Source of the DNA: a virus
DNA: 35,547 bases
Reading direction: 5' to 3' (one strand)
Virus record (IMG/VR): IMGVR_UViG_3300044993_000197
Coordinates: 1-35,547 of that record
Of the stretch, positions 1-35,547 are shown one piece after another. The number at the start of each line of letters is the position of its first letter. Position 1 is the stretch's first letter. The notes beneath the pieces are model-generated. The model worked only from the letters and a program-made list of their open reading frames with translations, searched no databases and was not told where the DNA came from. A program made the translations under genes and the position numbers.

Positions 1-127
1 GCAGCATAAGCAGCATAAGCAGCATCAACAGCATCAGCATTAGCAGCATAAGCAGCAACAGCGGCAACATAAGCAGCATTAGCAGCAGCAGCAGTATAAG
101 CAGCATTAGCAGCATAAGCAGCATTAG
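1..127. repeat. Left copy of the 127-bp terminal identity
   Basis: These bases are identical to 35421-35547. A 127-bp exact overlap is the expected footprint of a de Bruijn graph assembly closing a circle at k=127. The coding frame of the Ala-rich gene also stays open when the ends are joined, so I read this as a circular or circularly permuted genome rather than a true terminal repeat. The overlap lies in low-complexity DNA, so the true repeat array could be longer than assembled. Confidence 0.9.
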
Positions 128-707
128 CAGCATAAGCAACAGCATAAGCAGCATCAACGGCAGCATAAGCAGCATTAGCAGCATCAGCATCAGCAACAGC
201 GGCAACAGCGGCAACAGCGGCAGCATCAGCATCAGCAACAGCGGCAACAGCGGCAACAGCGGCAGCATCAACACGCGCCTTTCTGAGCGCGGTTAAATCG
301 AAAACATCTTTGCGAAGTTCAATTAAGACGCCGTCAATAGCTTCCAAAACCCTTTTGTTTTTCGTGTTTGCTTTTGCGGATTCTACAATAAATATAAGCA
401 TAGGGATTTTGATTCTGCTTAAATCTGATCCAACATTGATTGCATCGAGAAATAAAAATGGAAAGTCCTTGGCCTCATCATTTGGCAACCCTTCAAAAAT
501 TCTATCCTCTAATCTGGCCAACCATTCAGGCACGCCAAGCTCTACCTCGTATGCCGCATGATTATTACTGTGGATCGTGCAACCAACCGCGCACCCCTTC
601 CCATTCTCCCAATACTTCCCTTTGATGATTTCATCGGCAGCTTGATGAGCTAAGACTCTGTCTAGATATTTTTGTTTAAGCTCTTGGTCATTATGAAATG
701 CTTTCAT
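1..707 (-). CDS. Ala-rich repeat protein, N-terminal part (continues at 35420-35327)
   Basis: This is the first 235 codons of a 266-residue protein interrupted by the window edge. After joining, the frame continues from 35420 to a TGA at 35327-35329. The ATG at 705-707 is preceded by GGAAGG at good spacing. Residues 1 to about 150 form a conserved globular-looking domain (start MKAFHND, then GKGCAVGCT, ELGVPEWLARLEDRIFEGLP, INVGSDL). About 95 residues follow made of Ala-Ala-Tyr, Ala-Ala-Asn, Ala-Ala-Asp and Ala-Val units, then a tail ending KLLELIRECK. It is paralogous to 881-1504, with matching domain and tail but a different Ala-rich spacer. Proteins of this design recur as uncharacterised proteins in phages and bacteria; no function is known to me. 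A long helical or fibrous spacer is inference. It overlaps the HTH gene downstream by ATGA, so the two are co-translated. Confidence 0.85.
   Translation of the reverse strand, partial: MKAFHNDQELKQKYLDRVLAHQAADEIIKGKYWENGKGCAVGCTIHSNNHAAYEVELGVPEWLARLEDRIFEGLPNDEAKDFPFLFLDAINVGSDLSRIKIPMLIFIVESAKANTKNKRVLEAIDGVLIELRKDVFDLTALRKARVDAAAVAAVAAVADADAAAVAAVAAVADADAANAAYAAVDAAYAVAYAANAAYAANAAYTAAAANAAYVAAVAAYAANADAVDAAYAAYA
181..264. repeat. Exact 42-bp tandem duplication
   Basis: Bases 181-222 and 223-264 are identical. The unit starts GCATCAGCATCAGCAACAGC and equals 14 codons of the Ala-rich gene, so the duplication is in frame. It is a recent expansion inside the hexamer array. Confidence 0.9.
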
Positions 708-844
708 TTGTTACCTTCCTTTCCAATCTTCGCAACCTGTGAAACCAAAAACTCCTCTAAAAAGTTATCTGCCTCTTCGAGGCTCCCAAAGGGCTCCCAG
801 CCAAACGGACGATTATTGGCCCAGTCACAGATTACCTATCTCAT
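704..844 (-). pseudogene. Small gene of 46 codons with an in-frame amber at codon 3
   Basis: Reading from ATG 842-844 gives Met-Arg-amber (TAG 836-838), then an open frame of 43 residues starting VICDWANNRPFGWEPFG and ending KIGKEGNK at TGA 704-706. The composition (Trp, Phe, Glu rich, no stops) looks like real protein, and the stop overlaps the ATG of the Ala-rich gene by ATGA, as in a working operon. An AAGGAT motif lies upstream of the ATG. No standard start codon lies between the amber and the well-conserved-looking part. It may be a nonsense-inactivated gene, use suppression or a non-standard start, or contain a sequencing error. Other genes here end in TAG, so general TAG recoding is unlikely. 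Confidence 0.55.
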
Positions 845-880
845 TTCTTTCTATCCTTTTTATTTATAAGTTCTTACCAT

Positions 881-1504
881 TCATTTACATTCGCGGATAA
901 GCTCAAGAAGCTTTTGGGAAATTTTTATGTAGCCCTTTCGTCTCGCAGCATAAAAAGCGGCAACAGAATAAGAAACAGCAGCATCAGAAGAAGCATGAGT
1001 GGCAGCAGCAGCAGCAGATAAAGCGGCTTCAGAAAAATAATAAGCAGAAGCAGCTGAAGCATAAGCATCAGCGGCCTTTTTTAGTGCAGAATAATCAATA
1101 TCTTCTCTTTTAAGCTCAAGCAGCAAATTATCCATCGCTAAAAGTGTCTTTTTATTTCTAAAAAGAGACCTTGACGACTCAATAATAAAAATTAAAAAAG
1201 GAATCCTAATCTTATTTAAATCAGCCCCTACGTTAATAGCCTCTAAAAATTCTAAAGGCCAACGCTTCGCTCTTTCGTTAGGCAACCCTTCAAAAATCCT
1301 ATCCTTTAAGTGCGCCAACCACTCTGGCACCCCAAGCTCTGACTCGTATCTCGAATGCTTGGTTTTGTGAATCGTACACCAAATTGCACAGCCTTTCCCA
1401 TTTTTCAAATAATTATTTTTTACTATCTCATCAGCATCAGCGTGCTTTCTTACTCGTGCCAAGTACTTGGATTTTATTTTTTCATCATTATGAAATGCTC
1501 TCAC
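881..1504 (-). CDS. Ala-rich repeat protein, second paralogue
   Basis: This 207-residue protein shares the design of the junction-spanning gene. It has an N-terminal domain with RAFHND, NGKGCAIWCT, ELGVPEWLAHLKDRIFEGLP and INVGADL, then a short Ala/Ser-rich stretch (about residues 145-185), then the same tail KLLELIRECK. The spacer is much shorter and less regular than in its paralogue. I chose GTG 1502-1504 because it aligns with the paralogue's start and has AAAGGG eight bases upstream; an earlier TTG at 1520-1522 is in frame but worse placed. It follows the small membrane gene 1510-1653 by five bases, so they are probably co-expressed. Function unknown; membership of a widespread uncharacterised phage family is from memory. 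Confidence 0.85.
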   Translation of the reverse strand: MRAFHNDEKIKSKYLARVRKHADADEIVKNNYLKNGKGCAIWCTIHKTKHSRYESELGVPEWLAHLKDRIFEGLPNERAKRWPLEFLEAINVGADLNKIRIPFLIFIIESSRSLFRNKKTLLAMDNLLLELKREDIDYSALKKAADAYASAASAYYFSEAALSAAAAATHASSDAAVSYSVAAFYAARRKGYIKISQKLLELIRECK

Positions 1505-1509
1505 TACTT

Positions 1510-1653
1510 TTACCCTTTCCAATCCTCATACTTCTTTCGATCCTCAAAAATCCTCATATCATCATCTTGAGAATTTATAAGAAAAACCCCGTGCAAAATG
1601 TAGCCGATAAAAACTCCGACAGATACCAAGATCCAGCCAATTAAAAAAGTCAT
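1510..1653 (-). CDS. Small single-pass membrane protein
   Basis: This 47-residue gene starts at ATG 1651-1653 with a strong GAGAGG five bases upstream. Residues 3-25 are a hydrophobic segment (FLIGWILVSVGVFIGYILHG). A charged tail with DDD and EDRKKYEDW follows, so the protein is probably anchored in the inner membrane with a short charged end. It sits between the methyltransferase and the Ala-rich gene. The DNA for its tail (1519-1546) is repeated exactly at 35044-35071, where a truncated copy of the same peptide is found. Function unknown. Confidence 0.6.
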   Translation of the reverse strand: MTFLIGWILVSVGVFIGYILHGVFLINSQDDDMRIFEDRKKYEDWKG

Positions 1654-1691
1654 CCAACCCTCTCTTTCAAAGCCTTCATTACTTACTCACC

Positions 1692-2426
1692 TTACTTTAG
1701 GTGCTTGAGTTGTTCTAATCCCATTAGTCTTTCAAAAGCGATTTTCGCTTGGAGCGGAACCACAGCATTGCCCAGTCCTTTAATTCTGTCCATTGGCACC
1801 GGTAGCCCATTATCTTTTCGAGGAAATTTACGGAGATCATCTTTCCAGTTTTTTGATAAATATGAATAGAAATTCTTGCGGTGCGACGACCGTGTGCGTT
1901 TTTCGTGTTCCAATCCTTCCATGCCGAAGCGTCGAGAGTGGGCAAGAAGGAACCATCGTTTACGAATGTGTGGGGCACCAATTTCTGCGGCTGATACAAT
2001 CGTCCATCGACAATCATACCCGAGATAGGTAAGTGTTTGCACGATACTGTTGAGGCCACGAGTTCTAATTGCTGGGACGTTTTCGAGAAATATAAATCTT
2101 GGGTTTGTTTCTTCGACAAGCCTTGCGATGTGGAAGAAAAGGCCGCTGCGCTCGCCGCCCAAGCCGATTCCATTTCCTGCAACACTGATGTCCTGACATG
2201 GGAATCCGCCATAGATGATGTCGATTCCACTGGGTAGCATTCCCCCTGTAAGCGATGCAACGTCGATCCAGATTGGTGCTCTTGGCAATTCACCATCAGA
2301 CATTCTCGACAACAGCACAGATTGAGCGTATCTGTCTCGCTCACAATATGCGATAGGCTTAACCCACTCACTGAGTGCGAGCGTGATCCCGCCAATTCCG
2401 CTAAATAGATCCAAGCCATTTAACAT
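1692..2426 (-). CDS. Cytosine-5 DNA methyltransferase (orphan)
   Basis: This enzyme transfers a methyl group from S-adenosylmethionine to C5 of cytosine in a target sequence. All landmark motifs are present in 244 residues: motif I DLFSGIGG (6-13), motif IV GGFPCQDIS with catalytic Cys77, motif VI ENV (115-117) and motif X GLGNAVVP (217-224). The region between motifs VIII and IX is short (about 165-210), so the target-recognition part is small, as often in phage enzymes. ATG 2424-2426 is preferred over GTG 2430-2432 because GAGG lies five bases before the ATG. No restriction enzyme gene is nearby. A likely role is protecting phage DNA from host restriction, or regulation; the target site cannot be read from sequence. 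Confidence 0.93.
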   Translation of the reverse strand: MLNGLDLFSGIGGITLALSEWVKPIAYCERDRYAQSVLLSRMSDGELPRAPIWIDVASLTGGMLPSGIDIIYGGFPCQDISVAGNGIGLGGERSGLFFHIARLVEETNPRFIFLENVPAIRTRGLNSIVQTLTYLGYDCRWTIVSAAEIGAPHIRKRWFLLAHSRRFGMEGLEHEKRTRSSHRKNFYSYLSKNWKDDLRKFPRKDNGLPVPMDRIKGLGNAVVPLQAKIAFERLMGLEQLKHLK

Positions 2427-2449
2427 TTCCACCTCGCATCCTTAATTAC

Positions 2450-2749
2450 TTACTCACCTTTCGTTGGCTGTTCATCGAACAGAAACCTAACACTTTCAAG
2501 GTTACCTAAAATATTGCTTATTTCTGTTGATGTTATCGTTTCTATTATTGCCGCCTTACGTTCTTCGACTTTATTGTTAATTAAATCTTGAATCTCGATA
2601 TTCAAAGAATTACCGCAGTCATGTGCATTCATTTCTTTATGTTCATCGTTAAAATATTCACTAATCATTAGCAATAACTTGCGCTTATTGTCCTGGTATA
2701 TTTTTTCAGCCCTTTTAGAAATTAACTTTTCAAAATCACTCTTATTCAT
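2450..2749 (-). CDS. Hypothetical helical protein
   Basis: This 99-residue protein is rich in Lys, Glu, Ile and Leu and is predicted by eye to be mostly helical, with no signal, membrane segment or recognised motif. Its ATG overlaps the end of the upstream gene 2742-3098 by eight bases, indicating translational coupling. It lies between a recombinase block and the methyltransferase. The 16 bases around its stop (2445-2460) recur at the methyltransferase stop (1678-1693). I do not recognise the family. Confidence 0.7.
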   Translation of the reverse strand: MNKSDFEKLISKRAEKIYQDNKRKLLLMISEYFNDEHKEMNAHDCGNSLNIEIQDLINNKVEERKAAIIETITSTEISNILGNLESVRFLFDEQPTKGE

Positions 2750-3098
2750 GTTTCACTTTCTCCATCGCATCCTGAATGATGTCTCGATATTTATTAAGCG
2801 TGTCGAATACAATTATTTTCATCTCATCCCTATTCGATGTAATTACAACCTGCCTCAAAGCGGTAGCAAGCTCGATAAGAGCAGCACTCAATTCTTTTAT
2901 TTTGGCCGCTTGATGCATAATTCCAGTTGCAGAGTCGGAAACAGCAATGATTGCTTTTAATCTGTCAATCTCTTTCGCGAAATAGTCTCGGGCGAAATTA
3001 CAGCCCTCAATATAAGATTTCTCAATATCACAGTCACCGCCATAATCTCGCCTGTGTTTCTTTGCTGCCTCATCTCGAAGCTCTTCAAATGTTTTCAT
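2742..3098 (-). CDS. Hypothetical phage protein
   Basis: This 118-residue protein starts one base after the recombinase stop. Its N-terminus (MKTFEELRDEAAKKHRRDYG, then IEGCNFARDYF) has the look of small uncharacterised phage proteins in early accessory blocks. The middle (about 45-75) is Ala/Ile/Leu rich and probably forms a coiled helix. There are three cysteines or fewer and no metal-binding pattern. It appears co-transcribed with the recombinase upstream and 2450-2749 downstream. Function unknown. Confidence 0.75.
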   Translation of the reverse strand: MKTFEELRDEAAKKHRRDYGGDCDIEKSYIEGCNFARDYFAKEIDRLKAIIAVSDSATGIMHQAAKIKELSAALIELATALRQVVITSNRDEMKIIVFDTLNKYRDIIQDAMEKVKHE

Positions 3099-3099
3099 C

Positions 3100-3699
3100 T
3101 TATCGCCCGCCCCTCTCTCTTAACCCCAACTTCAGCATCTCCCTGTTAAGCCTCGCCGCAGAAATACCCAGCGCTTTTGAAATGTCCAAATATCTCATCC
3201 CACTCTCACGCATCCTCTTCGCCTCATCAATCAGCTCTGGCGGCAAATATCGAGAAGGCCTACCCAATACCCGCCCCTTTCGCTTTAACTCCGTCAACGC
3301 CGCCCTAGTACGCTCAGAAATCATCTCGCGCTCAAACTGCGCAAATACAGCGAGCATCTGCATCTGAAGCCTTCCAATAGGAGTTGACATGTCAATCATT
3401 TCCGTCACCGACACAAAATCACAACCCCACTTGGATAAATCATTCAATAAATGAATCGTGTCGCTCACTGAGCGCGAAAACCGATCAAGCTTAAACACAA
3501 TAAATCGCGAATACTCACGACGCTTCACCCTTGAAAGCAACGACTTAAACACAGGCCTATCAATCGAGCCGCCAGACTCCTTCTCGTGAAAAATATCAAA
3601 CTCCAAATTGTTGATCTCACAATACCTGCGACATACCTCAACCTGCGCATCAACCGACTGCTCCTCAGTGGAAACTCGAACATAAATGCAAGCCTTCAC
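3100..3699 (-). CDS. Serine recombinase, resolvase/invertase class
   Basis: This enzyme cuts and rejoins DNA through a 5'-phosphoserine intermediate. The 199-residue length is that of small resolvases and invertases, not large serine integrases. The catalytic serine is in YVRVSTEEQ (Ser10), with LDRFSRS (71-77), QMLAVFAQFEREMISERT (the dimer helix, about 113-131) and a C-terminal helix-turn-helix (about 150-195) preceded by GRPSRY. The start is GTG 3697-3699 with GAGG five bases upstream. It directly follows the small regulator 3708-3884. Possible roles are multimer resolution of a circular genome, inversion of a tail-gene segment, or integration. I saw no invertible segment flanked by inverted repeats, so resolution is my favoured inference. 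Confidence 0.93.
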   Translation of the reverse strand: MKACIYVRVSTEEQSVDAQVEVCRRYCEINNLEFDIFHEKESGGSIDRPVFKSLLSRVKRREYSRFIVFKLDRFSRSVSDTIHLLNDLSKWGCDFVSVTEMIDMSTPIGRLQMQMLAVFAQFEREMISERTRAALTELKRKGRVLGRPSRYLPPELIDEAKRMRESGMRYLDISKALGISAARLNREMLKLGLRERGGR

Positions 3700-3707
3700 A
3701 CAAACCT

Positions 3708-3884
3708 CTATTTTAAATTCTCTGCAATCGTCATCAAATACTTGGCCGCCGTCTTGTTGATCTCTATTCCATTCCTCTCCAACTTCTCCACAACATCCAT
3801 CGGCAACCTAAATCCTATCATCTTCTGCTTAATACCTCGGCGCTTCCTTTTGACAATAACTAAATCAGAAACATTTTTTTTCAT
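3708..3884 (-). CDS. Small ribbon-helix-helix-like DNA-binding protein
   Basis: This 58-residue protein has a basic N-terminus (VKRKRRGIKQK) followed by IGFRLPMDVVEKLERNGIEI and a C-terminal helix. This is the beta strand, helix, turn, helix pattern of CopG/Arc-type repressors. ATG 3882-3884 is chosen over GTG 3888-3890 because GAGG lies five bases before the ATG. It is first in the operon with the recombinase and has a palindromic AT-rich operator candidate at 3898-3914 over its own promoter, so autoregulation is likely. Family assignment rests on pattern only. An antitoxin role is less likely because no toxin partner is seen. Confidence 0.65.
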   Translation of the reverse strand: MKKNVSDLVIVKRKRRGIKQKMIGFRLPMDVVEKLERNGIEINKTAAKYLMTIAENLK

Positions 3885-3897
3885 AATCACCTCGCTA

Positions 3898-3933
3898 TAA
3901 CATCATGTTAACATACTAGCATACACTTAGCAA
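3898..3933 (-). promoter_or_regulatory. Promoter with overlapping palindromic operators
   Basis: On the minus strand TTGCTA (3928-3933), a 17-base spacer and TAACAT (3905-3910) form a plausible sigma70 promoter for the regulator-recombinase operon. The -10 lies inside two overlapping palindromes: TAACATCATGTTA (3898-3910, centre 3904) and ATGTTAACAT (3905-3914). They share AACAT half-sites, the arrangement expected for dimers of a ribbon-helix-helix repressor. Confidence 0.55.
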
Positions 3934-4293
3934 GGGGGGAGGGAAATGTAAAGGGAATTTACTTTTTTCGCATCCGAAGGGGGGTGCCCCCCCTTTTTTC
4001 TTTTTTAAAAAAAGAACAAAAAATACCAAGCCCATGCTATGGCATGGTGCCCATAGCAATATATGTTTGGGTCCATATCTCAAGAATTAAAGAATTAAGG
4101 CTCGGAATATTCGCGCCTACTCGCCAGCTCGCGGCCAGGACTGCGAAAGGCCGCGCGAGATGAATATATGATTTACGACGAAAACGACCATATATGAAAT
4201 AAGACCGAGAGGCAAAGCAAGGTATTGAAAAATAAATTCAGCCGTGGGCTTCTCAGCCCTGGTCGCGAGACATAAATTTCATTTAATTTGAGA
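3934..4293. other. Intergenic control region without a gene
   Basis: No coding frame is convincing here. It holds the G/C hairpin at 3977-3999, two mutually exclusive hairpins at 4032-4057 (CCATGC/GCATGG at 4032-4037 and 4042-4047 against GCTATGG/CCATAGC at 4036-4042 and 4051-4057), a GC-rich patch at about 4115-4160, and a small hairpin GGGCT/AGCCC (4246-4250 with 4255-4259). It separates the minus-strand recombinase operon from the plus-strand gene at 4378. Confidence 0.5.
3977..3999 (+). terminator. G/C-run hairpin followed by T-tract
   Basis: Six G (3979-3984), TG, seven C (3987-3993) and six T (3994-3999) form a textbook intrinsic terminator shape on the plus strand. No plus-strand gene lies immediately upstream; it would stop readthrough antisense to the recombinase operon. 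Such long G/C runs are also hard to sequence, so run length is uncertain. Confidence 0.5.
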
Positions 4294-4348
4294 CGGCGAA
4301 TAAAAATGTTTAAGTTTTGTTGACATTCGCCGATAAGTAAGCTATCTT
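4294..4348 (+). promoter_or_regulatory. Strong sigma70 promoter with inverted repeat
   Basis: TTGACA (4320-4325), exactly 17 bases, then TATCTT (4343-4348) precede the gene at 4378. An exact 8-bp inverted repeat, CGGCGAAT (4294-4301) and ATTCGCCG (4325-4332), brackets the -35 box. One arm lies in the spacer, so a bound repressor or activator is plausible. Confidence 0.7.
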
Positions 4349-4377
4349 AAGAGTAACACATATCAAAGGAGTAAGAG

Positions 4378-4611
4378 ATGAAAACAGTAAATTCATTAAA
4401 TGAAGCAATAAAATTGTCTATCAGCACAAAAAAGCAACAACAAAGATCTGCTAACTTTAAAATAAAAGTCATGAATGAATATTGGAATGTTCACGAAGTT
4501 TCAATATGTGAAAGGGATATCCTTTGTTATTGTGACAAGGGGTCAGCATCATTCTTAGTTGATAGCTATGGCGACAAACACCTTGCTGAACTTTTTGACT
4601 GGGAAGTGTAA
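4378..4611 (+). CDS. Small hypothetical early protein
   Basis: This 77-residue protein has an excellent ribosome site (AAAGGAG, six bases before ATG) and a strong promoter 30 bases further up, so expression should be high and early. The N-terminal third is polar (Lys/Gln/Ser rich). The rest contains WNVHEVSICERDILCYC and ends LFDWEV. There are three cysteines close together but no zinc-finger spacing. No membrane segment. It is one of only two genes on the plus strand in this control region. I do not recognise it; a small inhibitor of a host protein is a common role for such genes but is inference. Confidence 0.75.
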   Translation: MKTVNSLNEAIKLSISTKKQQQRSANFKIKVMNEYWNVHEVSICERDILCYCDKGSASFLVDSYGDKHLAELFDWEV

Positions 4612-4612
4612 A

Positions 4613-4658
4613 GAGTCGTGGCCTCAGAGAGCTAAAATGCCTAGATCTGAGACGACTC
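4613..4658 (+). other. Long bulged hairpin directly after the 4378 gene
   Basis: GAGTCGT (4613-4619) pairs with ACGACTC (4652-4658), and CTCAGA (4623-4628) pairs with TCTGAG (4646-4651). This gives 13 base pairs with a 3-base bulge and a 17-base loop. It begins two bases after the stop codon. There is no T-tract, so it is more likely an RNA stability or regulatory element than an intrinsic terminator. Confidence 0.55.
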
Positions 4659-4706
4659 CGTATCAATAAAGTATTGTTGAGATGGAATTTATTGAGAGCG
4701 GAGTTT

Positions 4707-4737
4707 CGCGCGTTTATATGGGCGTGGCCGCGGGTTT
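4707..4737. repeat. GC-rich 31-bp repeat, copy 1
   Basis: The copy starts CGCGCGTTTATATGGGCGTG and ends GGCCGCGGGTTT. It is identical to the copy at 5375-5405. A partial unit (GTTTATATGGG) follows immediately at 4734-4744. It is strikingly GC-rich compared with flanking DNA. Confidence 0.85.
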
Positions 4738-4804
4738 ATATGGGAATGCGGATGAAATACAAAAACGGGCTTTTTAAAAAAAGGCTAACAAAGGAGTGAA
4801 AAAA

Positions 4805-5011
4805 ATGAAAAAAGCTATTTTATTCATAATCATAGGATTAAATATCGGATGCGAGTCCATGGGCGAGTATCAATACATCCACAATCAAGAAGCCTGGGAC
4901 AATTACATGAGATTTATTTCGCCCGAGCCACAAAAAAAACCTACGACGTGTGAATCAACCCCGCAATTTATTTATGGTAAATTTAACGGCTACAAAACAG
5001 TTTGTCGCTAG
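4805..5011 (+). CDS. Small putative lipoprotein
   Basis: This 68-residue protein starts MKKAILFIIIGLNIGCESMG, a short basic start, hydrophobic core and a Gly-Cys at residues 15-16 that could be a lipobox, although Asn at -3 is atypical. The mature part is polar with Trp, Tyr and Pro and two more cysteines. ATG 4805-4807 has AGGAG eight bases upstream; GTG 4796-4798 would leave no spacing. Its stop TAG overlaps that of the convergent gene 5008-5298, within the palindrome GTCGCTAGCGAC (5004-5015), and a terminator follows at 5030-5066. Possible roles are superinfection exclusion or envelope modification (inference). Confidence 0.65.
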   Translation: MKKAILFIIIGLNIGCESMGEYQYIHNQEAWDNYMRFISPEPQKKPTTCESTPQFIYGKFNGYKTVCR

Positions 5012-5298
5012 CGACGCCTATTGTACCGTCGATAGCCCATCTCCTCGGGACTTGGGCTATCGTTTTCTGTGGCGGGGTACCTATCTCGATATTTCATCTC
5101 AATTTCGAGCTGGCGCCGCATCAGTTCTTCATCGCTTAAGGGGGTTTTTATGGGTGAGAAGCCACTGCCAATCTTAGCGCGCATAGCTCGAGCTGCTTTC
5201 GCTCGGTTGCGTTTGATTTCTGCTTCTGCCCTTGCTGCCATTGGCTTGAAGCCTTCTAGCATAAGCGCCCAGGGCGAGGGGTCTTCGGTTTCATCCAT
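5008..5298 (-). CDS. Hypothetical basic protein
   Basis: This 96-residue protein is rich in Arg, Ala and Glu (AARAEAEIKRNRAKAARAMR, about residues 21-40) and ends YRRYNRRR. It probably has a long charged helix and could bind nucleic acid, but no family is recognised. It is convergent with the lipoprotein gene. The ribosome site is weak (AGG about nine bases from the ATG). An opposite-strand frame covers most of the same DNA but reads as low-quality hydrophobic sequence, so I favour this strand. Confidence 0.55.
   Translation of the reverse strand: MDETEDPSPWALMLEGFKPMAARAEAEIKRNRAKAARAMRAKIGSGFSPIKTPLSDEELMRRQLEIEMKYRDRYPATENDSPSPEEMGYRRYNRRR
5030..5066 (+). terminator. Intrinsic terminator for the lipoprotein gene
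   Basis: CGATAGCCC (5030-5038) and GGGCTATCG (5054-5062) form a perfect 9-bp stem with a 15-base loop, followed by TTTT. It lies 18 bases after the plus-strand stop and inside the 3' end of the opposing gene. Confidence 0.65.
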
Positions 5299-5374
5299 AT
5301 TTAAAGCCTATGCTATCTTTTCAGAAATTGTAAAGGCCAGTCTGATCTGGTTTTCACCTCTCAAATATTTTTCA

Positions 5375-5405
5375 CGCGCGTTTATATGGGCGTGGCCGCG
5401 GGTTT
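5375..5405. repeat. GC-rich 31-bp repeat, copy 2
   Basis: Identical in all 31 bases to 4707-4737 and in the same orientation. It lies in the non-coding stretch upstream of the 5008-5298 gene. Confidence 0.85.
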
Positions 5406-5557
5406 TTCGGCCATTATTCAAATTATTATTTTGGTGGATGATCCTCATTGGCCAACCGGACGATTTCGTTTTTGGCTTATTTTTGGCTATTAAAATGATT
5501 TTATTTGGCTCGATATAATTATCCCTATTTGGCGCGTCTTGCGATCTGGCGGTCTTT

Positions 5558-5576
5558 CGCGCCTTTATATGGGCGT
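5558..5576. repeat. GC-rich repeat, half copy 3
   Basis: CGCGCCTTTATATGGGCGT matches the first 19 bases of the repeat with one change. A degenerate unit (GGCGTTTATGCGGCC) links it to copy 4. Confidence 0.75.
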
Positions 5577-5597
5577 AAAGGCGTTTATGCGGCCTTC

Positions 5598-5628
5598 CGC
5601 GCCTTTATATGGGCGTGGCCGCGGGTTT
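5598..5628. repeat. GC-rich 31-bp repeat, copy 4
   Basis: Matches copies 1 and 2 except for C in place of G at position 6. All copies point the same way, at irregular spacing (668, 183 and 40 bp). Confidence 0.85.
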
Positions 5629-5699
5629 CCTCCTCTTAGCTGTTGAAGTGGCGGTGGTGATACCATGCCTTTTAAAGGCCTAAATCCATGAAAACCACA

Positions 5700-5990
5700 A
5701 TAAAGTTTGCACTTTGCACTTAAAATGCACTTAACTTTGATACTAAAATGTAGTTGATATTACTAAGGTTTTTTAGTTTAAGTGCAAAAGTGCAATCTTT
5801 TTTATATATATATTATATATATATTATATATATATAAGGGGTATATAGGAGATATAGGAGATATAGGAGATATAGGAGATATAGAAAGCTCTTTAAAATA
5901 TATGCTAACTTTGCACTTAAACGAATTTCTTAATGATATCAATAACTTAACTTAAAAAAGTTTGCACTTTAACTCTGCACTTTTTACAGT
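5700..5990. other. Candidate replication origin with iterons
   Basis: Eight copies of TGCACTT or its complement occur in under 300 bp: forward at 5708, 5715, 5726, 5912, 5963 and 5976, and reverse at 5780 and 5788. Most sit in a longer TTTGCACTTAA context. They flank an almost pure A/T tract (5797-5837) and four tandem AGGAGATAT units (5847-5882). This is the arrangement of an iteron origin with an unwinding element. It lies just downstream of the primase-helicase gene, the usual partner of such an origin. No gene is visible in 5299-6060. Confidence 0.7.
5847..5882. repeat. Four tandem 9-bp AGGAGATAT units
   Basis: The 9-bp unit AGGAGATAT repeats four times without change, directly after the A/T tract and between two groups of TGCACTT iterons. 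The period is close to one helical turn. Confidence 0.9.
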
Positions 5991-6028
5991 TTTCTTCAAT
6001 GATTTCAACAGCTTAGTAGACCTAAAGA

Positions 6029-6067
6029 GATCTTTGCTCTGTGCGACGCGTCAGAGTTACTCAGATC
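6029..6067 (-). terminator. Imperfect hairpin over the primase-helicase stop
   Basis: GATCT/AGATC (6029-6033 with 6063-6067) and CTCTG/CAGAG (6037-6041 with 6052-6056) stack with internal loops. On the minus strand a short T-rich stretch (TCTTTAGG) follows. It is a weak candidate for the transcript end before the origin region. Confidence 0.35.
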
Positions 6068-8424
6068 GAACCTATTGGTTTTAAGGTTATTCCACAAAAA
6101 TGACGACAACCGTCAATGGTTTTTTCGGCGATTTTTAGCCGTCTCAAAGCCTCAAAAAATTTGATTTTACCGATTTTTGGATGCCTTTTATATGCCTCTA
6201 AATGCCAGTCGCAGAACAGTGCCCACATTTTTTTTCTTTCAAGCAATGAATCTTTGTCATTTCTATCAAAAGTTACCAATACGTCTTGAGGCGTCATTCT
6301 ATTGGGAAAATTTTGACAGACAACTGTCGAAATGATTGCGCCGCTATGTTTGTTATCTTCAGGTTTGGTTATTTCATAAAAAAATGATCCAACAGGATCA
6401 TTCGATAGCTGCCATTCAGCAATCAGTTGTTTTGATTCGTCAGATTGGTAGAATTTTCCTTTTGATTTTATTATGTCTTCAAGCCCTTCTAAAGCGAAGT
6501 TTAAGACGCCTTCTGGGCATGAATCAAAAGCGCGCAGAGAGTAATCTCTGTCTGAGTTATCAGATCCGTCGAAGCTATCATATTTAATAAAGGTCCACCT
6601 TCTATCGTGAGCTTTCGTGCTCCACTCTAAAGTCGGTGGCACCATATTGGCTCCGAATATGTGAACTGTGGGGATGGGCGCCGTTACAATTTTTTTATTT
6701 TTTCTATTTATTGGGAATAAATGTCGGTCTTCTATTTTTTTCACAATTGCGTCAGATATTGGCTTATGGGTTTCAATGTCTAGATCAATGTTTACTAGTC
6801 GGCCTAGCATGGGTTCTAGTCCGAATGATTCGCCCCACGATGTTGGGTCGGTGAAGCTCATCGAATCTTGGTTTCTTAGTCTCATGGCGCATTTAATTAC
6901 TGATGATTTTCCCGTTCCACCAACTCCTACGTTTAAGAATAGGTGGGGGAATATAGGCATAAGCACGACGCCGTACATTTGCTTAATTTGTCTTATTTTT
7001 TCAGCGTTACCGCCTGTTGTTGTTTCGATCATCGATAGGAATTTTTCATTTTTAATGTTTCTATCGACATTATATTTCATAGGTAACACATACAAACAGT
7101 TATCGTCTTGGCTATGAGGTCTAAAATGAAGGGTAAAGCTATCTTCGTTTTTTTTAGCCTCTAATACGCCGTCGAGGAAATTTGCAATAAAGGGATTTTG
7201 TATATAAGGATTAGAGGAGAACGGTTTCATTAGTTTTAAGACGAATTCTTCTATTTGCTTTACTTTAGTAACCCCAGTTTTTCCGTCGAATAACTCTGTA
7301 ATGGCGATAGAGAGTTTTTGTTTTTCGGCGTCTGTCCATTCAACCCAGTGGAGTCCGTTATACGAGAAAACATCTTTATCATATTTTCTAACCAGTGTGC
7401 CAAAGTGGTTTAGTATGTGTTTTGCGATTTCAGCTTGTGAGGGCTCTATTTCTTTTTCTTTGCCGTTTTTTTCGGTCACGATTTCTCTTGGGATTGGTGG
7501 GATTTTGAAAATATCAAAGTCATTTGACATTTTATTTACTGCGGGTTCTTCAACACGTTTTTCTACTTTCCGCCCGCCAGGTCCGTGATTCATAAAAAGC
7601 TCATCAACAAAATCTTTTGCATTTTCTATGTCTTGTTTGTGTTTCCAGTTTCTACTAGGGCAAGAGAAATAATTTTTGTCAGCTTTAAAGTTGTATTTTC
7701 TATCCTCTTTTAATAATCGATTAACGAGTCTATCGAAGTCATAGTTTTTTTTAACTAGTGCGACTCCGAGGGCGGACAATTTGTTATGACTTCCGTGTCG
7801 GCATCGTCCTGGTGAATATTCAGGTAAGTTTACATTTGCGTTTTCGCTTGAGGTTTTATTATCTAATTTTGTTTTATATTTTTTTGACTCATCGTTTAAC
7901 TGTTCTAAAAACTCAATAAATCCTTCTGGAAGCGTTGGGAGGTCATCAATGTCTATTTTATGTAAAGGTGTGCCGATCCATTGATATTTTGAGAATTTCG
8001 GGTGTTTTGACGGCGGGATAATCGTTTGGTTGCCGTTTGATAAGATTTCTACTCCGATATCTATGAATTTTTTTGATTTCTCTCCGTTGTACCTAAAAAA
8101 TTGCGCTGGGCGTCTGTTGGGATTTCCTATCTTTCCGGAAAGTATTGGTGGGAGCTTGGCTGTTATTTTTTTTATGAGCTCTTTATCTTCGGTGTCTATG
8201 TCGACGCAGATGATTTTTGATTGTTCTCCGCAGATGACGCCAATGCCAGTCGCTTTTTGCCAGTATGGTAGGTATTTATCTTGGAAAAAATCAGTTGGTG
8301 TAAGGGTTGACCATTTGGGGACTTTTATTGCTTTCCCTTCTGCTGGACCAACAGGTGCGCCAAGTTTTAGATAATGCTTTGCTTCTTCGATTAGTTCAAA
8401 CGAGCCGTTTGTCAGCTTTGGCAT
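6061..8424 (-). CDS. Primase-polymerase / SF3 helicase replication protein
   Basis: This 787-residue protein combines priming and unwinding. Residues about 10-170 are a bifunctional primase-polymerase domain with the acidic VDID pair (Asp75, Asp77) and a later GVEILSNGNQTIIPPS strand. Residues about 330-480 resemble the D5 N-terminal region. Then comes a superfamily 3 helicase core: Walker A GVGGTGKS (500-507), Walker B NIDLD (545-549) and a sensor Asn in FGANMVPP (591-598). The C-terminal 150 residues are probably a DNA-binding D5-C-like part. It has its own promoter at 8473-8501, and a candidate origin lies immediately downstream. No family A or B DNA polymerase is present, so host polymerase is probably recruited (inference). 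Confidence 0.93.
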   Translation of the reverse strand: MPKLTNGSFELIEEAKHYLKLGAPVGPAEGKAIKVPKWSTLTPTDFFQDKYLPYWQKATGIGVICGEQSKIICVDIDTEDKELIKKITAKLPPILSGKIGNPNRRPAQFFRYNGEKSKKFIDIGVEILSNGNQTIIPPSKHPKFSKYQWIGTPLHKIDIDDLPTLPEGFIEFLEQLNDESKKYKTKLDNKTSSENANVNLPEYSPGRCRHGSHNKLSALGVALVKKNYDFDRLVNRLLKEDRKYNFKADKNYFSCPSRNWKHKQDIENAKDFVDELFMNHGPGGRKVEKRVEEPAVNKMSNDFDIFKIPPIPREIVTEKNGKEKEIEPSQAEIAKHILNHFGTLVRKYDKDVFSYNGLHWVEWTDAEKQKLSIAITELFDGKTGVTKVKQIEEFVLKLMKPFSSNPYIQNPFIANFLDGVLEAKKNEDSFTLHFRPHSQDDNCLYVLPMKYNVDRNIKNEKFLSMIETTTGGNAEKIRQIKQMYGVVLMPIFPHLFLNVGVGGTGKSSVIKCAMRLRNQDSMSFTDPTSWGESFGLEPMLGRLVNIDLDIETHKPISDAIVKKIEDRHLFPINRKNKKIVTAPIPTVHIFGANMVPPTLEWSTKAHDRRWTFIKYDSFDGSDNSDRDYSLRAFDSCPEGVLNFALEGLEDIIKSKGKFYQSDESKQLIAEWQLSNDPVGSFFYEITKPEDNKHSGAIISTVVCQNFPNRMTPQDVLVTFDRNDKDSLLERKKMWALFCDWHLEAYKRHPKIGKIKFFEALRRLKIAEKTIDGCRHFCGITLKPIGSI

Positions 8425-8472
8425 GGTTGTGGCCTCTATTATTAAGGTTTATAAAAAAATAGCGAATTTATA

Positions 8473-8501
8473 TTTAGAAGTTCTGCGTAAAATCGTGTCA
8501 A
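8473..8501 (-). promoter_or_regulatory. Promoter of the primase-helicase gene
   Basis: On the minus strand TTGACA (8496-8501), a 17-base spacer and TCTAAA (8473-8478) lie 50 bases before the start codon. Its -35 is one arm of the inverted repeat GTCAAT-N8-ATTGAC (8497-8502, 8511-8516), whose other arm is the -35 of a divergent plus-strand promoter. Confidence 0.6.
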
Positions 8502-8511
8502 TATTTTTCTA

Positions 8512-8620
8512 TTGACTTTACTTGCCACTTTGGTCATTATTTAAATCACTCCGCAAAAAATAGCCTTTACTTTAGCAGGGACTTTTTGGGTTGAAAAACA
8601 CTTAAAGTCCCTTTCCTTTT
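8512..8620 (+). ncRNA. Candidate small RNA unit between two minus-strand genes
   Basis: A plus-strand promoter, TTGACT (8512-8517), 17 bases and CATTAT (8535-8540), is followed about 40 bases later by a hairpin GGGACTTT/AAAGTCCC (8578-8585 with 8604-8611) and TTTCCTTTT. A transcript from about 8547 to 8620 would be roughly 75 nt and has no reading frame of note. Its end touches the 3' end of the VRR-NUC gene. The hairpin may instead act on the minus-strand VRR-NUC transcript. Confidence 0.35.
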
Positions 8621-9119
8621 AGCTTGGCAGTTTTTTATACAAGTAGTTTCGTGCAAGTAGAGGTTCTATTTTTTCCAAGTGTTCCCATCTTTCGTAAATT
8701 TCTTTTAGTAGTTCAACGCTATCAACCACAGCGCAAAAGGCATTAGATAGAATTTTTTCTTTTAAAAACATTTGTTGCCTATAGTTTTTAGCCAATTTAA
8801 AGGTTGATAGTTTTCCCTTCGCTTTGAACTCTATGTAGCAAGCTCGGCCTGATGGGAGTGTGCCTTGACAGTCAGCGTTTCCGGCTTTCATGGATTGGTT
8901 GCGCCAAAATCCTTTTGGATCGTAGGTGGCTTTCGATTCAAAGATTTGCACGCTCCATCCTTGGCTACGCATCCATTCTAAGCACGCGCGCTCAACCAGT
9001 TTTTCTGGTTTTTGGTTTTTTTTTCTCTTCGTCCGATTGGTTTCTTTTTCAGCCCGTCGCATTTCTTTCAAATAAAATCGTTCAAGGGCTTTCGATGTTG
9101 ACTCTTTGTGTTTACTCAT
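8619..9119 (-). CDS. VRR-NUC nuclease (Holliday junction resolvase-like)
   Basis: This 166-residue protein carries a PD-(D/E)XK nuclease core of the VRR-NUC type. There is an acidic residue in the first helix (KLVERACLEWMRSQGW, 41-55), then GNADCQGTL with Asp83, then CYIEFKAKG with Glu97 and Lys99. The N-terminal 40 residues are very basic. Such phage enzymes cut branched DNA and would debranch replicative DNA before packaging. ATG 9117-9119 is preferred over the adjoining TTG; no clear ribosome site is visible. It is divergent from the recombination operon and upstream of the primase-helicase gene. Confidence 0.85.
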   Translation of the reverse strand: MSKHKESTSKALERFYLKEMRRAEKETNRTKRKKNQKPEKLVERACLEWMRSQGWSVQIFESKATYDPKGFWRNQSMKAGNADCQGTLPSGRACYIEFKAKGKLSTFKLAKNYRQQMFLKEKILSNAFCAVVDSVELLKEIYERWEHLEKIEPLLARNYLYKKLPS

Positions 9120-9195
9120 CAAAATAATGTTGATTAAATTTTTTTTCTAAAGCAAGTACATAAAAAGGCTTTTATCTTTAAAGGGGTAAGATCAA

Positions 9196-10107
9196 GTGAT
9201 AGAGAAAATGTTTTCAGCATTAAATGCTGAGGATGTATCAGCATTAGGTCGGGGTGAGTTTTTTGGTGTAGTGACAGATATGCCTAGTTCGTACTATCAT
9301 TCGCCAGCGCTATCAAAGTATTACAGTTCGTCTGACTTGAAGGTGCTTTATTCAGAATCGCCTAGACATTTTAAAAGATATTTAGAGCAGCGTGGCAGCA
9401 TGAGGCCAAGCGTCGATATGCTGCGTGGATCGATGTTTCACACGCTTCTTCTGGAACCAGAGAATTTTGACCGTGATTATTTTGTAATGCCGGAGTTTGA
9501 TGCGAGAACAAAAGAGGGGAAAGCGATTAGAGATGATGCTCTTTTACAAAAGGGCGACAGAGAAGAGGTGCCTAGTAGTGTATATGAGGAGGCTAAGGGG
9601 ATGGCAATGAGTGTGGCTGCCCACAAGCCATCAGTTGATTTGCTGCTTGGGGCACGGCGCGAGGTTTCGATATTTTTTAGATGTGCATTTTCTGGGCTTT
9701 CAATGAAGGCGCGAGTTGACGCGATTTCTGGGTCTAAAATGATTGAGGTTAAATCAGCGCGCTCAGTAAAGCCGTCGGCATTTGAGAGGCAAGCGTATGA
9801 TCTAAATTATGATCTATCATTGTATCATTATATGCTTGCGATTAATCAGGCTTATGGATTTGATATTGTGAGTGAGTATTATTTTTTGGCGTGCGAGAAT
9901 TATGAGCCGTATGTGCCGCAGTGTTTTAAGGCTAGTGAGCTTTTAATAGAGAGTGGGCACGACAAGTGGGTTGAGGCGGTTAATAAATTAGAACAGGGGT
10001 TAGCGTCTGAGTTTTCGCACGGGTATGTCGTTGATGAGTTTGAACCTTATCCAATTTTAGGTATTCCAAGATGGGCTATAACAAAAGGAGTGAGTGATGT
10101 CGTTTAA
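9196..10107 (+). CDS. PD-(D/E)XK exodeoxyribonuclease (DUF3799/RecE-like)
   Basis: This 303-residue nuclease would resect double-strand ends to give single strands for annealing. The phage exonuclease pattern is clear: YHSPALSKYYSSSDLK (34-49), the motif RGSMFHTLLLEP (77-88), then the active site with Asp175 in KARVDAI and Glu184-Lys186 in MIEVKSA, and the QAYDLNYDLSLYHYMLA helix typical of the fold. GTG 9196-9198 is used with AAGGGG upstream; ATG 9208 is a less well spaced alternative. It opens the plus-strand operon and overlaps the Sak4 gene by 11 bases. Confidence 0.9.
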   Translation: MIEKMFSALNAEDVSALGRGEFFGVVTDMPSSYYHSPALSKYYSSSDLKVLYSESPRHFKRYLEQRGSMRPSVDMLRGSMFHTLLLEPENFDRDYFVMPEFDARTKEGKAIRDDALLQKGDREEVPSSVYEEAKGMAMSVAAHKPSVDLLLGARREVSIFFRCAFSGLSMKARVDAISGSKMIEVKSARSVKPSAFERQAYDLNYDLSLYHYMLAINQAYGFDIVSEYYFLACENYEPYVPQCFKASELLIESGHDKWVEAVNKLEQGLASEFSHGYVVDEFEPYPILGIPRWAITKGVSDVV

Positions 10108-10792
10108 GCTAGCGAGTAAAAAAGATATTAAAATTAAGGCGGCCATTTCTTCGTTGGCTGGGGCTGGGAAAACTTTCGGAGCTCTAAGCGTTGCAAAGGG
10201 GATGATGAACGGCGACATATCGAAAGTGGCGCTTATTCAAACAGAAACAGGGCGTGCGCAGCTTTATACGTCGAGGCTTGGTGCGTTCAATGTTTTAGAT
10301 ATTCATCCGCCTTTCACGCCGCAAAAATTTATTTCGGCCATCGAGGAAGCGGAGAAGATGAAATTTCGACTGGTTATTATTGATAGCTTATCAGATGCGT
10401 GGGGTGGTCTTGGAGGGTGTCTTGATATGCACCAAGAGGCGAGTGACCAATTAAAGAATAGCTTTTCAGCCTGGAAGCGAATAACCCCTCAGTGGGAGGC
10501 ATTGTTAAATAAAATACTTTCTTCTGAACTACATATTTTCTGCACGATAAAAAAGAAGGCTGACTATGTGATTGAAGCAGATGAAAAGGGGAGGCAAGTG
10601 CCTAAGAAAGTGGGGCTTGCTGATGTGATAAGGGAGGGCACTGATTATAGGTTTATGATTCAGTTTGAAATTGATCGCGACTCTCACTTATCGAGAGTGT
10701 CGAAAGACAATACTGGTTTATTTGAAGGGCGAGAGCCATTTTTGTTAACCGAGGCTATTGGTAAGGAAATTAGAGATTGGTGTTTGGAATAA
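10097..10792 (+). CDS. Sak4-like RecA-fold ATPase (single-strand annealing)
   Basis: This 231-residue protein has the AAA/RecA-core layout of phage Sak4 proteins: Walker A AGAGKT (21-26), Walker B RLVIIDSLSD with Asp96, and a middle segment containing WEALLNKILSSELHIFCTIKKK. In characterised phages Sak4 anneals single strands with help from a phage SSB, and here an SSB gene follows directly. ATG 10097-10099 has AAGGAG six bases upstream. Together with the exonuclease this forms a two-component recombination system like Red. Confidence 0.88.
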   Translation: MSFKLASKKDIKIKAAISSLAGAGKTFGALSVAKGMMNGDISKVALIQTETGRAQLYTSRLGAFNVLDIHPPFTPQKFISAIEEAEKMKFRLVIIDSLSDAWGGLGGCLDMHQEASDQLKNSFSAWKRITPQWEALLNKILSSELHIFCTIKKKADYVIEADEKGRQVPKKVGLADVIREGTDYRFMIQFEIDRDSHLSRVSKDNTGLFEGREPFLLTEAIGKEIRDWCLE

Positions 10793-10827
10793 ATTTAAAT
10801 TAAGAATAAAGAAAGGAAGTCGTATTT

Positions 10828-11298
10828 ATGTCACTAAATAAAGTATTCTTGCAGGGTAATTTGGGGAAAGATCCAGTGCTTAAGCAGGTAAAAGACACTT
10901 ATGTGTGTGAGTTTCCTCTGGCCACAAGCGAACAGGTAAAAGGGCAAGATGGAACTTATTCCAGCAAAGCGACATGGCATAATATTGTTGTGTGGGGAAA
11001 GCAAGCCGAGAATAGCGCAAAGTTTTTAACCAAGGGAAGCTCTGCGCTTATTGAAGGGCGCATACAAGTTAGATCATGGGAGAAGGATGGGGTTACTCAG
11101 TACAAGACAGAGATTGTCGCCGACAGGGTTTTGTTTTTAAATAGGCCAAAAGATGGACGGGCTGAGGCAGATGGCGGTCAGCCTGGTGTACCTATGGACA
11201 CACCGACGTCAGAAGATGAATTCGGGTTTAGCGAGCCAAAGAAACATATCAAGAACTACGCTCCGCAAACGCAAGAAGAGGCTAGCCAATGGGGGTAA
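10828..11298 (+). CDS. ssb: Single-stranded DNA-binding protein
   Basis: This 156-residue protein has a bacterial-type SSB OB-fold at residues 1-106: NKVFLQGNLGKDP, ATWHNIVVWGKQAENSAKFL and ALIEGRIQVRSW are hallmark strands. The tail is polar and lacks the usual acidic DDIPF tip, ending EASQWG. The phage SSB may therefore not recruit host repair proteins through that tip. It partners the Sak4 protein upstream (family knowledge) and protects replication forks. AAGGAAG precedes the ATG. It overlaps the next gene by ten bases. Confidence 0.95.
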   Translation: MSLNKVFLQGNLGKDPVLKQVKDTYVCEFPLATSEQVKGQDGTYSSKATWHNIVVWGKQAENSAKFLTKGSSALIEGRIQVRSWEKDGVTQYKTEIVADRVLFLNRPKDGRAEADGGQPGVPMDTPTSEDEFGFSEPKKHIKNYAPQTQEEASQWG

Positions 11299-11513
11299 TT
11301 ACCACGCCTCAGATTAAGAAGATACAATCTATTGCCAATAGCTTTGCGGACAGTAAAATTGATCTAATGACTAAAGAGCTTGAAGAAAGTCTTAAGACAT
11401 CGACTGGCAAGCCGGTATGGTCAAGAGCTATGTCGAGTAAGGTTTTAGGGAAATATTTATCTCTGGCCTATGCTTTAGGGGTGATTGACCAAAAGGAAAA
11501 AAACTTTCTCTAA
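11289..11513 (+). CDS. Small conserved-looking recombination-operon protein
   Basis: This 74-residue protein starts inside the SSB stop region, so translation is coupled. It begins ITTPQIKKIQSIANSF and continues with helices and GKPVWSRAMSSKVLGKYLSLAYALGV. The opening resembles the first helix of phage Mu Gp16/GemA-type proteins, but the match is too short to assign. It is probably an all-helical accessory of the Exo-Sak4-SSB system. Confidence 0.75.
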   Translation: MGVITTPQIKKIQSIANSFADSKIDLMTKELEESLKTSTGKPVWSRAMSSKVLGKYLSLAYALGVIDQKEKNFL

Positions 11514-11520
11514 TAAGTGA

Positions 11521-11760
11521 ATGTCGCAATTAAATGAAGATAATTTAGAAAAGGCGTTTAAAGAATTACGAGAGCATCTGGATAGAGCTGCTCTCGGTGC
11601 TTTAAAGAATGCTCAAAATATGGGTTATGGTTTTTTAATCATAAGAAGGTCCAAGAAAGGCTACACAGGTTTTGAGATTAAAAATGCTTTATGGGTAGAA
11701 GTAGACGAAGCTCTTAATGCTCTGGGCGCCAGGGGTGGGGTTATTAGGTCAAAAGACTGA
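11521..11760 (+). CDS. Small hypothetical protein
   Basis: This 79-residue protein follows the previous gene by seven bases without a clear ribosome site. An N-terminal amphipathic helix (LEKAFKELREHLDRAALGALKNA) is followed by a strand-rich part with GYGFLIIRRSKKGYTGFEI. It ends with a helix and RSKD. The alpha-then-beta layout is regular, which supports a real protein, but I do not recognise the family. Confidence 0.7.
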   Translation: MSQLNEDNLEKAFKELREHLDRAALGALKNAQNMGYGFLIIRRSKKGYTGFEIKNALWVEVDEALNALGARGGVIRSKD

Positions 11761-11793
11761 AAAGAGCTTTTAATATTAAATATCGGTGGCATT

Positions 11794-12084
11794 ATGAGTG
11801 ACAAAAAGCAAGAGAGTGAAGATTGGATCTTGGAGATAGATGATCGAAAATACAGAGTGAATCTTGTGGTTTTTGATGGGAACAAAACTGTGAGATATAA
11901 TATTGAGTCGATAAAGTCACTAGAGGTGCTCCCTATAGATGCGGCTTTTATTCTAATGTCGATTGCTTGTAGCATTTGTGAGGCTGAGAAAGTAGACGTT
12001 GATAATTTTATAAAAAATTGCAGAAATTTTCGGCTAGTAGATCAGCCTCAGCCTAAGAGTAGAGCAAGAGAAGGACTGCATTGA
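11794..12084 (+). CDS. Small hypothetical protein, last of the recombination operon
   Basis: This 96-residue protein has a strand-rich start (DWILEIDDRKYRVNLVVFDG), a central helix with two cysteines (ILMSIACSICEAEKVD) and a basic end. GGTGG lies four bases before the ATG. It converges with the late operon, leaving eight bases between the two stops and no visible terminator. Function unknown. Confidence 0.7.
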   Translation: MSDKKQESEDWILEIDDRKYRVNLVVFDGNKTVRYNIESIKSLEVLPIDAAFILMSIACSICEAEKVDVDNFIKNCRNFRLVDQPQPKSRAREGLH

Positions 12085-12092
12085 TAAATATG

Positions 12093-12398
12093 TTATCCGC
12101 TTTTGGGAATATTTGGTTGTTCGTCTTTTAGAGGGCTGTCACCTTTTATTTTTAATTTTTCTTTCATTTTCTCTGATAGCAATTCTTCTTTTTTTTGCGC
12201 GTCTTTGTATTCTTCTTCACTTGCTTCGGCGAGTCCTTTTTTCCAAAGATCCTTAAGCTCTAAAACCTTCATCATTCGAGCGGCTTTCTTCTTTAGCTCT
12301 GGCTCAATGGCTTTCATAAGGTCTGGGTCGTTTTGGATATCATCGGCTTCGACCAGTGTTTCGATCGCTTCGTTTATTGTTTTCTTATCATATTCCAT
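12093..12398 (-). CDS. Hypothetical charged helical protein, end of late operon
   Basis: This 101-residue protein is almost entirely charged helix, rich in Lys and Glu, with a proline-rich last ten residues. Its ATG directly follows the TAA of the ejection-type protein upstream, so it is translated with it. A chaperone or minor internal virion role would fit the position, but nothing in the sequence proves it. Confidence 0.7.
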   Translation of the reverse strand: MEYDKKTINEAIETLVEADDIQNDPDLMKAIEPELKKKAARMMKVLELKDLWKKGLAEASEEEYKDAQKKEELLSEKMKEKLKIKGDSPLKDEQPNIPKSG

Positions 12399-14075
12399 TT
12401 ATTTTTTCTCCTCGTTTACATTAACCCACGGTGATTGTTGTTGAATGACGGCTCTCTGAAGCCTAGGTGTAATTTCTCGTGCGACAGGGGCCACTGTTTT
12501 TGCGGTATCAATTGCGCCTTTAACTGCCATAGGGCCTCCAATAAAATTGCCTAAAGCGCGGCCATATTGGGCTCCTCTTTCTCCAAAGATGCCACCTAAA
12601 GCCTCAACAGCTCCGGCGAGCGAGAGGTTCCTACTCGTTGATGTTGTCCCGCCGCTTGATACTGGCAGTAGCTCTGGGTCCTGAAACCATCTGTAAGCTT
12701 CGAGAAGTTCAGCCGTGTCTTTTAGATTTGTTTTTTTGCCTAGCTGTTTTTCAAGTTGCTCGATTGTTTTTTTAGCTCCAATCCTTGATGGAGCCTCGAG
12801 TCCAGACAGTGTTTTAAAAGTTTTTTCTCCATCAGAAAAATACTTTTCTAATTTGTCTTGCAGTTGAGATAGGTTTTTATATTCATTTTTTAATCCAGCG
12901 GTGCTTGCCACATCGTTCAAAAGATCGTTTGTTTTTCTATACGCGTTTAGCGCTGCATCGCTTATTGATTTTTCAACATCGCTTGCGTTTGCTCCGTATC
13001 TGTTGGCATAAGTGCCTTTGATGTTTTGCAGGCTTCCTTTTTGTTTAAAAATTCTTTGAATATCAAAAGCCGTCTCAGCGTCGATTCTATCTGGCAATCC
13101 TTTTCTGTTGCTTTCTATAAAATCATATAAAGCTTCAAGTTCCGCCCTGCCAGCTGGTGTTTTTGCTCTTGGTTTAAGAGCTAGTTCTTGAAGCTTCTCA
13201 TATAGAGGGTCAAAAATTTTATCAGTGGAAATGCTTTCTCCTGATGCTTTTAAGTTTTCAGTGATTTCTTTCCCGACTTGAGCTTTCTTTTGGAAAAACT
13301 CGTTTTTCACTTTATTAGTTACATCTTCAGCAATGTCGAGTGGGGCTGTAGGTCCAGCCTCTTTTAAGGCCTGTACATCATCAGCTCGTTTTATATAAGT
13401 CTTGATTGCATTTTTAGGTATGCCAGACGAGCCTCTAAATAAAGTTGGCGCTGCTTTTTTAACCAGCTCCACCCCAGATTGAAGGCCTCCGCCAATAGCA
13501 CCGCCTAAGGCTGCACTTTTAAGTGCTCGATTGAGTCGAGACTTTAAATTGGCAATTGGATCTTCACTGATTCTTTTTGTGGAATCATCGGTTCTTTGCG
13601 CAAGTCCAGTAACCCCACCAGCTAAAGCACCACGGGCAGCTGCCTGGCCTATTCTACCAATGGCGCTGCCTGCTTTCCCTAGGGAAGCTCCTGGCACTGG
13701 CAAAGCCATAGCCCCAGCGGTTTCGCCGAGGGTCGATGCTATAGGGGCCTCTTCTTTTAATTGATTTGATCTAGTTTCAAAGGCTTTAAGTGATTCTTGG
13801 TAGTCTTCATCTGGCAAGTCAGCACCCAAAAGATTAGCGGCTTTAAGTCCAGCTTGATAAAATGCTGCTTGTAATTCTGGCAAGTATCCTAAAGTGGCGC
13901 CTTTGCCGATGCCCTCAATAGCGGCTTCAGCAATGCGTGGTTCTCTTTTCGGAGTCGGCTCTGGCGCAATATTTTCTTGCTGCGCGAGTATTTCAAGGGC
14001 TTCGTCAGACATAGCCTCATAATTATTTTGAGATAATGCCTCTAAGTCTTCATCTGAAAGTTTTGATAAATCCAT
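12399..14075 (-). CDS. Ejection-type internal virion protein
   Basis: This 558-residue protein starts with an acidic repeat-like helix (LSDEDLEALSQ, then MSDEALEILAQ). Residues about 50-215 are rich in Gly and Ala with small hydrophobic helices (GIGKGATLGYLPELQAAFYQAG, AGAMALPVPGASLGKAGSAIG, AALGGAIGGGLQSG). The rest is long charged helix. This pattern is that of podovirus DNA-ejection proteins that leave the capsid and form a channel through the envelope. Position after the adaptor and GNAT-like genes matches T7 gp14-gp16 and P22 gp7-gp20-gp16. Assignment is by pattern and order, not homology. Confidence 0.7.
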   Translation of the reverse strand: MDLSKLSDEDLEALSQNNYEAMSDEALEILAQQENIAPEPTPKREPRIAEAAIEGIGKGATLGYLPELQAAFYQAGLKAANLLGADLPDEDYQESLKAFETRSNQLKEEAPIASTLGETAGAMALPVPGASLGKAGSAIGRIGQAAARGALAGGVTGLAQRTDDSTKRISEDPIANLKSRLNRALKSAALGGAIGGGLQSGVELVKKAAPTLFRGSSGIPKNAIKTYIKRADDVQALKEAGPTAPLDIAEDVTNKVKNEFFQKKAQVGKEITENLKASGESISTDKIFDPLYEKLQELALKPRAKTPAGRAELEALYDFIESNRKGLPDRIDAETAFDIQRIFKQKGSLQNIKGTYANRYGANASDVEKSISDAALNAYRKTNDLLNDVASTAGLKNEYKNLSQLQDKLEKYFSDGEKTFKTLSGLEAPSRIGAKKTIEQLEKQLGKKTNLKDTAELLEAYRWFQDPELLPVSSGGTTSTSRNLSLAGAVEALGGIFGERGAQYGRALGNFIGGPMAVKGAIDTAKTVAPVAREITPRLQRAVIQQQSPWVNVNEEKK

Positions 14076-15380
14076 TTACTGCCCTTTAGTTGCTCGCCTT
14101 CTCGCTAACTCTGCCCTAGCCGATTCAGAAAGAGAAGACGGTTTTTCAGAAGAAGACGGTTTTTCAATAGGATTTGCTCTTTCAGCATTTGATATTTTAT
14201 TGCCACGATCTGCGATTCTTTCTTTGTAAGTGCTTCTTACTATTGGCCTAAATGCCGATTCTCTGCGGTTTAATTCTTTTTGAAGTAAATCAGTGTATCT
14301 TTTTGTGGCAGCTAATTTTTCAGCTTCAGTTTGAAAGCGTCCAGCTGCAAATTCCTGTTTTAATCTTTCTAATTCTTGATTAGTAACTGCGGCCCCTGAT
14401 CTGTCTTTTAGTTCCGTATTGAATATTCTCGCCATTGCGCCATCAATCATCCTCGCATCCTTAGAGTAGAACGAAATCCTTCCAAACCCTGGCCAAACCA
14501 CGCCAGGCATATCTACTTCCTTACCTTTTACGTTTCCGGTTAGTTTATCAATATCATCAATACTGAAACCTAAAAGATTTTCTAACTCCGCGACTGACTC
14601 ATCTAGTGCAGCCTTGCCTTGAACCTCTTGAGATAGTTTCTGAACATCTTTTTCTATGTCCCTTTGAAAAAGTCTCTCTGTTCTCTCTAATTCATTTTGC
14701 ATTTTGCGTTCCTCAGATTTTTCTTTTTGCACTTCCCGTAGAATTCCCAGGTATGAGTCCAGTTGTTCTTTTAGCAATGCTATTTGATTTTTGTTTGCGC
14801 TGCCTTTCATATCCGCAAGGCTTTTTTTCATTGCCATTATGTTTTTCTTTTGTGCGTCTATCGATTCAGGAGCCATAGATTGAGCCGCCTGAAGTAGGTT
14901 ACTTTTGCCAGGCGTCCAGCTATCGAGAAGAGCCGCAAGCGGCCTCCAATCAATTTGCCTCGGAGCATTTTCATATTGAGCGATTTGGTCTTCATAATCT
15001 TTAATCGCTTCCGTCTGCATCGCATCGTCTTTTGCTCTTAATGCTTTTAGCTCTTCTCCGGTTGATGCGATTTGTTTCATGATTGTCGGATCAAAATCAT
15101 GGTATTTGGTGCTTTCTTTTATTCTCATGCTTTGAGGATTGCCTTTAGATTGACTAACCATTTCGTTAAATTGTTTTGATGGACTAATCCCTTGTGCGGG
15201 TCTACTTGGTGAGACCATAACCTCTTCAGGCGTTGCTTGCATGGTGGCAGCCCCCCAGTAAGGCCGATCTACTGTTGATTGCAGGGTGGGCGCTTCAATG
15301 TAAGGTTCAGCCATTGCCGATTGTGGAGCAATAGCTTGATTATTATTTAAAAGCAGCCAAGCGTTTTTGAAACGATCCAT
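14076..15380 (-). CDS. Coiled-coil internal virion protein
   Basis: This 434-residue protein has a low-complexity Pro/Ala/Ser N-terminus (about 1-90), a long charged coiled-coil (about 95-250) and a C-terminal helical region around KRYTDLLQKELNRRESAFRPI before a Ser/Pro-rich tail. No enzymatic motif is visible. It lies between two other ejection-type genes and starts after AAAGGAC. The likely role is a second component of the ejection complex (inference from position). Confidence 0.7.
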   Translation of the reverse strand: MDRFKNAWLLLNNNQAIAPQSAMAEPYIEAPTLQSTVDRPYWGAATMQATPEEVMVSPSRPAQGISPSKQFNEMVSQSKGNPQSMRIKESTKYHDFDPTIMKQIASTGEELKALRAKDDAMQTEAIKDYEDQIAQYENAPRQIDWRPLAALLDSWTPGKSNLLQAAQSMAPESIDAQKKNIMAMKKSLADMKGSANKNQIALLKEQLDSYLGILREVQKEKSEERKMQNELERTERLFQRDIEKDVQKLSQEVQGKAALDESVAELENLLGFSIDDIDKLTGNVKGKEVDMPGVVWPGFGRISFYSKDARMIDGAMARIFNTELKDRSGAAVTNQELERLKQEFAAGRFQTEAEKLAATKRYTDLLQKELNRRESAFRPIVRSTYKERIADRGNKISNAERANPIEKPSSSEKPSSLSESARAELARRRATKGQ

Positions 15381-15400
15381 TTAAGTCTGTCCTTTTTAAA

Positions 15401-15685
15401 TCAATTGCCATAGACATTTGTCATATCGTCAGGCTTAGGCTTTACACTGTTCATATTGGCAAACTGTTGCCCCATCATTGCCCCAGTTAGTCCGCCCTGT
15501 AGAGCACCAACTGTTGTGCTTGGAGCATCTAGGTTAATGTTGCCTTGAACACCAGTCCATGGTGAAAACTCAGTTTTAACAGCCTCAGCCATATTCATTC
15601 TTGCTTGTTGTTTTTGTTTTTCTCTTGCTTGCTGTGCTCCTAGAAGTGAGGAACCAGCCGCGAATGCTAACATAGGCCACCACAT
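15401..15685 (-). CDS. Small internal virion protein with SPWTG motif
   Basis: This 94-residue protein starts with a hydrophobic helix (MWWPMLAFAAGSSLLGA), then a Gln/Lys/Arg-rich segment, then TEFSPWTGVQG and a Gly-rich part GALQGGLTGAMMGQQ. Small proteins with this layout and an SPWTG-like motif are common just before ejection proteins in podoviruses as I recall. AAGGAG precedes the ATG by eight bases. It probably inserts in or crosses a membrane during DNA entry. Confidence 0.72.
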   Translation of the reverse strand: MWWPMLAFAAGSSLLGAQQAREKQKQQARMNMAEAVKTEFSPWTGVQGNINLDAPSTTVGALQGGLTGAMMGQQFANMNSVKPKPDDMTNVYGN

Positions 15686-15711
15686 ATTTTTTTCTCCTTT
15701 TGATTAAATTT

Positions 15712-16470
15712 CTATTTTTTACCGCCGCCTCTGGCCGCCGCTCTTTGCGCATCAGCCGCTTGCTGGGCACCAAATGCTTCCATTTGTTTTTTGTACCTTT
15801 CCATATCAAATAACCCAGACCGACCAACGTCCTGAGTGAGTGCGCCAATATTTCCTGCTTGCGCTTGCATTTCACTGGCTGAGAATCTGCCAAGTAGGTC
15901 TTGCTTTCTGTTAATATCTTGCTCTTCAATGCCAAGTCTCTGCCCCATGCCTTGTGCTCTTACGGCCTGTTGCGCACGAGCCGCTTGTCTCGCTTGATCC
16001 ATTGCCATTCTATTGCGAGCGCCTTGGGATAGGCCGCCTAATCTCATCATTTGAGACTGAGCCTGCGCAGTGGCCCTAGCTTGCTCTTGTGCCACTTTAT
16101 CAATTCCTTGCGACTCCTCAAGGGCTTGCTTTTGCATTTGCATTTGTGCCCAAGGTGAAGCCCCTTGAGAGAATGCTTGCTCAGATAGAACTTGGCTTGC
16201 TCGTCCTTGGTATGGATCAAGTTTAAATTGCGAGAGAAGTTCACCAGTTCTTAAATCTCTAATGCCTTCATATCCAGGAGGCAAAATTCCAGCGCGCCTC
16301 TCTTGTGCCACTTGCTCAACAGCTCGATATCCAGGCCCGCGGAGGACCTGCTCGTTAAGCATTCTTTGTCTGTCGTCAGATTGGGCTTTAAGATTAGCGT
16401 TCTGTGCTTTTAAATCTTCCAGTTGTTTCATCATCATCCATGATGGATTTTGATTTTTTGGCCTCATCAT
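15712..16470 (-). CDS. Ala/Gln-rich helical internal virion protein
   Basis: This 252-residue protein is dominated by Gln, Ala, Met and Arg, for example RMAMDQARQAARAQQAVRAQ, and is almost wholly helical by composition. It ends with a basic RGGGKK tail. No membrane span or enzyme motif is seen. It starts two bases after the GNAT-like gene ends and precedes the SPWTG protein. The composition resembles T7 gp14-like core proteins, but this is similarity of style only. Confidence 0.7.
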   Translation of the reverse strand: MMRPKNQNPSWMMMKQLEDLKAQNANLKAQSDDRQRMLNEQVLRGPGYRAVEQVAQERRAGILPPGYEGIRDLRTGELLSQFKLDPYQGRASQVLSEQAFSQGASPWAQMQMQKQALEESQGIDKVAQEQARATAQAQSQMMRLGGLSQGARNRMAMDQARQAARAQQAVRAQGMGQRLGIEEQDINRKQDLLGRFSASEMQAQAGNIGALTQDVGRSGLFDMERYKKQMEAFGAQQAADAQRAAARGGGKK

Positions 16471-16472
16471 AA

Positions 16473-16892
16473 TTACATAACCTCTTGATTCGTTTTCTTT
16501 AAATGAAGAAAGATTTCATCATCGAAATAATCAACGCCATAAATAAGAAAACCAACAGAAAGCGCAAGTTTTTGCATGGGAACATTTTTGTGCTCTATTC
16601 GAGTCGTAATTGTTTTATATTTTTTGCTTAAAAACTTAATCATAGCTGCGTAACCGAGAGCTACATTTATTGTGCCCTTGGCGTCAGGAAGAGCTCCGCC
16701 GTGCTGCATATAGCAGGTAAATTTATCCATATTGATGCAAGTGGCGTAAGCCATGGGTTTATTGTCTTTTAAGGAAACCAGCGCAAAATCAAATGTGTTT
16801 TCGTCTGGCTCTCTGATTTCTTTAAAAGCATAGTAATGCACGTCTTTTGATATGACTTTAAATTCTTCTAGCGAAAATTCTTGGACAAGCAT
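16473..16892 (-). CDS. GNAT-like protein in the virion cluster
   Basis: This 139-residue protein has the strand-helix order of GNAT acetyltransferases: FDFALVSLKDNKPMAYATC (about 35-53), a central strand, helix GYAAMIKFLSKKYKTI, then the closing segment NVPMQKLALSVGFLIYGVDY typical of the last GNAT helix and strand. The acetyl-CoA loop (Q/RxxGxG/A) is not obvious, so it may not be an active enzyme. It lies between the adaptor and the ejection proteins, the position of T7 gene 13 (138 residues), whose product is needed for internal core assembly. TAAATG links it to the adaptor gene. Confidence 0.7.
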   Translation of the reverse strand: MLVQEFSLEEFKVISKDVHYYAFKEIREPDENTFDFALVSLKDNKPMAYATCINMDKFTCYMQHGGALPDAKGTINVALGYAAMIKFLSKKYKTITTRIEHKNVPMQKLALSVGFLIYGVDYFDDEIFLHLKKTNQEVM

Positions 16893-17594
16893 TTATGAAA
16901 ATTCTTCGTAAATTTGTTTATCTAATTCCAATAAATTTTGCGAATCATCAACGAGTTGCCCGCTTAATGTGGAAACCATTTCTTCTTCAATGGCCTCGAG
17001 GTCGGCTTTTGCTTGCCCTAAAAGCGCGTGTCCCTCTTTTTCGAGAACCTTAACTTTAACATACTGATATAAAAATTGTAGTGCAATCTCTGGCACTTCT
17101 ACAAGATCATTGTCGGATGATACTCTTTGCAAGTCTCGATAGTATTCAATAACAATAGCGTTTGCGGCAGTTTCTCTGGACTTTGGTATGAGCTGAAAAT
17201 AATTGGCATTGGCCGCATCCGATCTAATTCTATACTTATAAAACTCATTCGTTGAAAATCGGTTTAAATGTTCAATCGCTTCAGCCGAGGCGGAATTCTG
17301 CATTGGCTCAACTTTATAAATTGTAGCCCCGACCGAGTAGACAACTTCTTTTATTTTACCCTCGTATAAATTAGTAGGGAGCGCATAGTCAGCCTGCCCA
17401 GTAACTAAAGAAATAGTCGAGCGAGTTAAATAGTATTGATCGCGAAAACCTAAAGTGTTCATCTTGGCTTCAATTAAAGTAATGGCGTCATTGATGTAGT
17501 CATTCATCTCTTCATCTTGAATAAAAACCTCTTCTTCAAGATCAAGTTCTCTTTCAATTTTCTGAACAACTTGCAGTTTTGTTTTGTATGCCAT
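16893..17594 (-). CDS. Head-to-tail adaptor (tail tubular A / gp4-like)
   Basis: This 233-residue protein has an N-terminal helical bundle with EMNDYINDAITLIEAKMNTLG (about 28-48), a strand-rich middle (STISLVTGQADYALPTNLYEG) and a C-terminal helix pair (VPEIALQFLYQYVKVKVLEKEG). This is the layout of podovirus adaptor proteins that sit under the portal. GGAAGG precedes the ATG. It is next to the nozzle protein gene, as in T7 (gp11-gp12). Assignment is by pattern and order. Confidence 0.78.
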   Translation of the reverse strand: MAYKTKLQVVQKIERELDLEEEVFIQDEEMNDYINDAITLIEAKMNTLGFRDQYYLTRSTISLVTGQADYALPTNLYEGKIKEVVYSVGATIYKVEPMQNSASAEAIEHLNRFSTNEFYKYRIRSDAANANYFQLIPKSRETAANAIVIEYYRDLQRVSSDNDLVEVPEIALQFLYQYVKVKVLEKEGHALLGQAKADLEAIEEEMVSTLSGQLVDDSQNLLELDKQIYEEFS

Positions 17595-17596
17595 TT

Positions 17597-17941
17597 TTAC
17601 CTTCCAGAGCGGCCAGACTCTTCTTTATAACTTCCGACAAAACAACGAACCGTGCAAGCCCCTGTTGTCGTAATATCAAGGGACTCGGTTGAAAATAGAG
17701 AATAATTAAACGTAATAGCCCCAGGTCCTACAACAGAGGTCTGAATAATGTCTTTTGGTTTAAAACCTAGACCATGATTGTATTTTAAATTTGTTTCGGC
17801 TTTAGTGAAAACTAACTCAAAAAACACCCAATTTCCTCTAAAAAGAGGATAATTTTGCAAGAACAATTTCAATCTTTTGAAGTTTTCCCTTGAATAAGGG
17901 TCTTCAATATCTTTAAAAATAAACTCAGGTAAATTTATCAA
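17597..17941 (-). CDS. Small beta-rich tail protein
   Basis: This 114-residue protein contains a compact beta-rich part, FELVFTKAETNLKYNHGLGF then DIIQTSVVGPG and a closing strand ending in CFVGSYKE. I recall similar small proteins beside nozzle genes in podoviruses. It starts at TTG 17939-17941, overlapping the TGA of the nozzle gene, with GGAGAG at good spacing. It is probably a minor structural component of the tail tube or fibre base. Confidence 0.7.
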   Translation of the reverse strand: MINLPEFIFKDIEDPYSRENFKRLKLFLQNYPLFRGNWVFFELVFTKAETNLKYNHGLGFKPKDIIQTSVVGPGAITFNYSLFSTESLDITTTGACTVRCFVGSYKEESGRSGR

Positions 17942-20181
17942 TTATTCTCTCCATCGTTGCCAATCTCAAAGGTTTCCTGGTTTTGGTCTTCATTGGCTGT
18001 GTGAATAATATACCCTTGCAAGTTAAGTGGCTCTCCCTTTCTATAACCTTTGAGAACCCATTTAAAAGTACCAGTAGGCAAGGTATTTGATGAATCAATA
18101 AGAGTTAATTGGGTTGCAGTTCTTGCGCTTACTTTATATTCCAAAGCATAGTTATCAAACTCTGTTGATATAAAATAATCAACCGAATTTTCTGGCCATA
18201 CTTTGGTAAAGGTCGCAGTGTTCGCCGCGCCATTGAAAGTAGCCTCTTCAAGCGTGTCTGAGTTAACAACAATCGCATACGCGTTTGTTATTTTTATCTG
18301 CATATAACTAACTCTTAAGCCACGGGCGGGGAAACGCCTCCATTGCTCTATTACGCCAAGCCCTCGCCAGATACAGTCAGGACTTCCCCATATAAAATTG
18401 ATATCGCCCCACACAAAATTTCTACGCCAGCGAATGGGTTTTAAGTTTCTTTCTCTTTTGCCATCATCATCTATCGATATAATCTGTATTGATGTGTTCG
18501 CAATGTTGCGCGCGGTCAATAAAATTCGAGTTGGCTTTTTTCTAAAAAAACTAGAGCCAAAATTGTAATTCACGCTTGTGTAATTCCAAATGATTGTTTC
18601 TTTATTCCAGTTCGTTGCAGAAATCGTAGTATCTACTTTGGGATCGGTAAATATTGTTGAGTCGTGATAGTAAACGTATCCCCTCGAATCAGCTGTATAG
18701 AGCTTGTCTTTATAAAATTCTAAGGCGGCAGGCCTGAAGCTTTCTCCGGACCATGTCGTAAATGTTGAATGTGATCTTATTCCCCACCTAAGATCAAGAA
18801 GAATAAGAGAATCATTCTCTAAACTACTAGCCACTTTCCTAAGCGCCCAAAGGACTCGCCTATTCTCTTTATCAAACTTGCCGTAAATTCTTTGCGTGTC
18901 ACTCATCGCAGCAAGTGCGGACATATATCGTGAGTTTATTTTATCAGATATCTTTTGTACCTTATAACCATCACTTGCGTAAAACCCATCTTCACCTGCC
19001 CAGTATATACCCCCCTCGGCTGACACAATAGATAAATGACTAATACATCCAGCCGTGTCGGATATGCGAACATAGTTAATGCCACCACGACCAAACTGAT
19101 CGAAATTATTCTCTAGCCTGTAAATATGTCTTTTGCATAACACGATTGGGATTGAATTAACAGAGGATATGCCCCTTACTTCATCCTCAAGCTCAATAAA
19201 AAAATCTGCATTTGTCGAGCTTGGCGCATTTGGTATGGATTGAAAAACAACATTTGGTTTTAAAACAGATCCGTCTTTTATGTTCCCGTAATACCCAATA
19301 CCATTCACAATATGGTTATATTTATGTAACGGCAATGGCTCAAAATCTACAGAACCGTCTTCGGAGTATAGTAGCTCGTTCGCTAGAATTGTTGTGTCTG
19401 AAAATGTGTCGTTAAATGTTGTTGTTCCGTTTGTTACTTCTCCAACATAATAAAGGACAGTGCCCGTGGTTTTTGTTCTGAATATTTTTATTTTTATATT
19501 AGAGGTGTCAAAATTACCATTGGAGCCATTTGATAATACTGGGATTGCGCTAATTACAATAGTTGTAATGTTTGGCGCGTCTGCGTTTAAGACTGTGACT
19601 TCTGTAATAGGACCTACGTCTTCAAATGTTTGCGAACCAACCGTGTAAGTGTAAGAGTAGTGGAAGGCATAAATGTAGCTGTTAGGTCCGGCCGCCGGAG
19701 TGATTGTCGGCGCAGCTATGGACGGAAGCCCAGCCTGCACGACTTTAAAGTTTGAACCACTTTTAAATATTTTAATTGGATTTGGGAACCCATCATTTGT
19801 TGCAATAACTTGCCCGCCCCACTCAGAGAAAGAAATGTTATTTGCTTGAGTGCCTACACTAAAGGCTGGGTTTCCTGTAGGACCCAGTATCGTTGTGTAG
19901 GTTAATGGATCTCTAAAGTAAAAGTTTCTTTCGCTTTGCACAAGCAAGTGTTGGCCGTTATTGTAATTTATAAGCGCGCCAATCCTTTTAACCCCGCTTG
20001 GTATTTGCGGGGTATCCGCCACTTCAATCACATATCCTGGGCGGGATTTCAATGAGCCGTCAGGCTCAATGTTGAAGTTGTCTAACTCAATCGAGTGGCG
20101 AGGATCTTTTTCAAAAACATCATCGGTAATTCCTAAAGAGAAGTCATCTATCTCAAAAGGTGTTTTTGAACTAATTGACAC
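17938..20181 (-). CDS. Tail nozzle / stabilisation protein
   Basis: This 747-residue beta-rich protein starts FEIDDFSLGITDDV and NIEPDGSLKSRPGY, an opening typical of podovirus tail tube and stabilisation proteins. It continues with repeated beta-blade-like segments (for example GGQVIATNDGFPNPIKIF and GGIYWAGEDGFYASDGY), consistent with a propeller. It is the size of T7 gp12 (794 residues). The start is GTG 20179-20181. It would form the central tube below the adaptor. Confidence in role comes from N-terminal pattern, size and order. Confidence 0.8.
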   Translation of the reverse strand: MSISSKTPFEIDDFSLGITDDVFEKDPRHSIELDNFNIEPDGSLKSRPGYVIEVADTPQIPSGVKRIGALINYNNGQHLLVQSERNFYFRDPLTYTTILGPTGNPAFSVGTQANNISFSEWGGQVIATNDGFPNPIKIFKSGSNFKVVQAGLPSIAAPTITPAAGPNSYIYAFHYSYTYTVGSQTFEDVGPITEVTVLNADAPNITTIVISAIPVLSNGSNGNFDTSNIKIKIFRTKTTGTVLYYVGEVTNGTTTFNDTFSDTTILANELLYSEDGSVDFEPLPLHKYNHIVNGIGYYGNIKDGSVLKPNVVFQSIPNAPSSTNADFFIELEDEVRGISSVNSIPIVLCKRHIYRLENNFDQFGRGGINYVRISDTAGCISHLSIVSAEGGIYWAGEDGFYASDGYKVQKISDKINSRYMSALAAMSDTQRIYGKFDKENRRVLWALRKVASSLENDSLILLDLRWGIRSHSTFTTWSGESFRPAALEFYKDKLYTADSRGYVYYHDSTIFTDPKVDTTISATNWNKETIIWNYTSVNYNFGSSFFRKKPTRILLTARNIANTSIQIISIDDDGKRERNLKPIRWRRNFVWGDINFIWGSPDCIWRGLGVIEQWRRFPARGLRVSYMQIKITNAYAIVVNSDTLEEATFNGAANTATFTKVWPENSVDYFISTEFDNYALEYKVSARTATQLTLIDSSNTLPTGTFKWVLKGYRKGEPLNLQGYIIHTANEDQNQETFEIGNDGENN

Positions 20182-20183
20182 AA

Positions 20184-20567
20184 TTAACCGCCATAAACTG
20201 CTATAAAGTTGATCGTGTTATTTGTTGTGTAAACATAATATTGGGTAGCACTTACTCGCTCAACTGTTGGATGAATGTAAGCCCCACCCGATGTTCTAAA
20301 GCTTATTTGCACTTTATCAAAATCAAATCCTGCGGGAAGTGTGACTAGCTGGCGGTAATGGCCAGTTGGACCATGGGCAACCCAAGAAGCATTTGAAATT
20401 GTCTGAGAGACTCCTATAATGCTTTGTGCTGGAAGTGGCGCTGAGTTGATACCATTATGTGTATGGTCATTAACCCTTTGTATGTTGTTTTCTAAATCTG
20501 TAAAAAGAGATGTTCCGCTATCGCCAGTGGATGGCTTTACATATCCGTAGCTTAATGTGATTGCCAT
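20184..20567 (-). CDS. Small fibre-type protein
   Basis: This 127-residue protein contains NDHTHNGINSAPLPAQSI, a histidine-containing loop common in phage fibre and baseplate proteins (metal-binding turn HTHxG). A beta-rich end follows with TVERVSATQYYVYT. It lies between the endolysin and the nozzle genes. It is probably a short tail spike or plug subunit. Confidence 0.7.
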   Translation of the reverse strand: MAITLSYGYVKPSTGDSGTSLFTDLENNIQRVNDHTHNGINSAPLPAQSIIGVSQTISNASWVAHGPTGHYRQLVTLPAGFDFDKVQISFRTSGGAYIHPTVERVSATQYYVYTTNNTINFIAVYGG

Positions 20568-20582
20568 GTGCTATGTCCTTTT

Positions 20583-20963
20583 TTAATAACTCCAAACTCT
20601 TATTGGTTCATCCATATCTAAATGAATAAATCGACCATCACCTTTTTGATTAACTCCAATGCCAGTGAATCCAAGGTTTAGGGCTTCTCTTAATACGATG
20701 TATGCAGTAATGCGACTAGCTTCGATATCGCAAGCAAGACCTTTTGTGTGAGCACCTGGAGCTTTTTTATTCTGTTCTCTAGGATGAGATACATCTCTAT
20801 ATCCAGATGTGATAACTAAAGGAAAGCCACAAGCTTCCCTTAGTTTATCCAGCTTTAACATAAAGCGGTGGTTCATTTGATTAAGCCCCGTGTGCTTACA
20901 GTCAAACTCTTGCTTATTAAAATATTTATAAGTGCCCCATTGCGCTACCATATCCTCACTCAT
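20583..20963 (-). CDS. Endolysin, M15-family peptidase
   Basis: This 126-residue enzyme should cleave peptidoglycan cross-links or stem peptides. The M15 zinc site is complete: His72 in PGAHTKGLACDI, Asp79, and His114 in FIHLDMDE, with TSGYRD (52-57) and the N-terminal FNKQEFDCKHTG substrate-side motif. It is a single domain with no signal peptide, so it needs a holin to reach the wall. Its ATG overlaps the Rz1 stop (ATGA). It completes the lysis cassette 20583-21939. Confidence 0.92.
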   Translation of the reverse strand: MSEDMVAQWGTYKYFNKQEFDCKHTGLNQMNHRFMLKLDKLREACGFPLVITSGYRDVSHPREQNKKAPGAHTKGLACDIEASRITAYIVLREALNLGFTGIGVNQKGDGRFIHLDMDEPIRVWSY

Positions 20964-21163
20964 TTGGTGTAATCATCCTTGCAATTTTTGAACATATACT
21001 CTCTTAGTTTTATAACTTGCTCCTCTGGCAAACAGGCAGACGCTTCGCCAGGCACGATATCAATAAAGTGCCAATCAAGTTTTAGTGGCTCTGGCTTGCT
21101 CGCGCAGCCTGCGATTATTAAAAATACTTTCAAGAGCACGAGCATCTTTATTTTCAAACGCAT
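20960..21163 (-). CDS. Rz1-type outer-membrane spanin lipoprotein
   Basis: This 67-residue lipoprotein starts with a basic, hydrophobic signal and a good lipobox (LIIAGC, Cys20), then a Pro-containing stretch. Its first 89 bases overlap the preceding gene in another frame, the classic embedded Rz/Rz1 arrangement. Lipidated Rz1 would sit in the outer membrane and bind the inner-membrane partner to fuse the membranes at lysis. This is one of the strongest signs of a Gram-negative host. Confidence 0.82.
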   Translation of the reverse strand: MRLKIKMLVLLKVFLIIAGCASKPEPLKLDWHFIDIVPGEASACLPEEQVIKLREYMFKNCKDDYTK

Positions 21164-21302
21164 TTCTTATTGCCTCTTTATCCGCCTCAATTTGTTTTTT
21201 CTCATCTTCTGTTTTCATATCTTGTTCAAATTTATTATATAGCTTTACTAACTCTGGTAAAATTTTAGCTAGCAAAAAGATAAGTCTTATAACGTTCATC
21301 AT
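21075..21302 (-). CDS. Rz-type inner-membrane spanin
   Basis: This 75-residue protein has a short N-terminal hydrophobic segment (MNVIRLIFLLAKILPELVKLY) and then a charged helix (EDEKKQIEADKEAIRNAFENKDAR). That is the membrane-anchor plus periplasmic coil layout of i-spanins, though at about half the usual length. It overlaps the holin-like gene upstream by ATGATG and the Rz1 gene downstream in another frame. Role is inferred from topology and overlap. Confidence 0.68.
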   Translation of the reverse strand: MMNVIRLIFLLAKILPELVKLYNKFEQDMKTEDEKKQIEADKEAIRNAFENKDARALESIFNNRRLREQARATKT

Positions 21303-21538
21303 TTTGCTTTAGGCAATTTGATTGATGCTGTGTAATCAACTAACCACACTAACACTTTGTAGGTTTTTGAACCTTTTATCTTCTCTAAAAGCTCATTGTC
21401 TTTTGTCGATTCAGTGGCCCCGACATAAGCTTCAAGCACTGTCATAATTGGCTTAAATACAGCCCTAAAAACTCCAATGACCACAAGCACCGCTGAAAGG
21501 TGCGGATGATTCGCCATAAACTCTAGTATCATTTCCAT
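21299..21538 (-). CDS. Holin-like membrane protein
   Basis: This 79-residue protein has one clear membrane segment (HLSAVLVVIGVFRAVFKPIM, about 13-32) and a C-terminal hydrophobic patch (YKVLVWLVDYTASIKLPK), so it may cross the membrane once or twice. Genes of this size with a conserved VDYxxSIKxPK-like end sit beside lysis genes in many phages as I recall. It would release the endolysin. Its start overlaps the stop of the 46-residue gene upstream. Confidence 0.68.
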   Translation of the reverse strand: MEMILEFMANHPHLSAVLVVIGVFRAVFKPIMTVLEAYVGATESTKDNELLEKIKGSKTYKVLVWLVDYTASIKLPKAK

Positions 21539-21669
21539 TTGCTACCCCCCCCCTTGATTTTCTCTTCGGCTAGTGCCATTTTGGTTCCAATAATGAGTGC
21601 GATGTTGTGGATATCTCTTTGCATTGTGTGGATATCTTTAGAGTTGTTTTCTTTAATTGCTTTCACCAT
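21529..21669 (-). CDS. 46-residue duplicate of the upstream coil module
   Basis: Reading from ATG 21667-21669 gives a protein starting MVKAIKENNSKDIHTMQRDI and containing HNIALIIGTKMALAEEK, ending in GGGSKWK. It matches the C-terminal half of the neighbouring protein (KDIHTIQRDIHNLALIIGTERAKAEE). The frame is the same as that gene's, separated only by its TGA stop, so a tandem duplication left a second module. The GAGCAAAG before the ATG is a modest ribosome site. A run of nine G's (coding strand) encodes the glycines and could be miscounted. It lacks a membrane segment, so it may be a soluble partner or antiholin-like regulator (inference). Confidence 0.55.
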   Translation of the reverse strand: MVKAIKENNSKDIHTMQRDIHNIALIIGTKMALAEEKIKGGGSKWK

Positions 21670-21696
21670 TCTTTGCTCGGACCTTAGTTCTGAAAT

Positions 21697-21939
21697 TCAT
21701 TTTTTCCCCTTTCTTGCTTCTTCAGCCTTAGCCCTTTCTGTTCCAATAATAAGCGCAAGATTGTGGATATCTCTTTGGATCGTATGGATGTCCTTTACCA
21801 CCTGATCCAAGATGGCCTTTGAAACATTAGATTGGTTCTGCGCTTCATTGATCTCATCTTTCAGTTTAATGTGCGAGGCCCACACCGAGCCAACAATAGT
21901 GACGATGATTGAAATAAGTTCGGTCAGCGACCAGCTCAT
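21697..21939 (-). CDS. Membrane-anchored coiled-coil protein of the lysis cassette
   Basis: This 80-residue protein has an N-terminal membrane segment (LISIIVTIVGSVWASHI, about 8-24) followed by a coiled-coil with KDIHTIQRDIHNLALIIGTE. The topology resembles XhlA-type or holin-associated proteins. Its ATG overlaps the previous stop (ATGA). The coil is duplicated downstream at 21529-21669. A holin, antiholin or assembly role is possible. Confidence 0.65.
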   Translation of the reverse strand: MSWSLTELISIIVTIVGSVWASHIKLKDEINEAQNQSNVSKAILDQVVKDIHTIQRDIHNLALIIGTERAKAEEARKGKK

Positions 21940-22127
21940 TCGATAGGTTCCTTCTCATCTTGTGATTCAGAAATTGGAAAGAGCGAAATATCATATTGGA
22001 CCCAAAGATCGCCCTCACGCTTAGTTCTAAATCTTGGAGGCTGATCTGGAATAAATGAAACATCAATCAAAGTTCCCTCTTCTTCACTGCTAACGAGCCA
22101 TCCATCTTTATCAATCTTTGCTTGCAT
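21936..22127 (-). CDS. Small hypothetical protein
   Basis: This 63-residue acidic protein (start MQAKIDKDGWLVSSEEEGTL, end EPIE) is beta-rich in appearance (FIPDQPPRFRTKREGDLWVQ) and lacks membrane segments. It lies between the tail fibre and the lysis cassette and is coupled to the next gene by ATGA. It may be a fibre chaperone or minor tail protein; I do not recognise it. Confidence 0.65.
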   Translation of the reverse strand: MQAKIDKDGWLVSSEEEGTLIDVSFIPDQPPRFRTKREGDLWVQYDISLFPISESQDEKEPIE

Positions 22128-22137
22128 TTAATCCACC

Positions 22138-23562
22138 TTAAGTCTTGATGATATAGTTCACGTTTGCGTTCTCGTGTCTTGTGTGTTCAGGAGAATCTGG
22201 GGTTGACTCCACCAAGGGGTTATTCGCTAGTCCACTCGATGTGGTTGTATATCGCCAAGATCCAGAAGCCCCAGCGGCTCCAAATGCTTCAGTGCCATCA
22301 CTCCTGTGGCCTTGCCTGTGGTAGTGACTTCCTGGAGCGTTATCTTGGTACGAGCCAACATTTGCACCTGTATTTCCGCCTGAGAATTCAGCGTAACGAT
22401 CTGCTGCCGAGATATCAACAAACTCTCTTATCACAAGAGAGTTAGTTCCACTTATAGAAACCTTCACGTTGGCAAGGGCATTGGCTCGGCTAGATGCAAA
22501 AGCCAAAGTATTCGCATCTACGACTATAATCCAATATGTATCTCCTGCCCTTGAGGATATTCCATTTAGCGAACCTGAAATTCGCTTCACTTTCGTTCCA
22601 GTTCTTGTGAATCCATGTGCGGTGAAGGTCGCATTATTGGAAGATACAGTTCCCGATCCAGTTGCTTGGACTGGGTTTTTTACCCCCTGGACTACACGCC
22701 CCCTTAAGTCCGGCAGATTAAATGTTGTCGAGCCATCACCCTCACCCCATGCCGTCCCGATTGCAGCGAAAAGATTAGCGTATGATGTTCTTGAAACGGC
22801 TGAACCATCGCACAGAAGGTATCCACTCGGCACTGATGCACCACCAAATGCCATTATCATTCCCGCAGGGATTGCGATGGTAGACCCAATAGGTACCCAC
22901 GTAGATCCATTATCGAACTGCACGGTAGCCGTATCTGACACATAAATTAGTCGCCCTGCGTTTCCATTGGCTGGCTTGTTGGAATCAATATAGTCTTCCA
23001 ATCGAGTTGATATCTTGGCAAGAGTTGAGGCAGACGAACCTTCAGCTGTCGCATCTCCACCTGGGACAGTCTGCAATATTCCATTTGCACTTCTGTGAAG
23101 TCGTACGTTATTGTTGGCATTCCCACTACTACCGATAATACTTCCAATAGCTACCCACGCCGATCCATTATCAAATTGTACTGAGCTTTTATCTGACACA
23201 TAAATTAGTCGCCCTGCGTTTCCATTGGCTGGCTTGTTGGAATCAATATAGTCTTCTAATCGAGTTGATATCTTAGCAAGAGTTGAAGCGGACGAACCTT
23301 CAGCTGTCGTATCTCCACCTGGGACAGTTTGTAACACCCCATCTGCACTTCTGTGAAAGCGCACGTTATTGTTGGCCGTTCCATTATTGCCGATGACACA
23401 CTTATCATCATTTCTTAAAAGAGCTCTTATGCTTGAGCCATCATCGACCTTAACTCTGTTCTCCGTTGTGTTTCTAAATATCTTACCTGCGACCCCAGCC
23501 GACGGATCTGAAGATAAGTTTTCAAGACAAGCTTCTTTTAGTTCTGAATAAAATAAAGGCAT
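22138..23562 (-). CDS. Tail fibre with collar domain and two internal repeats
   Basis: This 474-residue fibre has four parts. Residues 1-61 are the probable virion-attachment end. Residues 62-147 and 148-233 are two near-identical 86-residue repeats containing STRLEDYIDSNKPANGNAG and VQFDNGS-W. A phage tail collar domain follows (about 236-295: IPAGMIMAFGGASVPSGYLL, TFNLPDLRGRV). The end has the His-rich loop GSHYHRQGHRSDG and closes NVNYIIKT, typical of collar-type fibre tips. It recognises the host surface. AAGGAGA precedes the ATG. The repeats could change fibre length by recombination. Confidence 0.88.
   Translation of the reverse strand: MPLFYSELKEACLENLSSDPSAGVAGKIFRNTTENRVKVDDGSSIRALLRNDDKCVIGNNGTANNNVRFHRSADGVLQTVPGGDTTAEGSSASTLAKISTRLEDYIDSNKPANGNAGRLIYVSDKSSVQFDNGSAWVAIGSIIGSSGNANNNVRLHRSANGILQTVPGGDATAEGSSASTLAKISTRLEDYIDSNKPANGNAGRLIYVSDTATVQFDNGSTWVPIGSTIAIPAGMIMAFGGASVPSGYLLCDGSAVSRTSYANLFAAIGTAWGEGDGSTTFNLPDLRGRVVQGVKNPVQATGSGTVSSNNATFTAHGFTRTGTKVKRISGSLNGISSRAGDTYWIIVVDANTLAFASSRANALANVKVSISGTNSLVIREFVDISAADRYAEFSGGNTGANVGSYQDNAPGSHYHRQGHRSDGTEAFGAAGASGSWRYTTTSSGLANNPLVESTPDSPEHTRHENANVNYIIKT
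22864..23379. repeat. Two 258-bp direct repeats in the fibre gene
   Basis: The units at about 23122-23379 and 22864-23121 encode the two 86-residue fibre repeats. Long blocks are identical at DNA level (for example around 22935-23075 and 23193-23333), so the duplication is recent or kept uniform by recombination. Confidence 0.85.
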
Positions 23563-23699
23563 TATGTCTCCTTTTTAACGAGCGTGAGCCTCGCAAAATA
23601 TTTTTATGTAGTCGGCTCATCCATAAGCCTGAATGAGCATCCATGCTGCGGTCAATACTATTTTAGTGATAATATGTATCGGTTTTAAAGAGAAATTTT

Positions 23700-24449
23700 C
23701 TATTTCAAGCCTAAAAACTTAGCGACAGTAAGTAGACGTTGGACCAGATTCCCGAAAGTGCCTGGATTATTATTGCTCGCTAAGTCAGCCGACCATGGGT
23801 TACCTGCGCCTCCTGCGTCTTTTAATACCTTACCAGCGGTTGATGTTGTGTTGTAACCACTTAAATTTTCTGACCATACGGCAACAGCCAACCCCTCAGG
23901 ACTCAATGGCGGAGGACCGCCAGCTGTGGCAATCATGTTTGCAAGCGCAGTCATTGTTGTGTTGGGGGTAATTGAAAGAGCCGAAGACGCTTCTACTGGA
24001 ATAATTCCACCAAGACTAAAATTCCCAGTAATTATTAAATTACCACTCGCGCTAGCCTGAACCCCTGCCGATAGCCCAGCGTTACTAACTGTAATAGCTA
24101 AAGCGCCAGACCCCTCGAGAGAAACGATTTGATCGGCTTGCGCATTCGTAACAGTGATTGAAAGTGACGCCGAAACCTCTGCATTCCGCCCCATCTTTGC
24201 ATCAGCATTTAATTTAACTAAATTTAAAATTTCTGGCTCATAAATAGACATTCCGCCATCTTTAAGCGGCAACAATATAGCTCCGGTATTATATCCATTA
24301 GGAATACCAGACCTGTCAGAAACATCTGCTTCGGATGCGTATATATTTATGAATGTGTCTCTTCTAAATGTGTCCCAAGACTCAGCCCCACCGACAAGAA
24401 AGCCTCTTGCATAAGAGGCCGCATTTCTTCGGTTCGTTACTAAAGCCAA
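23700..24449 (-). CDS. Virion-associated beta-repeat protein
   Basis: This 249-residue protein starts at TTG 24447-24449. Residues about 85-165 hold alternating short strands (SASLSITVTNAQ, GALAITVSNAG, SGNLIITGNFSLGG), a repeat style common in phage head and fibre decoration proteins. The end includes LSPEGLAVAVWSENLSGYN and a terminal helix. It lies between paralogous structural proteins and the tail fibre. A 137-bp gap with a small inverted repeat (23615-23620 with 23633-23638) separates it from the fibre gene. Confidence 0.7.
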   Translation of the reverse strand: MALVTNRRNAASYARGFLVGGAESWDTFRRDTFINIYASEADVSDRSGIPNGYNTGAILLPLKDGGMSIYEPEILNLVKLNADAKMGRNAEVSASLSITVTNAQADQIVSLEGSGALAITVSNAGLSAGVQASASGNLIITGNFSLGGIIPVEASSALSITPNTTMTALANMIATAGGPPPLSPEGLAVAVWSENLSGYNTTSTAGKVLKDAGGAGNPWSADLASNNNPGTFGNLVQRLLTVAKFLGLK

Positions 24450-24452
24450 GCC

Positions 24453-25337
24453 TTAACCCCAAACTGTTTCAATAGATCCTGAAATAATAGACCCGTTTGC
24501 CGCCGCCCCAGCTGGCTGATAAATTAAACTTAAGCAAGCCCCATCTTGAATTTGCGGCAAGCTTGGCGCTTGACTTAAGAAGTCCATGATAACTGGCACG
24601 TTAGCCGTTGATAGTGGAATCTCAGCAAGAGGATAACAAATAACAAGCGCCGCAGTGCCAGTTGAAGCGTGCGGTGTTGTAATCGTAACAGATTGCACTG
24701 ACCGAACGCCCAAATCCCCCGAAGCTAATGGCAAAAAAGGCCCCCTATTATTTGCCGCAGTTCCAGAGTGAGGAAATCGCCCGATACCTGAAGAGGCTAC
24801 TAAGTTTGTTGTGGCCCCCAATGATCTTCCTGTGTCTGTGCCACCTGTATTTTGGCGAGTATATGATAAAGCAAGCGATGGAGTATTTGTTCCCGCCGCT
24901 GCGGTCATGGTCATATACATTCTAAGTCCATTACCGTTTGTGTATCTAGTAAGCGATGTGCTGTTAACTAAGTTCTGTGTCGTAGCAGTAGTTGTGTTGA
25001 TACCAGGATAATAAAGACACATATCGACTAGGATCAATGTACCAGGGCTTGCTGTTGTTGTATTGCTAACAGCCACGGCCTTTAAAAGGTGTTTAGTGTC
25101 GCTCGATACGTTGCCACCGTGATAAATTCCAAAGCCACTGGTCTCGTCAGGGACTTGTGCGTTCAGCGCCGTTCCAGAAAAAGTATTTGCAACAGGAGAT
25201 CCAGTAAGTATCGACAAGTCATACCATGCGCCAGCAACGTATGCACCGTTCGCAACAGTTTTATTAAAATCAGCTCGATGCCTCTTTCCATTCGTTGTCA
25301 TTTCATTTATTAAATCATCTAGGCTTGAAAAACCCAC
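24453..25337 (-). CDS. Structural protein, tandem paralogue B
   Basis: This 294-residue protein is a divergent copy of its neighbour 25341-26207. Both share VAGAW-DLS near residue 35, a YYP motif after a hydrophobic strand, SGxGPFxPLxSGDxGxRSVQS around residues 205-225, and end TVWG. The sequence is Ser/Thr/Gly rich and beta-rich, with no membrane segment. The start is GTG 25335-25337. It is likely a decoration or tail-surface protein; the duplication suggests variable display. The function is inference from position after the coat gene. Confidence 0.75.
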   Translation of the reverse strand: MGFSSLDDLINEMTTNGKRHRADFNKTVANGAYVAGAWYDLSILTGSPVANTFSGTALNAQVPDETSGFGIYHGGNVSSDTKHLLKAVAVSNTTTASPGTLILVDMCLYYPGINTTTATTQNLVNSTSLTRYTNGNGLRMYMTMTAAAGTNTPSLALSYTRQNTGGTDTGRSLGATTNLVASSGIGRFPHSGTAANNRGPFLPLASGDLGVRSVQSVTITTPHASTGTAALVICYPLAEIPLSTANVPVIMDFLSQAPSLPQIQDGACLSLIYQPAGAAANGSIISGSIETVWG

Positions 25338-25340
25338 TCA

Positions 25341-26207
25341 CTACCCCCAAACAGTTGTCAAAAACCCTTGCAGGACTCCGCCGCTCACTGATGCATTGGG
25401 CAAACATAATAGATTTAAATATGCACCATCTTGAATTTCATTACCATTAAATTCGTTATAAAAATTTGATTGCTCGCTAGGGGTAGCAAATACCGATGTA
25501 ACTTCTGTAAGTGTTATGTCGCAGATAGGCTTTACTAAAACAATAGCGCAAATCCCACCGTTAGCAGAGGAAAATGTAATACTCTGCACTGATCTAATCC
25601 CAGAGTCCCCAGATTGCAAAGGAATAAACGGACCAGATCCTCCTGCGATAGTACCACCCGTTAAAAGAGTCGCTGCGAAGGTTGCAGTATTAGTATTAAA
25701 AAGTGGAGATACGCGCCCAGGCGTGCCGTCTTGATTTGTATATGTTATCGACACCTGCGCATTTCCAACGTAAGAACCTTGTGCGACAAGGATAGCTTGG
25801 ACCCCTGAGCCGCTTGTAAATCTAGGAAGTGATACAGAGTTTGTAAGCTCTTGTGTCTCCGTTGAATCACCATCAATGAATGGGTAATAAAGCAAATAAT
25901 CACAGAGAATAAAGCTCGACGACTGAAACGTCGTGCTCGGCGAATAAACAACTAATCTCTTAAAATATTTCTTATTAGGACTGACTGCGCCGCCATTATC
26001 AATTCCCCTGTTTCCCGATAAAATGGCTGACACCAGCGGCTCGGTTGCATAGAAATTTGGCGGCGGCGAACCAGGTGAATAAGAAAGATCACACCACGCT
26101 CCAGCAACCGTTGCATTTGATACTACTTTGCGAAAAGAAGCAGTCCACGTTTTGCCGTCTGATTTAACTGAATCGCGAAACGCAGCGAAGCTTTTAAAGC
26201 CTGGCAT
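25341..26207 (-). CDS. Structural protein, tandem paralogue A
   Basis: This 288-residue protein pairs with the next gene (shared PFIPLQSGDSGIRSVQS and terminal TVWG). The N-terminus MPGFKSFAAFRDSVKSDGKT is also similar in position to MGFSSLDDLINEM of its partner. The middle is beta-rich. Its start overlaps the previous stop by one base (TAATG) and its stop is TAG. Same proposed role: minor capsid or tail surface protein. Confidence 0.75.
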   Translation of the reverse strand: MPGFKSFAAFRDSVKSDGKTWTASFRKVVSNATVAGAWCDLSYSPGSPPPNFYATEPLVSAILSGNRGIDNGGAVSPNKKYFKRLVVYSPSTTFQSSSFILCDYLLYYPFIDGDSTETQELTNSVSLPRFTSGSGVQAILVAQGSYVGNAQVSITYTNQDGTPGRVSPLFNTNTATFAATLLTGGTIAGGSGPFIPLQSGDSGIRSVQSITFSSANGGICAIVLVKPICDITLTEVTSVFATPSEQSNFYNEFNGNEIQDGAYLNLLCLPNASVSGGVLQGFLTTVWG

Positions 26208-26614
26208 TAGTCAAGTGTGAAGCTCAATGCTGATGGAGCAAACTGAGGTTGAACACCAGTCGAGACCGTAATAGAAGAGTTAAGCGCCGCATAGACAATT
26301 ATATTCCCTGAACCTGATGCCGAGTCTACAATCGCCGCATGAGTAATTACGTTTGACCCTGAGGTGCAGGCGGCAAACTGTTCTAGATTTGTGTTTGAAA
26401 CTGTGTTGCCTGATACCGTGAAATCCGAAGCTCTAGTAAGTACAACCCTGGCATAACCGCCGTAGGTTGCCTCATTCGTTGTGGCTGTCCCAGCCTCACC
26501 AGGGCTTGCTGTGTAAAGTGCAAGCCACAGGTCAGTGTTACCGTCCCAAGGCACATTTGTCCCTTTAAAAATGTATTCTAATACATCGGTCTCTGATGAG
26601 TTTGAAAACGACAT
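26207..26614 (-). CDS. Minor virion protein (fibre/Gp80-like)
   Basis: This 135-residue protein contains DLWLALYTASPGEAGTATTNEA early and ITHAAIVDSASGSGNIIVYAAL later. This pattern (LALYTxxP...THxAI.d..sGt.i.Y..L) marks a small phage family annotated as Gp80-like or tail fibre protein. AAGGGG precedes the ATG. It lies in the group of minor structural genes after the coat. Confidence 0.72.
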   Translation of the reverse strand: MSFSNSSETDVLEYIFKGTNVPWDGNTDLWLALYTASPGEAGTATTNEATYGGYARVVLTRASDFTVSGNTVSNTNLEQFAACTSGSNVITHAAIVDSASGSGNIIVYAALNSSITVSTGVQPQFAPSALSFTLD

Positions 26615-26626
26615 TTACATACCCCT

Positions 26627-26950
26627 TTATGAATAACTTAATGATGAACGGTTGTTCCAAATCTTGTCAAAGGATGAATTGCCACTAGCCCACTCGATAA
26701 TTGTTTGTGTACCTGAAATCGTAATGCGCTGTATCTGCCAAACAGCATCGGATGGCAATGATCCAATTTTTGCTCTACCAACGTAAGTGATCGTTGCTGT
26801 CGCCTCATCAACTCTTGTTGCAAGAGCCGCTGAACTTGATGTTACATCAAGAGCTTTTTTGTTACCTATAACAGAAGTGGTAACCCCAGAAAATGGATCA
26901 TTGGGATCTGGCAAAGTATTTTCACCTAGAATAGTTGTATTGCCTGACAT
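26627..26950 (-). CDS. Small structural-cluster protein
   Basis: This 107-residue protein has an extended Pro/Thr/Ser-rich start (NTLPDPNDPFSG), then strands ATITYVGRAKIGS, WQIQRITISGTQTIIEWASG and the end FDKIWNNRSSLSYS. The strand content suggests a small beta domain of the kind found as head-tail or fibre attachment proteins. It is coupled to the previous gene by TAATG. Confidence 0.68.
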   Translation of the reverse strand: MSGNTTILGENTLPDPNDPFSGVTTSVIGNKKALDVTSSSAALATRVDEATATITYVGRAKIGSLPSDAVWQIQRITISGTQTIIEWASGNSSFDKIWNNRSSLSYS

Positions 26951-27435
26951 TATTCTACGCCTATATAAAACACCAAGTCAGTCGTTGTCCCATAAGTCGG
27001 AGTACCGTTAGATTGCACAATAGCCCACACACTTCTACCAGTAAGATTGTTTGGACCCTTTCGTGATGTAACTGCTAAATTAACATTTCTAACCGTTGCA
27101 ATTCTGCCTCCGGCTAGGTTTATATAGTCGCCGCTGGCAACTGGCACATACCCTAAAAACTTATCTGCGACCTCATCATCAGAAATATCCAACGGAGAGT
27201 TATCAGTGCTAGAAATTGTTGGCTTATCACGAAAAAATAAAACCCTCATTTGTGCGCCTGATGTAGACTTATCGCAAACTGTTAAGGAAACAATCTTTGC
27301 CCCGCCACTGGACTCATCAATAAAATTTGGTATCTCCACCAAGCTACCTAGCTGATCGTTTGCGGCATACGCTGATGTGTCTATAGTTGGAGTAAAACTT
27401 AAAAGCCTTACATTAGACTCAATTTGTTTTCCCAT
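26950..27435 (-). CDS. Minor capsid / decoration-type protein
   Basis: This 161-residue protein is beta-rich, with DTSAYAANDQLGSLVEIPNF near residue 25, SLTVCDKSTSGAQMRVLFF in the middle and VWAIVQSNGTPTYG near the end. Proteins of this kind commonly follow the coat gene in phages. It begins after a hairpin (27471-27497) that separates it from the coat gene and has AAGGAA before the ATG. A decoration role is inference. Confidence 0.7.
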   Translation of the reverse strand: MGKQIESNVRLLSFTPTIDTSAYAANDQLGSLVEIPNFIDESSGGAKIVSLTVCDKSTSGAQMRVLFFRDKPTISSTDNSPLDISDDEVADKFLGYVPVASGDYINLAGGRIATVRNVNLAVTSRKGPNNLTGRSVWAIVQSNGTPTYGTTTDLVFYIGVE

Positions 27436-27470
27436 TTAAGAATTTCCTTATTGTTGTTACTTTGATAATC

Positions 27471-27497
27471 GGACTAGCGCCATTAAGACGCTAGTCC
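27471..27497 (-). terminator. Strong hairpin directly after the coat gene
   Basis: GGACTAGCG (27471-27479) and CGCTAGTCC (27489-27497) form a perfect 9-bp stem with a 9-base loop, 12 bases after the coat stop. T-rich sequence follows only on the plus strand; on the coat strand the 3' side reads GATTATC. It may be a leaky terminator or an RNA-processing and stability element that raises coat expression over later genes, as terminator T-phi does after T7 gene 10. Confidence 0.55.
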
Positions 27498-27508
27498 AGT
27501 TTTTATAA

Positions 27509-28753
27509 TTAGTAGTTAGGTATTGAGTGAATGACCATGTTTTTCCATGGCGCAGTTACCACCAGATCGCCAAATATGCAGTGGTCAAGAATATAGCTAT
27601 AACCTGATGTTGAACGGGTTTCAAAATATTCTTTACCATCTGGTGCTTTTCTTCTACGGAAAAGTCCGTTTGTGTAAAACTTAATTGAATCCCAGTCAAG
27701 AATGTAAATGATATCATCGTCACATTCTTGAACACCAACAAGCTTTAATACATGACCACCCACTGAACCAACTTCAATCTCAGACCAACCATAAGTTGAT
27801 ACTTTTCTCGAATTTGGCACGACATTGTAAGGACCTTTTGCAACTTCGAGAAGTTTCAAAATTGATCCGAAATGTTTGAACGACATCACGACCTCAGGTG
27901 CCTTACCGCCTTTACCCTGGATCATACGCTCAGTGTATGCATCAAAAATCCTATCCAAGATATTTGTGGCAGTGATTCCTACGCCTGATCGGTTAAGAGC
28001 CTGCAAGAACGGAAAGTTCAACTTTGTTTGGCCGAAAAGAGATGTGGATCCACCGTTAGCCGCAGAAAGTAACTGAGACTTTAAGCTGGTAAATGGAGAT
28101 CCTTGAGCACCAGGATGATAAACTTTAGCATTCTGCGATACTGTGTACGCTGTAATATCAGCGGGAGTGCCACCACGGGTAGCAGAAAGCGTAACCGTCT
28201 TAGCATTTACGTTTATTGCAATAACGTAATAGTCGGCTGATGGGGAGTTGTCATCATCAAGAGTAACCTTTTGAGATAATGAAAATCGATCAATTCGATC
28301 AACCTCCAAAACACCTCCGGAAGTACCGTCAGCCGTAGCCTTTGCAAAGTGCGGCCCACCAAGCAAGTGAACAGACATGACCATTTTAAAATAAGTCATC
28401 ATCCCGTCAACTTGACCTGGCAAAATCCTCAAAAACGTAGACTCAGGTATTTTACCATCGTGCTCGATAAGATCGCGATGATTAAATACTAAAGACGCCC
28501 AAGCTTCTGGAGGGGACGCAATAGTTCCACGAACGTATGAATATTGTGAAATGTCGTTGCTTGCGGCTAATTGCCCAAACTCGATTGAAGATGCGTGTTG
28601 ACCTTCAAACGGGATGACCAGCTGTCCGCCCTTCCACGACTCATCAATATCCACCTTTTGCATTAAATAGTCTCTCTTCATGTACTCCTGTTTTAACAGG
28701 TCTAAAGGCAAATACTCATTAAGCATCGCCTGAAAACTTCTACTAGTTGGCAT
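27509..28753 (-). CDS. Major capsid protein (P22 coat-like, HK97 fold)
   Basis: This 414-residue protein sits directly after scaffold and portal and has an optimal ribosome site (AGGAGA, then ATG). The N-terminal segment (FQAMLNEYLPLDLLKQEYMK), the middle insertion with SQKVTLDDDNSPSADYYVIA and RGGTPADITAYTVSQNAKVY, and the C-terminal strand region are consistent with P22-type coats (430 residues), which carry an inserted I-domain. It forms the icosahedral shell. It is the best-supported structural call after terminase and portal. Confidence 0.88.
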   Translation of the reverse strand: MPTSRSFQAMLNEYLPLDLLKQEYMKRDYLMQKVDIDESWKGGQLVIPFEGQHASSIEFGQLAASNDISQYSYVRGTIASPPEAWASLVFNHRDLIEHDGKIPESTFLRILPGQVDGMMTYFKMVMSVHLLGGPHFAKATADGTSGGVLEVDRIDRFSLSQKVTLDDDNSPSADYYVIAINVNAKTVTLSATRGGTPADITAYTVSQNAKVYHPGAQGSPFTSLKSQLLSAANGGSTSLFGQTKLNFPFLQALNRSGVGITATNILDRIFDAYTERMIQGKGGKAPEVVMSFKHFGSILKLLEVAKGPYNVVPNSRKVSTYGWSEIEVGSVGGHVLKLVGVQECDDDIIYILDWDSIKFYTNGLFRRRKAPDGKEYFETRSTSGYSYILDHCIFGDLVVTAPWKNMVIHSIPNY

Positions 28754-28773
28754 TTTAATCTCCTAAAAAATAA

Positions 28774-29790
28774 TTAAATTTGACTTTCTCGCATGGCCTC
28801 TTTTGCCATTGCTTTTAAGTCATCTAACGATTTAGGAACTTTCTTTATAGGCGCAGTTCCTTTGCCTGATACATTAGGGATAATAGGTTTTTGCGTCGGT
28901 GCAGTTAATGTTTGGCCTGGAACAGTGGCTGCTTGCGGAGCCGCCTGATTCCCATTAACATTCAACACTTTACCAAACTTAGCCATGACAGTTTGCACCG
29001 CTTCGTCGGCGCTAATATCCCGCCCAGTTGTGAAGTAAGTGTTTTGCGCCTCTTGTATTACAAGATTCTTAAACGCGCCTGGTACCCCTTGAAGGCTATC
29101 CCACTGACTAGCAACAGCTTGAACCTCTGGCCGAGATAACGCAAAATCGAGCTGCATGGTTCTGGCCTGAACCGCTTGATTCTGGTATAGCTGTTGGTAT
29201 TGAGATAGCTGATTCTCCATTTCATATTGTTGTGCGCGCAACTTCTCGCGCTCTTCGTATATTCGCCGCTCATCTGGTGACATCTCCATTCTCTGAAGTT
29301 GCTCCTGAGTCCAGCGGAAAACATCCTCGTTTTTTAGGCCTAGCTGACGAAAAACTGAAGTTAAATCACCTCTTTGAACTGATGTCTCAACACGACGAAC
29401 GATCTCGTTTTGAGATTGATAATCATTCATAAGCGATTCATATTCTTTTTGAATTCGATCCCTAGATTCCTTTACAAAATCAAGGCCCTCAACGCGAGAC
29501 AAAAAGTCTTTTACTTTTTTTTCACTCTCAGCATCTTTCACAAGTGGACGCCAAAATTCATCTATTTCTTTTTCCTGAAGAGCCGCTTTATACTTCCAAT
29601 TGGGGGTATATGCTGGCGCTGCGGACTCTTTATTCTCCGTAGCATCTGATTCGCTCGTAGCCGCATCAGAGTCTAACTTAGCTGTGTCCCTTGAAGCGCC
29701 CTTAATATCATCCAAAGATGATATTTTTACTGTTTCTTGAGTCTGACTTTCGGTCACTGACTCTTCGTTGAGAGTATTTTCTGTACTCAT
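28774..29790 (-). CDS. Scaffolding protein
   Basis: This 338-residue protein is acidic at the start (Ser/Thr/Glu rich), then long charged coils (about 100-235, with EQLQRMEMSPDERRIYEERE), then a Gln/Ala/Pro-rich linker and a basic C-terminal helix (KKVPKSLDDLKAMAKEAMRE). A basic helical C-terminus is how P22-type scaffolds bind coat. The stop lies 20 bases before the coat start, and its ATG overlaps the portal stop (ATGA). Size is close to P22 gp8 (303 residues). Confidence 0.82.
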   Translation of the reverse strand: MSTENTLNEESVTESQTQETVKISSLDDIKGASRDTAKLDSDAATSESDATENKESAAPAYTPNWKYKAALQEKEIDEFWRPLVKDAESEKKVKDFLSRVEGLDFVKESRDRIQKEYESLMNDYQSQNEIVRRVETSVQRGDLTSVFRQLGLKNEDVFRWTQEQLQRMEMSPDERRIYEEREKLRAQQYEMENQLSQYQQLYQNQAVQARTMQLDFALSRPEVQAVASQWDSLQGVPGAFKNLVIQEAQNTYFTTGRDISADEAVQTVMAKFGKVLNVNGNQAAPQAATVPGQTLTAPTQKPIIPNVSGKGTAPIKKVPKSLDDLKAMAKEAMRESQI

Positions 29791-31937
29791 TGTAGAACCC
29801 CTTGGAGCCGATTAAGCAAATCTTGGTCTGGATTTATCGGCGCGTTTGCCTGACCTTCCCCTTGAATATTTTGTTGATCCATACCTGTTGCGCCATTCAT
29901 AGCATTAAACTTTTCAGCTATGCCTGCAACACCTTTTTCATTTCGCTGAATTTGTTCTTGCGAGTAGCCTTGCTCTGAAAGTCTTTGCACGAGCCAATTA
30001 ATTGAGCTCGCTGGCAGAGTGGCCTGAACGGATCGAGATGGATTTGTTGGATCTTTGACATACCACGCAACTTTTATGTTGGCGCCATCAGTGGGAATAA
30101 ATTCAGCCTGCATAGCTTTTAATTCTTGCGCCTTTTTAGCTTCCATTTCTTCATATAAAGAAACAAGATTTCCGTAATTTTCCCTGATCTCTTGAGGGAG
30201 AAGCACAAAATCACTCTGACTCATTCTTGTCGTTAGGCGCTTAATAATATAAGGACCGTCATCATACTTGTTTGGCTCAACGAATTCACCGCGATCAAGA
30301 GCTAAAATAATATTAGTCGCTCGATCAAACTCCATGGTGAAATCGGAGAATATTTGTTCATTGTTAGCAAAAGGCATCATACGAATAAGCTTACCGATAT
30401 CTTCCCTCTTTAATTGCCCAGACGAGTATTGCAGTATATGGTTAAGCATTAACTGCTTCCCCATAACTGTCTCAATATCATCACTCGCTGGCTCAACTTT
30501 AATTTGATACCCTTGTGGCGCTATGTTCTTAAACTCTTCAATATTTACAAACTCTTGCTTGCCAACGACGTTAATTAAAATGTTTGGCTCCATGTAGTTC
30601 TTTGCAACAAGCAAAGCCTTCTCACAGACGCGCACAAGAAAGCCCTCAAACTTCTCAGCGTCCATAATGAATTTCTTTTTATGTCTTACACTTTTCCATA
30701 AAGATGACCACGCATCTCCACCTTGGGTTTCCTCAATATCTTCAGAAATGTTTGCCGCCTGATATAACTGAGAAATAACTTGCTCTAAATACGGCATATA
30801 CTGATTACCTGCGCGCCCCTCTAACACTGTCGGAGCCATACCAGTAACTTGGATCGCCCTAACCCCTGGCAACACTGCGCCGCTTGACACTTTAGACCCA
30901 TTTTGCACGATTAGCTTATCGTCCCCTAACGTGACCTGATGCTCGGCAATTTTACTCATCGCTCGATTTATTTCTATCTGGAAAGGTCTTAACTGCTTAA
31001 TTGGCGACCTGTGCCTTGGGGTTGTGGGGATCTCATCATGCCCCTCATACTCAATCGGAAAAATACCAAAAGGCAAAACCCCTTCCCACAATATGCCCTT
31101 ATCTGTGCAGATATAATAATACCCCTCTGGGTATTCAGGGCATGGCCTATAGTAATGCTCCCTTAAGGTTGTAACATTATCCTCTTTACCATACTGCGTC
31201 TTATTAGAATCAAAAACAAAATAAGTCTCGTCTTTGCCGCCCTTGACCAGGTTTTCTTTTTCCTCGTCGCCTTTAACCATTTCTAAAAGCTCATCCGTAT
31301 AAACGACCTTTCTATAAATCAAATAAGGCGACTCCTCCATTGTTTTTGCTTGTGGCGAACGAAGTAAGTTAAAAGGTAAAATCCTCTCAATTACAACTTC
31401 CCCGCTGAATATAGGACGCCCTTTTTTGGGCTCGCCATTATCATCTAAAAGCGGCTCACCTAATTCATTTACATCTTGCTCATAGCCTAAAAGCTCGCCT
31501 TTGTTTTCATCCCAAAATATTTTACAAGCAACTTCACCAATATTGAAATAATCAAACCCAAACTGCCCAGTCTTTTTTCTCATCGACTGTTTTCTTTTTA
31601 TAAACTCCCAAACAGATTGATTAAGCTCCGCCGCTTTTTGGTCTTGCAGCTCTGAGGCGTTATTAGGGAAAATGCGAACGCCTGAAGCATGAGATAAAAT
31701 GATATTTGTTCTCAATTTAGATATCTTGTAAAGATGGTTAGCAGTTAACCTCAGTTTTTGCTCGGCATTTAATTGCTTTGAATCACGAACCCTATTCCAA
31801 AACTCAGTCTTTTTTCTCTGGTAATGTTCGCCCGCCACAAGCAAAATATTTGACCTTTGCTCGGCAAATACTTCGCTATCGCAACTTTCTGCTTCTTTAT
31901 AGCATTTATTTAATTCATCAATTGACTTCTGTTTCAC
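29787..31937 (-). CDS. Portal protein (P22-like)
   Basis: This 716-residue protein has the size of P22 gp1 (725). The N-terminus contains helices with GEHYQRKKTEFWNRVRDSKQ and LTANHLYKISKLRTNI, then WEFIKRKQSMRKKTGQFGFD and FNIGEVACKIFWD, patterns of the P22 portal family. The C-terminal 100 residues are Gln/Asn rich and may form a short barrel. It forms the dodecameric DNA channel. The start is GTG 31935-31937 inside the previous gene's end, with GGCGAG upstream. Confidence 0.9.
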   Translation of the reverse strand: MKQKSIDELNKCYKEAESCDSEVFAEQRSNILLVAGEHYQRKKTEFWNRVRDSKQLNAEQKLRLTANHLYKISKLRTNIILSHASGVRIFPNNASELQDQKAAELNQSVWEFIKRKQSMRKKTGQFGFDYFNIGEVACKIFWDENKGELLGYEQDVNELGEPLLDDNGEPKKGRPIFSGEVVIERILPFNLLRSPQAKTMEESPYLIYRKVVYTDELLEMVKGDEEKENLVKGGKDETYFVFDSNKTQYGKEDNVTTLREHYYRPCPEYPEGYYYICTDKGILWEGVLPFGIFPIEYEGHDEIPTTPRHRSPIKQLRPFQIEINRAMSKIAEHQVTLGDDKLIVQNGSKVSSGAVLPGVRAIQVTGMAPTVLEGRAGNQYMPYLEQVISQLYQAANISEDIEETQGGDAWSSLWKSVRHKKKFIMDAEKFEGFLVRVCEKALLVAKNYMEPNILINVVGKQEFVNIEEFKNIAPQGYQIKVEPASDDIETVMGKQLMLNHILQYSSGQLKREDIGKLIRMMPFANNEQIFSDFTMEFDRATNIILALDRGEFVEPNKYDDGPYIIKRLTTRMSQSDFVLLPQEIRENYGNLVSLYEEMEAKKAQELKAMQAEFIPTDGANIKVAWYVKDPTNPSRSVQATLPASSINWLVQRLSEQGYSQEQIQRNEKGVAGIAEKFNAMNGATGMDQQNIQGEGQANAPINPDQDLLNRLQGVLQ

Positions 31938-32223
31938 GAAGCTCGCCTTCTAAAAGCAATCGCTCATACGCTAAAGGGTCTTCCAAATGAAGAGTCTCGA
32001 GAGTGTCGCTTGCAGTGTTGAGCTGCGCCTGGAGCTGCCCTCTCTCTTCTTCTGATTTTCCTTTGGCCGATGCCCTAGCCTTGAACCTCGGTTTACTATC
32101 AAAACTTGCCGCTTCTGATAGATTTATTTCTATTTCACCCAATTTTAATGATGAAACGCCGCTTTTCTTGCAAAGTTTAACTAATTTCTCTATTTCTTTT
32201 AAAGTAAATTCTTTTTTCACCAA
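31918..32223 (-). CDS. Small packaging-cluster protein
   Basis: This 101-residue protein starts with a Lys-rich helix and a short beta unit (EFTLKEIEKLVKLCKKSGVS, then LKLGEIEINLSE), followed by a basic linker and a charged helix. The unit resembles a winged-helix-like fold but is too short for assignment. Start is TTG 32221-32223 or GTG 32218-32220, both poor. It lies between large terminase and portal, with 20 bases of overlap with the portal. Its role is unknown. Confidence 0.65.
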   Translation of the reverse strand: MVKKEFTLKEIEKLVKLCKKSGVSSLKLGEIEINLSEAASFDSKPRFKARASAKGKSEEERGQLQAQLNTASDTLETLHLEDPLAYERLLLEGELRETEVN

Positions 32224-32225
32224 CT

Positions 32226-33785
32226 TTAGTCTGATAGAAGACTATCCCATTCGTCAATCTCATCCTCTATTGACCACCCACCCCTGAACTTATCGGCGCT
32301 TAACACCCAATCTCTGCGCCTATCCTCTTCAGTCCAAGGTCTGGCAATTTCGCCTTCCTCACGGTTGAGATCTTTCCCCTCTTTATCTATTTTGACAAAA
32401 TTCCAAGGAACTAGATTGCAGCAATACCTTAAGCTATCAATTAAATCATCACGAGCCTTTTGCTTAGACTCATCAACCCCAAGAGACGAAAGCTCAACAA
32501 TTAACTTATCAAGCTCTGGATCACCTCTTTTTATTTTAAGCATCTTACTCTTAAAAAGAGTATTTAATAAAGAAACCCCAGCATTTCGCTTTTTATCCGC
32601 AGGAGTAAATGACTCACCCGCCCTAGAGGCAATTAAAAAAAAATCACGAGCCGAATAATCATAGGCATTTTGTATTGGTGATAAATTTCCCTTAAGCTCG
32701 CGCCACTTAACAAGAATATCTTCACTAGTTGTAGGAACGCCGTCACCACGCCACCCTGAAAACACGACACCCTCAGTACAATCTGGTTTAACTGCCAAAA
32801 AAACCATTGCAGCCGGATGACCTGAATTTCCCCCAGAACCAGGATCAACGGCTGAAAAAATCATCCAATCCTTAGGCGGCAAATCTTTCTCATCAGTTGT
32901 GTTACAATCAATATCAAAACTCTCAAATTGCAATCCGTCTGACTTTACGAACTTCCCATAAATACGCCTTTGCACTTCGGCTTGGCTTGTGCAGTTTTTT
33001 ATAGCCCTATCAATTTTTTCTTTTGTCCACGGCGAAGGCGTCCCGTCCTCGTAAAACATAGAGTCATAAAGAGATACTTGAATTTTTAAGGCATCTTTAA
33101 AAGGAATATCTTCTCCGGCTTTAGGATTCATAGCCCTACGCCAATAGTCCTGCCCTAATGTCGCCGTAAATACATGAAGAAAATATCCATTCGTCGCATT
33201 TAGCCGCGCCTGTAATTCTGGCAAATACGCAACCGGACACTCCTCATCACAAGTTAGATGGTAAACAGACGCCGCCTGAAGATTCGTGACTTTTTGCGAA
33301 TAACTCTTAAAATAAATTGAAACACCTGTGTTAAAATGCACAGCATAAATCTCGCCCTGCGAATACTCAGCCCTCCAGCCAAATTGCGGATGATCTTTAT
33401 ATTCATCTCTAGGTAAAAACTCCTTAACCCACTTCTCTTCAAACTCACTTGAAGCCAGCTTCTGAGAAGGATAAAAATACCAAAAAAGCGAAGGCTTTTG
33501 CCCGTCTAAAAGAAGCGGCCAATACTCAGGCCAAAGTTTAGGACTTGTGGCCAGATGAATGTTTTTCCTTATAGCCGTTGACGATTTACTTACCTGATTG
33601 GCAGCGGTGCACAGTATTTCTCTATGCTTGGAATTAAATATAGCCCTAGCCCAAGTGTAGAACGGATAGCCAAATAAATGAGGCAATCCTTGCTTGAGCT
33701 TTATCATCTGTTCAAGCTCTTGCAGCTCCTTTTGTTTTTCCTCTAACTCTTTTCTTGAAAGTCTAGTCTTCTTCTGATCGCTCAA
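32226..33785 (-). CDS. terL: Terminase large subunit
   Basis: This 519-residue packaging motor couples ATP hydrolysis to DNA translocation and cuts genome units. Walker A is AANQVSKSST (61-70) with Ser where Gly is usual before Lys67; Walker B ends in Asp180-Glu181 (YHLTCDEE). The C-terminal nuclease has Asp314 (SAVDPGSGG) and the DD pair at 446-447 followed by Asp450 (ARDDLIDSLRY). The start is TTG 33783-33785 with AGAGG upstream, overlapping the previous gene by 23 bases. Family by motif and position. Confidence 0.93.
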   Translation of the reverse strand: MSDQKKTRLSRKELEEKQKELQELEQMIKLKQGLPHLFGYPFYTWARAIFNSKHREILCTAANQVSKSSTAIRKNIHLATSPKLWPEYWPLLLDGQKPSLFWYFYPSQKLASSEFEEKWVKEFLPRDEYKDHPQFGWRAEYSQGEIYAVHFNTGVSIYFKSYSQKVTNLQAASVYHLTCDEECPVAYLPELQARLNATNGYFLHVFTATLGQDYWRRAMNPKAGEDIPFKDALKIQVSLYDSMFYEDGTPSPWTKEKIDRAIKNCTSQAEVQRRIYGKFVKSDGLQFESFDIDCNTTDEKDLPPKDWMIFSAVDPGSGGNSGHPAAMVFLAVKPDCTEGVVFSGWRGDGVPTTSEDILVKWRELKGNLSPIQNAYDYSARDFFLIASRAGESFTPADKKRNAGVSLLNTLFKSKMLKIKRGDPELDKLIVELSSLGVDESKQKARDDLIDSLRYCCNLVPWNFVKIDKEGKDLNREEGEIARPWTEEDRRRDWVLSADKFRGGWSIEDEIDEWDSLLSD

Positions 33786-34428
33786 CTAGAACCGCCTCTT
33801 GCTTTTGAACGATATCATCAATATTTACATTTGGGGCTCTTAACAACTTAGACTTGGCTTCGCTATATTTCCTAAGCAGTGCCTCCGGATCCACAACCTC
33901 CTTGGCCGTAACATCAGTATTAAAATTTACATTCATGTTCTTTTGCTCAATCCTCTGAACGACTGGACCTAAGAACCGTAAAGCAAAGAAATCAAGAGCC
34001 TTCAAAATTATGGGAGCGGTTTTTTCTGAAACTGGTAATGTCAGAATCTCGTTTCTTACTTTGGTTAGCGCCAGATGAAAACCATCCTCTAACAACTTAT
34101 CTGGGGTTGCCACTGGAATACAAATCCATGCAATTCGATGCGGATTGTGCAAAAATCTATTATAAAAGTGATGACGAACACAGACCCCGCTATACACATT
34201 GATAGGCGATAAAAACTCGTCCGTGCCTTTTATCTTTTCAAGCTCCTCGTGAAATCTTTTCCTTAAAAAATAATCAACGTGGCTACGTCGGAAATGATTC
34301 TCAAGCTCAAACTCGTGCATTAAAAAATACGAGTCAGGCACCTGCAAGAATTTTTCACGCAGCGCACCTCTTAAATGCTTTAAAAACCATATTTTAGACG
34401 CAAGACCATCCTCTGAAACTTCATTCAT
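33763..34428 (-). CDS. Candidate terminase small subunit
   Basis: This 221-residue protein directly precedes the large terminase and overlaps it, the usual place for the small subunit. It is helical, with FRRSHVDYFLRKRFHEELEK (about 48-67) and an unusual central part RHHFYNRFLHNPHRIAWICI that looks less like a typical small terminase. A helix-turn-helix is not obvious. No ribosome site precedes the ATG, so translation may depend on the leader RNA. The assignment is by position only. Confidence 0.5.
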   Translation of the reverse strand: MNEVSEDGLASKIWFLKHLRGALREKFLQVPDSYFLMHEFELENHFRRSHVDYFLRKRFHEELEKIKGTDEFLSPINVYSGVCVRHHFYNRFLHNPHRIAWICIPVATPDKLLEDGFHLALTKVRNEILTLPVSEKTAPIILKALDFFALRFLGPVVQRIEQKNMNVNFNTDVTAKEVVDPEALLRKYSEAKSKLLRAPNVNIDDIVQKQEAVLVERSEED

Positions 34429-34724
34429 ATAGGTTTAAGATTAAAACTAAAAAAATAAAAAAGTACACCAAAACCTTAAAATAACCGTCAAAAAAATGAC
34501 AGCCTTTAGTCCTAGTCTAGCGTTTATTACTCTCTTAAATACGCAAGGCCATAGAGAGCGAACAAAAATGTAATCACACACAATCAACTAATTACAGTCG
34601 CTGGACAGAGAAAAGTCCGGTGCAACTTTAATTGAAGTTATGACAAATACAGAATTAGAAAGTCAAGGGATCGCTGCCAAATAAACCAATTTATTTAGGA
34701 TCATATTAAATAGCGTCACAAAAA
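34429..34724. other. Leader-like gap before the packaging genes
   Basis: No gene is visible. The first 60 bases are very A-rich on the plus strand. Two tandem hairpins follow on the plus strand: CTGGAC/GTCCGG (34601-34606 with 34615-34620, loop AGAGAAAA) and AACTT/AAGTT (34624-34628 with 34635-34639). The first pairs fully only in plus-strand RNA (U-G wobble). On the minus strand TTGACT (34661-34666) has only a weak CATAAC (34637-34642) 18 bases on. This gap could hold the late promoter or a regulatory RNA. Confidence 0.4.
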
Positions 34725-34967
34725 TTAACCGCCACACTCTTTAACCCACTCGTTGTAAAGATCCGCAACCCTGAAAACTCTATCAGAGCTGCCCACAACG
34801 GCACTCATGTACGAGAAAAACGACATCTTATCTCTATTATTTCCCAGTTCCCGCGCTGTGCCCGTAACACCATCTTGCACCCGCCCTCGTAAAGGACTGT
34901 GAGAATCTTGTGATTTTTGAAGTGCTGCACCCTCTCGTCTATCCTCTGACTTTTGCACGTCACACAT
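34725..34967 (-). CDS. Uncertain small protein
   Basis: The 80-residue frame has a Ser/Arg/Gly-rich first half that looks poorly structured and a better second half, MSFFSYMSAVVGSSDRVFRVADLYNEWVKECGG-like in character (given here only by its ends: MSFFSY to KECGG). The ATG at 34965-34967 lacks a convincing ribosome site; an internal ATG near 34825 preceded by AGAGATAAG is an alternative giving about 33 residues. It may be a remnant. Its 5' end overlaps another short open frame at 34968-35062. Confidence 0.35.
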   Translation of the reverse strand: MCDVQKSEDRREGAALQKSQDSHSPLRGRVQDGVTGTARELGNNRDKMSFFSYMSAVVGSSDRVFRVADLYNEWVKECGG

Positions 34968-35071
34968 CGGTACACCAATCCCCCATAGCGTCGCTATACG
35001 CGTTTACAGCTTTATTCACAGTAGCCCCGTAATTTCCCATGCGCCAATCCTCATACTTCTTTCGATCCTCA
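34965..35071 (-). pseudogene. Truncated copy of the 1510-1653 gene tail
   Basis: In one minus-strand frame the peptide KNEDRKKYEDWRMGNYGATV is followed by NKAVNAYSDAMGDWCTDV and a TGA. The EDRKKYEDW part matches the tail of the small membrane protein at 1510-1653, and the DNA is identical over 28 bases (35044-35071 with 1519-1546). No start codon precedes it in frame; the first ATG would give only 24 residues. It looks like a recombination remnant just downstream of the HTH gene. Confidence 0.5.
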
Positions 35072-35078
35072 TTTTTTC

Positions 35079-35330
35079 TTAAGCCCTGCCCTCAAGCCTT
35101 GCACGCGGAACCACCATCCGTTCAACTTTTATCACCGCTTTTTGCAAATCATCATCCGTGTGGATATCAAGAAGAGCTAAAATCTTAAAAACTTTCTCCG
35201 ATGCTAGATCGGTGTGACCATTTAAATATCTACTGATTGAAATTCTTGAGATGCCAAGTTTTTCGGCAACTAAGGCCTGACTAATTCCTAGCCTTCTAAG
35301 CACAAATTTAATTTTTTCGTGCCGCTTCAT
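35079..35330 (-). CDS. Cro/CI-type helix-turn-helix regulator
   Basis: This 83-residue protein has a classical HTH_3 domain: helix 2 and 3 in ISQALVAEKLGISRISISRY (residues 16-35), then LNGHTDLASEKVFKILALL. The last 25 residues are basic with no peptidase or dimerisation domain, so it resembles Cro or a short antirepressor-type regulator more than full CI. ATG 35328-35330 is preferred over GTG 35334-35336 because AGGGAG is then at good spacing. It overlaps the Ala-rich gene stop by ATGA, so it is made from the same transcript. Confidence 0.85.
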   Translation of the reverse strand: MKRHEKIKFVLRRLGISQALVAEKLGISRISISRYLNGHTDLASEKVFKILALLDIHTDDDLQKAVIKVERMVVPRARLEGRA

Positions 35331-35547
35331 TTGCACTCCCTAATTAGTTCCAAAAGTTTATTGGCAAATTTACTGTATTCTTTTTGTTTAGCAGCATCAG
35401 CAACAGCATAAGCAGCATCCGCAGCATAAGCAGCATAAGCAGCATCAACAGCATCAGCATTAGCAGCATAAGCAGCAACAGCGGCAACATAAGCAGCATT
35501 AGCAGCAGCAGCAGTATAAGCAGCATTAGCAGCATAAGCAGCATTAG
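35327..35547 (-). CDS. Ala-rich repeat protein, C-terminal part (continues from base 1)
   Basis: This is the other end of the junction-spanning 266-residue gene. Bases 35420-35327 supply the last 31 codons: Ala-rich units, then KQKEYSKFANKLLELIRECK and TGA. Bases 35421-35547 duplicate 1-127. The tail KLLELIRECK equals that of the paralogue at 881-1504, which independently confirms that the circle closes in frame. AGGGAG within the last codons serves as ribosome site for the HTH gene. Confidence 0.85.
   Translation of the reverse strand, partial: NAAYAANAAYTAAAANAAYVAAVAAYAANADAVDAAYAAYAADAAYAVADAAKQKEYSKFANKLLELIRECK
35421..35547. repeat. Right copy of the 127-bp terminal identity
   Basis: Identical to bases 1-127. 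See the left copy for the interpretation as a circular assembly overlap. Confidence 0.9.

Follow-up and report, generated by a model that had tools for sequence, protein, structure and literature searches.

The window analyzed here is the whole of virus record IMGVR_UViG_3300044993_000197 (35,547 bp), which carries an exact 127-bp direct terminal repeat and therefore circularizes to 35,420 bp. This terminal repeat sits within Ala-rich coding repeats (minus-strand GCT GCT TAT type; positions 1–270, 952–1061, and 35390–35547) that span the circle junction and return in the adjacent gene. The virion genes in the record include those for terminase, portal-like, virion structural, and tail-fiber proteins, and the AAA_24 ATPase of the recombination and replication accessory genes appears to be Sak4-like. 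The largest gap is flanked by the end of a gene for a 787-amino acid primase-helicase and by the start of a small leftward ORF (5008–5298). Within it lies a set of repeated TGCACTT words, termed iterons below, around an A/T tract and a tandem 9-bp array (Table 1). The outermost iteron ends at 5982 and the primase-helicase gene at 6061, so that the iterons lie directly 3′ of the gene. No Rfam family or tRNA was found.

Table 1. Coordinates of the proposed origin, its repeats, and the neighboring genes and domains.
Feature	Position	Strand	Details
Noncoding gap with proposed origin	5299–6060		762 bp; core 5700–5990; biggest gap among called genes of the genome
Left outer iterons	5708–5732	+	TGCACTT at 5708, 5715, and 5726
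Left inner iterons	5780–5794	−	reverse orientation, at 5780 and 5788 (TTTAAGTGCAAAAGTGCAAT)
A/T-only tract	5798–5837		exactly 40 bp; three TTATATATATA units at 5802–5835; proposed melting site
Tandem 9-bp array	5843–5884	+	4.7 copies of ATATAGGAG; purine-rich strand
Right iteron	5912–5918	+	TGCACTT with TTTGCACTTAAA core
Right outer iterons	5963–5982	+	TGCACTT at 5963 and 5976
787-aa primase-helicase	6061–8424	−	Pfam Prim-Pol, DUF5906, subthreshold D5_N; PHROG 1156 DNA primase
C-terminal winged-helix-like segment	6097–6255	−	aa 724–776; two helices and a beta hairpin in predicted secondary structure
SF3/D5-type helicase region	6106–7512	−	Walker A at aa 500–508 (alignment)
PrimPol domain	7936–8376	−	aa 17–163; PF09250, E 7.8e-12; fold match to pRN1 ORF904 prim-pol domain, Z 12.2
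Recombination/replication accessory genes	9196–11298	+	exonuclease, AAA_24 ATPase, SSB

The initial annotation had described the neighboring gene as encoding a prim-pol/SF3 helicase and had placed the repeats directly downstream of this replication protein. Both points hold, as the gene is on the minus strand with the repeats on its 3′ side, and its product combines a PF09250 match, which passes the threshold with 46.4 bits against a curated cutoff of 22.8, with an SF3/D5-type helicase region that includes a Walker A motif. The nearest solved fold for the helicase half is the SaPI5 primase-helicase (model residues 305–773, Z 28.6, rmsd 5.4 over 401 residues). The P4-family primase-helicase model TIGR01613 also matches (E 2.3e-10), although its 39.8 bits fall below the curated cutoff of 108.7, and we regard the protein as a divergent relative of that family without counting it as a member. 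The VIA-align list covers mainly residues 305–780, so that families missing from it are uninformative. Searches with the whole protein, and with the helicase part that aligns to a related phage described below (G006), found no close homolog beyond G006. The C-terminal segment is modeled with middling confidence (pLDDT of about 75 in residues 730–760 and about 40–50 at the hairpin) and is a candidate iteron-binding domain.

The arrangement first noticed, wherein eight TGCACTT sites in both orientations flank a 40-bp A/T tract and four perfect 9-bp repeats, was confirmed by coordinates. Five of the sites (three forward, two reverse) lie to the left of the tract and three forward sites lie to its right. 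Site alignment reveals a longer core, TTTGCACTTAAA, that is exact in three of the eight sites and has one mismatch in a fourth. The word TGCACTT is present 15 times in the record, where 6.4 copies are expected; none of 100 shuffles contained as many as 15. The excess corresponds to the cluster itself, in which 8 of the 15 copies are packed into 275 bp (5708–5982); the remaining seven are dispersed at about chance density, and thus the word is not equally dense elsewhere. When the genome was simulated 150 times with an order-3 Markov model, the densest 275 bp for any 7-mer held five copies; 5,000 simulations restricted to the region likewise peaked at five, compared with the eight observed.

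A second TGCACTT cluster, as in the two-site layout of P4, was searched for across the record and is absent. The DnaA box TTATNCACA has no match with one or fewer mismatches between 5423 and 6711, and a DnaA-assisted iteron plasmid origin was set aside on this basis. A blastn comparison of the origin DNA with annotated phages gave no match. A search of IMG/VR for the iteron pair returned 39 contigs, none of which has a comparable two-sided cluster or a queried initiator beside the words (there was one weak match to the BPP-1 primase, in L170). The TGCACTT word therefore seems to be peculiar to this phage.

The A/T tract and the adjoining array coincide with the weakest duplex in the genome. 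The minimum of predicted duplex stability for the whole record falls at the proposed origin with 50-, 100-, and 300-bp windows (centers 5823, 5853, and 5881, respectively), and the 50-bp window at 5823 has a value of −0.87 kcal/mol per step, well separated from the −1.05 at the next least stable site. This is the outcome sought from a DNA-unwinding prediction in the 5700–5990 region. The sequence AGGAGATAT has four perfect copies in the whole record, all of them in tandem at 5847–5882. This array may represent a second repeat type, by analogy with the tandem type-2 repeats of the P4 ori, or it may serve as a site for single-strand loading and priming.

A second line of evidence makes no use of the repeats. 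If replication forks proceed bidirectionally, genes on the same strand belong to the leading strand in one arm and to the lagging strand in the other, so that their GC skew at third codon positions (GC3 skew) should differ between arms. We therefore split the circle into two symmetric replication arms and scanned the position of the origin. With an origin at 5850, minus-strand genes have a coding-strand GC3 skew of −0.06 if they lie on the right arm and of +0.26 if they lie on the left. Minus-strand genes alone give 5.5–6.0 kb as the best origin among the positions tested, and genes on both strands give an optimum of 5.25–7.0 kb, wherein 5850 ranks second of 142 positions and its score was matched in 0 of 2,000 gene permutations. 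Because the optimum is a plateau about 2–3 kb wide, the skew locates the origin just to about 2 kb; adjacent positions do not give independent values, and position and gene class are confounded. The GC-skew check proposed at the outset thus turned out favorably in its codon-position version, with a switch in base skew at the site and a broad optimum. Whole-genome GC skew (detrended minimum at 3926) is too confounded by gene direction and was set aside in favor of this version.

The same scans were applied to phages with known origins. In Streptococcus phage Sfi21 (NC_000872), the annotated origin (34487–34784) ranks first for word cluster (AGTAAC, nine copies), for low stability (34617), and for skew. 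This origin resembles the present locus in being a noncoding element of about 300 bp directly 3′ of a P4-family/D5-type primase gene, with AGTAAC in both orientations around an A/T tract where the Sfi21 genome has its lowest duplex stability. Next to the tract is a short run of purines (AGAGAGAGA), and Sak4-like and SSB genes lie within the same module. In contrast to the fused protein examined here, Sfi21 has one gene for PrimPol and another for the helicase, the word is a different one, and there is no 9-bp tandem array.

The initiators of SaPI and other PICI elements recognize iterons that lie immediately 3′ of their own gene and flank an AT-rich region (PMC6092414). The iterons of EcCICFT073, SaPIbov1, and others are placed as they are here, and the helicase half of our predicted model has its nearest fold in SaPI5. 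Three features of PICI- and Sfi21-type origins are found at this locus: a position directly 3′ of a primase-helicase gene, two iteron sets around an A/T-rich region, and a switch in skew. PICIs differ in being satellites that lack a full virion gene set, and classification of this record as a PICI satellite was rejected given its terminase, portal-like, virion structural, and tail-fiber genes. The authors of the PICI work stated in 2018 that the PICI layout was common to no other known replicon. Contrary to this statement, Sfi21 and the present phage show closely similar layouts. Cch2 of SCCmec, which belongs to a SaPI5-like family, needs only its C-terminal domain to bind direct AAGTG repeats located just 3′ of its own gene (PMC7581432). 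Cch2 shares the SaPI5-like helicase with the 787-residue protein, and AAGTG is contained in AAGTGCA, although this shared 5-mer may be due to chance; it differs in having just three iterons and a separate polymerase.

Phage P4 presents the same elements in a divided form. Its alpha initiator (777 residues) is nearly equal in size and has the same Pfam helicase domains, its crr carries type-1 octamers in both orientations directly 3′ of alpha, and its ori has three type-2 repeats of 10 bp in tandem, which can be compared with the 9-bp array. However, crr and ori are about 5 kb apart, the primase is of the Toprim type rather than PrimPol, and the word is another. The type-2 repeat CCACTTAAAG and the iteron core have CACTTAAA in common, possibly by chance. 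In P4, crr and ori are the two top word clusters, and the skew optimum is at crr rather than at ori.

The nearest relative of the phage, G006 (IMGVR_UViG_3300021437_000034, 43.8 kb; loci L067 and L127–L129), provides an evolutionary comparison. Virion genes overall are about 40–61% identical (terminase 52%, portal 61%, capsid-like protein 55%), and the helicase and C-terminal parts of the G006 initiator (L067:3984–6473) are homologous to those of the 787-residue protein at 34–37%. In front of these parts, G006 has a Toprim_3 primase where the present phage has PrimPol. As judged from these sequences, the primase appears to have been exchanged within one phage group. The top word cluster of the whole G006 contig comprises eight GGGGCA/TGCCCC words at 21609–21838 (score 11.5 versus at most 7.5 in 60 simulations), and it straddles the stop codon of the helicase gene and extends into the next gap. 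Additional GGGCAAAA-type sites occur at 21888 and 21954, past an A/T-rich stretch. The G006 skew optimum is at 20.75–22.25 kb, which takes in the word cluster, with 21890 ranking sixth of 176. Position and layout have thus been kept while the word changed, as expected of an initiator that has its own binding sites. Two other phages, G001 and G002, are related through structural genes and have no recognizable homolog of the initiator.

These findings suggest that the 5700–5990 region, with its repeats and weakly paired DNA, is very probably where the phage begins to copy its DNA. The iteron cluster and the weakest duplex fall together on the 3′ side of the initiator gene, where the skew also predicts an origin; the arrangement recurs in G006 with a different word, and the Sfi21 origin behaves alike in the same tests. 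The early interpretation of the region as a complete origin-like architecture is supported by the same observations, and the region is best read as an origin of the iteron type next to a PrimPol/SF3 initiator. We assign a probability of about 0.86 to the full explanation, which is that the region is a theta-type replication origin of a circularizing phage that is opened by the adjacent 787-residue protein and gives rise to two forks.

By analogy with SaPI/PICI initiators and Cch2, the protein would bind TGCACTT iterons on both sides through its winged-helix-like C-terminal domain. Rings of SF3 helicase, such as might be expected from the PICI/SaPI and D5 relatives, would then assemble facing the middle and melt the 40-bp A/T tract, whose weakness is computed. 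The single strand exposed at this tract and at the purine-rich 9-bp array could be loaded and primed by the PrimPol domain, and two forks would depart in opposite directions, consistent with the computed base skew of the genome halves. The replicative polymerase would have to be supplied by the host, since no such enzyme was recognized in the scanned phage genes.

Short repeats in both orientations within a noncoding gap could also be operators for a phage regulator, such as the Cro/CI-like protein at 35079–35336 (the phage encodes an HTH_3 protein) or the 60-residue protein at 3708–3890, which would control the leftward gene at 5008–5298 or antisense transcription. We consider this unlikely, because the gap begins where the 3′ end of a gene lies, promoter-like sites are not enriched (3 versus 2.9 in shuffles), and operators would leave unexplained why the words coincide with the least stable DNA and the skew optimum and why G006 and Sfi21 have equivalent clusters. 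Iteron arrays also act as centromeres, and the 60-residue protein has a match, albeit only a weak one, to a phage transcriptional-regulator family. A partition or incompatibility site of a plasmid-like prophage might be suspected on these grounds. However, no ParA, ParM, or ParB-like gene was recognized among the ORFs scanned, and the neighbor is a replication protein rather than a partition operon, so that such a role is very improbable.

There is an equally slight chance that a pRN1-type stem-loop serves as the origin, with the TGCACTT words being incidental or auxiliary. The PrimPol-SF3 replicon pRN1 uses a stem-loop of roughly 100 nt 3′ of the gene as its origin, and the same was proposed for Bordetella phage BIP-1 (PMC4234260). 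The single-strand fold of positions 5640–6060 is indeed more stable than expected (z = −2.9), but this derives mostly from the A/T tract and paired iterons, and no long GC-containing stem of the pRN1 kind was found among the inverted repeats. The iteron cluster, moreover, greatly exceeds what chance would give, and G006 has an equivalent. A chance or low-complexity artifact might come to mind given that the region is A/T-rich and that Ala-rich coding repeats occur elsewhere in the record, yet it is scarcely credible when simulations of genome and region never exceeded five copies.

The kind of origin proposed for this phage is already known, in that P4/D5-type primase-helicases are paired with iterons around an A/T tract in Sfi21, PICI/SaPI elements, and P4; what is new is the recognition word TGCACTT. 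Thus, the impression of unusualness given by the initial annotation stands for the TGCACTT and 9-bp words, which are unfamiliar, but not for the architecture. This phage, which has hardly any relatives by sequence, now has a well-supported origin, and this origin indicates that phage initiators of the PrimPol type can pair with iteron origins, where the literature had leaned to stem-loops. Known origins are recovered by combining repeat cluster, lowest duplex stability, and two-arm codon skew, and the same combination could serve to map origins in many uncultured phages.

Like the 787-residue protein, pRN1 ORF904 joins PrimPol, an SF3 helicase, and a C-terminal winged helix, with the origin 3′ of the gene (PMC4234260); it differs in belonging to an archaeal plasmid and in using a stem-loop in place of iterons. 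The pRN1 authors suggested that stem-loops are used by PrimPol-SF3-winged-helix proteins including that of BIP-1, to which BPP-1 is described as nearly identical (PMC4234260). In BPP-1, TTTGCCTCG occurs twice in each orientation around the point of lowest duplex stability in the genome (approximately L137:26607–26710), at an unannotated site about 0.5 kb 3′ of the PrimPol gene. The BPP-1 skew optimum is elsewhere (28.75–30.5 kb) and the site ranks 16th of 170, and we therefore offer it as a suggested origin candidate.

Phages with PrimPol- or Toprim-SF3 initiators could constitute one replicon type. In such a type, an iteron origin immediately 3′ of the gene would remain coupled to the helicase and the DNA-binding C-terminal part, the front primase would be exchanged, and the word would change fast. 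We advance this idea tentatively and at somewhat short of an even chance. If true, it would take in BPP-1, though a stem-loop was proposed for the near-identical BIP-1. A survey of 25 distinct distant PHROG-1156 loci found no general cluster in the 3′ flank of the gene; scores above 5 were obtained only for L066, L067, L106 (a 7-bp microsatellite), and L118.

Other repeats and genes in the record were also noted. A 40-nt repeat around CGCG(T/C)TTATATGGGCGTGGCCGCGGGTTT has four copies (4698–4737, 5366–5405, 5549–5588, and 5589–5628), all on the plus strand and in noncoding gaps to the left of the proposed origin. A small serine-recombinase gene (3100–3699) follows the gene for the 60-residue protein, and the pair adjoins a 487-bp gap (3891–4377). 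The tail-fiber gene (22138–23562) contains an internal 258-bp tandem duplication at 22886–23376, with 1.9 copies and 89% matches.
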